From an uncultured Bacteroidales bacterium (GTDB lineage: Bacteria; Bacteroidota; Bacteroidia; Bacteroidales; Bacteroidaceae), in contig CACXUA010000019.1 of assembly GCA_902770725.1 (NCBI GenBank), positions 1-47,067 on the forward strand: a stretch of DNA of 47,067 bases, written 5' to 3'. Below, one piece after another: positions 1 to 47,067 of this stretch; the first letter of the stretch is position 1, and each line of letters starts with the position of its first letter. The notes under the pieces are model-generated. The model made no database searches and was not told where the DNA came from. It worked only from the letters and a program-made list of their open reading frames with translations. A program made the translations under genes and the position numbers.

Positions 1-662
1 CCCAGACGAATAACGGCGATGTTGCCGTCCTCCAGATAGACTACTTTGTCCGTATAGTCTATGATAGGACTTGCGTCTGAGCCTAAGAAGAACTCATCCT
101 TGCCGATGCCTACCACCAGCGGACTCTGCTTGCGTGCCGCGATGATTTGGCGAGGGTCGCGCTTGTCGATGATGGCAATAGCGTAGGCTCCAATCACTTG
201 ATGGAGCGCCACCTGCACGGCTTCGACGAGCGACAGGTTCTTCTTCACCATGATGTACTCCACGAGTTGCACAAGCACCTCCGTATCGGTGTCGCTCTTG
301 AACTCCACGCCTTTCGCCTGAAGCTGCGTCTTGATGTCGGCATAATTCTCTATGATGCCATTATGGATGATGGCAAGATTGCGAGTGCTCGAATAGTGGG
401 GATGAGCGTTGCGCGCCGACGGTTCGCCATGCGTTGCCCATCGTGTATGAGCGATGCCTACGCAGCCCGACACGTCCTTATCGCTGCAATACTCGGTCAG
501 GTTGTCAACCTTACCTTTTGCCTTATAAACATTGAGATCGCCACTGTCGCTAATCATTGCCACGCCGGCGCTGTCATAGCCACGATACTCTAAGCGCTTC
601 AGACCCTTAATTAAAATAGGATAGGCTTTCTTCGAGCCTATGTAACCTACAATTCCACACAT
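1..662 (-). CDS. glmS: Glutamine--fructose-6-phosphate aminotransferase (partial, N-terminal part)
   Basis: The reverse strand from 662 reads MCGIVGYIGSKKAYPI, the classic GlmS start with the catalytic Cys at position 2 exposed after Met removal. About 220 codons are present, and the gene runs off the left edge, so the C-terminal isomerase domains are not visible. The glutaminase-domain signatures are clear: LEYRGYDSAG, HTRWATHGEPS, and NAHPH followed by HNGIIENY. GlmS converts fructose-6-phosphate and glutamine to glucosamine-6-phosphate, the first committed step to UDP-GlcNAc for peptidoglycan and LPS. It is the last visible gene of a minus-strand run (glnB, amtB, barrel protein, pyrG, purF-like, glmS) rich in glutamine amidotransferases. 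A 65-bp gap separates it from the purF-like gene and holds a copy of the 29-bp word repeat. Confidence 0.96.
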   Translation of the reverse strand, partial: MCGIVGYIGSKKAYPILIKGLKRLEYRGYDSAGVAMISDSGDLNVYKAKGKVDNLTEYCSDKDVSGCVGIAHTRWATHGEPSARNAHPHYSSTRNLAIIHNGIIENYADIKTQLQAKGVEFKSDTDTEVLVQLVEYIMVKKNLSLVEAVQVALHQVIGAYAIAIIDKRDPRQIIAARKQSPLVVGIGKDEFFLGSDASPIIDYTDKVVYLEDGNIAVIRL

Positions 663-669
663 GATGTCA

Positions 670-698
670 TTTACTATTTGACGATTTACTATTTACGA
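670..698. repeat. 29-bp word repeat, copy 1
   Basis: Reading + strand, the stretch is TTTACTA, TTTGACGA, TTTACTA, TTTACGA: three 7-mers with one 8-mer in second place. It sits in the short gap between the purF-like gene and glmS. The same order of words recurs at 8900-8928, 13415-13443, 13523-13551 and 32664-32692 with different bases at one variable position per word. Confidence 0.8.
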
Positions 699-727
699 TT
701 TAATAGTTCTCCAACTTTAATGGGGAG

Positions 728-2482
728 TCAGAGAGGGCTGTTGGTGTTTTTTCTATATTTCACAAATGCCTGGTTCACGAGGCGGTTGCCACCTGGAGTG
801 GGATAACGTCCGGTGAAGTACCAGTCGCCTTGATGGTCGGGGCAAGCGGCGTGCAGGCCTTCGATTGTTTGAAAGACGAACTCGACGGGGGCTTGCATCC
901 CTGCCGGACGAAGCATCTCGGCCATCTTTTGGTTGATTTCTTCTATGCTGAAAGGCTTGTAGATGGCGCTGACACAATTGGTCTGCTCTGCTGTAGGCTT
1001 GCGGAGCTCTGCAAGACAAGCCTCGTATGTGTCTGTAATTAACTGCCACATGCCACGCTCTTCAATGAGGGCGATAGTAGCACGAAAAGCGCAGAACTCC
1101 TCCAGACGCGCCATGTCGATGCCATAGTAGTCGGGGTAGCGAATCTGCGGAGAACTGCTGACCATCACTATCTTCTTGGGGTGCAAGCGGTCGAGTATCT
1201 TGAAGATGCTTTCCTTCAATGTGGTGCCTCGAACAATGGAATCGTCGATGATGACGAGGTTGTCTTCATAGGGCCGCAGGGAACCGTATGTGATGTCATA
1301 GACGTGCGAGGCGAGGTCGTTGCGTGAGCCTGCTTCCGTGATGAAGGTGCGCAGTTTGATATCTTTCCATGCAACCTTCTCGCTGCGAACGTTGAGCCCT
1401 TGACTTCGCAGGCCCTCCATCATGCCGTAGAAGGCTACTTCTGCTGTGTTGGGGATAAAGGAGAAGACGGTGTGCTCGGTATCTCCGTCGATGGCTTTGA
1501 GAATGGGTGCTGTGAGCTGCTGGCCAAGTTGCTTGCGCTCGTGGTAAATGTCGCGGTCGGAACCTCGGCTGAAGTAGATGCGCTCGAAGGAACAACGGCT
1601 TTGTTGCTTTGCCTCCAAGATGGTTTCCACTGCAGAGCTGCCGTCCTTGTGTACGATGAGTGCCTTGCCTGCCGGTAATTCCTGAACGTCTTCACATGCG
1701 AGGTCAAAGGTTGTTTGCAATACAGCACGCTCGCTTGCTACGGCAATCACTTCGTCATCCTTGTGGTAGAAGGCAGGCCGTATGCCCCAAGGGTCGCGCA
1801 TGGCAAACATCTCGCCGCTGCCAGTCATGCCGCACATCACGTAGCCGCCGTCGTAGTCCGCCATCGTGGTACGTAGCACATTTGCCATCTGCACATTGTC
1901 TTCTATATAATGAGTAATGTCTGTGCCTTCCAACCCTTTCTGTTTGGCCTCGACGAACAGGCGTTCTACTTCCCTGTCCAGCCGATGCCCCATCAGTTCG
2001 AGCGTGATATACGAGTCGCTGTAGATGCGTGGGGACTGTCCTTGCTTAACAATCTTCTCGAATATCTCTTCGATGTTCGTCATGTTGAAGTTGCCGCAAA
2101 GACAGAGGTTCTTGGCCCGCCAGTTGTTACGACGCAGGAAGGGATGCACATACTGAAGACCGCTCTTGCCAGTTGTGGAGTATCGTAGGTGTCCCATAAA
2201 GAGTTGGGCACTTGTCCATTCAGGCGTTACAAGGTCGAATATCTCCGTAATAGCGTCTTTGCCTAAAGCCTTTTCGCGAAACATGTACTCCGAGCCAACA
2301 GGTGCATTCATGTCAACGCAGGCAATACCTGCACCCTCTTGGCCGCGGTTATGCTGCTTCTCCATCATCAGATAGAGTTTGTTCAGGGCGTAGGACTGCG
2401 TGCCGTACTTCTGCTCGTAGTAGCTTTGGGGCTTCAAGAGCCTCACCAAAGCCACACCACATTCATGCTTCAATTGTTCCAT
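728..2482 (-). CDS. purF: Long amidophosphoribosyltransferase-type glutamine amidotransferase (PurF family)
   Basis: 584 residues with an N-terminal Ntn glutaminase domain followed by a phosphoribosyltransferase domain. The protein starts MEQLKHECGVALVRLL, so the catalytic Cys is residue 8 and would need removal of a seven-residue propeptide. The motif QHNRGQEGAGIA and the PRPP-binding loop VIIDDSIVRGTTL are intact. At the place where B. subtilis-type PurF carries an Fe-S ligand Cys before FYGID, this protein has YPDYYGID, so it resembles the cluster-free E. coli type there. Family PurF transfers glutamine nitrogen to PRPP in the first step of purine synthesis. The protein is longer than typical PurF (about 470-505 residues), and Bacteroidales often seem to have a shorter PurF as well, so it may be a paralogue with a specialised role. 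Its ATG is one base after the pyrG stop, which implies translational coupling. Confidence 0.85.
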   Translation of the reverse strand: MEQLKHECGVALVRLLKPQSYYEQKYGTQSYALNKLYLMMEKQHNRGQEGAGIACVDMNAPVGSEYMFREKALGKDAITEIFDLVTPEWTSAQLFMGHLRYSTTGKSGLQYVHPFLRRNNWRAKNLCLCGNFNMTNIEEIFEKIVKQGQSPRIYSDSYITLELMGHRLDREVERLFVEAKQKGLEGTDITHYIEDNVQMANVLRTTMADYDGGYVMCGMTGSGEMFAMRDPWGIRPAFYHKDDEVIAVASERAVLQTTFDLACEDVQELPAGKALIVHKDGSSAVETILEAKQQSRCSFERIYFSRGSDRDIYHERKQLGQQLTAPILKAIDGDTEHTVFSFIPNTAEVAFYGMMEGLRSQGLNVRSEKVAWKDIKLRTFITEAGSRNDLASHVYDITYGSLRPYEDNLVIIDDSIVRGTTLKESIFKILDRLHPKKIVMVSSSPQIRYPDYYGIDMARLEEFCAFRATIALIEERGMWQLITDTYEACLAELRKPTAEQTNCVSAIYKPFSIEEINQKMAEMLRPAGMQAPVEFVFQTIEGLHAACPDHQGDWYFTGRYPTPGGNRLVNQAFVKYRKNTNSPL

Positions 2483-2483
2483 T

Positions 2484-4166
<1,683 letters not shown>

Positions 4167-4169
4167 TTA

Positions 4170-4856
4170 TTAAATAGAGAATGATGTTCCGAAGATGAAG
4201 TAGAGCTTCTCGGCACGTGGATTGCCCGTCAGACCCGCAAATACCGGCAGATGCCACTTCTGCTTGATGACGAAGTCCTTGGTGGCTTTCAGCGATATGT
4301 TCGTGACGGCGAAGCCATTCGTATCGTAGAACGACGTTTGATACGGCACGGCTCCGAAGGTAGCTTCCCAGTCAAGTCCGCCGAGACGGAACGGAGCGGT
4401 CAGTTCGAAGTAACTGCTGTAGGCCCGTTTCCCGCTGGAAGTCGTTCCGTCGTTGCCGCCGAAGTTCGTGAACCACTGCACGCTGAGGAAGCCGAAGTCA
4501 TAGCCTAAGTTGGCTTCCCAGACGTGAGTTGTCTCGTGAGCTCCGTAGTGGAAATAGTTGCCTTCAGAGAACCAATAGTCGGTCAGACCCACGTTGAAGC
4601 CTTTCCATTCATAGGCCAAAGTGAAGTCAAGCTCTTTTGCATCGTCCGAATCGAAGCCGACGCTGCCCCATGAGGTCAGGCTCAGGCCTTTGTAATCGAT
4701 GCCAAGTGTGGGCTGCAGGCTGACGTTGCCAAGCTTCTGACCACGCCAGATGTACTGGCTGACGAAGTCGCAACCTATCGTTGCACCTACTTTATCCTGT
4801 GCCACTGCCGCAGTCATGCAGACTGCCGACAGCATTATAATTACCAATCTTTTCAT
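4170..4856 (-). CDS. Predicted outer-membrane beta-barrel protein (TorF/putative-porin-like)
   Basis: 228 residues. The protein starts with a Sec signal peptide, MKRLVIIMLSAVCMTAAVAQ, with likely cleavage after AVAQ. The mature part has short alternating strands rich in Trp/Tyr/Gly (for example YIWRGQKLGNVSLQPTLG) and ends FIFGTSFSI, a hydrophobic terminal strand usual for barrels. No enzymatic motif is visible. It resembles the small putative porins that often accompany nitrogen or metabolite transport genes, but the family assignment is from general appearance only. Its place after glnB and amtB suggests it helps ammonium or another small solute cross the outer membrane. An array of 22-bp repeats separates it from amtB, so it may be partly uncoupled from the upstream operon. 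Confidence 0.65.
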   Translation of the reverse strand: MKRLVIIMLSAVCMTAAVAQDKVGATIGCDFVSQYIWRGQKLGNVSLQPTLGIDYKGLSLTSWGSVGFDSDDAKELDFTLAYEWKGFNVGLTDYWFSEGNYFHYGAHETTHVWEANLGYDFGFLSVQWFTNFGGNDGTTSSGKRAYSSYFELTAPFRLGGLDWEATFGAVPYQTSFYDTNGFAVTNISLKATKDFVIKQKWHLPVFAGLTGNPRAEKLYFIFGTSFSI

Positions 4857-4897
4857 GTTCTTTTTATGTTTGATGTGTTTGTCGTGAATAAACCACT

Positions 4898-4980
4898 AAC
4901 GTGTAGTTTGTCATTTACCAACGTGTAGTTTGCCATTTACTAACGTGTAGTTTGCCATTTACTAACGTGTAGTTTTTCTA
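4898..4980. repeat. 22-bp repeat array A (3' of amtB)
   Basis: Four units start at 4898, 4920, 4942 and 4964, exactly 22 bp apart. Each begins AACGTGTAGTTTG; two are identical and the last decays after AACGTGTAGTTT. The array begins one base beyond the amtB stop and fills the gap to the barrel-protein gene. CGTG at unit positions 3-6 and the 22-bp spacing are shared with the arrays at 35167-35350 and 41468-41629; the right half of the unit differs. Confidence 0.85.
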
Positions 4981-4981
4981 T

Positions 4982-6235
4982 TTAATTGTAACATGTTTCT
5001 CCGTGTTCGTAAACATCCAGTCCTTCATCCTCGATGCGGGCATCGACGCGAAGGCCGTGGATCTTCTTGATGGCATAGAAAAGCAGGATGCCACAAGCGG
5101 CTGCCCAGAGGTCGATGACAAGTATGCCGAAGGCTTCTGCAGCAAAGAATCCCCAGCCGTGGCCGTAGAAAGCGCCATTGGTTGTGGAGAGCAGACCTGT
5201 CAGCAAAGTGCCAAGGATGCCGCAGACACCGTGTACGGAGCTTGCGCCAACAGGGTCGTCGATGTGCAGGACGTGGTCAATGAACTCAATGGAATAGACA
5301 AGTATGGTGCCACACACAAGTCCGACGACCACTGCTCCGATGGGCGAAACGAGGTCGCAACCGGCAGTGATGCCCACCAGACCAGCTAAGACGCCGTTCA
5401 GCATCAGCGAGAACGAGGGCTTGCGATACCTCAGCCAAGTGACGAACATAGTTGCCACACCACCGGCAGCTGCGGCAAGATTGGTCGTCAGCAACACGTG
5501 GCAAATAGCCGTGCGGTTGACTTCGCCCGAAGCAGCCAGCTGTGAACCTGGGTTGAAACCAAACCATCCGAGCCAAAGTATGAACACTCCGAGGGCGGCC
5601 AACGTCAGTGAATGACCCGGAATGGCACGGCTGCTGCCGTCCTTTGCATACTTGCCACGACGTGGCCCCAGTGCCAAGGCACCAATCAATGCCAGCACAC
5701 CTCCCACACTATGCACGATGGCAGAGCCTGCGAAGTCGTGGAAAACATCTCCGAACGTGCTCATCATGAACCCGTCGGCTGCATCGTTGCACAGCCATCC
5801 ACCACCCCATGTCCAGTGACCTTCCACTGGGTAGATGAGCAGCGAAATGACCGCACTGTAGATGACGTACATGGAGAATTTGGTCCTTTCGGCCATAGCT
5901 CCACTGACAATCGTTGCAGCCGTGGCACAAAAGACCGTTTCAAACATCAGGAAACCTTCAACAGGAAGTTCTCCCTGATAGAAGGAAAGGTCCCCCCAGT
6001 TAGGCATTCCGATGAAGCCTGCGCCGTCGGAACCGAACATGAATCCAAAGCCCACGAACCAGAAGAGCAGTGAGCCGAACATGAAATCTACGAAGTTCTT
6101 GAACAGGATGTTAGCGGTGTTCTTGCCGCGTGTGAAGCCTGCTTCGCACAAGGCAAAGCCCGGCTGCATCCAGAAAACAAGCATGGCTGCCAACAGCATC
6201 CATACAGTATCGAGTGAAAGTGCAATGTCGTTCAT
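4982..6235 (-). CDS. amtB: Ammonium transporter
   Basis: 417 residues with about eleven hydrophobic segments and no obvious cleavable signal. Amt/MEP signatures are present: the region FAGSAIVHSVGG and the later SSVHGVCGILG hold the two pore histidines, DFMFGSLLFWFVGFG is the Phe-rich early helix, and LGWFGFNPGS is a family motif. It conducts ammonium across the inner membrane and is normally gated by direct binding of P-II. The gene starts 30 bp after the end of glnB, the standard glnK-amtB pairing. The cytoplasmic tail RIEDEGLDVYEHGE is short. Confidence 0.97.
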   Translation of the reverse strand: MNDIALSLDTVWMLLAAMLVFWMQPGFALCEAGFTRGKNTANILFKNFVDFMFGSLLFWFVGFGFMFGSDGAGFIGMPNWGDLSFYQGELPVEGFLMFETVFCATAATIVSGAMAERTKFSMYVIYSAVISLLIYPVEGHWTWGGGWLCNDAADGFMMSTFGDVFHDFAGSAIVHSVGGVLALIGALALGPRRGKYAKDGSSRAIPGHSLTLAALGVFILWLGWFGFNPGSQLAASGEVNRTAICHVLLTTNLAAAAGGVATMFVTWLRYRKPSFSLMLNGVLAGLVGITAGCDLVSPIGAVVVGLVCGTILVYSIEFIDHVLHIDDPVGASSVHGVCGILGTLLTGLLSTTNGAFYGHGWGFFAAEAFGILVIDLWAAACGILLFYAIKKIHGLRVDARIEDEGLDVYEHGETCYN

Positions 6236-6265
6236 AATAATAATGTGTCATTTGTCGTTATCCTA

Positions 6266-6613
6266 TTATTTCTTATCTCTAAGCACAGTGTCCCCGTGCT
6301 CTCCAGTGCGGATGCTCCACGTGTCGATTACGTCGCTGACAAAGATGCGACCGTCGCCGACTTCGCCCGTGTGAGCAGTCTCAATAATAACTTTTACCGT
6401 AGGCTCCACAAACTGGTCGCGGCAAACAATGGTCAATGCCACACGCTCGATGACATCCGTCGAATACTGGACGCCACGATAGACGCGTTCTTGTCGGCTC
6501 TGACCGATGCCGTGTACGTCGTGATACTCAAACCAATCAATGTCCGAAGAAAGCAAGGCTTCCTTGACATCTTCGAACTTGGTCTTCCTGATGATTGCTT
6601 CAATCTTCTTCAT
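6266..6613 (-). CDS. glnB: Nitrogen regulatory protein P-II
   Basis: 115 residues starting MKKIEAIIRKTKFEDVKEAL. The T-loop region reads GIGQSRQERVYRGVQYSTD and keeps the Tyr of the YRG motif that is uridylylated in enterobacteria. The B-loop region VIIETAHTGEVGDGRIFV is canonical for ATP and 2-oxoglutarate binding. The trimer would sense 2-oxoglutarate, ATP and ADP and block AmtB. It is the first gene of the minus-strand nitrogen operon and could equally be called glnK because of the amtB pairing. Its promoter region is shared with the divergent dapF-dapL-gltB-gltD operon. Confidence 0.96.
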   Translation of the reverse strand: MKKIEAIIRKTKFEDVKEALLSSDIDWFEYHDVHGIGQSRQERVYRGVQYSTDVIERVALTIVCRDQFVEPTVKVIIETAHTGEVGDGRIFVSDVIDTWSIRTGEHGDTVLRDKK

Positions 6614-6669
6614 ACATTAAACTGTAATTAAATGAGCGTCCTATGTGTCACATTGCAATGTTTCGCCTG

Positions 6670-6677
6670 CAAAGGTA
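6670..6677 (-). promoter_or_regulatory. Bacteroidetes -7 element for glnB-amtB operon
   Basis: On the minus strand the sequence is TACCTTTG, matching TAnnTTTG. It lies 57 bp upstream of the glnB ATG. No well-spaced -33 TTTG is evident. Confidence 0.55.
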
Positions 6678-6815
6678 AGACAAAACGTTAGATTGATTGC
6701 AATAAATCGACCAAAAAGTAATCAAAACACACGCAACTATTGATATATGTCAATAATTAAAGCCACGAAGGTGTGTTTTTGCTGCTTTACCGATGTTTAT
6801 TTGTTCAAAACGATA

Positions 6816-6823
6816 TATCTTTG
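6816..6823 (+). promoter_or_regulatory. Bacteroidetes -7 element for dapF-dapL-gltB-gltD
   Basis: TATCTTTG matches TAnnTTTG and is 49 bp ahead of the dapF ATG. The intergenic region from 6614 to 6872 serves both divergent nitrogen operons and is the natural place for nitrogen-responsive control. I see no clear operator in it. Confidence 0.6.
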
Positions 6824-6872
6824 CAACAGAAACAGACAGAATGACAGCAAAAGATACTAAAATGGTTGCAAA

Positions 6873-7688
6873 ATGAAACAAAAGATACACTTCACGAAGA
6901 TGCACGGCTGCGGTAACGACTATATCTATATTGATACATTATTATATAATATAGAAGAGCCGTCGGAGATGGCACGTCTGTGGAGCGACCGGCACAAAGG
7001 CATCGGTTCAGATGGCTTGGTGCTGATTGGGAAGTCGCCGATGCCCGAAGCAGACTTCACGATGCGTATCTTCAATGCCGACGGCTCGGAAGCCATGATG
7101 TGCGGCAATGCCTGTCGCTGCATCGGGAAGTATCTTTATGAAAAAGGATTGACGAACAAGACGGAGATTCGCTTGCTCACGCTCTCTGGAGTGAAAGTTC
7201 TCGATTTGCATATAAAAGATGCCATCGTGGAAAGCGTGACGGTCGATATGGGTGAGCCGGTCTTCGAGAATGAGACACAGTTCAATCCTGTTGGAATAGA
7301 CCTGCCACGAGGGTGCTTCGTGGGTATGGGCAACCCTCATTATGTCGTCTTCGTGGGCGATGTGGAACATACTGATGTCGCGGGCAGAGGTTTGCGACTG
7401 GAACACCACCCTGCGTTTCCTGAACGCGCTAACATCGAATTTGCTGAAATGCGTCCTGACGGCATTCGAGTGCGCGTTTGGGAGCGCGGAAGTGGTATCA
7501 CGATGGCATGTGGCACAGGAGCCTGTGCCGTGGCTGTGGCAGCCTGCAAGACTGGACGAGGAGACAGGACGAGTCGCATCATCATGGACGGCGGCACGCT
7601 CGATGTCGAATGGCGAGAGCAAGACAATCATGTCTATCTTACTGGCCCGGCAGAGTTCGTGTTTGAAGGAGAAATTAATCTGTCGTAA
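6873..7688 (+). CDS. dapF: Diaminopimelate epimerase
   Basis: 271 residues starting MKQKIHFTKMHGCGNDYIYID. Both active-site cysteines are in family context: MMCGNACRC in the first half and ITMACGTGACAVA in the second. It interconverts LL- and meso-diaminopimelate for lysine and peptidoglycan synthesis in the cytoplasm. The downstream gene is dapL, which supplies its substrate in one step from tetrahydrodipicolinate, so the pair forms the short diaminopimelate aminotransferase pathway. The 57-bp gap to dapL is made of near-repeats of ATAACGA. Confidence 0.97.
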   Translation: MKQKIHFTKMHGCGNDYIYIDTLLYNIEEPSEMARLWSDRHKGIGSDGLVLIGKSPMPEADFTMRIFNADGSEAMMCGNACRCIGKYLYEKGLTNKTEIRLLTLSGVKVLDLHIKDAIVESVTVDMGEPVFENETQFNPVGIDLPRGCFVGMGNPHYVVFVGDVEHTDVAGRGLRLEHHPAFPERANIEFAEMRPDGIRVRVWERGSGITMACGTGACAVAVAACKTGRGDRTSRIIMDGGTLDVEWREQDNHVYLTGPAEFVFEGEINLS

Positions 7689-7745
7689 TAACGAAATATC
7701 GTAATAACGTTATAACGAGATAACGAAACAACATCATAACTCATC

Positions 7746-8912
7746 ATGATTAACGAGAATTTCTTGAAGCTATCCGGGTCCTATCTCTTTACCGAGATTG
7801 CTCGGAAGGTGAATGCTTATAAGGAGGAACATCCGAAGGCAGACGTCATCAGCCTCGGCATAGGTGATGTGACGCAGCCACTCGCCCCGGCAGTCATCGA
7901 GGCATTGCACAAGGCGACGGACGAAATGGCTATAGCTACAACATTTCGCGGCTATGGTCCTGAACGAGGCTACGACTTCCTGCGTGAAGCCATCGTAGAG
8001 AATGATTTCCGTTCAAGAGGCATAGACATCGAGGCAGACGAAGTGTTCGTCAGCGACGGCGCAAAGAGTGACACAGGAAACTTTCAGGAACTACTCTCCA
8101 GGGATTGTGTGGTAGCCGTTACAGACCCAGTCTATCCGGTATATATTGATGCCAACACGATGGCGGGAAGAAAGATTATCAAGCTTCCCTGTACGGCAGA
8201 GAATGGCTTCGTGCCTGAGTTGCCGAGCAAGCATGTTGACGTCATCTACCTATGTTACCCAAACAATCCGACGGGCACGACACTCAACAGAGAACAGCTG
8301 AAAGTGTGGGTGGATTATGCCATTCGCGAGAATGCGCTTATCTTCTATGATGCGGCTTACGAGGCTTATATACAAAGCGAAGACGTACCTCACAGCATCT
8401 ACGAGATTCCTGACGCGAAGCAATGTGCTGTGGAGTTCCACTCATATTCCAAGACGGCAGGCTTCACCGGCATCCGATGCGGATATACCATAGTTCAAAA
8501 GGCATTAAGGTTGCCACTCAACAAACTTTGGAACCGCCGTCAATCGACGAAATTCAATGGCACAAGCTATCTTGCCCAGAGAGCTGCCGAAGCTATATAT
8601 ACACCTGAAGGCAAGCAACAAATAAAGGCCACGATTGCCTACTATATGGAGAATGCACGCATGATGCGAGAAGCGTTGACAGGAATGGGTTTCAAGGTCT
8701 ATGGCGGCATAGATGCACCTTATTTATGGACTCAGACACCTGACAGCATGACGTCTTGGGAATTCTTCGACTGGATGCTTCATTCTGCACATGTAGTCTG
8801 CACTCCAGGCGTTGGTTTTGGTGCCCAGGGAGAAGGCTACGTGCGACTCACAGCCTTTGGAACACATGAGAATACAGAAAAGGCACTTCGCCGAATTGAT
8901 AGTAAATTGTAA
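7746..8912 (+). CDS. dapL: LL-diaminopimelate aminotransferase
   Basis: 388 residues, slightly shorter than the usual about 410. It is a PLP-dependent fold-type I aminotransferase. It has the family start [14 protein letters not shown], the substrate region [24 protein letters not shown], and the PLP lysine in [15 protein letters not shown]. It transfers an amino group from glutamate to tetrahydrodipicolinate, giving LL-DAP directly. Glutamate dependence fits the placement immediately before gltB. The last codons, the stop, and the first base of the gltB start codon all lie inside a copy of the 29-bp word repeat. Confidence 0.96.
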
Positions 8913-8928
8913 ATCGTCAAATTGTAAA
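8900..8928. repeat. 29-bp word repeat, copy 2 (dapL end / gltB start)
   Basis: On the minus strand it reads TTTACAA, TTTGACGA, TTTACAA, TTTACTA. The element encodes the last residues and the TAA stop of dapL, fills the intergenic gap and supplies the A of the gltB ATG. Confidence 0.8.
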
Positions 8929-11900
8929 TGAATCAGGGTTTATATCAAGAAGCATACGAACACGATGCCTGCGGCGTGGGTATGGTGGTAAACATTCATG
9001 GCGGCAAGAGCCATGAACTTGTTGATAATGCATTGAAGGTGCTGGAGAACATGGAGCATCGTGGTGCAGAGACCAGGGACAAGACGGGCGATGGTGCAGG
9101 CATCATGGTGCAGATTCCGCATGAGTTCATTCTCCTGCAAGGCATTCCTGTACCTGAGAAAGGTCGGTACGGCACGGGGCTTGTGTTCCTTCCAAAAGAC
9201 GAAAAGGCCCAGCAAACAATACTGAGCATAATGATAGAAGAGATTGAGCGCGAAGGACTGGAGCTGATGCATGTCAGGACTGTGCCGACATGTCCCGATG
9301 TTTTGGGCGTGGGAGCGAGAGACGTTGAGCCTGACATTAAGCAAATCTTCGTGACAGGAGCGACTGAAGAGCAAGCTCCGAAGCTCGACGGCATATTATA
9401 TAAGATAAGGAAGCGCATAGAGAAACGCACCGACAACGAGGACTTCTACATCTGCTCCCTTTCTTCGAAGAACATCATCTACAAGGGCATGTTGACTTCC
9501 GGTCAACTGCGAAGATACTTCACGGACCTGTCTAGCCCATACTTTACGAGCGGACTTGCCCTCGTGCATTCTCGATTCTCTACCAATACCTTCCCGAAGT
9601 GGAAGCTGGCGCAGCCCTTCCGTCTGTTGGCACACAATGGCGAAATCAATACCATTCGAGGCAATCGTGGATGGATGAAAGCAAGGGAGAGCGTGCTCAG
9701 CAGCGAGGCTTTGGGCGACATCAAGGACTTGCGGCCTATCGTTCAGGAAGGAATGAGCGACTCGGCAAGCCTTGACAATGTCTTCGAGTTCCTTACGATG
9801 AGTGGTCTCTCGCTACCCCAGGCTATGGCAATACTTGTGCCCGAAAGCTTCAACGACAAGAATCCGATAAGCGAGGACCTCAAGGCTTTCTACGAATACC
9901 ACTCCATATTGATGGAGCCTTGGGATGGACCTGCAGCACTACTCTTTAGTGACGGACGCTATGCAGGCGGCATGCTCGACAGAAACGGCCTTCGTCCCAG
10001 TCGCTATACGATTACGAAGCAAGGCATAATGGTAGTGGCTTCGGAAGTAGGAGTGATGGACTTCGAACCAAGCGACGTTGTCAGCAAAGGTCGCTTGCAG
10101 CCTGGTAAGATTCTGCTTATCGACACGCAGGAAGGCAAGATTTACTATGACGGCGAGATAAAAGAACAACTGGCAAAGGCGCATCCCTATCGCGAATGGC
10201 TCCAAGCGAATCGCATCCAGTTGGAAAAGCTCAAGAGCGGCCGGCATGTCGAGAATTCTGTCCCGAACTACGAACGCAAGCTCCGGGGCTTTGGCTTCGG
10301 TCAGGAAGACATCGACAGAACGATTGTCCCGATGGCCACAGCCGGACAGGAGCCTGTTGCAGCGATGGGCAATGACACGCCGCTGGCAGTCATCAGCGAC
10401 CGTCCGCAGATTCTCTTCAACTACTTCCGTCAGCAGTTTGCCCAGGTAACGAACCCTGCCATCGACCCCATTCGCGAGGAACTGGTGATGTCGTTGACGG
10501 AGTACATCGGAGCCGTAGGCACAAACATCCTGACGCCCGATGCCTCGAACTGTAAGATGGTAAGGCTGCCACAGCCTGTGCTCACGAACACACAGCTCGA
10601 TATATTATGTAATATAAGGTACAAGGGGTTCAATACTAAGAAGCTCGCTATTTTGTTCGAGATACAGAAGGGAGCAAGTGGACTTCGCGCAGCCATTGAA
10701 GACCTATGCAAAGAAGCCGAGCAGAGTGTAAATGAAGGTGTTAACTACATCATTCTTTCTGATAGAGACATCGATGAGACACACGCCGCTATCCCATCAT
10801 TGTTGGCAGTAAGTGCTGTTCATCACTATTTGATTTCCGTCGGTAAGCGTGTACAAACGGCTCTTATCGTAGAGAGTGGCGAAATTCGCGAAGTGATGCA
10901 TGCCGCCTTGTTGTTAGGTTATGGCGCGAGTGCCATTTGTCCTTACATGACTTTTGCAGTCTTGGACGACCTCGTGAAGAAGCATAAGATTCAGGAGGAA
11001 TACGCTACTGCTGAAGCCAACTATATCAAGGCGGTCGATAAAGGCCTGAAGAAGGTGATGAGCAAGATGGGCATATCTACCATACGCTCGTATCGGGGCG
11101 CAAAGATATTCGAGAGCATCGGACTTAGCGAGGATTTGCTCAGGAGGTACTTCGGCACAGAGGTAAGCACCATTGGTGGCATCGGACTGAAGGAGATTGC
11201 CCGTGATGCGACTCGCTTACACGATGAGGCATTCAAGCCTGCTGATATTAACGAGTTCTTGCCAAACAACGGTCAGTTCTCTTGGCGAAAGGATGGCATC
11301 CTACACGCATGGCATCCCGACACGATTGCCAACCTGCAGATTGCCACAAGGCTTGGCTCGTACAAGAAATTCAAGGAATGGTCTGCGATGGTGGACGAGA
11401 AGGAGAAGCCTATCTTCATCCGCGACTTCTTCGGGTTCAAGAAAGCTGCAAAGCCAACGCCCATCGACGATGTGGAGCCGGTGGAAAGCATCGTCAGGCA
11501 TTTTGTGACGGGTGCCATGTCGTTTGGGGCATTAAGCATCGAGGCACATGAGGCTTTGGCGTTGGCCATGAACAAACTTGGCACACGCAGCAACACTGGC
11601 GAAGGTGGCGAGGATAATGCCCGCTATCATTCGGAAGTGGATGGTGTGTCGCTTTCCAGCAAGACTAAGCAGATTGCATCAGGTCGGTTTGGCGTGACGG
11701 CAGAGTACCTTGTGAATGCTGAGGAGATTCAGATTAAGGTGGCACAAGGTGCAAAACCTGGCGAGGGCGGACAGTTGCCCGGCTTCAAGGTGAACGAGAT
11801 TATAGCCAAGACGCGTAACGCCATTCCGGGCATCAGCCTCATCTCTCCGCCACCTCACCACGACATCTACAGTATTGAAGACCTTGCGCAACTCATCTTC

Positions 11901-13409
11901 GACCTGAAGAACATCAATCCGACGGCTGCGGTCAGCGTCAAGTTGGTTGCCGAAAGTGGTGTTGGGACCATTGCCGCTGGTGTGGCAAAGGCAAAGGCCG
12001 ACCTCATCGTCATAAGCGGTGCTGAGGGTGGAACGGGCGCAAGTCCTGCAAGCAGTATGCGTTTTGCTGGAATTAGTCCTGAGATTGGACTGGCCGAGAC
12101 ACAGCAGACACTTGTAAAGAATGGCTTGCGCAATCAAGTTCGCCTCCAGACTGACGGACAATTGAAGACTGCCAAGGACGTCATCATCATGGCCATGCTT
12201 GGCGCAGACGAGTTCTCATTCGGCACGTTGCCGCTTATTGTTTTGGGTTGTGTGATGATGCGCAAGTGCAATACCAACACCTGCCCTGTAGGTGTGGCTA
12301 CGCAAGACGAACGCCTTCGTGCCCGTTTCATGGGCAAGTCGGAGTATGTGGTCAACTTCTTTACCTTCCTCGCCCAGCAGGTACGAGAATATCTTAGCGA
12401 GATAGGTGTTCACAAATTGAAGGACATCATCGGCCACACGGAACTGATAGAGATACAATCGTCAAGTGTTACAGACAAACAGAAGACCATCGACTTCTCC
12501 CGTCTCCTTTATCAGCCCGCCACAAATATACCTCTCTATTGGAATAGAAGCGAGTTTACAAAGGTCTGCGGAGTAAAAGATGAGGAGATAATTAAGGAGG
12601 TGCAGAAGAGTATCGACGAGCAGGAAGAGACAACGCTCGACTTCGCCATTAAGAATACTGACAGAGCTGTGGGCACGATGCTTTCAGGCGTTATTGCCAA
12701 GAAATATGGTGAAGCAGGACTGCCGGACGGGACTATCAACATCAAGTTCAAGGGTTCTGCTGGGCAATCGTTTGGCGCATTTGCTGTGAAAGGACTGAGC
12801 CTGAGGCTCGAAGGCGAGGCTAACGACTACTTCGGCAAAGGTCTGAGCGGGGGTCGTATCAGCATCTTGCCTCCTCGCGGAAGTAATGCTGAGTTCCTTG
12901 CCAAGGACAACATCATAGCTGGCAACACGGGGCTTTATGGCGCTACAAGCGGCGAGCTATATGTCAACGGACAGGTCGGCGAGCGCTTTGGCGTGCGAAA
13001 CAGCGGAGCGATTGCTGTCATCGAAGGTGCAGGCGACCATTGCTGCGAGTACATGACAGGCGGACGTGTCGTGGTTCTCGGTAAGACAGGGCGCAACTTC
13101 GCAGCCGGAATGAGTGGCGGCGTGGCTTATGTCTATGACCCAGACCACACTTTCGACTACTTCTGCAACATGGATATGGTGGAGATAAACCTTGTGGAGG
13201 ATACGGTCAGCCGCAAAGAACTGCTCGAACTTATCCGCCAGCATTACCTCCACACAGGTTCTGCCCTCGCAGGACGAATGCTCGATGACTGGCAACGCTA
13301 CGTCGAGGATTTCATCCAGGTTGTACCTATCGAGTACAAGCGCGTCTTGCAGGAGGAGCAGATGGCAAAGCTTTCGCAGAAGATTGCAGAAGTTCAGAGA
13401 GACTACTAA
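8928..13409 (+). CDS. gltB: Glutamate synthase, large (alpha) subunit
   Basis: 1493 residues, normal for bacterial GOGAT alpha. The N-terminal glutaminase domain starts MNQGLYQEAYEHDACGVGMV, placing the nucleophile Cys at residue 15 after a 14-residue propeptide. The central FMN-binding synthase domain contains ISGAEGGTGASP. The 3Fe-4S cluster motif is MRKCNTNTCPVGVATQ. The C-terminal part is the beta-helix GXGXG domain with repeats such as GLSGGRISILPP and GMSGGVAYVYDP. It makes two glutamates from glutamine and 2-oxoglutarate with electrons from GltD. It follows dapL after 15 bp and precedes gltD by 150 bp. Confidence 0.98.
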   Translation: MNQGLYQEAYEHDACGVGMVVNIHGGKSHELVDNALKVLENMEHRGAETRDKTGDGAGIMVQIPHEFILLQGIPVPEKGRYGTGLVFLPKDEKAQQTILSIMIEEIEREGLELMHVRTVPTCPDVLGVGARDVEPDIKQIFVTGATEEQAPKLDGILYKIRKRIEKRTDNEDFYICSLSSKNIIYKGMLTSGQLRRYFTDLSSPYFTSGLALVHSRFSTNTFPKWKLAQPFRLLAHNGEINTIRGNRGWMKARESVLSSEALGDIKDLRPIVQEGMSDSASLDNVFEFLTMSGLSLPQAMAILVPESFNDKNPISEDLKAFYEYHSILMEPWDGPAALLFSDGRYAGGMLDRNGLRPSRYTITKQGIMVVASEVGVMDFEPSDVVSKGRLQPGKILLIDTQEGKIYYDGEIKEQLAKAHPYREWLQANRIQLEKLKSGRHVENSVPNYERKLRGFGFGQEDIDRTIVPMATAGQEPVAAMGNDTPLAVISDRPQILFNYFRQQFAQVTNPAIDPIREELVMSLTEYIGAVGTNILTPDASNCKMVRLPQPVLTNTQLDILCNIRYKGFNTKKLAILFEIQKGASGLRAAIEDLCKEAEQSVNEGVNYIILSDRDIDETHAAIPSLLAVSAVHHYLISVGKRVQTALIVESGEIREVMHAALLLGYGASAICPYMTFAVLDDLVKKHKIQEEYATAEANYIKAVDKGLKKVMSKMGISTIRSYRGAKIFESIGLSEDLLRRYFGTEVSTIGGIGLKEIARDATRLHDEAFKPADINEFLPNNGQFSWRKDGILHAWHPDTIANLQIATRLGSYKKFKEWSAMVDEKEKPIFIRDFFGFKKAAKPTPIDDVEPVESIVRHFVTGAMSFGALSIEAHEALALAMNKLGTRSNTGEGGEDNARYHSEVDGVSLSSKTKQIASGRFGVTAEYLVNAEEIQIKVAQGAKPGEGGQLPGFKVNEIIAKTRNAIPGISLISPPPHHDIYSIEDLAQLIFDLKNINPTAAVSVKLVAESGVGTIAAGVAKAKADLIVISGAEGGTGASPASSMRFAGISPEIGLAETQQTLVKNGLRNQVRLQTDGQLKTAKDVIIMAMLGADEFSFGTLPLIVLGCVMMRKCNTNTCPVGVATQDERLRARFMGKSEYVVNFFTFLAQQVREYLSEIGVHKLKDIIGHTELIEIQSSSVTDKQKTIDFSRLLYQPATNIPLYWNRSEFTKVCGVKDEEIIKEVQKSIDEQEETTLDFAIKNTDRAVGTMLSGVIAKKYGEAGLPDGTINIKFKGSAGQSFGAFAVKGLSLRLEGEANDYFGKGLSGGRISILPPRGSNAEFLAKDNIIAGNTGLYGATSGELYVNGQVGERFGVRNSGAIAVIEGAGDHCCEYMTGGRVVVLGKTGRNFAAGMSGGVAYVYDPDHTFDYFCNMDMVEINLVEDTVSRKELLELIRQHYLHTGSALAGRMLDDWQRYVEDFIQVVPIEYKRVLQEEQMAKLSQKIAEVQRDY

Positions 13410-13414
13410 ATCCA

Positions 13415-13551
13415 TTTACGATTTGACGATTTACTATTTACGATTTATTTTTCAATTGGATTAATGGACTATTTCGTGGATAGGATTCAGTAAATCGTTA
13501 AATCAAATAAATCGTAAATAAATTGTAAATCGTAAATAGTTAAATAGTAAA
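13415..13551. repeat. Inverted pair of 29-bp word repeats between gltB and gltD
   Basis: Left copy 13415-13443 reads TTTACGA, TTTGACGA, TTTACTA, TTTACGA on the + strand. Right copy 13523-13551 reads TTTACTA, TTTAACTA, TTTACGA, TTTACAA on the minus strand. The two face each other across about 80 bp of AT-rich sequence and could fold into a long imperfect hairpin in the gltBD mRNA. Confidence 0.75.
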
Positions 13552-13559
13552 TTACAACG

Positions 13560-14969
13560 ATGGGAAATCCGAAAGCATTTCTGACTGTGCCTCGCAAGGA
13601 GGCTGGATACAGACCTATTCACGACCGCATACATGACTTTGGCGAAGTGGAACAGACGCTCAACACGCGCGACAGGCAGGAACAGGCCAGCCGTTGCATG
13701 GATTGCGGCGTGCCTTTCTGCCATTGGGCTTGCCCGCTTGGCAACAAAGACCCCGAATGGAACGATGCACTCTATCATGGCGAGTGGGAAACAGCATATA
13801 AGTTATTGAAGAAGACCAATCCCTTCCCCGAGTTCACGGGCCGCATCTGTCCGGCTCTTTGCGAGAAGGCTTGCGTGCTATATCATACCACGGGCGAGGC
13901 TGTCACCAACCGCGAGAATGAATGTGCCATTGCCGAGCGAGCCTTCCTGGAAGGATATGTGACCATTGAGCACCCCAAGCGCAACGGACTTCGTGTGGCT
14001 GTCGTTGGTAGTGGTCCTGCTGGACTTGCCGCTGCCCAAGCCCTCAACTATATGGGCTACGAGGTGACAGTCTTCGAGAAGAACGAAGCCGCTGGCGGAC
14101 TCTTGCGTTATGGCATCCCCAACTTCAAACTGAACAAGAAAATCATCGACAGGAGAATTGAGGTCATGGAGCAAGAAGGGATAGAGTTCAAGTACAACAG
14201 CCCCCTCCCCATCCCTCCCCAAAGGGAGGGAGTAGAAGCCCTGTTGGAGGCTCTTAATAAACAAGATAAAGACTCCTCCCCTTTGGGGGAGGCTGGGTGG
14301 GGGGCTATCGTAATCGCTACCGGCACACCTGTCGCAAGAGATTTGAAAGTTCCTGGCCGCGAACTGAAAGGCGTGCATCTTGCTCTCGAACTGCTCTCTC
14401 AGCAGAACCGCGTCCTTGCCGGCATGGAGTTCTCGAAGGAAGAGCGCATCACGGCAAAGGGCAAGGATGTCCTCGTAATCGGTGGTGGCGATACGGGAAG
14501 CGACTGCATCGGCACGGCTCATCGTCAAGGCTGCAAGAGTGTGACGCAGATTGAGATAATGCCAAAGCCTCCTGTTGGGCACAATCCTTCTACGCCTTGG
14601 CCAAACTGGCCTGTCATTCTCAAGACGACCAGCAGCCATGAAGAAGGTTGTACACGTCGTTGGAACATCAACACCCTCGAGTTCCTCGGAGAGAATGGAA
14701 AGGTGACAGGCGTCAAGGTGCAGGAGATAGACTGGAAGCCCAACCCAGAAGGCGGACGACCGTTGATGGTGGAAAAGAACGAGCCAGAAATCATCAAGGC
14801 CGACCTTGTCCTGCTGGCGATGGGCTTCCTTAAACCCGAACATCCCGAGTACCCTGAGAATGTCTTCGTCTGTGGCGATGCCGCTAATGGCGCCAGCCTC
14901 GTCGTCCGCGCTATTGCATCGGGCCTGCAGACAGCAGAGAAAGTCCACACCTATCTGCAAAGCAAGTAG
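13560..14969 (+). CDS. gltD: Glutamate synthase, small (beta) subunit, with an in-frame repeat insertion
   Basis: 469 residues. The N-terminal part carries the cysteines for two Fe-S clusters (CMDCGVPFCHWACPLGNKDP and RICPALCEKAC). The FAD motif VAVVGSGPAGLAAAQAL and the NADPH motif VLVIGGGDTGSDCIGTA follow. It passes electrons from NADPH to GltB. Between EFKYN and AIVIATGT there are about 35 residues where I expect about 17 from the family. The extra residues (PLPIPPQREG at one end, SSPLGEAGWG at the other) come from a C-rich/G-rich inverted repeat at 14199-14305. The reading frame stays open and all catalytic motifs remain, so the subunit is probably functional with a surface loop. Confidence 0.95.
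   Translation: MGNPKAFLTVPRKEAGYRPIHDRIHDFGEVEQTLNTRDRQEQASRCMDCGVPFCHWACPLGNKDPEWNDALYHGEWETAYKLLKKTNPFPEFTGRICPALCEKACVLYHTTGEAVTNRENECAIAERAFLEGYVTIEHPKRNGLRVAVVGSGPAGLAAAQALNYMGYEVTVFEKNEAAGGLLRYGIPNFKLNKKIIDRRIEVMEQEGIEFKYNSPLPIPPQREGVEALLEALNKQDKDSSPLGEAGWGAIVIATGTPVARDLKVPGRELKGVHLALELLSQQNRVLAGMEFSKEERITAKGKDVLVIGGGDTGSDCIGTAHRQGCKSVTQIEIMPKPPVGHNPSTPWPNWPVILKTTSSHEEGCTRRWNINTLEFLGENGKVTGVKVQEIDWKPNPEGGRPLMVEKNEPEIIKADLVLLAMGFLKPEHPEYPENVFVCGDAANGASLVVRAIASGLQTAEKVHTYLQSK
14199..14305. repeat. Palindromic C-rich/G-rich element inside gltD
   Basis: The first 26 bp (beginning AGCCCCCTCCCC) and the reverse complement of the last 26 bp (beginning AGCCCCCCACCC) match apart from a few positions, and both end CCAAAG. 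Each end also folds on itself (CCTCCCC AAA GGGAGGG; CTCCCC TTT GGGGGAGG). The layout is that of a small non-autonomous inverted-repeat element read through in frame by gltD. Confidence 0.75.
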
Positions 14970-14993
14970 AGACTTAAACTAACAACTAATGTG

Positions 14994-15028
14994 AGCGGAC
15001 AGCCTGCCGACATTCGGGGCTGTCCGCT
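14994..15028 (+). terminator. Hairpin after gltD
   Basis: The arms AGCGGACAGCC and GGCTGTCCGCT form a perfect 11-bp stem with a 13-nt loop. It is 24 bp after the gltD stop. The T-run is weak, but the position suits the end of the gltBD operon. Confidence 0.7.
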
Positions 15029-15074
15029 TGTGCTGTAAGAGGGCTTTTTCTGCGTGTATTCGTGTAATATATAT

Positions 15075-15101
15075 TCAAAAAGCCGTCCGGGGAGGGACGG
15101 C
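15075..15101 (-). terminator. Minus-strand hairpin with T-run
   Basis: GCCGTCC and GGACGGC pair around a 6-nt loop. On the minus strand the stem is followed by TTTTT. No minus-strand gene is seen to feed it; it may shield gltD from antisense transcription. Confidence 0.5.
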
Positions 15102-15246
15102 CTATAATATAAAAAGGTAGAGGTGGAAAAGAGATTTGGGAGGACGCGCTGGCGATTTAGGTGGGCGGAGATAGCAAAATTTGACATCTTCGCCCGCATT
15201 CTGCTAGTTTAACAGGGAAAGCGGAGAAAAATTGAAATAAAATGCG

Positions 15247-15254
15247 TAACTTTG
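15247..15254 (+). promoter_or_regulatory. Bacteroidetes -7 element for the restriction-modification operon
   Basis: TAACTTTG matches TAnnTTTG. Transcription would start near 15260, only about 13 nt before the preferred methyltransferase ATG at 15274, giving an almost leaderless mRNA. Confidence 0.65.
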
Positions 15255-15273
15255 CCGTCGAAAAGTGACAATC

Positions 15274-16881
15274 ATGGCAAAGAAAGATATTAAAAGCGGA
15301 CTAAAACTTGAAGCCTTCCCTGAAGAGATTACCGAGGATGGCATCAGGATTTACGGCGAAACTTCATATGAAAATCAGATGGCGGTGCTGAGCCATTATC
15401 TGCACAATAACCGCGAGGACGTGGACGACGAAAGTAAGGAGGAAATCATCCTTGCTATCCGCGAGTTCCTTTCTCGCAAAAGGTTTCGTCAGGACAAGGA
15501 TGAGGAATTGTCCGATGAGCAGATTTGGATGGCTGCCGAATCCCCTTTGCAATATAATCTGTTCGGCGAATTCTTTAAGATACCTTTTCCCGCCCCAGAG
15601 AATCCTCGATTCACGTTTATCGATCTTTTTGCAGGTATGGGTGGTTTCCGAATCGCTATGCAGCGACTTGGCGGCAAGTGTGTCTATTCATCCGAGTTCA
15701 AGGCTTCGGCACAGCAAGCCTACCTTGCGAATTACGGCGAAATGCCCTTTGGTGACATCACGAAGGAATCAACAAAAAAATACATCCCTGACCATTTTGA
15801 CATTCTTTGCGCAGGCTTCCCGTGTCAGGCTTTCTCGGCAGCGGGTGCAAGGAAGGGGTTTGCCGACGAGACTCGCGGTACCCTTTTCTTTGAAGTGGCT
15901 CGGATATTAAAGGAAAAACGTCCAAAAGGATTCTTCCTCGAAAATGTGGAGGGTTTAGTAAACCATGATGGAGGCCGCACATTGCGCATTATCCTTGATA
16001 CGCTCCGTAGCCTTGGCTACAAAGTCAATCACAGAGTGTTGGACGCTTCGGACTTCGGTGTGGCGCAAGCGAGACGGCGAATATACATTGTGGGTACATT
16101 CGACAAAAAGGTGTCACTGGATGATTTCCCCGTGAGAAAAGCAACTGTGGGCGACGTGCTGGAGCAAGGCAAACTGCTTTCGCAGAATCGCATTGTAAAA
16201 CTTTTGCTCAAAAAATTTTCTTTGGATGAGCTATATGGAAAATCAATTAAGGACAAACGTGGCGGTGGCGATAACATTCACAGCTGGGAGATTGGCATTA
16301 AAGGTGAAACCACCAAGGCGGAACGTGCCCTGCTTGACAAGATGCTCACCGAGAGACGAAAGAAGAAGTGGGCCGAGCAGTGGGGTATTGACTGGATGGA
16401 CGGTATGCCTCTCTCCCGCGAAATGATAGCCTCTTTCTACCAAGGCAAAGACCTTGACAAACTACTTGAAAGCCTTGTGAAGAAACGTTATCTTGTGTAC
16501 GAGCATCCGAAGAAACGCATCACCAAAAGAACTGACAGCGGTGTAAGCTACAGCGTTAGAGTAGAGGACGAAAGCAAACCACAAGGTTATAATATTGTAG
16601 CAGGCAAGTTGAGTTTTGACATAAGCAAAATTCTTGATCCAAACGATGTGGCCCCTACGCTTGTAGCAATGGATATGAACAAACTATATGTGGGTGATAA
16701 CGGAGGACTGCGACGGCTTACTTTGCGTGAGGGTTTGAGACTATTCGGCTATCCTGAAGAGTATGTTCTCGGCATGTCCGAAAGAGAAGGCTACGACCTC
16801 TTGGGTAACACTGTGGTTGTGCCTGTAATAAAGGCTGTTGCCGAGCGACTTATCAACGAGATTAGTAAACAGAAGAATTAA
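15274..16881 (+). CDS. DNA (cytosine-5)-methyltransferase of a type II R-M system
   Basis: 535 residues from the ATG at 15274 (a GTG at 15265 is possible but sits almost on the predicted transcription start). The C5-MTase motifs occur in order: I, FIDLFAGMGGFRIAM; IV, CAGFPCQAFSAAG, with the catalytic Cys of the PCQ motif; VI, FFLENVEGL; VIII, ARRRIYIVGTF; IX, RRLTLREGLRLFGYP; X, LLGNTVVVPVI. About 110 residues precede motif I, and the target-recognition region lies between motifs VIII and IX, so it is a non-permuted enzyme. It methylates cytosine in the host copies of the site cut by the next gene. The operon continues with the nuclease, a 2TM protein and three tiny ORFs. Confidence 0.95.
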   Translation: MAKKDIKSGLKLEAFPEEITEDGIRIYGETSYENQMAVLSHYLHNNREDVDDESKEEIILAIREFLSRKRFRQDKDEELSDEQIWMAAESPLQYNLFGEFFKIPFPAPENPRFTFIDLFAGMGGFRIAMQRLGGKCVYSSEFKASAQQAYLANYGEMPFGDITKESTKKYIPDHFDILCAGFPCQAFSAAGARKGFADETRGTLFFEVARILKEKRPKGFFLENVEGLVNHDGGRTLRIILDTLRSLGYKVNHRVLDASDFGVAQARRRIYIVGTFDKKVSLDDFPVRKATVGDVLEQGKLLSQNRIVKLLLKKFSLDELYGKSIKDKRGGGDNIHSWEIGIKGETTKAERALLDKMLTERRKKKWAEQWGIDWMDGMPLSREMIASFYQGKDLDKLLESLVKKRYLVYEHPKKRITKRTDSGVSYSVRVEDESKPQGYNIVAGKLSFDISKILDPNDVAPTLVAMDMNKLYVGDNGGLRRLTLREGLRLFGYPEEYVLGMSEREGYDLLGNTVVVPVIKAVAERLINEISKQKN

Positions 16882-16892
16882 CAACGAATAAA

Positions 16893-17630
16893 ATGAAACT
16901 TACAGCAGAACAAGTATTAGACAAACTGGTGAATGATGATAAAATCCTCACCCGTGAAGGCCAAATCAAGTTTTACCTCGGCGATGTTGACATAATAGTC
17001 AAACAGCGCGATGTTGTTGGTAACATCATGCAAGAATGGCTGGAGGGTTGGCTAAGACATAACAACGTTGAATTTGCATCCAATCCGAATACTCAGATGC
17101 CGCCCGATGTTTTCCTTGACCCCGATGACAAGACTAAGAACCTTTTGGAAGTGAAAGCATTCAATTTCCGTAGTTCACCAGGCTTTGATATTGCCGATTT
17201 CAGAATGTACGAACAGGAGATTGTTACCAAGCCATACATGCTCGATGTTACCTATCTGGTATTTGGCTATGACATGAGCAAGGATGGAGTCGTTACCATC
17301 AAGCGAATATGGAAACAGAAGGTTTGGGAAATCACACGTCCGATGATTGACACTAAGAAAATAGAATGGCCTATAAGCCTGCAACAGAAAAGCGGACGAG
17401 TTCATAAAATCCGCCCAGCCAAATGGTATCGTCAATCAAAGAAGTTTAATACTTTCCAGAATGTAGAAGATTTCCTGTCAGCTGTAGAACAGACGGTTTA
17501 TCAAAATATAGAAACAAGAGCAGACGGGCCAGGATGGAAACAAAAGATGGAAGCAAACTACAAGAACTTCTTTGGCAAGAGAATCTCCATCCCTCGTTGG
17601 GATGATATTAGGTCGAAGTACATTATCTGA
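16893..17630 (+). CDS. Type II restriction endonuclease, NgoBV/NlaIV-like
   Basis: 245 residues, 11 bp after the methyltransferase stop. The protein begins MKLTAEQVLDKLVNDDKIL, and the segment VVGNIMQEWLEGWL leads into a PD-(D/E)xK-type core: PDVFLDPDD, then LLEVKAF with the ExK pair at about residue 90. The overall look matches the NgoBV/NlaIV family that cuts GGNNCC, recalled from memory rather than from a search, so the recognition site is a hypothesis. Its role would be cleavage of unmethylated incoming DNA. It lacks any transmembrane or additional domain. A controller gene is not visible, so timing of expression may depend on gene order, with the methyltransferase first. Confidence 0.85.
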   Translation: MKLTAEQVLDKLVNDDKILTREGQIKFYLGDVDIIVKQRDVVGNIMQEWLEGWLRHNNVEFASNPNTQMPPDVFLDPDDKTKNLLEVKAFNFRSSPGFDIADFRMYEQEIVTKPYMLDVTYLVFGYDMSKDGVVTIKRIWKQKVWEITRPMIDTKKIEWPISLQQKSGRVHKIRPAKWYRQSKKFNTFQNVEDFLSAVEQTVYQNIETRADGPGWKQKMEANYKNFFGKRISIPRWDDIRSKYII

Positions 17631-17643
17631 TAAATAGATTTTA

Positions 17644-18168
17644 ATGGAAGTCCGCAACAAAATTTGGGAGGAGTTCAAACAGGCTAAGGCGAATGTAGTT
17701 TGCATCCGCCGATACACTAGTTTGCAACGGCAATTGAATTGCATTTATCAGGTTTTCATCGCCGTATGTGCTGCCGTCGGCACATTCTCATTCGGATTTA
17801 GCGACAAAATACCATTCATTGCATTACTCTCAATCGCTGTTGTCTCGTTGATAAAGGCCATCTTTCCTCAAATCTTGCAGCCCGAACAGGAATTGTGCAG
17901 TCTTGACGCACTGATGGACTACTACAATTCGTTCATGAACAAGCTGGAAGCATTCTTCTACCAACTTGACAAGGAGCAAAAGACCGATGACGAAGTAATG
18001 GCTGAACTTTTCACGCTAAAGGAGGAAGAATGCAAGAAGCAATCGCAAATGAACAAGCTAATCCGATGGATACCAAAACGAATGCAGAAAAAAGTGGACG
18101 CAGAAGTGCAGACATATATAGACGAAGTTTATTTCAACATATACAAACAAGATGACCAACAACAATAG
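17644..18168 (+). CDS. Two-transmembrane protein, SLATT-like, in the R-M operon
   Basis: 174 residues, 13 bp after the nuclease stop. A basic N-terminal helix (to about residue 27) is followed by two hydrophobic helices: about residues 32-52 (IYQVFIAVCAAVGTFSF) and 56-78 (IPFIALLSIAVVSLIKAIF). A long charged helical tail with Lys/Glu-rich segments (LDKEQKTDDE, KRMQKKVDAEV) follows. This layout is that of SLATT-type 2TM effectors, which are thought to act as membrane-damaging outputs in anti-phage systems. I see no nucleotide-binding or enzymatic motif, and the SLATT link is by architecture only. Its 3' end overlaps the start of the first tiny proline-tailed ORF by 17 bp, so the two are translationally linked. 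Confidence 0.7.
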   Translation: MEVRNKIWEEFKQAKANVVCIRRYTSLQRQLNCIYQVFIAVCAAVGTFSFGFSDKIPFIALLSIAVVSLIKAIFPQILQPEQELCSLDALMDYYNSFMNKLEAFFYQLDKEQKTDDEVMAELFTLKEEECKKQSQMNKLIRWIPKRMQKKVDAEVQTYIDEVYFNIYKQDDQQQ

Positions 18169-18280
18169 AAGTTATTCGCCAGAGCATACATATATCGGTG
18201 CAGGCGACGATGTGAAGAAGATTCAAGGCTCAATGCCATCAGCAGTAAACACCCCTCCACCTCCAAAACCCTCTAAGTGA
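18152..18280 (+). CDS. Tiny proline-tailed protein 1 (42 aa)
   Basis: The ATG lies inside the end of the 2TM gene, in another frame. The 42-residue product begins MTNNNRSYSPEHTYIGAGDD and ends VNTPPPPKPSK. No family is recognised. The C-terminal proline tract followed by a basic last residue recurs in the next two ORFs, which argues that all three are translated and under selection. The stop TGA is one base before the next ATG. No Shine-Dalgarno is visible, as is usual for this phylum. A function cannot be assigned; the tail could be a peptide ligand for a partner in the operon. Confidence 0.6.
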   Translation: MTNNNRSYSPEHTYIGAGDDVKKIQGSMPSAVNTPPPPKPSK

Positions 18281-18281
18281 T

Positions 18282-18359
18282 ATGCCAAATAACAATACCC
18301 AACAGCGGGAATCGCCTACAAGAGTGCCGACACCCCCACCACCAAAACCAAATAAGTGA
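18282..18359 (+). CDS. Tiny proline-tailed protein 2 (25 aa)
   Basis: 25 residues: start MPNNNTQQRES, then PTRVPTPPPPKPNK at the C-terminus. It begins one base after the stop of ORF 1 and ends three bases before ORF 3. Compared with ORF 3 it shares the MPN start, the S-P-x-R-V segment and the T-P-P-P-P tail. The match suggests tandem duplication followed by divergence. Too short for normal gene callers. No known function. Confidence 0.6.
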   Translation: MPNNNTQQRESPTRVPTPPPPKPNK

Positions 18360-18362
18360 ATT

Positions 18363-18443
18363 ATGCCAAATACTGAACCAAAACCGCAGCAGCAAAGTCC
18401 TTCGAGGGTGACGACTCCGCCACCTCCTCCACCAAGGAAATGA
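18363..18443 (+). CDS. Tiny proline-tailed protein 3 (26 aa)
   Basis: 26 residues: start MPNTEPKPQQQ, then SPSRVTTPPPPPPRK at the C-terminus. It is the last ORF before a strong intrinsic terminator at 18477-18514, so it closes the restriction-modification operon. The spacing TGA-ATT-ATG from ORF 2 indicates re-initiation or coupling. Function unknown. Confidence 0.6.
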   Translation: MPNTEPKPQQQSPSRVTTPPPPPPRK

Positions 18444-18476
18444 TGATGAAACTATTTTTTTCTGCAAATATTCCAT

Positions 18477-18514
18477 AAAATCCCGTGAGCCGTGAATATC
18501 TTACGGGATTTTTT
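18477..18514 (+). terminator. Intrinsic terminator of the R-M operon
   Basis: AAAATCCCGT and ACGGGATTTT form a 10-bp stem with a 16-nt loop, and the T-run continues to 18514. It separates the tiny ORFs from the hairpin and repeat unit that follows. Confidence 0.9.
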
Positions 18515-18516
18515 CA

Positions 18517-18524
18517 TATCTTTG
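18517..18524 (+). promoter_or_regulatory. Bacteroidetes -7 element ahead of the hairpin RNA
   Basis: TATCTTTG matches TAnnTTTG three bases after the terminator T-run. A transcript would start near 18530, 40 nt before the long hairpin. Confidence 0.6.
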
Positions 18525-18569
18525 CACATAGAATTCAGACTTTTTGGAAAAAGAGCCACAGTTTTTCGC

Positions 18570-18699
18570 TTCACCTACAAATAGACCAACAAAATAATCG
18601 AAGCGCGACAAACGAAGGCTGCCAGCTCATTCCCTATAGGGGCGTGGGCATTGGTGGTATTCGGCAGTGTCGCGCAAGGGTTGGTCCCCTGTAGGTGAA
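18570..18699 (+). ncRNA. Candidate structured RNA: 130-nt nested hairpin
   Basis: Four pairings nest inside one another. TTCACCTACA (18570) pairs with TGTAGGTGAA (18690); GACCAAC (18584) with GTTGGTC (18680); GCGCGACA (18603) with TGTCGCGC (18668); CTGCC (18619) with GGCAG (18663). The apical loop contains CCCTATAGGGG, which can fold on itself. A promoter lies just upstream. I see no match to SRP RNA, tmRNA or RNase P motifs. No ORF with family character overlaps it. It could be a regulatory RNA, a long leader for the repeat region, or an inverted-repeat element. Confidence 0.55.
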
Positions 18700-18759
18700 T
18701 TGTTGTTTATTCAAAGGTGCTCTGCGCCTCTTTCCTTTAAGATGGATTCAAAGACAAGC

Positions 18760-19071
18760 TTGCCGACGCACCGGCACAGGCAGACGGAGGCTCGCACAAA
18801 GGTGAAAGAAGGCTGGCAAAGGCAAAGGAGAACTCCGACAAGGTTGCCGATGCGTCGGCAAGGGCAAACGAAGGTTCCGGCAAACGTGCCGATGATTCCG
18901 AAAGGATGAATGAACTCAGGTTTGAGTTTGCCGACAGGTCGGCAAGGAGGAACAAGATGAGGTTTGAGGTTGCCGACGGGTCGGCAAAGGGGAATGAGGT
19001 CAGGTTTAGGCTTGCCGACATGTCGGCAAGGAAGAATGAGAACTCTTTTATATTTGCCGAAAACTCGGTAA
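18760..19071. repeat. Array of 42-bp repeats centred on an 18-bp palindrome
   Basis: The palindrome TTGCCGACnnGTCGGCAA starts at 18928, 18970 and 19012; a close form starts at 18844, degenerate forms at 18760 and 19054, and in-phase remnants at 18802 and 18886. All are multiples of 42 bp apart, so there are eight units. The 24-bp spacers are also alike (variants of GAGGTTTGAGG). 42 bp is 14 codons, and the array is open on both strands. Conserved spacers and a perfect period argue against CRISPR. Confidence 0.9.
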
Positions 19072-19082
19072 AGCGACTATGA
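18906..19082 (+). CDS. Possible 58-aa protein of 14-residue repeats
   Basis: The + frame that reads through the 42-bp array is open from 18741 to 19082, but its first ATG is at 18906, giving 58 residues. The units read FADRSARRN, VADGSAKGN and LADMSARKN, each followed by charged residues and RF: an A-D-x-S-A core with a 14-residue period, which would suit an amphipathic helical or coiled structure. No family is recognised. The stop precedes the DUF6261-like gene by 32 bp. The opposite strand is also open (94 codons from 19021). Translation on either strand is unproven, and the array may be a DNA or RNA element instead. Confidence 0.3.
   Translation: MNELRFEFADRSARRNKMRFEVADGSAKGNEVRFRLADMSARKNENSFIFAENSVKRL
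19049..19056 (+). promoter_or_regulatory. -7 element inside the last repeat unit
   Basis: TATATTTG matches TAnnTTTG. Transcription would start near 19063, about 52 nt before the DUF6261-like ATG. The last repeat palindrome overlaps this promoter, so a protein that binds the palindrome could control the gene. Confidence 0.5.
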
Positions 19083-19114
19083 AGATAAGTATTAACCCTT
19101 AAAAATCAACGATT

Positions 19115-19912
19115 ATGGCAGAACTTAACAAGAGAAACATCCACAATGTTGCGAATGCGTTCCACTTCAGCACGGTGGAGAAAATCCTCGGGCTGGTGAT
19201 GGCATCTGACCTGCGAAACACGTTCCGTCCGTTGGGTGCACTGGCCGAGGAGCTGATGCGCCGCTTCCAACGTGAGGACACAGCCTACAAGCTCTCGCTG
19301 AAGAACTTCACGAGCGACGACATCGGGGTGCTGGACTCGAAGCGCGATAAGTACGCGCAGTTCCTCAAGTCGGTGCTGACGGCCTACACCTATTTGCCAG
19401 AGGAGGGCATGGTGCGGCAGGCGAGCGTCCTCCTGCAGGTGTTCAAGGACTACAAGTGGCGCCCCTCGGAAGCTTATTTGGCTGAGACGGCGAAGCTGGA
19501 CAACATGCTGCAGGAGTGGGACAAGGAGCAGCCGGCGGCATGGCTGCAGGCGATGGGGCTGACGTACTTCGTGGATGCTCTGCGCACGACGAATGCTGAT
19601 GTGAAGTCGCTCATCCAGGACCGCCAAGCCGAGCAGTCTGTGGTAGTTCGCGGCGAATTGCGAGCCGCCCGTGCCGAGGTGGACGAGAAGCTTCAGGAGA
19701 TACTCCGCTACATCGATGCGCTGAACATCACTTCGCCCTCCGACGACCTGACCGACCTCATCCTGAAAATCAACGAGGCATTCCGCTACATGGACGCGCA
19801 GATTGCGGCTGGGAAGAAGAAAGGGGAGTCCTCGAATGAGAACAATGGGAGCAATGGCGGTGGCGGCACGACCGTCATCAGCAACGAGGACACGATTCAT
19901 GGCTTGGAATAA
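19115..19912 (+). CDS. Bacteroidetes protein of unknown function, DUF6261-like
   Basis: 265 residues beginning MAELNKRNIHNVANAFHFST. It is predicted largely helical and soluble, without signal peptide or TM helix. The N-terminal segment N-I-H-N-V-A-N-A-F-H-F-S resembles the start of DUF6261 proteins, a Bacteroidetes family often present in several copies; this is from memory. The centre has LIQDRQAEQSVVVRGELR, and the last 35 residues are low-complexity (GKKKGESSNENNGSNGGGG), probably a flexible tail. Function unknown. It lies after the 42-bp repeat array with its own promoter in the last repeat, and before glnA, from which it is separated by a hairpin and about 300 bp. Confidence 0.7.
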   Translation: MAELNKRNIHNVANAFHFSTVEKILGLVMASDLRNTFRPLGALAEELMRRFQREDTAYKLSLKNFTSDDIGVLDSKRDKYAQFLKSVLTAYTYLPEEGMVRQASVLLQVFKDYKWRPSEAYLAETAKLDNMLQEWDKEQPAAWLQAMGLTYFVDALRTTNADVKSLIQDRQAEQSVVVRGELRAARAEVDEKLQEILRYIDALNITSPSDDLTDLILKINEAFRYMDAQIAAGKKKGESSNENNGSNGGGGTTVISNEDTIHGLE

Positions 19913-19916
19913 ACAG

Positions 19917-19953
19917 CCTCACCCCAGACCCCTCTCCGAGAGAGAGGGGAGAA
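19917..19953. repeat. C-rich intergenic repeat
   Basis: CCTCACCCCAGACCCCTCTCC is followed by GAGAGAGAGGGGAG, so the ends pair through CCCCTCTC and GAGAGGGG. It belongs to the general class of C-rich/G-rich short repeats common in Bacteroidetes genomes, similar in style to the element inside gltD. Confidence 0.5.
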
Positions 19954-19957
19954 ATTG

Positions 19958-19998
19958 CTGCCCGGATGTCTTTGGACGTTCGGGCAGTTTGTTTTGTG
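19958..19998 (+). terminator. Hairpin terminator after the DUF6261-like gene
   Basis: CTGCCCG pairs with CGGGCAG, with an inner GTC-GAC pairing, followed by TTTGTTTT. Confidence 0.7.
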
Positions 19999-20115
19999 TG
20001 GCTTTTGGGCTTCATTCTGCAAGATATTTGGCGAAATAAATGACATAAATCAAGAAAACAGAGTTAATACATAACATTCTGCTCTTTTTTCTTTGTGTTT
20101 TGTGACAAAATGTAT

Positions 20116-20123
20116 TACCTTTG
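20116..20123 (+). promoter_or_regulatory. Bacteroidetes -7 element for glnA
   Basis: TACCTTTG matches TAnnTTTG, giving an approximately 80-nt leader before the glnA ATG. The stretch 19999-20208 otherwise shows no gene. Confidence 0.6.
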
Positions 20124-20208
20124 CAGTGCGATTGAAGCAAAATGATTGCGACATGAGCATAAAGGACGCAAAATGTAAGCATTTCTAACCCTTTAACAAA
20201 ACAAGATT

Positions 20209-22341
20209 ATGGCAAACGATTTGAGATTTCAGGTTGTCGGCGAGGCGTTCAAGAAGAAGCCTCTTGACGTAAAAGCACCAAGTGAAAGACCTTGCGAGTA
20301 CTTTGGCAAGCACGTCTTCAACCGCGAGAAGATGTACAAGTACCTGCCGAAGGACGTTTATGATAAGATGGTAGATGTCATCGACAACGGCGCTCGCCTC
20401 GACCGTCAGGTGGCCGATGCCGTGGCTGCCGGCATGATGGCGTGGGCCAAGGAGAACGGCGTGACGCACTATACGCATTGGTTCCAGCCCCTTACGGAAG
20501 GTACGGCCGAGAAGCACGACTCGTTCATCGAGCACGACGGCAAGGGCGGCATGATTGAGGAGTTCAGCGGCAAGTTGCTCGTTCAGCAGGAACCCGACGC
20601 CTCGTCGTTCCCCTCCGGAGGCATAAGGAGCACCTTCGAGGCTCGCGGCTACTCGGCCTGGGACCCGACAAGCCCTGTCTTCATCATCGACGACACGCTC
20701 ATCATCCCTACCGTATTCATTTCGTATAGCGGCGAGTCGCTCGACTACAAAGCGCCCCTCCTGCGTGCCTTGAAAGCCGTCAACGTGGCTGCCACAGAGG
20801 TTTGCCACTACTTCGACCCGGCCGTGAAGAAGGTGACAAGCAATCTCGGTTGGGAGCAGGAGTATTTCCTCGTAGATGAAGGACTCTATGCCGCTCGTCC
20901 CGACCTCCTGCTGACTGGCCGCACGCTCATGGGACACGACTCGGCCAAGAACCAGCAGATGGACGACCACTACTTCGGAAGCATTCCCGAGCGCGTGGCA
21001 GCCTTCATGCGCGACCTTGAGATACAGGCTCTGATGCTCGGCATTCCGTGTAAGACGCGTCACAACGAGGTGGCTCCCAACCAGTTTGAGGTGGCTCCTA
21101 TCTTCGAGGACACGAACCTTGCCGTTGACCACAACATGCTGCTCATGTCGCTCATGAAGCGCGTGGCCCGCAAGCATGGCTTCCGCGCTCTCCTGCACGA
21201 AAAGCCCTTCGCAGGTATCAACGGCTCGGGCAAACACAACAACTGGAGCCTCTCGACAGATACAGGCGTGCTGCTCCACGCTCCCGGCAAGACGGCGGAA
21301 CAGAACCTGCGCTTCGCCACCTTCATCGTCGAGACGCTGATGGGTGTCTATAAGCACAACGGACTGCTGAAGGCCAGCATCATGTCGGCCACCAACGACA
21401 AGGAAGACCTCTTCTCCATGGACGGCAAGCAAGGCATGAAGCTCGACATTCCCGAGATTCCTGAGCTGCTCATCGACAATACCGACCGCAACCGCACCAG
21501 CCCGTTTGCCTTCACAGGCAACCGCTTCGAGTTCCGAGCTGTGGGCAGCGAAGCGAACTGCGCCAGCGCCATGATAACGCTCAATAGTGCCGTCGCCGAG
21601 GCCCTTGCTTCGTTCAAGAAGCGCGTAGATGAAAAGATTTCTGATTACTCCAAGAAATCTGAGTACTCAGAAGGCTCCGGCCATTCGCCGGTGTACCACG
21701 CCATCATCGACGTCCTTCGCGAGGACATCAAGACTTGCAAGCCCATTCGCTTCGATGGCAACGGCTATAGCGACGAGTGGAAGGCAGAAGCTGCCCGTCG
21801 TGGCCTCGACACCGAAACCTCCTGCCCCATCATCTTCGAGCGTTATCTCGACAAGGAAAGCATCCAGATGTTCGAGAGCCTTGGCGTGATGACAAAGAAG
21901 GAACTGGAGGCTCGAAACGAAGTGAAGTGGGAGACCTACACGAAGAAGATTCAGATAGAAGCCCGTGTGCTTGGCGACCTCTCCATGAACCACATCATCC
22001 CTGTCGCCACCAGCTACCAGAGTCAGCTCCTAAGGAACGTTGAGCGCATGTCGGGCGTGTTCTCCAAGGAGAAGGCCAACCAACTGAACGCCCGCAACCT
22101 CAAACTCATCGAGGAGATAGCAGAACGCACGGCCACCATCGAAACGCTGGTAGAGGAACTCGTCGAGGCTCGCAAGGTTGCTAACAAGATTGCAGACGAG
22201 CACCAGAAAGCAATCGCCTACCACGACACCATTGCTCCGATGTTCGACAAGATTCGCTATCAGATTGACAAGCTCGAACTCATCGTGGACGACAGTCTCT
22301 GGCCCTTGCCCAAGTACCGCGAGTTGCTGTTCATTCGATAA
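20209..22341 (+). CDS. glnN: Glutamine synthetase type III
   Basis: 710 residues, matching the large GSIII class typical of Bacteroides and Prevotella. Signatures include WFQPLTEGTAEKHDSFI near residue 100, NQFEVAPIFEDTN, ALLHEKPFAGINGSGKHNNW and SPFAFTGNRFEFRAVGS for the ATP and glutamate sites. The C-terminal part (from about residue 600) is a helical region unique to GSIII (VERMSGVFSKEKANQLNARN). It makes glutamine from glutamate, ammonium and ATP. With gltBD and amtB-glnB in the same window it completes the GS-GOGAT cycle. Its leader and promoter make it a separate transcription unit, ended by a terminator at 22365-22397. The symbol glnA is also used for this class. Confidence 0.98.
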   Translation: MANDLRFQVVGEAFKKKPLDVKAPSERPCEYFGKHVFNREKMYKYLPKDVYDKMVDVIDNGARLDRQVADAVAAGMMAWAKENGVTHYTHWFQPLTEGTAEKHDSFIEHDGKGGMIEEFSGKLLVQQEPDASSFPSGGIRSTFEARGYSAWDPTSPVFIIDDTLIIPTVFISYSGESLDYKAPLLRALKAVNVAATEVCHYFDPAVKKVTSNLGWEQEYFLVDEGLYAARPDLLLTGRTLMGHDSAKNQQMDDHYFGSIPERVAAFMRDLEIQALMLGIPCKTRHNEVAPNQFEVAPIFEDTNLAVDHNMLLMSLMKRVARKHGFRALLHEKPFAGINGSGKHNNWSLSTDTGVLLHAPGKTAEQNLRFATFIVETLMGVYKHNGLLKASIMSATNDKEDLFSMDGKQGMKLDIPEIPELLIDNTDRNRTSPFAFTGNRFEFRAVGSEANCASAMITLNSAVAEALASFKKRVDEKISDYSKKSEYSEGSGHSPVYHAIIDVLREDIKTCKPIRFDGNGYSDEWKAEAARRGLDTETSCPIIFERYLDKESIQMFESLGVMTKKELEARNEVKWETYTKKIQIEARVLGDLSMNHIIPVATSYQSQLLRNVERMSGVFSKEKANQLNARNLKLIEEIAERTATIETLVEELVEARKVANKIADEHQKAIAYHDTIAPMFDKIRYQIDKLELIVDDSLWPLPKYRELLFIR

Positions 22342-22364
22342 AAGTTCTATTTCTAAGCCACATC

Positions 22365-22397
22365 AAAGGGAGTCAAGCATAATTTGGCTCCCTTTTT
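22365..22397 (+). terminator. Intrinsic terminator after glnN
   Basis: AAAGGGAG pairs with CTCCCTTT, with an inner CAA/TTG pairing, followed by a T-run. Confidence 0.85.
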
Positions 22398-22484
22398 GAG
22401 CTTTTATTTATCGCTTTCTTTTAATCTGCACATAATTGTTGAGATGACATCTTATCCATTTAGAAAACTTAATAGGTGACATTT

Positions 22485-22922
22485 CTAAAGGATTATTCGA
22501 TTTATATACCCTTCCGAGAAAATGTCACGCTTTAAGCAAATCTGGCAAATTAACATTTTTTTATTTTGAGATTGGGCTAAACAATAATATATTAGTTTAG
22601 TTGCAATGATGGACAAGGGAGCATCTATAAATGGTGTTCCTTTGTCTTCTCTGGGTTGTAGAACAGAATTTTTCAGAGCTACCCTATAAAGATAAGAAAA
22701 ATGTTCTGTCCCAAAATTAGTGCTTATTTCACTGGGAAAGGGCACAGGCACAATCCACTTGAAATTGGACATGCTTTCCCTTTTAAAAAGTAGGAGAGAA
22801 TCTGCACACATATAGTACACTACAGAGAAACACTTTAGATGGCAACACACAGCATTTTCGATTTTCTGTTGAAGCCAGAAAAATGACAGAGCCCAGTGAA
22901 TTGACAAAACAAAAAATGGCAA
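22485..22922 (-). CDS. Doubtful hypothetical protein
   Basis: An open frame of 145 codons; an internal ATG (MSNFKWIVPVPFPSEIST) would give 95 residues. No recognisable domain. The N-terminal part has mixed hydrophobic and Cys-rich character and looks non-coding. There is no promoter with a TAnnTTTG element in sight. It could be the remnant of a gene from the acquired segment. It is kept only because the stretch is otherwise empty. Confidence 0.2.
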   Translation of the reverse strand: MPFFVLSIHWALSFFWLQQKIENAVCCHLKCFSVVYYMCADSLLLFKRESMSNFKWIVPVPFPSEISTNFGTEHFSYLYRVALKNSVLQPREDKGTPFIDAPLSIIATKLIYYCLAQSQNKKMLICQICLKRDIFSEGYINRIIL

Positions 22923-22994
22923 GAAAATCGCTGTGAGATATTTAGCAGTTAAAGTGTACTAAAAGGTAACATTCCCTTTTCTTTCGTCCATTTA

Positions 22995-23029
22995 TCCCTT
23001 AACTTTCTGGTGGACGTCCCTTAACTTTC
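22995..23029. repeat. Two iteron-like direct repeats
   Basis: TCCCTTAACTTTC occurs at 22995 and again at 23017, exactly 22 bp apart, upstream of the winged-helix gene. TAACTTTC also resembles a -7 promoter element. Either iterons of a replicon or repeated promoter/operator sites are possible. Confidence 0.5.
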
Positions 23030-23052
23030 GTACCTAATAATTAATACATATA

Positions 23053-23086
23053 GCCAACTTCGTTTGCAAAAGCAAAACTCGTTGGC
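23053..23086. repeat. 34-bp interrupted palindrome
   Basis: GCCAAC, 4 nt, TTTGC, AAAA, GCAAA, 4 nt, GTTGGC: two pairs of matched arms with the same 4-nt interruption. It lies 26 bp before the small ORF and is a likely operator or origin-associated site. Confidence 0.6.
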
Positions 23087-23111
23087 AGGAATTAGTCTAA
23101 CTATTAAGAAT

Positions 23112-23309
23112 ATGATTTTTTACAAACCCACGAACCAGTTATTTAGGAATCGACTTGAAGCAAAGTTAGCTTTGGGTCACTCCAGATACAACAAAATAGC
23201 AAAGAATAACCCAGATGATTTGATTTACTTGAACGATAATTCATTAGCAAGCGATGAGCAATTATATTCAAATACCAAATTCAATAACTCAATTAACGAA
23301 AAAATGTAA
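23112..23309 (+). CDS. Small hypothetical protein upstream of the winged-helix gene
   Basis: 65 residues from the ATG at 23112 (an upstream ATG at 23064 overlaps the palindrome and is less likely). It begins MIFYKPTNQLFRNRLEAKLALG and ends SNTKFNNSINEKM. The segment N-R-L-E-A-K-L-A-L-G reads like a real protein, and the composition fits the neighbouring gene. No domain is recognised. Its last 56 bp overlap the start of the winged-helix gene in another frame, which implies coupled translation. It probably belongs to the same mobile module. Confidence 0.55.
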   Translation: MIFYKPTNQLFRNRLEAKLALGHSRYNKIAKNNPDDLIYLNDNSLASDEQLYSNTKFNNSINEKM

Positions 23310-24081
23310 GCATGAAGAAGCACTTGTTTATGCCCTCATTAGAAGTCAGATAAAAGATAGTACGCTTAAAGCAAGCTATTCCGAGAAATTACTTTCAGAG
23401 TTTTTTAATACTACGGAGAGAACGATTAACAACTATGTTTCTGACCTTAAAAAGACAGGACTACTGAATGTCGCGGAATTGAAACTAGGAGAAGCAGACT
23501 ACCCTTATAATGTCTATCAGTTTGACGAACTAAAGAAAGACTATTTTGAGATTCTACCACCTTTTATAAATGACATCAACCTCTCTCCCAAGTTAAAAGG
23601 ACTACTACTCTTTATCAAAGCTAACTGTTGGAAAGGAACCAACTTCCTCCTTTTTAATGGAATAACTACAGATTTAGCAGAGAAGATAGGTGTTGGTAAG
23701 AACCAAATCAAAAACTACCTGACAGAACTGGAATCAAAAGGATATATCCGTTTTATCGGAAAGTCGTTGCACATTACCAACGAGGGCTTCCCACTCTATA
23801 GAAAAGAAGATATGTGGAACGTGACTTACGAAATCATCTATGACTACTGTCTGGAGCATGATAGAATACCACCAATTAAGAATGTGGATAATAAACGTAA
23901 GGATGAAAAGTTGAGCTATATAGTTGGAAAATACTCGAACGAATATGATAGACTTCGTAATGCTCTTAAAGAAAAATGCAAAAACCTTCCACAGAATTTA
24001 ACTTTGGAATACTTCTGCCAAGTCCTCGCCAACAAGAAACCAATCAAAAAAGAACAGGCTCATACCCCAATTATTTTATAA
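23254..24081 (+). CDS. Double winged-helix protein, replication-initiator-like
   Basis: 275 residues, Lys/Asn/Ile-rich. Two DNA-binding segments are visible: residues about 28-75 (SEKLLSEFFNTTERTINNYV, typical recognition-helix spacing) and about 135-175 (TTDLAEKIGVGKNQIKNYLT). Two tandem winged-helix domains are the layout of Rep initiators of the plasmid RepA/RepB type and of some phage-like regulators. The C-terminal 90 residues are charged and unassigned. Direct repeats and a palindrome just upstream could be its binding sites. The start may be slightly later than the ATG at 23254. A terminator follows. Alternatively it is simply a helix-turn-helix regulator of an integrated element. Confidence 0.65.
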   Translation: MSNYIQIPNSITQLTKKCKHEEALVYALIRSQIKDSTLKASYSEKLLSEFFNTTERTINNYVSDLKKTGLLNVAELKLGEADYPYNVYQFDELKKDYFEILPPFINDINLSPKLKGLLLFIKANCWKGTNFLLFNGITTDLAEKIGVGKNQIKNYLTELESKGYIRFIGKSLHITNEGFPLYRKEDMWNVTYEIIYDYCLEHDRIPPIKNVDNKRKDEKLSYIVGKYSNEYDRLRNALKEKCKNLPQNLTLEYFCQVLANKKPIKKEQAHTPIIL

Positions 24082-24106
24082 CAATACTTTCGACATATAA
24101 TAATGG

Positions 24107-24149
24107 AACGCAACCAACACGATAAAGCATGTGATGGTCGCGTTTTTTT
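24107..24149 (+). terminator. Intrinsic terminator after the winged-helix gene
   Basis: AACGCAACCA pairs with TGGTCGCGTT with one mismatch; a run of seven T follows. Confidence 0.85.
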
Positions 24150-24411
24150 GTGGAGAAATCTTTAGCGATGTACCAAGTCGATTTTTTACACAGTTTCGGA
24201 TTTCAAAGAATCTCAATTATCAAGCAAATAAGGATACATGATTATTTCACTCTCATTTTTCATTTTTAACGATAGATATTTGCAACTTTGAGTAATAATC
24301 ACGACCTTTGCAATGAGTTCTGAGGTTTGCTTTAGATGTTTACCTATAGTTTACCGAAGAGCCATACGAGAGTTCTTTAAAAAGGTGAAAATCAATAGGA
24401 TATAGGCTTAC
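24150..24411. other. AT-rich non-coding stretch up to the tRNA fragment
   Basis: No ORF, terminator or repeat is evident. Promoter-like AACTTTG and GACCTTTG words occur near 24285-24312. This is where the 5' half of the tRNA-His gene would be expected at its right end, but no matching acceptor or D-arm is present. Confidence 0.5.
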
Positions 24412-24463
24412 AAAAGAGAGATTGTGGTTCTGAATGTCGTCGGTTCGAGTCCGACTAGGCACC
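24412..24463 (+). pseudogene. 3' half of a tRNA-His gene (probable att site)
   Basis: The anticodon loop TTGTGGT with anticodon GTG at 24424-24426 is followed by the T-arm GTCGG TTCGAGT CCGAC (24439-24455) and the acceptor strand TAGGCAC plus C. The 5' half is missing: upstream there is no GTGCCTA acceptor strand and no D-arm. A natural tRNA terminator follows. Such a 3' half is what remains at the far end of an element integrated in a tRNA gene. Confidence 0.7.
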
Positions 24464-24474
24464 CACCCAAAAAG

Positions 24475-24508
24475 AAAGCAAGGTCTTTGAGCCTTGCTTT
24501 TATTTTTA
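24475..24508 (+). terminator. Intrinsic terminator after the tRNA-His fragment
   Basis: AAAGCAAGG and CCTTGCTTT pair around TCTTTGAG, followed by a T-rich tail. It is probably the original terminator of the tRNA gene. Confidence 0.85.
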
Positions 24509-24538
24509 TTATCTTGGCTTTTTGCCGCATAAAACAAA

Positions 24539-24577
24539 TTCCCACACGTGGGAAAAGCCCCCCCGTGTGGGAATTTT
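24539..24577 (-). terminator. Bidirectional hairpin downstream of galM
   Basis: TTCCCACACG and CGTGTGGGAA form a 10-bp stem. It lies 30 bp past the galM stop. CGTG words here and at 24586 (CGTA) are 22 bp apart, so this may be a decayed relative of the 22-bp arrays. Confidence 0.6.
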
Positions 24578-24606
24578 GGATGTCACGTATTGTGTCGGCA
24601 AGGAGC

Positions 24607-25770
24607 CTACTTCGTGCTGAATTTGTAGATGGTGGTTGTCAGGTACTCTTCGCCTGGGCGGAGGGTTGTGCTGGGCCATTCGGGATGGTTGGGGCTGTCG
24701 GGATAGTGCTGTGTCTCGAAGCAGAATGCACTGCGACGAGGATAGAGGACGCCCTTCTTGCCGACAAAGCTGCCATCGAGGAAGTTGCCTGCATAGAACT
24801 GTACGCCAGGCTGGTCGGTGAACATATCCATCTGGATGCCGCTGTTCGGGTCGTAGAGTGTTGCAAAAGGCTTGGTGATGTCACCCTTTGTGTTGAGAAT
24901 CCAGTTGTGGTCGTAGCCGTGACCATTCACAATCTGTTCACTTGTCTCGTCGTCGATGCGGTCGCCAATGGCTGTGGGGGTACGGAAGTCGAAGGGAGTG
25001 CCTTCTACGTCGAGCACTTCGCCCGTAACGGCAACGTCAGCATCAACAGCGGTGAACTGGTCAGCATCGAGCCAAAGCACTTCGTCGAGGCAATCCTTCG
25101 AGCCGTCGCCGCTGAGGTTGAAGTAGCAGTGGTTGGTCAGGTTCAAGACGGTTGCCTTGTCTGTTGTCGCGAAGTAGCTGATCTGCAAACCATTGTCGTC
25201 GGTAACAACATAAGTGACAACGACATTAATATTTCCGGGATAGCCGTCTTCGCCATCGGCACTGCAAGTGCTGAATGCAATGCTGCGTTCATCGAGAGGC
25301 TCAGCCGTCCAAATACGGTTGTGGAAAGCAATCGAGCCACCACCATGCAGGCTGTTGGGGCCGTTGTTGATGGGAAGCTGATAGCTTTCACCGTCGAGTG
25401 TGAACTGGCCCTTAGCGATGCGGTTGCCATAACGACCGATGAGGGCTCCGAAGTTGCAACCTTCAGCACCAAACTTCTCATAGTCGGCGATGTTGTCGTG
25501 ACCCAGGCAGACGTCTGTCATGTTGCCGTCCTTATCGGGCACCATGATGCTGACGATGCGACCACCAAAATTGGTGAAGCACACCTCCATTCCGTTTTTG
25601 TTAGTAAGAACATAGAGAGCCGTCGAGTCGCTGGCAAAGTCAGCGGGGTTAAGACCAGAAAGTGTGAGGCTGTCAGCACCCTCTGCATTACCTGCAGTCT
25701 TGCTTTCGCAAGAAGTCAGGCAGAGTCCTGCAACGATTGCAGCAAGACCAAGGAAAAGATTCTTCTTCAT
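24607..25770 (-). CDS. galM: Aldose 1-epimerase, lipoprotein form
   Basis: 387 residues from the ATG at 25770; an upstream ATG would put 19 residues before the signal peptide and is rejected. The protein starts MKKNLFLGLAAIVAGLCLTSC, with lipobox LTSC, so it is a periplasmic-facing lipoprotein. GalM signatures: NKNGMEVCFTNFGGRIVSI, GRYGNRIAKGQF, NLTNHCYFNL with the catalytic His, GYDHNWIL and RRSAFCFETQHYPDSPNH with the catalytic Glu. It interconverts alpha and beta anomers of aldoses such as galactose or glucose released from polysaccharides. It is a single gene with its own promoter, divergent from the FAS1 pseudogene. Confidence 0.95.
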   Translation of the reverse strand: MKKNLFLGLAAIVAGLCLTSCESKTAGNAEGADSLTLSGLNPADFASDSTALYVLTNKNGMEVCFTNFGGRIVSIMVPDKDGNMTDVCLGHDNIADYEKFGAEGCNFGALIGRYGNRIAKGQFTLDGESYQLPINNGPNSLHGGGSIAFHNRIWTAEPLDERSIAFSTCSADGEDGYPGNINVVVTYVVTDDNGLQISYFATTDKATVLNLTNHCYFNLSGDGSKDCLDEVLWLDADQFTAVDADVAVTGEVLDVEGTPFDFRTPTAIGDRIDDETSEQIVNGHGYDHNWILNTKGDITKPFATLYDPNSGIQMDMFTDQPGVQFYAGNFLDGSFVGKKGVLYPRRSAFCFETQHYPDSPNHPEWPSTTLRPGEEYLTTTIYKFSTK

Positions 25771-25808
25771 AATTAATAAATTAGGTATTATTTCTGTACT
25801 TTTTGCCA

Positions 25809-25816
25809 CAAAGTTA
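25809..25816 (-). promoter_or_regulatory. Bacteroidetes -7 element for galM
   Basis: On the minus strand TAACTTTG matches TAnnTTTG, about 40 bp upstream of the galM ATG. Confidence 0.6.
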
Positions 25817-25879
25817 CAATTATACAATCAAAATGCAAAAGAAATATAACAAAATGTTGCTTTGTATTGAAAAATCAGC

Positions 25880-25887
25880 TATATTTG
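25880..25887 (+). promoter_or_regulatory. Bacteroidetes promoter for the FAS1 pseudogene
   Basis: TATATTTG matches the -7 element, and a TTTG at about 25861 is at a suitable distance for the -33 element. It lies 25 bp before the lipoprotein ATG at 25912, so the promoter is intact although the gene is broken. Confidence 0.6.
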
Positions 25888-25911
25888 TAGGCAAATACAA
25901 CTAAACTAGAC

Positions 25912-27970
25912 ATGACACATCTTACGAAAACTATCAAACTGCTCCTTGCTACCGTATGTATCGTATGCCTGTGGAACTGTACAGAAAATATCGACACATC
26001 GGCACGCTATGTTTTCAGAGAAGAGACCATCCAGAGCTACTTGGAGAAACACGAGGCCTACAGCATACACCGTCTTCGCCCCCAATAACGAAGCCATACA
26101 GAAGTATCTCGAGAGTCTCGTTGAGGAAGGTCTCATCCCAGAACCTTCGTGGGACGCCTTCCCAAATGAGCATAAGGCAGACTCCATCCGCAAGGTCATT
26201 GTTTATAACAGTATCATCGACGGCGGAGACGAGACAAATGCCTTTTATTATTCCGCGAACTTCCCTAACGACAAAGACGAGTTTATCCTCGCAACGCTTA
26301 ACGACAAGAAACTGTCTGTAAGGCGACCAGCCGGCCGACCTGACAGCATATACATCAACGACAACTGTCCCGTCAGTGTCAAGGAAAGAGATATTCTGAC
26401 CCTCAACGGCATCATCCATCAGATGGAGAAAGTCATTGCACCTAAAGACATCACAGCAGCCAGCTATATCCAGCAGTGCCTCGATGAAAAGAGGGAAGGC
26501 TTCCTCACATGCTTTCGCGTAATTCAGGCTTGCGGACTGCTCGACACACTCAACAAGGTGCGCGACGAGAAGTACGAGGTGCTCTACCAGACCGGACAGA
26601 TAAAAGATCTGGTTGGTATGCACGACAGCTATGGATTTGCTGAGGGCGACATCGGTTATGCTCCCAAGCACCGCCTCTACGGCTTCACCATCTTTGCTGA
26701 ACCCGACGAATTCTGGCGAGGCGAGGGCATCGACCCGCAAGACCCAGATCTGCTCCAGAAACTCATGCAATGGATTATCGACAATCATCAGTACAGCAAC
26801 GACGACCAATTCACTACCGACGATAACTACAAGAGCGAAGACAATCTGCTCTATCAGTGGATAACTTACCACATGCTGCCTATGCGCATCCCGAAAGGCA
26901 AACTGGCGTTCCACATTAATGAATACGGCTACAACCAAAGTAAGCCATACGATTACTCTATTCCCGTTTATGAGTTCTACACAACGATGGGCAAGCGTCG
27001 TCTCTTCAAACTTATGGAGAGCGGAGCCAGCAATGGTGTCTGGATCAATCGTTTCCCCATTACTGACAACGGACGTCACGGCACTGGAGAAGAAATTGGT
27101 TGTGATGCGGACAAGGTGGGCAGCCACGTTGACACGGAATCGGATCTGGCTATTCTCAACGATATGGTCAATTGCAACATCTATCCCATTAGCGCGCCCA
27201 TCTCTTACAACGACAAGACACGCGACAATCTGCATAAGAACCGTATTCGCTTCGATGGCATGAGTCTCTTCCCCGAAGCAATGAACAACGACATCCGACT
27301 CAAAAAAGCAACAGAAGAACGATACAAACACGTCTATATTCCTAACACTGTCAAAGCATACAACTACTTTGAGAACATGCAGCAAAATGCCGACATGAAC
27401 TTCGTTTACTACAATGCATGGAACGATGACTGGTGCAACCTGCATCGTGACGAGATGAAGGCAGTCGGCAGGTTCGATGTCATGTTCACCCTTCCTCCCG
27501 TTCCTCGCCGCGGAACCTACGAGGTTCGTTATAAGGTTCTTGCCAATGGCAATCGTGGTGTGGCACAAATCTACTTTGGTTCCGACCCGGAGAGACTGCC
27601 CGTTGCTGGCATCCCCATTGACTTGACAATGGACTGCAGAAATACCGATGACGCAAGAAAGGTAGGTTGGGAAGACGATAATCCCAACGATGATGACTAC
27701 ACGGCCGAGATTGACAAGCGCATGCGCAACAATGGTTACATGAAGGGACCGAAGTCTATCAACTCTAACGACGGAACAGAACGAGACAAGAGCGACCGCG
27801 AGAACATCCGACACATCTTTGTGCGTCAGACACTGGACCCAGACAAGACGTATTACATCAGGTTGAAGTCCGTTCTGGATTCCGACCGTAAGGAGTTCTA
27901 CATGGACTTCGTGGAATACTGCGCGAAGGAGATTTACGACAATCCTGAAGAGCCGGAAGACATCTGGTAA
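25912..27970 (+). pseudogene. FAS1-domain lipoprotein broken by a frameshifting deletion
   Basis: The original start is the ATG at 25912: MTHLTKTIKLLLATVCIVCL with lipobox Cys in WNC, then SARYVFREETIQSYLEKHEA. This frame ends at a TAA near 26086. The rest, from AYTVFAPNNEAIQKYL to EIYDNPEEPEDIW, is open in the next frame (the 674-codon frame beginning 25946). Aligned by eye with the paralogue at 41652-43763, about 28 residues between the KHE-YS and YT-F segments are missing and the frame is lost at that point. The body matches the paralogue throughout (IAPKD, RFDVMFTLPPVP, QTLDPDKTYYIRLKSV). FAS1 lipoproteins are usually surface-exposed and linked to glycan uptake. A sequencing error alone would not explain the missing residues. 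Confidence 0.8.
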
Positions 27971-28028
27971 GCAGTTAAGATAGCCCAATCTCCCTGCTGG
28001 GAAAGGAGACTCTTCCAGTTAAAACATA

Positions 28029-28070
28029 AAACACACCCTGTTAAGTTGACCGACTTAACAGGGTGTGTTT
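28029..28070. terminator. Bidirectional terminator between convergent genes
   Basis: An 18-bp perfect stem: AAACACACCCTGTTAAGT and its complement, with a 6-nt loop. Flanking A and T runs on both sides serve the FAS1 pseudogene (+) and the acyltransferase (-). Confidence 0.9.
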
Positions 28071-28098
28071 CATATTGTGACAGTATGAATCTGCTGAC

Positions 28099-29217
28099 TT
28101 ATGCTCCCACAATCCACTTGCTGCCAGGCAGCAGGGAGATTATCTTCGTGGTGATAGCGCAGCAGATAAAGCTCAAAACGGCTATCGCAGGGATGGCTGC
28201 CCAAACGGGAATCAGCGGTTGTGCCTGACTGCCATTCACGAAATAGACTGCGATGGGAGCCAAGAAGAACAGATGCATCAGGTACATGCCGAAGCTTAGC
28301 TTAGCCAAAGAGGTGATATACCTTGGTGCCGGACGGTGAATCGTCGAGAAGAGGAGGAAGAGTCCATACGTCGCGACGAGCACGTTGAGCGTGCAGAACT
28401 CCCAGCTCCACTCGAGCATCGGGGTCTCGATGGCTACGCCTGGGACACCTTTCAGCCAGAAACTCCAGCCAGTAAACGCAGCTCCAACGATGAAGCAGAC
28501 GAGGCCAACGATGATGCGCTTGCTGTCGGTCCACTTGAGATGGTAGCGGATGTAGTGCGCCAAGACAAGGTATCCGAGGTATCCGGAGCAGTACCAGAGC
28601 ATGTGGAAGCCGTTCCAGAAGCACTCGCCCCACAGCTCGTCGCTCACGAAACGGTGCAGCCAGGGCATGGTTGTCGAGAAGACAAAGATGTAGAGAAACA
28701 GACGTTCATCCTTTGCGGAAGCCTTCTCGAGCCAAGGCGACACGACGGGGATGATGAGGTAAAGGCTGATGAGGGGGTACATGAACCAGAGGTGTCCTGC
28801 CATCGACGGGAAGTTCCAGGGCAGACGGCACAGGTCGTTCATCGATGTCTCCCACGTCATGCCGCCCCAAGCCAGCGGAAGGAAGCAGTAGAGGAGCATG
28901 AAGACAATCATCGGCGGCAGGATGCGGAGGAAGCGCCGGCGGTAGAAGTCGGTCATGCTCATGCCCGGCTTCATCGGCACAAGCAGGAAGGCGCTGATGG
29001 TCATGAAGAGAGGTACGGCGACGCGACCAAGGGCTCCGTCGTAGAAGGCTACCCAGAAGCGGTTGCTCTCGGTGGCGAGCATGGACACATTACCTGCCAA
29101 TCCGCTGTCGTCGGCACCGTAAAAGTTCTCACTTGCATGCACAAGCATCACCAGGAAACACGCGATGACGCGTATCCAATCGACGAAGGCGATGCGGTCT
29201 TTCATTTCATAATTCAT
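28099..29217 (-). CDS. Integral-membrane acyltransferase (acyltransferase-3 family)
   Basis: 372 residues with about ten hydrophobic helices. The N-terminus reads MKDRIAFVDWIRVIACFLVM and is followed by LVHASENFYG, the family Arg and His region. The RRRFLRILPPMIVF segment is also typical. Such enzymes move acetyl or other acyl groups onto surface glycans or lipids. The target here is not evident. Its ATG overlaps the stop of the PH-domain gene as ATGA, so the two are translationally coupled. Confidence 0.9.
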   Translation of the reverse strand: MNYEMKDRIAFVDWIRVIACFLVMLVHASENFYGADDSGLAGNVSMLATESNRFWVAFYDGALGRVAVPLFMTISAFLLVPMKPGMSMTDFYRRRFLRILPPMIVFMLLYCFLPLAWGGMTWETSMNDLCRLPWNFPSMAGHLWFMYPLISLYLIIPVVSPWLEKASAKDERLFLYIFVFSTTMPWLHRFVSDELWGECFWNGFHMLWYCSGYLGYLVLAHYIRYHLKWTDSKRIIVGLVCFIVGAAFTGWSFWLKGVPGVAIETPMLEWSWEFCTLNVLVATYGLFLLFSTIHRPAPRYITSLAKLSFGMYLMHLFFLAPIAVYFVNGSQAQPLIPVWAAIPAIAVLSFICCAITTKIISLLPGSKWIVGA

Positions 29218-29792
29218 TGCTGTTCACTCAAAGAAGGGTTATTTGGAGTGCTAGAAGGACTAGTTGGACTAGTTAAACTAGTATCGCTAACACTATTCGT
29301 TGGCATGGGCTTCTTGATGGAAGCGCAGATTATCTTGCGCACCTTCATCGGTTGCTCGATGCAATGCACCTGATGCGACGTGCCGCCGCTGCCCACCATC
29401 TCCACACAACCCGTCCCGAGGATGCGCTGCCAGAGGGATTGATAGAAGTTCACGGTCTCAATGCGGGCCAGTGGAATCTCTGTCATCTTGATGTTGAAGA
29501 TGCCGTCTTTCTGCACGAAACGGGTGTCCGTGACAGCAAACTCGCTGCGAGTACGCACGATGCGGCCCACGATCCAGGTAAAGAAAGCCAGCACCAGCAA
29601 AGCAATGCCGACGTAGAAGAGTGCTGTCTTTTGCTCGGGATACTTGTAGTAAGCCAGGTAGATGACGATGATTCCGCCCACCAGAAACAGCAGGCTGAAC
29701 AGAAGATAACGGAAGATGTAGGACCAGTGAAGCCGTCCCTTGAAGATGATTGTCTCGCCTTCTTCGAGACTTTGTTTGATGTAGTTTGCCAT
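29214..29792 (-). CDS. Membrane protein with bacterial PH (YdbS/DUF304-like) domain
   Basis: 192 residues. After about 25 residues with GETIIFKGRLHWSYI come two TM helices (about 28-48 and 60-78), then the PH-like domain: RTRSEFAVTDTRFVQKDGIF, IPLARIETVNFYQSLWQRIL and CVEMVGSGGT. These proteins sit in the inner membrane; function is poorly known. The last 30 residues are a Ser/Thr/Pro run (TSLTSPTSPSS) encoded by a 9-bp tandem repeat, unlike the rest of the protein. The gene leads a two-gene operon with the acyltransferase, from a TAACTTTG promoter at 29815-29822. Confidence 0.85.
   Translation of the reverse strand: MANYIKQSLEEGETIIFKGRLHWSYIFRYLLFSLLFLVGGIIVIYLAYYKYPEQKTALFYVGIALLVLAFFTWIVGRIVRTRSEFAVTDTRFVQKDGIFNIKMTEIPLARIETVNFYQSLWQRILGTGCVEMVGSGGTSHQVHCIEQPMKVRKIICASIKKPMPTNSVSDTSLTSPTSPSSTPNNPSLSEQQ
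29248..29283. repeat. 9-bp tandem repeat in the PH-protein tail
   Basis: Units GTGCTAGAA, GGACTAGTT, GGACTAGTT and AAACTAGTA follow without gaps. Nine bp keep the frame, so copy-number changes would add or remove three-residue Ser/Thr/Pro units. Confidence 0.7.
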
Positions 29793-29814
29793 ATCGATAT
29801 AGATTAATGCTCTG

Positions 29815-29822
29815 CAAAGTTA
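29815..29822 (-). promoter_or_regulatory. Bacteroidetes -7 element for the PH-domain/acyltransferase operon
   Basis: Minus strand TAACTTTG, 22 bp upstream of the ATG. Confidence 0.6.
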
Positions 29823-29919
29823 GTGAAAATATCCGAATTAACAGCCTGTCCGACTAAGTTTTTCACGTCGAAGCACGCATTTCACTACATAAAGACACTC
29901 AACCCCACACGACGATTTC

Positions 29920-29943
29920 ATTGCACGTACATGTACGTGCAAT
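29920..29943. promoter_or_regulatory. 24-bp perfect palindrome upstream of the GH66 gene
   Basis: The half-site ATTGCACGTACA is followed at once by its exact reverse complement. It lies 98 bp before the GH66 -7 element, between divergent genes. A dimeric regulator site is the natural reading. Confidence 0.6.
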
Positions 29944-30041
29944 AAACTTGACCTGTTATGTCTGGCAACGAGATGTGTCTAAGGAACCACTCAAACTGCA
30001 GATAATTGGCATCAAAACAGCCTTCGTATTCAAAAAATCGC

Positions 30042-30049
30042 TATCTTTG
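30042..30049 (+). promoter_or_regulatory. Bacteroidetes -7 element for the GH66 gene
   Basis: TATCTTTG; start of transcription near 30055, about 20 nt before the ATG at 30074. This rules out the longer frame start at 29921. Confidence 0.65.
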
Positions 30050-30073
30050 CAGGTGAATAGACATTATTATAAT

Positions 30074-32740
30074 ATGTATAGAGCCTTACACCTCATCCTC
30101 TTCAGCCTGTTTTGGGCGGTGCAGACGCGTGCCGCGCTCTACATCGTGGGCTCGGCCATCACGACGGGCTGGACGCGTCAGCAGATGACGGAACAGGCTT
30201 CGGGCGTCTATTCATGGAGCGGGTTCCTCTTCCACGGCGGCGAGCTGAAGTTCATGACAAACGCCTCGGACTGGGGCAACCACTGGGGACCGTCGGCTGC
30301 TGGCACGCCGCTCCGCATGGGCACGCAGTCCATCGCACTCCACACAAGCGGCGACTACAAGTATCGCGTCGATAATATCGGGCTCTGCCAGGTGCAGGTC
30401 AATACCAACTCCAAGCAGATTCAGATAGCCGACACGAACGGGAACTTGCCCCACACACCACTCTATCCCGCCTGCCTCTACCCTATCGGGACGGCCGTTG
30501 CGACTGCCTTCGGCGAGGGGAACGACTTTGCTCTGCGCGAAGATTCGCCTGAAGCAGGTACCTACACGGGCTTGCTCACGCTCTCGTCCGGCACGATGGC
30601 TCTGCATTCGAAGCCTTACAAAAAGACGGTTGAGGCTCGTCCCATCGCCCCGCTCCTCGCGACAGGTGCATCGGTGAAACTGCCCAAGTTGCGTTATCAG
30701 ATTGAGACCGACAAGTGCAGCTACAGCCCTGGCGATACGGTTTCGCTGACGATGTCACTCTCTCCGCCATCGGGAGCGAGGGTGCGCTACCGCTTCCTCG
30801 GCGACATCATCACAGACACGCTGCTCACTTCGCGCAGCTGGACCTGGACGGCTCCCACGGAGGACTTCCGCGGATATATGGTCGAGGTCTATCGTCCGGC
30901 TGAGGAAAATGACGAAATACTCGCGACGATCGGCATCGACATCAGTAGCGACTGGACGCACTTCCCGCGTTACGGCTTCGTGGCAACCTTCGGAAACGAC
31001 AAGACGCTCACTAAGGCGAGGACCGAGATGAAGTGGCTCAACCGCTGCCACATCAACGGGGTGCAGTTCCAGGACTGGCACTACTGCCACGACTGGCCAC
31101 TCGGCGGCACCAGAGACGGCGGGCTGTGGACCTCGTACAAGGACGTCGCAAACCGAACTATCTACAACTCCGCCATCAAGAACTACATTCGTGCTCAGCA
31201 CGACAGGGGCATGAAGAGCATCTTCTACAACCTCTGCTTCGGTGCCCTCGACGGTTGGCAGGAGCGCGGCGTGAAGCCCGAATGGTTCATCTATAAAGAC
31301 AACAGACAACAGACAATAGACTCTCATGACTTGCCAGACAGTTGGAAGAGCGACATCTACCTGCTCAATCCTGCCAACGAAGGCTGGCTGTCATACCTGG
31401 CAGAACGTAACGACGAGGTCTATTCGATGCTCGACTTCGACGGTTTTCAGATAGACCAGCTCGGCTCACGAGGCAATGTCTATGACTACGATGGCAATGC
31501 TGTCAACTTGCGCGATGCGTATGCTGACTTCATCAGCCACATGAAGAACCGTCACCCGAGCAAGCGGCTCGTCATGAACGCCGTCAGTCAATGGGGTGCG
31601 CAACAGATTGCGGGGACTGGAAAGGTTGATTTCCTTTACTCGGAAGTCTGGGGAAACAAGGCTGGCAGCAGTCTTACGAGTGGTGACGGACGCTTCTCGA
31701 ACATCAAGCACGTCATTGATGAGAACCTCAGCCTCAACCCTGCCCTGCGCTCCGTCCTTGCCGCCTACATGAACTATGCCGCTGATAACAAGAACTTTAA
31801 TACGTCCGGAGTAGTTATGGCAGATGCCGTCATGTTCGCGCTCGGCGGGTCGCATCTGGAACTTGGGGGCGATCACATGCTCTGCAGAGAGTACTTCCCT
31901 TACTCGGGCATGAAGTGGCATAATCAAATTGAGGACTGGATGACGCGCTACTACGACTTCCTCACAGCCTACGAGAACCTGTTGCGAGACGATTGGAAGG
32001 AGAAGACAAATGTCAAGGCAACGTGCTCCGATGTCACGATCAACACGTGGGAACCGGTGGCAAACCAAGTGACGATGCTCGCCAGGGAAGTGAACGGCAG
32101 GCAAGTTGTCCACCTGCTTAACTTCACGCACGATGACTCGGCGACCGACGTCACAGATGATTACATGCTCTGCTGGCACGATAATCAAGCCACACGACCT
32201 TGGCCGCAGCGCTTCGAAGCACTTTCCATCAAGCTGACCGGCTTGACGGGAATGGGCAAAGTGCGTCGCATCTGGGTCGCTTCGCCTGACTATTGCGGCG
32301 GTGCCATGCAGGAACTGACGGACTATCGCTACACCTCATCAACCGGAACGATTACCCTCACCTTGCCTTCCTTGCAGTTCTGGACGATGATTGTCATCGA
32401 GCCGGAGACTGCCACAACGAAGGACAATACCTACTTCGCCCCGTCTTCTAACGGCGAGTCGCTCGTCCCGGACATCCCTTCGACACTCGTCTCCACCACT
32501 TCCAGCACACGTTCCTGGAGCCTACAACTCGACGAAGCCGTTTATCAAGCCCGTGCCGACATCCCATCCGGCACGCTAACGCTGTTCAAAGACAACGACG
32601 ATGCCATCGTTCTCCCTCTCGGAGAAAGCCGAGAAGTCTTTTACGACTTGGGCGGACGCCAGATTGTAAATGGTAAATGGTCAAATGGTAAATTACCTCA
32701 TGGCATTGTTATTTGCCAAGACAAAAAGGTGCTCCGATAA
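30074..32740 (+). CDS. Secreted GH66 glycoside hydrolase (dextranase-like)
   Basis: 888 residues from the ATG at 30074, beginning with a signal peptide MYRALHLILFSLFWAVQTRA. Residues about 22-125 look like a SusE/SusF-type starch-binding domain (LYIVGSAITTGW, FHGGELKFMTN). An Ig-like linker (SYSPGDTVSLTMSLSPPSGA) follows, then the GH66 catalytic barrel: FGNDKTLTKARTEMKWLNR, DGFQIDQLGSRG with the likely nucleophile Asp461, and FLYSEVWGN with the likely acid/base Glu524. GH66 enzymes cut alpha-1,6-glucan (dextran) or form cyclo-isomaltooligosaccharides. The end, FYDLGGRQ followed by LPHGIVICQDKKVLR, looks like a short type IX secretion sorting tail. A 29-bp word repeat is read in frame within that tail. 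It is monocistronic. Confidence 0.88.
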   Translation: MYRALHLILFSLFWAVQTRAALYIVGSAITTGWTRQQMTEQASGVYSWSGFLFHGGELKFMTNASDWGNHWGPSAAGTPLRMGTQSIALHTSGDYKYRVDNIGLCQVQVNTNSKQIQIADTNGNLPHTPLYPACLYPIGTAVATAFGEGNDFALREDSPEAGTYTGLLTLSSGTMALHSKPYKKTVEARPIAPLLATGASVKLPKLRYQIETDKCSYSPGDTVSLTMSLSPPSGARVRYRFLGDIITDTLLTSRSWTWTAPTEDFRGYMVEVYRPAEENDEILATIGIDISSDWTHFPRYGFVATFGNDKTLTKARTEMKWLNRCHINGVQFQDWHYCHDWPLGGTRDGGLWTSYKDVANRTIYNSAIKNYIRAQHDRGMKSIFYNLCFGALDGWQERGVKPEWFIYKDNRQQTIDSHDLPDSWKSDIYLLNPANEGWLSYLAERNDEVYSMLDFDGFQIDQLGSRGNVYDYDGNAVNLRDAYADFISHMKNRHPSKRLVMNAVSQWGAQQIAGTGKVDFLYSEVWGNKAGSSLTSGDGRFSNIKHVIDENLSLNPALRSVLAAYMNYAADNKNFNTSGVVMADAVMFALGGSHLELGGDHMLCREYFPYSGMKWHNQIEDWMTRYYDFLTAYENLLRDDWKEKTNVKATCSDVTINTWEPVANQVTMLAREVNGRQVVHLLNFTHDDSATDVTDDYMLCWHDNQATRPWPQRFEALSIKLTGLTGMGKVRRIWVASPDYCGGAMQELTDYRYTSSTGTITLTLPSLQFWTMIVIEPETATTKDNTYFAPSSNGESLVPDIPSTLVSTTSSTRSWSLQLDEAVYQARADIPSGTLTLFKDNDDAIVLPLGESREVFYDLGGRQIVNGKWSNGKLPHGIVICQDKKVLR
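32664..32692. repeat. 29-bp word repeat, copy inside the GH66 coding region
   Basis: On the minus strand it reads TTTACCA, TTTGACCA, TTTACCA, TTTACAA. Read on the coding strand it encodes V-N-G-K-W-S-N-G-K within the C-terminal sorting tail. Confidence 0.75.
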
Positions 32741-32828
32741 ACTTTCAATTGTCACTTTTCAATCTTTTAACTTAAAAAGTTGCCCGCTCGGCGTGACATT
32801 TCGCCTCTTTGTGTCTATATAAGGTAGA

Positions 32829-33380
32829 ATGACAAACGACGACAACAGCATCATAGAGCGCATACGATGCGGCGAGACAAGTGAGTTCGCACAGCTGGTA
32901 AAGCGTTACGGCCCATCGCTCATGGTGTTCGTCGGACGCATTGTGGGAGTTCAGGAGGACACGGAAGACGTGGTGCAGAACACTTTCGTCGCTGCCTATC
33001 AACACCTGAACGACTACGACCCGCAGAAGGCAGCTGTCTCAACCTGGCTCCAACGCATTGCCTATCACGAAGCGCTCTACCATCTGCGGAAACGAAAACG
33101 GCAAGTCATGCTGCCGCTTAACATAAGTGACGACGTTCCCGACGAGTTGCCTGAAGACACAACAGCACAACAACTGGACGAAGCCATACAGCAGCTCTCA
33201 CCCGAGGACCAGATGCTCCTGCAACTCTTCTACTTCGACGGACGCTCTCTAAAGGAGATTGCCTACATCACCAACCAAGCGGGCGAAGTCACAGCTCGCG
33301 AGGTGTCACGCCTCAGCAGCCAGCTTCACCGCATACGACAAAGACTCAGAATCATCTTAACACACAAGAACCATGAATAA
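32829..33380 (+). CDS. ECF-type RNA polymerase sigma factor
   Basis: 183 residues. Region 2 spans about residues 10-85 (EFAQLVKRYGPSLMVFVGRI, EDTEDVVQNTFVAAYQHL, STWLQRIAYHEALYHLRKRK), and region 4 about 120-175 (LDEAIQQLSPEDQMLLQLFY, SLKEIAYITNQ). The helix-turn-helix has a few extra residues (NQAGEVTAREVSRLSSQL). It directs transcription of an unknown regulon, typically cell-surface or stress genes. The next gene starts within its last codons, and the product looks like a membrane anti-sigma factor, so activity is probably set by an envelope signal. Confidence 0.93.
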   Translation: MTNDDNSIIERIRCGETSEFAQLVKRYGPSLMVFVGRIVGVQEDTEDVVQNTFVAAYQHLNDYDPQKAAVSTWLQRIAYHEALYHLRKRKRQVMLPLNISDDVPDELPEDTTAQQLDEAIQQLSPEDQMLLQLFYFDGRSLKEIAYITNQAGEVTAREVSRLSSQLHRIRQRLRIILTHKNHE

Positions 33381-33999
33381 CGACAACCGCCTACGCCTGA
33401 GCGAAGCGAAGAACCTTTTCCGCCAAGCCCTGCAGCGACAAAACGAAAGAGCAGCAGGCATGAAGATGCCCGACGACATGGAGCAAAGGGTGATAAAAAG
33501 CCTCAAGCCCCAAGCCACCAAGCGTCGCTGGCTCTATCCTCTATCGACAATTGCTGTGGCAGCCAGCGTGCTCCTGCTCATCTTGCTTAATATAGGGAAG
33601 CAGAAACCAGATCAACAGCCTCCAGTCGTTGCAGAAGTAATGACGGAGCCGCAGCCTATTATCCCTGGCGAACCTGTTGAACACGCCAATCCTGCCCATC
33701 CTATTATACCCGTTAAGGTTGCCAAAACAGCTGCACCTAAGAAGCAACTTGCCGAGGCAGAGCTTCCCGATACGCTCGGGCAAGGTATCTTCGAGTCGGA
33801 GGAAAACGTTCGGCTCGCCGTGCAGATGCTTAGCGAATGCGAAACCACCATACGCCGCGAGGAGCAACAAGTGAATAACAGAATCATAAAAGCAACGTTC
33901 AATGCCTTGCCACAAGCTGAGAATGCCTTGCTTGTCACCAACGAGAACGGCGACTTCGAAGTGATAGAAGTCAGCGAACAAACTACCATCGAAATATAA
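33373..33999 (+). CDS. Single-pass membrane protein, probable anti-sigma factor
   Basis: 208 residues. The cytoplasmic N-terminal 50 residues are helical and charged (EAKNLFRQALQRQNERAAGM). A TM helix spans about residues 56-74 (LYPLSTIAVAASVLLLILL). The periplasmic part has a Pro-rich spacer (EPQPIIPGEPVEHANPAHP) and a small domain at the end. The start overlaps the sigma-factor stop by 8 bp. Position and topology suggest an anti-sigma factor, although no zinc or ASD motif is visible. It precedes a secreted protein gene by 19 bp. Confidence 0.7.
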   Translation: MNNDNRLRLSEAKNLFRQALQRQNERAAGMKMPDDMEQRVIKSLKPQATKRRWLYPLSTIAVAASVLLLILLNIGKQKPDQQPPVVAEVMTEPQPIIPGEPVEHANPAHPIIPVKVAKTAAPKKQLAEAELPDTLGQGIFESEENVRLAVQMLSECETTIRREEQQVNNRIIKATFNALPQAENALLVTNENGDFEVIEVSEQTTIEI

Positions 34000-34018
34000 A
34001 CCCCTAAACTAAATAGAA

Positions 34019-35023
34019 ATGAAAACTACAGCAAAACTCGTGACGCTCTTCTTGCTCGTCCTCACTTCAAGTCTCAAGGCGCAGGAAGAATACATCAGTC
34101 AGGAAGTGCGAATTCAGCAAGCCTTCGAGCAAATTGCGAATGCGAAGGGCATCGAGCACTCCGTGAACAAATACATTGAACGCGACGAAAAGGCATTCGA
34201 TAAGGTGCTGGAGGAAACGGAAATCCACAACTTCCGCATCGGACGCACCAACTTCAAGCTCCTCGACAAGCTGCAGGAAGTCTTCACATCGCTCGAAAGC
34301 AACAACCGCCTGTTGTCTATTTACACAGACTTCAACCCGATAGAATACAGCACTCGGCAGAAATGGAACATCAAGACCAACAAAGATGCCATCATCATCG
34401 GCGCACGGCCACGTTCGAGCTATGCTATAGCGGTCTATCAAGACTCTGGAAACAAGGACTTCCGCACCGTCTATGCCGTCGAATGGTGGGACACAGACGA
34501 CAAGGACATACGCCAAGGCATACTTGTCCGCACCTATGGCGAGAAAGTGCAGAAACGAGATGGAGACATTAATATGAGGTCTTTGTTCAGCACGAAAGAC
34601 AATGAAGAGGCATGGAAAAGGTACGAGGCATGGAGGCAGCAACTGCAAAAAGGGCAGAGAATCGTCTCAGGAATGGCTGACTCAACCAACATTCCTTTCG
34701 ACGGCACGAGCCTGAAAGAGTGGATGAATAAGGCTATCAATGGCATCGGACACCTGGAGAGTGACGACTGGCTGCGCATCTTCGGACTGCTCACCCAACA
34801 GATAGAAGATGCTACCGGAAGCAATCTGAAGTCTATGACAAAGGAGGAGTTGGTAGTGACATCTGGCTTGATACTACAGCTTTGCAAGGATGCGCCTCTC
34901 GGCGACGACGAGATTGAGATGTGCTGCAAACGCCTGAACTATTTAGCAGCCGGGGTCTCTGCACATAGCTGGTACGTCCACGACACACTCCGACTTGCTA
35001 TGAAAAGGCTGAGGAGAGAATAA
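34019..35023 (+). CDS. Secreted protein of unknown function in the sigma-factor operon
   Basis: 334 residues with the signal peptide MKTTAKLVTLFLLVLTSSLKA cleaved before QEEYISQE. The mature protein is mixed alpha/beta, with Trp-rich patches (YAVEWWDTDD) and helical C-terminal segments (ITGLLTQQ-like repeats are absent). No family is recognised with certainty. It is the third gene of the ECF operon and may be the sensed or output component. A strong terminator follows at 35126. Confidence 0.65.
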   Translation: MKTTAKLVTLFLLVLTSSLKAQEEYISQEVRIQQAFEQIANAKGIEHSVNKYIERDEKAFDKVLEETEIHNFRIGRTNFKLLDKLQEVFTSLESNNRLLSIYTDFNPIEYSTRQKWNIKTNKDAIIIGARPRSSYAIAVYQDSGNKDFRTVYAVEWWDTDDKDIRQGILVRTYGEKVQKRDGDINMRSLFSTKDNEEAWKRYEAWRQQLQKGQRIVSGMADSTNIPFDGTSLKEWMNKAINGIGHLESDDWLRIFGLLTQQIEDATGSNLKSMTKEELVVTSGLILQLCKDAPLGDDEIEMCCKRLNYLAAGVSAHSWYVHDTLRLAMKRLRRE

Positions 35024-35125
35024 GTTAACCGCAACAAGAAAACCTACTTCAAGGCATAGAGCCGAAGTCAGGACAAGTAACTAAAGGACATAGTAATGTT
35101 TTACTTCATAAATCGGTGCGCCACC

Positions 35126-35161
35126 CTGCTCCTGCGTCGCGAGATGCGGGAGCAGTTTTTA
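35126..35161 (+). terminator. Intrinsic terminator of the sigma-factor operon
   Basis: CTGCTCCTGC pairs with GCGGGAGCAG (one mismatch), then five or more T. Confidence 0.9.
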
Positions 35162-35166
35162 TAACC

Positions 35167-35350
35167 CTCACGTGACGTCGGCAAACGTCACGTGTGAAGT
35201 TGACGAACTTCACACGTGAACTTCGCCAACTTCACGTGGGTTGTTGGCAAACATCACGTGTGTCATTAAAAAACTAGGCGTGTCTAACCTGCAAATTAGG
35301 CGTGCCGTGTTGATAAACAAAGCGTGCCGTGTTTGACAACACGGCACGCT
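35167..35350. repeat. 22-bp repeat array B (3' of V-ATPase subunit B)
   Basis: Units start at 35189, 35211, 35233, 35255, 35277, 35299 and 35321, each exactly 22 bp from the last, with a partial unit at 35167. Most have CGTG at unit positions 3-6, TT at 12-13 and AAC at 18-20, and other positions vary freely (in the 35211 unit CGTG is shifted by two). The last unit is part of the hairpin 35321-35350. Confidence 0.88.
35321..35350 (-). terminator. Perfect hairpin after V-ATPase subunit B, made from the last 22-bp unit
   Basis: AGCGTGCCGTGTT and AACACGGCACGCT form a 13-bp perfect stem with a TGAC loop, 19 bp past the atpB stop. On the minus strand it is followed by TTTGTTT. Confidence 0.85.
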
Positions 35351-35368
35351 ATCTTATCTGATACCTTA

Positions 35369-36691
35369 TTATTTCCAATAGATATCGGTGAATTCCTTCT
35401 TGATGTTCACCTCTTCGAGTTTGAAGTACTTGCGGAAGAGGCTCCATGTTACGTCGAGCATCTCCTCGGTATTCAAGTTAACGTCGATGGCAAGGAGCTT
35501 GCTCGAGTAGTCCTTCGCGAAGTCGAGGCAACGATTGTCGTAATCGGTGAGGTCGAAGCCGTTCTCCAACTTTGTCTTGGCATTTGCCGCGTCGGCATAG
35601 AGTCGGATGGCTGCATTCATGACTTGGCTGTGGTCCTTTCTGGTCTTCTTACCTGCAACAAGTTGCTTCAGACGAGACAGCGAGCGGAACGGATCGACGA
35701 TGACCTTGCCCACATCACTATCGCGACGCAAGTAAAGCTGACCCTCCGTGATGTAACCCGTGTTATCGGGCACGGCATGCGTAATGTCGCCACCAGACAA
35801 CGTGGTCACAGCGATGATGGTGATTGAGCCGCCGCCTGCGCTCTCGGGGAACTGCACGGCCTTCTCGTAGATCTTCGCTAAGTCAGAATAGAGCGAGCCG
35901 GGCATGGAGTCCTTCGACGGGATTTGGTCCATACGGTTGCTCACGATGGAGAGTGAGTCAGCGTAGCTGGTCATGTCGGTCAGCAGGACAAGAACGGTCT
36001 CGTGCTTCTCGACAGCAAAGTACTCGGCAGCAGCCAACGCCATATCAGGAATAAGGAGTCGCTCCACGGCAGGGTCTTCGGTGGTGTTGATGAAGGAGAT
36101 GATGCGGTCGAGCGCGCCGGCGTTTGCAAAGGTGTTGCGGAAGAAGTAGTAGTCATCGTTAGTCATACCCATACCGCCAAGAATGATCTTGTCGCACTTT
36201 GCACGCATGGCAACGAGGGCCATCACTTCGTTAAACGGCTGGTCGGGATCGGCAAAGAAGGGAATCTTCTGACCCGAGACGAGCGTGTTGTTGAGGTCGA
36301 TACCTGCAATACCCGTGGCGATGAGTTCGCTGGGCTGCTTTCTGCGGACGGGGTTCACGGAGGGACCACCAATCTCGACTTCCTTTCCTTCAACCTCAGG
36401 ACCACCGTCGATGGGTTGTCCGTATGCGTTAAAGAAGCGTCCTGCCAGTTGGTCGCTGACCTTGAGGGACGGGCTCTTGCCGAGGAACACGACCTCTGCG
36501 TTGGTGGGAATGCCGCCAGTGCCTTCGAACACCTGCAGCGTCACGTCGTCGCCAATTATCTTTACCACCTGAGCAAGCTTGCCGTTGATGGTTGCCAACT
36601 CATTGTAACCGACACCTTTCGCCTTAAGCGAACAGGTAGCCTTCGTTATCTGGCTTATCTTTGTATATACTTTCTGAAATGCTGTAGCCAT
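35369..36691 (-). CDS. ntpB: V-type ATP synthase subunit B
   Basis: 440 residues. The non-catalytic nucleotide-site subunit of the V1/A1 head. Typical sections: GVGYNELATINGKLAQVVKI, FFNAYGQPIDGGPEV, NPVRRKQPSELIATGIAGID, LVSGQKIPFFADPD in place of a P-loop, and VLLTDMTSYADSL and GYITEGQLYLRRD. It starts only a few bases after the A subunit gene. It is the last gene of the visible operon: no D, I or K subunit gene follows before the terminator hairpin and the convergent sigma operon. Confidence 0.96.
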   Translation of the reverse strand: MATAFQKVYTKISQITKATCSLKAKGVGYNELATINGKLAQVVKIIGDDVTLQVFEGTGGIPTNAEVVFLGKSPSLKVSDQLAGRFFNAYGQPIDGGPEVEGKEVEIGGPSVNPVRRKQPSELIATGIAGIDLNNTLVSGQKIPFFADPDQPFNEVMALVAMRAKCDKIILGGMGMTNDDYYFFRNTFANAGALDRIISFINTTEDPAVERLLIPDMALAAAEYFAVEKHETVLVLLTDMTSYADSLSIVSNRMDQIPSKDSMPGSLYSDLAKIYEKAVQFPESAGGGSITIIAVTTLSGGDITHAVPDNTGYITEGQLYLRRDSDVGKVIVDPFRSLSRLKQLVAGKKTRKDHSQVMNAAIRLYADAANAKTKLENGFDLTDYDNRCLDFAKDYSSKLLAIDVNLNTEEMLDVTWSLFRKYFKLEEVNIKKEFTDIYWK

Positions 36692-36696
36692 CTTTC

Positions 36697-38442
36697 TTAT
36701 GCATTTAACATTGCTTCAATTTGCTTGATGTAGTCGTAGTACTGCTCGCTCTGGTAGAGGGAATAGTTCATCTGCTTGCAGAGGTTGATCATCTTCTTGA
36801 AGTAGTCAATGACCTCGAGGAAGGTGTCGAACTTGTAGTCTTCCTTGTCGCAGATCTTCGTAACGAGGTTGAGAATCTCTTCCTGACGTGCGAGGGGCGT
36901 CACTGCGTCCACCTCGTCGAAGGCATCCTGCTGCAGGATGACATAGTCAATCACTTCAGACTTCCAGAAGGTAACGTGATATTCAACAGGCACACCGTCG
37001 TCACCAAGGATGTTTATCTGCTCGGCAATCTCTTTACCACGTTGCATACGAGTCTTCAGGGCAAGCACCTTCGGAATCCACTCCTCGTTGATGTGCTCCT
37101 TGATATACTCTGCGAATTCGGGATACTCGAGGTACTTCGAATAAGAATCAATGGGATTGACGGCAGGATAACGCTTCTTGTCGGCACGGTCCTGCTCGAG
37201 TGCATAGAAGCAACGGGCAACCTTCTTGGTGTTCTCCGTTACCGGCTCCTTCAAGTTACCACCGGCAGGCGACACTGTTCCCAAGAATGTAACAGAACCT
37301 ACTTCACCGTTGTTGAGATAGACATAACCGGCACGTCCGTAGAAGTTACTGATGAGGGCACCGAGATCCATTGGGAATGCATCGGGACCAGGCAGTTCTT
37401 CCATGCGGTTGGACATCTCGCGGAGAGCCTGTGCCCAACGTGACGTCGAGTCGGCCATCAAGAGGACGCGGAGTCCCATCGAGCGGTAGTACTCTGCCAT
37501 CGTCATGGCTGTATAGACGGAAGCCTCACGAGCTGCAACAGGCATGTTTGAGGTATTGGCGATGATGATGGTGCGCTCCATCAGCTTACGGCCTGTGTGC
37601 GGGTCAACCAACTCGGGGAACTCGGTGAAGATTTCCACGACCTCGTTGGCACGTTCGCCGCAGGCAGCGATGATTACGATGTCGGCTTCTGCCTGCTTCG
37701 AGATGGCGTGCTGCAGCACGGTCTTGCCCGTACCGAAGGGACCAGGGATGAAGCCCGTGCCGCCTTCCACGATTGGATTGAACGTATCGATGGTGCGGAC
37801 GCCTGTCTCAAGCAGTTTGAATGGACGCGGTTTCTCCTTGTAGTTGGTCATCGCGAACTTCACGGGCCAGTGCTGCACCATATCGACCTTGATGTCGTTG
37901 CCTTGCTCGTCGGTCAGGACAGCAATGGTGTCATGAATCTTGTACTGCCCTTTCGCCACGATGCTCTTGACTGTAGCTGTGCCTTTCATCTGGAAGGGAG
38001 CCATAATCTTCAAGGGCTGATGGTTCTCCTCGACTTTTCCGAGCCAGTCGCTGGCCTGCACCTTGTCGCCTTCCTTCACGAGCGGTTCGAAGTCCCAAAG
38101 GCGTTCGCCATCGAGCGCTTCTGTATATTCACCGCGCTTCAGGAAGACACCTTCCATCTTGTCGAGGTCGTTCTGAAGTCCGTCGTAGTTGTGACTGAGC
38201 ATACCAGGGCCGAGCTGTATCTCGAGCATGTGTCCTGTGAACTCAGCCTCAGCACCGACCTTCAGACCGCGTGTGCTTTCGAAGACCTGCACATATACGT
38301 CTTGACCAAGAATCTTGATAACCTCAGCCATCAGTCGGTCGCCGCCTGTTGTGATGTAGCATATCTCGCCTTGGAGCACCGGACCGTCCACACGGAGGGT
38401 GACCATGTTGGCAACAACGCCACTTACAATTCCTTTTGTCAT
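36697..38442 (-). CDS. ntpA: V-type ATP synthase subunit A (catalytic)
   Basis: 581 residues, the usual size. The P-loop is GPFGTGKTVLQH at about residue 235, with the preceding GGTGFIPG. MADSTSRWAQALREMSNRM and ELPGPDAFPMDL mark the catalytic core. The insertion domain specific to A subunits lies at about residues 110-200 (FEPLVKEGDKVQASDWLG). It hydrolyses or makes ATP coupled to H+ or Na+ movement. It is followed by subunit B on the same strand with a 5-bp gap. Confidence 0.98.
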   Translation of the reverse strand: MTKGIVSGVVANMVTLRVDGPVLQGEICYITTGGDRLMAEVIKILGQDVYVQVFESTRGLKVGAEAEFTGHMLEIQLGPGMLSHNYDGLQNDLDKMEGVFLKRGEYTEALDGERLWDFEPLVKEGDKVQASDWLGKVEENHQPLKIMAPFQMKGTATVKSIVAKGQYKIHDTIAVLTDEQGNDIKVDMVQHWPVKFAMTNYKEKPRPFKLLETGVRTIDTFNPIVEGGTGFIPGPFGTGKTVLQHAISKQAEADIVIIAACGERANEVVEIFTEFPELVDPHTGRKLMERTIIIANTSNMPVAAREASVYTAMTMAEYYRSMGLRVLLMADSTSRWAQALREMSNRMEELPGPDAFPMDLGALISNFYGRAGYVYLNNGEVGSVTFLGTVSPAGGNLKEPVTENTKKVARCFYALEQDRADKKRYPAVNPIDSYSKYLEYPEFAEYIKEHINEEWIPKVLALKTRMQRGKEIAEQINILGDDGVPVEYHVTFWKSEVIDYVILQQDAFDEVDAVTPLARQEEILNLVTKICDKEDYKFDTFLEVIDYFKKMINLCKQMNYSLYQSEQYYDYIKQIEAMLNA

Positions 38443-38463
38443 GTTTATATCTTGTGTTTGTTT

Positions 38464-39321
38464 TTATCTGTGAATAGTTGGAGCCTTGAATTCTTCTGGC
38501 ACTTGCGCCTCGCTGCGCAGGTCGTCGATTATCTTCTGGAAGGTTTCCTTGCCTTGCTCGACGTCGAGTTTTGCCCAGCGTTCCTGCATTTCAAGTTTAC
38601 AGAGATAGGCAAAGACGGCTGCCATGTCGAAGGGTTCGAAGAAGGTACGCTCGTCAAGCCATATCCACTTGAAGGCGTCTATCATCTTCTCCTTGCGGAC
38701 AGGATCCTTCTCGTCCACAATCTTCATGAGCTGCGGGATGTAGTCGAACTCCAGTCCGAGGTTGAAGTCCTTTGTCTTGTTCTCGCGTATCATCTCCTGC
38801 ACTTCGCCCTCTCCCTTGATGAAGTCGCCGACGCTCCAGCCCTGACTGCGTGCCAGCATGGCTGTAAGGATGTTGGTGATGTCGAGGTTGAGCTTGTACC
38901 AACGGCGCATCATGCGATTTGGGCAGGTCTTGATGGCGTAGTCGAGGAACTGATAAGCCATTTCGTCCTCGGGGAAGTAGCCTGCCTTGTCCTTGTTGAA
39001 AGCGTATTCACGAGCGAAGATACTCATGAAGGCCGGATAGCGATGGACGTTGAAGTTGAGCTCGGTTGCACTGGTGATGAGGTCGCGGAGCTGTTCGAGC
39101 GAGAAGTTGCCCCACTGGTCGATGTCGGCCTCGGGATTCTTCAGGAGCTTGACCAGGTTGACGCAATCGAAGCGCAGGAAGAAATAGAAGAGCAACTTCT
39201 TGTCCTGTGGTGTCAGCACCTCTTCGCACTGTTCCCGCATCTGCTCAATGCTCAAACCCGGCTTCGTGTCCTTTAGGTCGATGTCGGGCAAGCCGGCTAT
39301 CATGCAATAATAGTTTGCCAT
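38464..39321 (-). CDS. V-ATPase operon protein DUF2764 (C-like subunit)
   Basis: 285 residues starting MANYYCMIAGLPDIDLKDTK. It is helical, without TM helices (VNLVKLLKNPEADIDQWG, MRRWYKLNLDITNILTAML). This family sits between the E and A subunits in Bacteroidetes operons and probably takes the place of subunit C, linking the stalk to the membrane part. No catalytic motif. Gaps of 11 bp upstream and about 20 bp downstream show tight operon packing. Confidence 0.85.
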   Translation of the reverse strand: MANYYCMIAGLPDIDLKDTKPGLSIEQMREQCEEVLTPQDKKLLFYFFLRFDCVNLVKLLKNPEADIDQWGNFSLEQLRDLITSATELNFNVHRYPAFMSIFAREYAFNKDKAGYFPEDEMAYQFLDYAIKTCPNRMMRRWYKLNLDITNILTAMLARSQGWSVGDFIKGEGEVQEMIRENKTKDFNLGLEFDYIPQLMKIVDEKDPVRKEKMIDAFKWIWLDERTFFEPFDMAAVFAYLCKLEMQERWAKLDVEQGKETFQKIIDDLRSEAQVPEEFKAPTIHR

Positions 39322-39332
39322 CAGCCTTTTTG

Positions 39333-39920
39333 CTAGAAGAGCATCTCCACGAGCTGTGGACGAAGGAAATTCTTAAAGTAGGTTTCGAACTCTTCCTGGC
39401 CGAAGTTCACCTTGTAGCTGCCATCAGCAGGAGCAATCGTGAGCAGAGTGTCCTTACCATTCACCTTGTTGATGGTGACACCTTTGTCGAGGAGAGCCTT
39501 TGCCTTAGCTGCGAAGTATGCTTTGAGACTCTCAGCCTCGCTGCTGGAGATGACGATGGGTTCGTTTGCACTCCACTTCTCTGCCAATGCAACGGCAAAC
39601 TGTCCGAGGAAGTCGGGGCTTGCCTTCAAGCCTTCGACAGCTTCTTTTACTACGCCGTCGGTCAGCACGTTAGTCACTTCGCTCTTGAGGGCGCTGAGTG
39701 CCTGGCCTGTGTACATCTTGAGTTCGTTGCGCGTGTTGGCATCGGTCTCGGCTGCCTTCTTCTGTGCTTGTTCTGCGATGTCCTGAGCTTGCTGACGAGC
39801 TTCCTGCAGAATCTTCTCTGCCTGTTGCTTTGCCTCCTGAATGATGCGGTCGGCTTCAGCCTGTCCTTTTTCCACGCCTTCGCGCAGGATTTTCTCAGTG
39901 AGTTCTTGTATCTTTTCCAT
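39333..39920 (-). CDS. ntpE: V-type ATP synthase subunit E
   Basis: 195 residues from the ATG at 39920 (MEKIQELTEKILREGVEKG); the upstream ATG at 39965 would overlap the promoter. The N-terminal half is a long coiled coil rich in Gln, Ala, Lys and Glu (AKQQAEKILQEARQQAQDIA), and the C-terminal half a small domain ending FLRPQLVEMLF. It forms the peripheral stalk. It is the first gene of the operon. Confidence 0.93.
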   Translation of the reverse strand: MEKIQELTEKILREGVEKGQAEADRIIQEAKQQAEKILQEARQQAQDIAEQAQKKAAETDANTRNELKMYTGQALSALKSEVTNVLTDGVVKEAVEGLKASPDFLGQFAVALAEKWSANEPIVISSSEAESLKAYFAAKAKALLDKGVTINKVNGKDTLLTIAPADGSYKVNFGQEEFETYFKNFLRPQLVEMLF

Positions 39921-39954
39921 TATTATATTATGTGTATTTATGCAATTAACGGCA

Positions 39955-39962
39955 CGAAGGTA
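39955..39962 (-). promoter_or_regulatory. -7-like element for the V-ATPase operon
   Basis: Minus strand TACCTTCG, one mismatch from TAnnTTTG, 35 bp before the ntpE ATG. Confidence 0.45.
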
Positions 39963-39995
39963 CAAAAAACCTTTGGAATACCAATGCAGAAGCCT

Positions 39996-40038
39996 AAAAA
40001 AAATGCCCTATCTGTCATTATCTGAACAGAAAGGGCAT
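39996..40038 (-). terminator. Intrinsic terminator of the fucosidase gene
   Basis: TGCCCT and AGGGCA with inner TCTGT and ACAGA pair; on the minus strand eight T follow the stem. Confidence 0.9.
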
Positions 40039-40052
40039 AAGGGAAATGTTAT

Positions 40053-41426
40053 TTAGTACACGCCCACCTCCGAAAGGGCCAACTTGCCATGATGTCGAGT
40101 AACAGTAATACGCACTTTCTCAGCCTTAACGGGACTGAAACGATGCTGCTTGACACGACACTCGGGAACTATTCCTTCGTAGATGGTGCGCCAACGTTTT
40201 CCTTTCTTATATTCAAGCCTGTATGTCTGAATGCTGCCTTTTGTTTCCTCGACGATGGTAACGAGCGAAATGCGCTTCTTGCCTTTAAGGTCCACTTCCC
40301 ACCAGGGCTCTTCGACCGTCGGGTGCGAGGTCCAGCCAGAACCGAAGTCATCGTCGTTGGCAAAGTCGCCCAGTCCATAGTCGTAGCTCCAACTGTACTC
40401 CGTTGGGCAGCCCTTGGCGAAGTTGTGCTTGATGATGGGGGCATCGCATTCAGGGACAGGCTTGGTGGGGCCATCATGATGCCAAATCTGACCAATCCGA
40501 CGCAGTGCCTCGACAGCATTGTCGTCCATCAGGCCCTTTCGATTCGGGGCAACATTGAGGATGAAATTGCAGTAGGCTTCGTTGTAGGGACGGATGTTCT
40601 CCTCTACAAGCCAGCGGACATCCTTGAGGCGGTCTGTCGGCATCGATTCTTTCCAGAACCAGGTGCGCTGAATACTCAGGCAGGCCAGGGCTGGCAAACG
40701 GTTCTCGCTGGTGCTTATCTTCTGCCCAGCTCCCTGCTCATACGACTTGATGTCGGTATAGAAGAGTGCCTCGCGAGGATATTTGGCGGCATTGAGGTCC
40801 ATGACAAGGCAGTTGGGCTGCAGGCTTTTGATGTAGTTATAGATTTCCTCGAAAGGTATTTCGTCGTAGGAAATGCGCGACCAGGGAGCGTCCCAGCCGT
40901 CAATGATGAGTGCCGTGATGTCGCCATAGTTGGTGAGGAGCTCTTTCAATTGTGCCTTGATGAACTTCGTGTGATCCGGTTTGATATGACCCGGACGAAT
41001 GCGATGATGGGTGTCGAGGATGCTGAAATAGAGCATCACAGCAAGTCCTTCCTGACGGAAAGCATCGACATATTGACGAACGACATCGACACGGGCTGGC
41101 GACTGCATGGAGTTGTAGTCGGTCGTTTTGGTATCCCAAATGCAGAAGCCGCTGTGGTGCTTGGTCGTGAGGCATCCATAGGTCATGCCAGCCGACTTGG
41201 CAGCCTTGGCCCATTGATGGCAATCGAGCTGCGTCGGAGCAAAAGCCGACACAGGCATATCGGGGTCGGGCCAATCCTCGATGGAATAGGTGGGCATGTT
41301 GTAGTGGATGAACATGCCGAAGCGCAGATCGACAAAGGCTTGCTGCAGTTCGCGCAAAGGCTTCTGGCGAGCTGATGCCAGCAGGCCTATCAGCAAAAGG
41401 GGGAAGAGGATGAAGAAACGTTTCAT
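40053..41426 (-). CDS. Secreted GH29 alpha-L-fucosidase
   Basis: 457 residues with a signal peptide (MKRFFILFPLLLIGLLASA). The GH29 barrel shows RFGMFIHYNMPTYS, the Asp-Cys-His-Gln-Trp segment, LTTKHHSGFCIWDTKTTDYN, and ALIIDGWDAPW, where the first Asp is the likely nucleophile. The last 130 residues form an F5/8-type C (carbohydrate-binding) domain: SGWTSHPTVEEPWWEVDLKG and RLEYKKGKRWRTIYEG. It removes terminal alpha-1,3/1,4-linked fucose, as expected for the GH29-B subgroup. The subgroup is an inference from the motif style. Single gene, terminated at 39996; array C lies between it and the upstream FAS1 gene. Confidence 0.93.
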   Translation of the reverse strand: MKRFFILFPLLLIGLLASARQKPLRELQQAFVDLRFGMFIHYNMPTYSIEDWPDPDMPVSAFAPTQLDCHQWAKAAKSAGMTYGCLTTKHHSGFCIWDTKTTDYNSMQSPARVDVVRQYVDAFRQEGLAVMLYFSILDTHHRIRPGHIKPDHTKFIKAQLKELLTNYGDITALIIDGWDAPWSRISYDEIPFEEIYNYIKSLQPNCLVMDLNAAKYPREALFYTDIKSYEQGAGQKISTSENRLPALACLSIQRTWFWKESMPTDRLKDVRWLVEENIRPYNEAYCNFILNVAPNRKGLMDDNAVEALRRIGQIWHHDGPTKPVPECDAPIIKHNFAKGCPTEYSWSYDYGLGDFANDDDFGSGWTSHPTVEEPWWEVDLKGKKRISLVTIVEETKGSIQTYRLEYKKGKRWRTIYEGIVPECRVKQHRFSPVKAEKVRITVTRHHGKLALSEVGVY

Positions 41427-41467
41427 ATTGTTAGATTTATTCTTTTGAATGGACTATTCTCTAATGC

Positions 41468-41629
41468 AAAATGCCGGCTCTGTAAACGCGGCGTGCCATC
41501 TTTGCAAACTTAACGTGCCATCTTTGCAAACTTAACGTGCCAAGTTTCTCAATGTGGCGTGCCGCGTTGACAGACATGGCTGGCAGTCTCGGAAAACAAA
41601 GCGTGCTCTTACCATCATAAAAGCACGCT
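41468..41629. repeat. 22-bp repeat array C (3' of the FAS1 lipoprotein gene)
   Basis: Units start at 41468, 41490, 41512, 41534, 41556, 41578 and 41600, 22 bp apart, plus a half unit at 41622. The best pair (41490 and 41512) differ only in the first two bases. Consensus as in array B: CGTGCC at 3-8, TTT at 12-14, AAAC at 17-20. The units at 41468 and 41578 have lost part of CGTG. Confidence 0.88.
41600..41629 (-). terminator. Hairpin after the FAS1 lipoprotein gene
   Basis: AGCGTGCT and AGCACGCT pair; on the minus strand the stem is followed by TTTGTTTT. It again uses the last 22-bp unit of the array as one arm. Confidence 0.75.
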
Positions 41630-41651
41630 CCGTCGTATTTCTAAGCCCGTC

Positions 41652-43763
41652 TTACCAGATGTCCTCAGGCTTCTCTGGGCTGTCGTAGATTTCCTTCGGA
41701 CAATACTCGAAGTAGTCGAGGTAGAGCTCCGGCCTGGTCAAGTCAGGCTGTACAGACTTGAAGCGAACATAGTATGTCTCGCTCGGATCGAGTGTCTGGC
41801 GCACGATGATGTGGCGGCTGCAGTTGTTCTTGTCGCGAGCCACCTGACTATCATGCTCGTGCTTCGTTGCCTTCATCAGACCGTGGTTGCGGAGTTTGTG
41901 GTCGATCTCAATAATTTCATCATCATCCTTGCCGCTGTCCTGCAAGTCACCCCACGTCGCATTGTCACCAAAGAACACTTCGACATTCTTTCTCATGTCA
42001 ATAGGAATGCCTGCAACTGGCAATCTGTCCGGATCAGTACGAAGCTTATAGCGGAACTCATAGGTGTTACGTACAGGAACAGGAGGCAGGCGGAACATGA
42101 TGTCGAAATGACCGAAGGCCTTGTCCTCGTCACCACTGTAGTTTGCCCAGTTGGCCTTGTAGCCATTATAGTGAATGAAATGGGTCTCTTCGTTCAGGAT
42201 CGTCATGTTCTCGAAATACTTGTATCTATTGTAAAGAGACACAAACACGTGCTGCCACTTGCCTAAAGGACTGTCGGCACGACGAATGCCATTGGTAATA
42301 GCCTCTGGGAAGAGGGCAAAGAGGTCGAAACGAATACGCTCCTTACCCAAGTCTTCGCGCGTTACATCGGTATAGGCCAAAGGCTTGTCGATGGGATAGA
42401 TGCAAGCATTGACAATGTCAGTCACTATAGCTTTCTCACTATTCGTAAGAATCTTTACACCACGCTTCGCGGGATCGCAATAACTTTCGTGTCCTGTTCC
42501 TCTTATTTCAGTGTCTCTTTCAGGGAAACTGTTCAGGTAGATGCCATCACTTTCAGCACTCTCGTATATCTTCAGCAGGCGACCTCCACCATAAACGGGG
42601 TACCACTCAAATACAGGAATCGTATATCTACCGTTGGTATTATAGAAGAAACCATTCTCGTTGCAATGGTACACAAGCTTGTTGGCAGGAATCCTCATAG
42701 GCAGGATGTGGTATACCAACCACTGGTGCAGCATATTCTTGGGCGAAGTATAGTTGCTGTTGACCTGGTAGCCTCCATCGCTGAGGTACATGCCATTCGA
42801 AGCAATCCATTCCTGCAACTTCTCCACAGCATCTGGAGCCTTGGGGTCGATTCCTTGGGACTCCCAGAAGTCGTCGGTCTCGCAGAAGAGCGTAAAGCCA
42901 TACTTACGATGTTCTGGAGCATAGGCATGTGGGTCACCGGCAATATTCGTCATGTCATAACCACCTTTGTCCATATAGTTCTCCATATTGAGCGCATCGC
43001 CTTGCGCCTGATACAACGATTCGTATGCCTCGTCGCGTACCTTGCTAAGTGTGTCGAGCAGTCCGCAAGCCTGAATCGCCTTGGCAAACATCAGGTATCC
43101 CTCACGCTGTTCTTCAAGTACGTTTAGCAAGAAGCGAGTACATGACTCGTCCTTAGGAGCGATGACCTTATGCAACTGGTGCAGCACACCATTAATAGCT
43201 GGGATGTCGCAGTTGTTAGGATCGATATCACAGTCATTATCCAGAACTATGATGTCGTCTTTCGTTTTGCTGACCGTCAATTTGTGGTCATATATATTAG
43301 GCAGAGGGAACTCTGCATTTTCTTTTCCGCTTCCAATTGAAGTGATAAGAGCAATCGTATATCGCTGTGCTTCCATATCACCTCCATCGATGATTGTATT
43401 CTGCACGACAACCTTACGAATGGAGTCGAGCTTCCTTTCATCAGTAAATGCGTCCCATGAAGGTTCGCTAATCATGCCTTGATCTACAAGGTCTTGCAAG
43501 AAATTGTTAATCGCCTCATTGGTGAGAGCGAAACATGTATAGTTACCACGAGCTGTAAGAAGCTGGTAAACGGAAGACTTACTCCTTCCACTCACAGGCA
43601 CCAGTTTGGTTAGTTCTACATACTGAGAGTAATCCTCGTGTGCATCCAAATAACCAGCAACAGTGTATTCCGTGAAAACATAACGGGCAGAAGAATCTAC
43701 CTCCTCCGTACAGGAGCAGACAATGAAAAGTAAAGTAGTAAGTGAAAGAACAAGCTTCCTCAT
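41652..43763 (-). CDS. FAS1 (fasciclin)-domain lipoprotein
   Basis: 703 residues. The lipoprotein signal MRKLVLSLTTLLFIVCSC places the lipid on Cys18. The FAS1 domain runs to about residue 210: SARYVFTEYTVAGYLDAH, NYTCFALTNEAINNFLQDL, INGVLHQLHKVIAPKD. A long C-terminal part of unknown fold follows (FDIMFRLPPVPVRNTYEFRY, QTLDPSETYYVRFKSV, ending EIYDSPEKPEDIW). Such proteins are probably exported to the surface and linked to glycan binding. It is the intact paralogue of the broken gene at 25912-27970. It lies between a dockerin-protein gene upstream and the fucosidase gene downstream, separated by terminators on both sides. Confidence 0.88.
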   Translation of the reverse strand: MRKLVLSLTTLLFIVCSCTEEVDSSARYVFTEYTVAGYLDAHEDYSQYVELTKLVPVSGRSKSSVYQLLTARGNYTCFALTNEAINNFLQDLVDQGMISEPSWDAFTDERKLDSIRKVVVQNTIIDGGDMEAQRYTIALITSIGSGKENAEFPLPNIYDHKLTVSKTKDDIIVLDNDCDIDPNNCDIPAINGVLHQLHKVIAPKDESCTRFLLNVLEEQREGYLMFAKAIQACGLLDTLSKVRDEAYESLYQAQGDALNMENYMDKGGYDMTNIAGDPHAYAPEHRKYGFTLFCETDDFWESQGIDPKAPDAVEKLQEWIASNGMYLSDGGYQVNSNYTSPKNMLHQWLVYHILPMRIPANKLVYHCNENGFFYNTNGRYTIPVFEWYPVYGGGRLLKIYESAESDGIYLNSFPERDTEIRGTGHESYCDPAKRGVKILTNSEKAIVTDIVNACIYPIDKPLAYTDVTREDLGKERIRFDLFALFPEAITNGIRRADSPLGKWQHVFVSLYNRYKYFENMTILNEETHFIHYNGYKANWANYSGDEDKAFGHFDIMFRLPPVPVRNTYEFRYKLRTDPDRLPVAGIPIDMRKNVEVFFGDNATWGDLQDSGKDDDEIIEIDHKLRNHGLMKATKHEHDSQVARDKNNCSRHIIVRQTLDPSETYYVRFKSVQPDLTRPELYLDYFEYCPKEIYDSPEKPEDIW

Positions 43764-43799
43764 TGTTGTTTAATATATAATGTTATTATTTTAAAGATA

Positions 43800-43834
43800 T
43801 TCTCTTGGTCAGGCTTCGTGCCTGACCAAGAGAA
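43800..43834 (-). terminator. Hairpin after the dockerin-protein gene
   Basis: TTCTCTTGGTCAGGC and its exact complement form a 15-bp stem with a 5-nt loop. It is 34 bp past the stop. Little T-run follows. Confidence 0.75.
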
Positions 43835-43868
43835 TTAATAGAGAATTATCTTATGTCCACTTTAAGCA

Positions 43869-46800
43869 TTACTGCTGAGCCATGATGGACAAGATTTCTA
43901 CTACGTCTGCAATGTCGACAGCACCATCACCGTTGACATCATTGGACAAATCAACAGTGTCTTGTGCCATTGCACTCAGACATTCAACAACGTCTGCAAT
44001 ATCAACTGTGCCATCATTGTTCAGGTCACCGATGACGCCATTGATGGGCGTGCCACCTGCAGCCTGCATCTCAGCCCTTGTGATGAAGCGGAAGTTGCGA
44101 GCTGCGAGTACCAGAACATCCTCCTTAGTAACCTTCCTGCTGATACGCCACATTACTGAGTGGTTGGTAGCAGTACCGAAGTTGAGGGAGCGGATACCCT
44201 TGCTTACGTTTACATAAATAGTAGACCATTCGCTAGTAGCAGGTACAACATTGAATGTCTCGATAATGTCAGTTGTCAGGTTAGGAGTCTCGTACAAGAG
44301 ATCACCACCTTCGATATCCTGTTCGGCTGTGTAGTCGAATGCAAGGATTGTCTCATCCTTCTCAAGAGCATCATAGATACCTGTTAACTCGATAGCGGGG
44401 TTCACACCAGTTGTTGTAATGTCGAATGTGAACTGATCTTGGCTGTAGTCAAGGTTTGTAGCCTTGTCACCCTTAATCTGCAGATAATCGGGATAGTCGG
44501 TGTAGAGCTGAACCTTAGCTGCTGCTGCAGTCTCTGCATCAGCATATGTGCCAGCGGTAATATTATCCCAAACTTCAGAAACGGCAGTCTCTGCCTCTCC
44601 TACGCCAGCCCATTCATACCACTTGTTATAAACCTTGACAGCTGCATTGAAGAGTTCTACATAAGCCTTCTTGGTTTCATAGATGCTCTGCATGAGTTCG
44701 CCGATAGCCTTTTCTGCTTCGAAGGTAGCGACACCCTTTTGCTCAGCGAGAGCTGCCTTCTGAGCAGCGGCGAAGTTAGGAGCATCATCATATGCAACCT
44801 GACCGTCAACTGCATCTAATGGATCAGTAGCAACATAGTTTCCTTCTGCCAGAGTTGCAATGCGTGCAGCATTGTACTCAGCAACTTCTGCAAATGCGTC
44901 AGCGGCAGTATCCTCAGTCTCACCGAGGTAAACAAGGCCGAAGTTGCCGATGCCGGTCCATTCGTTACCCTTGGTACCTTCGTTCTTCACGCCGATAGTC
45001 AGATTACCATCAGTTACCTCAGCAACTAAGGTGACTGCATAGCGGCCCTGGCCGATTGCATGAGACAGACCTTCGGGACTCCAGATTACATAACCTATTT
45101 CAACAGAGTCAACTGCAGGATCACCTGCGGGTTCATATCCTACTTCATCAACTTTATAGATTGCATAGTCGGCATAAGCGCCTGTCCAAGCTTCTTCCTT
45201 AGTCGTAGCCATGCCCTCGCGAATAACGGGAACATAAGTCTGAACGCCGTTAGCATATGCCATAGCAGCATAGTTGAAGCTTGTTCTGCTACCGATAGGA
45301 CGATAACCTGCATTGAGGGTTACTTTGTAGAAACCATTCTTCAGGCCTGTGAGTGTCTGGCTGATGTCGAACTTGGCAAGTTCGTTGCAGAACTCAGCTG
45401 CGTAAATATCACCTGCATCATCAGTAGCAGAACGGAATACATTGCCGTCCCAGCCTTCAGCCTCGCGACCAATATTCTGGTTGTTCTCGTCCTTCAACGA
45501 TTCGCCAACCTTCTTGAATGTACGGTTCACAATCAGAGAGCTAACATCCATGCCTGGGCCATAACCTGCGGCAACAGCAGCAGCCTTCAGAGACTCGAGG
45601 AAATCGAGTTCATCGATTACAACACTGTCAGCCAATACATGCTCTTCGAGGATATAAGCAGAAGAACCATTGGGATAGAGTTCTTCAGAGGGCTCTATTG
45701 CTGCAGAACCCAGATAGTTTACGAAGGCTGTCAGGGCTTCGCTTTCTGCCAATGCGTTATTGTCGAGATAAGTCAGAGCGTCTTCTACTGCATTTTGATA
45801 CTTCGTGTATGCCTTTACACTTGCAGTAATCTTATCACGGAGATCTTCGAGAGCATAGTTTGCACGGAAGAGAGCCTCCATGTTTGCACATTCGTCAATT
45901 GCTATAACAGCAGCCTCATATTCATCGAGGAGTGCCTGTTCTGCGATAACCTCAGTGTCAAATTCATTAGCAACATCCTGATACTCGTCCTTGATTGCTG
46001 CGAACTCTTCGGGAGTACCGAAGTGGAGTTCGTTCATCTGGATTGCGTTGCCGCTGTAAGCCTTAGTTACGACTACCTTATAATATATGTACTCTTCGGT
46101 AGTCTCGGTGCTGAAGCCGAAGTAAGAAGGCTGGTTGTTAACGGGATGCAGACGATCCTGACCGATGTTCTCCTTAGCGTCGATGAGAACCCAACCTTCG
46201 GCGTCCTTAGTAGCTTCACCGTCTCCTTCGAAGTTAGCACCGTAGATGTACCATGTGCCCCAGTTACGACCGGTGTATGTCTGAGTGTCGTTACCTGTGG
46301 TCAAGGTATAGAAGAACGGGTTGGTCTTGTCAAGCGTACGGAAGATGATGTAGGTGTTGCCGTTGATATCAGCCGAACCACCCCACTTCACTTCTTTTGC
46401 ATCGTTGCCGCCTTCCAGTAAACCATCCTTATTGACGTTGATGAGGTGACCGTAGAAGCCGTCGCCCCACTCGCCCTCGGTGTGACCACCAAGCAGGATG
46501 TAGAGGCCATCATTTACTGCGCCCTGAATGTTGTTCAGGTAAGCGATCTCTGCCTTAAGGGCATTATTATCCAGAGAGAGACTACTCATGATATTTTCAT
46601 AAGTACCGCGGATGTAGAGGTTGTTGGGACCTGCGTTTTCAGAAGTGTAGCCCTCGTACCATGCATTCATGCTTTCAGAGTCGAAGGAGAGATAAGAGAG
46701 GTCTTCAACAGCAATCTGATAGTCTTCATAGAGGTCTGCTGAGCTGTTCAACTGAGCCTGCATCTCCTTCAAGCCATTGTAAGCCTTCATCACGTCGGGA

Positions 46801-47067
46801 GCATTGGTTGAGTTCTGGAGGGTCTCATATGCAGCATTGTATGCATCGACGTAGCCCTGATAAGCGGGTCTTTCTTTAGGATCGTAGTCAGCAAATTCTT
46901 CAAGGAAGCCTTCACGGAACTGAACGAGGTTACCCTGGTTGTAGAAGGTGAGCTCGTTCATCTGCTGGAGATTGCCACCTGAAGACTCAATGACAAGCTT
47001 GAAGTACTGGTAAGGCACGCTGCAACCGATGGAAAGGTTGAGGTAGCTCTCGGTTACATTAGCAGGC
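43869..47067 (-). CDS. Large surface protein with repeated modules and C-terminal dockerin (partial)
   Basis: At least 1065 codons, open through the right edge, so the N-terminus and signal are outside the window (a GTG at 47018 is internal). Two copies of a discoidin-like segment occur, YFKLVIESSGG...QMNELTFY and YYKVVVTKAYSG...QMNELHFG. Each is followed by a helical stretch (YVDAYNAAYETL; LLDEYEAAVIAIDE). A beta-rich central domain (LTGLKNGFYKVTLNAGYRP) and coiled segments follow. The end is a type I dockerin: two calcium-loop repeats, GDLNNDGTVDIADVVE and NDVNGDGAVDIADVVE. Dockerins anchor proteins by binding cohesins; no cohesin is visible here, and in Bacteroidales the motif may serve another role. 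It is monocistronic. Confidence 0.85.
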   Translation of the reverse strand, partial: PANVTESYLNLSIGCSVPYQYFKLVIESSGGNLQQMNELTFYNQGNLVQFREGFLEEFADYDPKERPAYQGYVDAYNAAYETLQNSTNAPDVMKAYNGLKEMQAQLNSSADLYEDYQIAVEDLSYLSFDSESMNAWYEGYTSENAGPNNLYIRGTYENIMSSLSLDNNALKAEIAYLNNIQGAVNDGLYILLGGHTEGEWGDGFYGHLINVNKDGLLEGGNDAKEVKWGGSADINGNTYIIFRTLDKTNPFFYTLTTGNDTQTYTGRNWGTWYIYGANFEGDGEATKDAEGWVLIDAKENIGQDRLHPVNNQPSYFGFSTETTEEYIYYKVVVTKAYSGNAIQMNELHFGTPEEFAAIKDEYQDVANEFDTEVIAEQALLDEYEAAVIAIDECANMEALFRANYALEDLRDKITASVKAYTKYQNAVEDALTYLDNNALAESEALTAFVNYLGSAAIEPSEELYPNGSSAYILEEHVLADSVVIDELDFLESLKAAAVAAGYGPGMDVSSLIVNRTFKKVGESLKDENNQNIGREAEGWDGNVFRSATDDAGDIYAAEFCNELAKFDISQTLTGLKNGFYKVTLNAGYRPIGSRTSFNYAAMAYANGVQTYVPVIREGMATTKEEAWTGAYADYAIYKVDEVGYEPAGDPAVDSVEIGYVIWSPEGLSHAIGQGRYAVTLVAEVTDGNLTIGVKNEGTKGNEWTGIGNFGLVYLGETEDTAADAFAEVAEYNAARIATLAEGNYVATDPLDAVDGQVAYDDAPNFAAAQKAALAEQKGVATFEAEKAIGELMQSIYETKKAYVELFNAAVKVYNKWYEWAGVGEAETAVSEVWDNITAGTYADAETAAAAKVQLYTDYPDYLQIKGDKATNLDYSQDQFTFDITTTGVNPAIELTGIYDALEKDETILAFDYTAEQDIEGGDLLYETPNLTTDIIETFNVVPATSEWSTIYVNVSKGIRSLNFGTATNHSVMWRISRKVTKEDVLVLAARNFRFITRAEMQAAGGTPINGVIGDLNNDGTVDIADVVECLSAMAQDTVDLSNDVNGDGAVDIADVVEILSIMAQQ

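Follow-up and report, generated by a model that had tools for sequence, protein, structure and literature searches.

A divergent SLATT-type membrane gene genetically linked to tandem proline-rich micro-proteins: a possible peptide-gated defence effector

We analyzed a window of 47,067 nucleotides (the whole stretch of DNA considered here) from a contig of an uncultured Bacteroidales bacterium, in which a gene for a protein with two transmembrane helices (the 2TM gene) lies behind a restriction-modification (R-M) pair and is followed by three very short open reading frames (ORFs) and a terminator:

15265–16881, + strand: C5 cytosine DNA methyltransferase (PF00145, E 1.6e-81; TIGR00675, E 4.6e-97), a neighbour outside the module
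16893–17630, + strand: NgoBV-type restriction endonuclease (PF09564, E 1.9e-103), a neighbour outside the module
17644–18168, + strand: 2TM effector of divergent SLATT type, 174 aa (weak NCBIfam SLATT_4 match and AlphaFold model)
18152–18280, + strand: ORF1, predicted micro-protein of 42 aa, overlapping the last 17 nt of the 2TM gene in another frame; kept in loci L007, L008, L009 and L010
18282–18359, + strand: ORF2, predicted micro-protein of 25 aa; kept in L007, L008 and L009 with an in-frame indel
18363–18443, + strand: ORF3, predicted micro-protein of 26 aa; kept in L007, L008 and L009, with a remnant of its tail in genome G152
18477–18512, + strand: intrinsic terminator, a hairpin with a 13-bp stem (-15.8 kcal/mol, z -4.5) followed by a run of T

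The first-pass annotation of this DNA had described three adjacent ORFs of 42, 25 and 26 codons with gaps of 1–3 nt and similar proline tails, the first overlapping the end of the 2TM gene, with R-M genes upstream and a strong terminator behind the set, and each of these points was borne out. ORF1 begins within the 2TM gene and covers its final 17 nt, 1 nt separates ORF1 from ORF2 and 3 nt separate ORF2 from ORF3, and the methylase adjoins its cognate endonuclease upstream of the micro-ORFs, as in type II R-M systems of the NgoBV type. The predicted proteins end in TPPPPKPSK (ORF1), TPPPPKPNK (ORF2) and TPPPPPPRK (ORF3), and ORF2 and ORF3 additionally have an MPN start and an SP-x-RV stretch in common. 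The annotation had also judged a chance origin of three such similar tails very unlikely, and we agree: among the 536 window ORFs of 20–60 aa, only ORF1–3 carry PPPP within their last 12 residues, and 60 first-order Markov windows produced 4 PPPP tails and no TPPPP tail in 48,653 random ORFs. No family or domain was found for ORF1–3 in Pfam, NCBIfam or PADLOC, and the predicted model of ORF1 (pLDDT 62, pTM 0.16) points to a largely disordered protein.

Codon alignments of the window with L007, L008 and L009 (plus L010 for ORF1), in which gaps were placed by hand, show that ORF1–3 are real coding sequence. Pooled pairwise pN/pS is 0.256 for ORF1 (0.214 when the overlap is left out), 0.260 for ORF2 and 0.110 for ORF3, and differences at codon positions 1/2/3 number 65/59/177, 21/21/69 and 11/10/67, respectively, in pairs that are not independent of one another. 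In the two independent pairs, the third position accounts for 34 of 50 differences between the window and L007 (p 6e-7) and for 43 of 75 between L008 and L009 (p 2e-5), and all changes in ORF length are whole codons. This third-position excess and the in-frame conservation support the earlier suggestion of translated micro-proteins that diverged after duplication. As to loss or frameshifting of the ORFs in homologous operons, the outcome is mixed: the ORFs that we found are in frame, but L010 (SLATT 75% identical) has ORF1 only and L006 (SLATT 26% identical) has none downstream.

We take the 2TM protein as a divergent SLATT-type protein. Its match to NCBIfam SLATT_4 (NF033632) has an E value of 3.7e-7 and 30.1 bits, below the curated cut-off of 55 bits; when eight members of the subfamily were compared with this profile, six matched at E values up to 0.01 and none scored above the cut-off. 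The AlphaFold model (six sequences; pLDDT 81.4) has helices at residues 2–49, 55–73, 81–109, 115–139 and 145–172, that is, a long first helix, a second transmembrane helix and three more, and thereby contains the SLATT feature of two transmembrane helices followed by a helical domain, which its charge would place in the cytoplasm. In a Foldseek comparison with BFVD, 9 of the 50 matches listed were named SLATT or SMODS and SLOG-associating 2TM effector; several of these had a probability of 0.99–1.00 and a TM score of about 0.5–0.6, with a best E value of 0.015 and none at 0.001 or below. Foldseek found no PDB relative at E 0.001, and the PADLOC 2TM effector model matched weakly (E 0.002). No SMODS, SLOG, TIR or RT gene stands among the operon genes (methylase, NgoBV endonuclease and SLATT). 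The best viral fold matches listed were giant-virus proteins carrying the two names above.

Including the window, we collected 16 distinct loci of this SLATT subfamily (window, L003, L004, L005, L006, L007, L008, L009, L010, L012, L016, L157, L158, L185, L159 and L160). They come from Bacteroidales relatives, another family of the class, two IMG/VR contigs (L158 and L185), and plasmids of a gammaproteobacterium (L159, Methylotuvimicrobium alcaliphilum) and an alphaproteobacterium (L160, Methylobacterium oryzae). The subfamily is rare: it is present in 6 of the 301 genomes searched in the window's family, in 2 of 395 at the level of the phylum, in 2 of 199 from the family to which genome G403 belongs, and in 1 of 198 in a class-level search, this one being the window's own. 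One search gave seven matches other than its own; L016 was kept, L013 was dropped as a remnant (a truncated SLATT gene without peptide), and L014, L015, L017, L018 and L019 were dropped as chance, being partial matches that mostly lie within other frames. tblastn with four SLATT queries found no relative in phages. In plasmids, queries P0001 and P0005 found no relative, and P0003 together with the Methylotuvimicrobium and Methylobacterium proteins found two plasmids; P0001, P0003 and both plasmid proteins had no matches when scanned against viral sequence.

We found that a small proline-rich ORF of 34–63 aa lies at the SLATT stop codon in 15 of the 16 loci, starting at -17 to +11 nt from the stop. 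It stands in two different frames relative to the SLATT gene among these loci, and this variation argues that the micro-ORFs encode separate proteins and rules out a frameshift fusion of SLATT and ORF1. In the control set of other SLATT_4 loci, none of 11 has a proline-rich ORF at the stop (Fisher p 9e-7, a guide only, given that the loci are related and had been inspected before the motif was defined); the nearest candidate, at L171, is a 24-aa ORF with 17% proline and without PPP, 190 nt downstream. The retrieved DNA contains 851 genes encoding 100 aa or more; a strict-motif ORF lies behind 11 of the 15 intact subfamily members among them and behind 0 of 836 others, the motif having been defined after the loci had been inspected. 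Relaxing the rule to PPP or a proline content of 18% or more also flags three non-SLATT genes among 850 (L038, L041 and L165). ORF1-type sequences share P-x4-T-P-P-P-P, with one proline and three positions of the proline run invariant in all 11 aligned sequences; the consensus over the loci is hydrophobic-P-x4-T-P-P-P-P, and in the most distant partners (L005 and L159) PP or MP replaces PPPP. Together, these observations indicate that the micro-ORFs belong with the 2TM gene rather than with the R-M genes, and we consider a functional partnership between the micro-proteins and the SLATT protein very probable.

The sole miss is L006, in which an intact SLATT gene has no proline-rich ORF downstream, so that 14 of 15 intact SLATT genes have a partner. 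The reverse situation is seen at L016, where the SLATT gene has an in-frame TAA and the peptide sequence is retained, and in G152, which retains the ORF3 tail and has no SLATT gene of the subfamily; L013 has a truncated SLATT gene and no proline-rich ORF. In L006 (minus strand) and L178, the start of the intact SLATT gene is overlapped by an ORF of roughly 90 aa that contains PPIDPPPVRGG and that in L006 may or may not be a partner; NVEALA-like peptides follow. The bare DNA pattern P-x-x-V-x-T-P-P-P-P occurs at 16 places in 11 of the 301 genomes of the family (8 SLATT-linked in 3 genomes, 1 the G152 remnant, 7 other). A reversed-pattern control in the same genomes gave about 29 places, more than the real pattern, and the bare pattern is thus uninformative on its own. 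The same pattern is present in at least 120 stretches of viral contigs, and among the short ORFs of L036–L115, the viral pattern matches listed, no SLATT-linked case was recognised.

The number of micro-proteins differs between loci. All three ORFs are present in L007, L008 and L009 in the same order and each with its own identity, which places the triplication before these loci diverged. There are two ORFs in L003 and in L185, L004 has two with two motif copies in the second, L158 has a single ORF with two motif copies, and L010 has ORF1 alone. On the M. oryzae plasmid, the window's layout recurs, with a SLATT gene followed by three chained small ORFs:

L160, 3869–4495: SLATT gene
L160, 4492–4683: small ORF a, 63 aa, with SIFPxFxV
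L160, 4680–4916: small ORF b, 78 aa, with SIFPxFxV; TTG start, less sure
L160, 4913–5089: small ORF c, 58 aa, with SIFPxFxV

Each of the three shares 4 nt with the gene before it, and the six frames of the 8.5-kb locus contain FPxFxV three times, every time within one of these ORFs. The plasmid table holds no coding sequence for this stretch; the table is incomplete, with one locus tag absent in that gap.

The first-pass annotation had proposed that the tails might be recognised either by the 2TM protein or by the R-M enzymes. Our comparison favours the former, as DNA similarity between the window and L008, and between the window and L007, is confined to 17642/17643–18435 (from the SLATT start codon into ORF3), the window and L008 carry different R-M genes upstream, and several loci lack R-M genes altogether. 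Upstream DNA is visible for 15 loci (L007 being cut), and in 6 of these restriction genes of four kinds lie directly upstream: an NgoBV R-M pair in the window, L010 and L009, another type II pair in L008, type I HsdS/HsdR in L003, and, in L185, an AAA protein matching type II restriction models together with a partner gene. No restriction gene was recognised beside SLATT in the ORF lists of L004, L005, L012, L016, L157 and L159. L160 has a HEPN AbiU2 gene directly upstream of SLATT, and the L158 contig carries a phage integrase and a CI-type repressor. In L003, a further ORF follows the module on the same strand, so the module need not end its operon. We conclude from these comparisons that the micro-ORFs travel with the SLATT gene independently of the R-M genes. 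On an IMG/VR contig (L182, 4001–8383), the neighbours of SLATT and its peptide are a CI-type repressor, an HSDR_N protein and a phage integrase.

Genome G152 belongs to the same genus and lacks this SLATT gene; it matches the window on both flanks of the region (window 15171–15268 and 18509–18735). Between these flanks it carries a DUF3990/DUF3791 pair (L173, 8574–9280; the DUF3791 match falls short of its cut-off) and the end of ORF3, which has no ATG of its own there. Shared flanks with different content suggest that the site exchanges cassettes and that the ORF3 tail in G152 is a remnant.

The founding paper on SLATT proteins is reportedly that of Burroughs et al. in 2015. SLATT proteins are treated as predicted pores in defence in the parts of four papers that deal with them, and those parts mention no small proline-rich SLATT partner (PMC12483538, PMC7159879, PMC9503650, PMC9122126). 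A further paper puts them forward as pore effectors and describes the SLATT gene of DRT10 as required for defence (PMC12632851). Among the papers listed in one open-licence library, we found none that describes a pairing of SLATT with proline-rich micro-proteins, which agrees with the first-pass annotation, to which no described system with this layout was known. The window protein resembles SLATT_4 (NF033632) in its two transmembrane helices near the N-terminus, its putatively cytoplasmic helical part, its weak profile match and a model similar to SLATT-named viral proteins; it differs in scoring below the cut-off, in having a proline-rich micro-protein where the 11 other SLATT_4 loci have none, and in the lack of any nucleotide-signal gene seen beside it. 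DRT10 (UG17 reverse transcriptase, ncRNA and SLATT) likewise has SLATT as a proposed toxic membrane effector under the control of a partner, but that partner, in the part of the paper describing it, is cDNA made by the reverse transcriptase (PMC12632851), whereas the only linked partner in the window is the micro-protein set. The genes adjacent to the window's SLATT are not reverse transcriptases, and no Rfam family lies in 14900–19200 at gathering score, so that the DRT10 arrangement of a UG17 reverse transcriptase and ncRNA is absent. The module is also like toxin-antitoxin pairs, with two adjacent coupled genes (overlapping or with a short gap in 15 of 16 loci, from which co-expression is predicted), a candidate membrane-active toxin and a small disordered partner. 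Unlike type II antitoxins, ORF1–3 (25–42 aa) have no DNA-binding domain in Pfam or NCBIfam; there are up to three diverged copies, and neutralisation is putative. CBASS and Panoptes use 2TM membrane effectors in phage defence; in contrast to these, the window operon has no cyclic-nucleotide synthase, and the PADLOC 2TM model matches weakly. The kind of effector is known, and the micro-protein partner appears, as far as we are aware, to be new.

The recurrence of the pairing in distant bacteria, phage sequence and plasmids suggests a membrane defence effector with tiny disordered partners. We propose that the unit would consist of a SLATT-type 2TM membrane effector and one to three co-translated, disordered, basic micro-proteins with a short linear motif. 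Through this motif, several copies of the micro-proteins would bind the SLATT oligomer at its helical cytoplasmic portion and keep the pore closed, in an antitoxin-like or gating role; infection would upset the balance, whereupon the pore would damage the membrane and phage growth would stop. Beside R-M genes the unit may add a second layer of defence to the operon that they share, and where it is stand-alone or phage-borne it may act alone. We regard a SLATT membrane effector held or gated by co-translated disordered micro-proteins as the best explanation, with a probability of roughly 0.45. Coding, linkage, coupling and independence from R-M type are shown by comparing the loci, and direct binding of the motif to the SLATT oligomer, a holding or gating role and the direction of control are what we infer beyond that; that the default role of the micro-proteins is inhibitory seems to us to have not quite an even chance. 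Peptide remnants without a working SLATT gene (L016 and G152), set against a partner at 14 of 15 intact SLATT genes, fit a protective peptide, although these are two loci only and the truncated SLATT of L013, which lacks a peptide, is a counter-case. A positive role of the peptides would explain coding, linkage, coupling, the unit itself and the replicated layout equally well. Taken as a whole, the picture of a peptide-gated membrane defence effector, in which tandem micro-proteins with a shared motif (unannotated where checked) control a SLATT pore in two phyla and in phage sequence, plugged behind unrelated restriction systems as a second line of defence, is offered tentatively and is open to real doubt.

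A positive role could take the form of sensing, with the micro-proteins meeting a phage or cell factor (for example, with the proline-rich motif as bait) and switching the SLATT pore on. This rests on the same genetics as the best explanation, and the ORF lists of the stand-alone loci show no other recognisable sensor adjoining SLATT; several diverged copies per locus would also suit several triggers. The peptide remnants without intact SLATT at L016 and in G152 suit an inhibitor better, small as their number is, and we hold sensing or activation to be an unlikely, but serious, candidate. Alternatively, the micro-proteins might be structural subunits or assembly helpers of the pore with no switching at all: the coupling of start and stop implies matched synthesis, and purifying selection is strong, on ORF3 above all. 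A copy number of one to three, and two motifs in one ORF at L158, would be odd for a fixed subunit, and this option strikes us as rather improbable.

The remaining alternatives fare worse. Proline runs stall ribosomes without EF-P, and PPPP near the stop in the window ORFs might serve as a translation sensor that stalls ribosomes when a phage disturbs EF-P or translation and so alters operon expression; yet the genes to be regulated would precede the ORFs, L005 and L159 have PP or MP instead of PPPP, the M. oryzae set keeps SIFPxFxV, and residues beyond the proline run are conserved too, all of which makes such a role very unlikely. An R-M accessory whose tails are recognised by the methylase or endonuclease would account for the position directly behind restriction genes in 6 of 15 loci, but the same module occurs with four unrelated R-M kinds and with none adjacent in the remaining loci, leaving this with only a slight probability. 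Finally, the ORFs might be non-functional and alike by chance or through a recent tandem repeat. They are short and without a known family in Pfam, NCBIfam or PADLOC, and the bare motif pattern is no commoner than its reversed control in the 301 genomes; against this stand the selection pattern, the conservation of the ORFs across loci and the linkage controls. With pN/pS, the random-sequence control and the strict-motif linkage count combined, chance or low-complexity ORFs are ruled out, and non-functionality in general retains a negligible probability.

A subfamily genetically tied to peptides would provide a minimal system of two to four small genes for studying how SLATT proteins, as putative defence pores, are held and released. 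At 25–63 aa, the micro-proteins represent a class of defence genes likely to be overlooked by standard gene calling, and the unit is compact and recombines with various types of restriction system.

Some further features were seen at the locus. Behind the terminator lies a TATCTTTGCA element, which we take to resemble the Bacteroides -7 box, followed by about 200 nt of non-coding sequence (window 18509–18735; L173 9436–9660) that is 72% identical in G152 and is possibly an unannotated ncRNA. No Rfam family reached its gathering score in 14900–19200, and a sub-threshold match to a trypanosomatid snoRNA (E 0.4) was taken as chance. Further downstream, window positions 18737–19082 hold short tandem repeats with units like GCCGAC-N-GTCGGC, and the corresponding place in G152 (L027, 1894–2268) holds different repeats, of the MDNQNE type, before a DUF6261-like gene.
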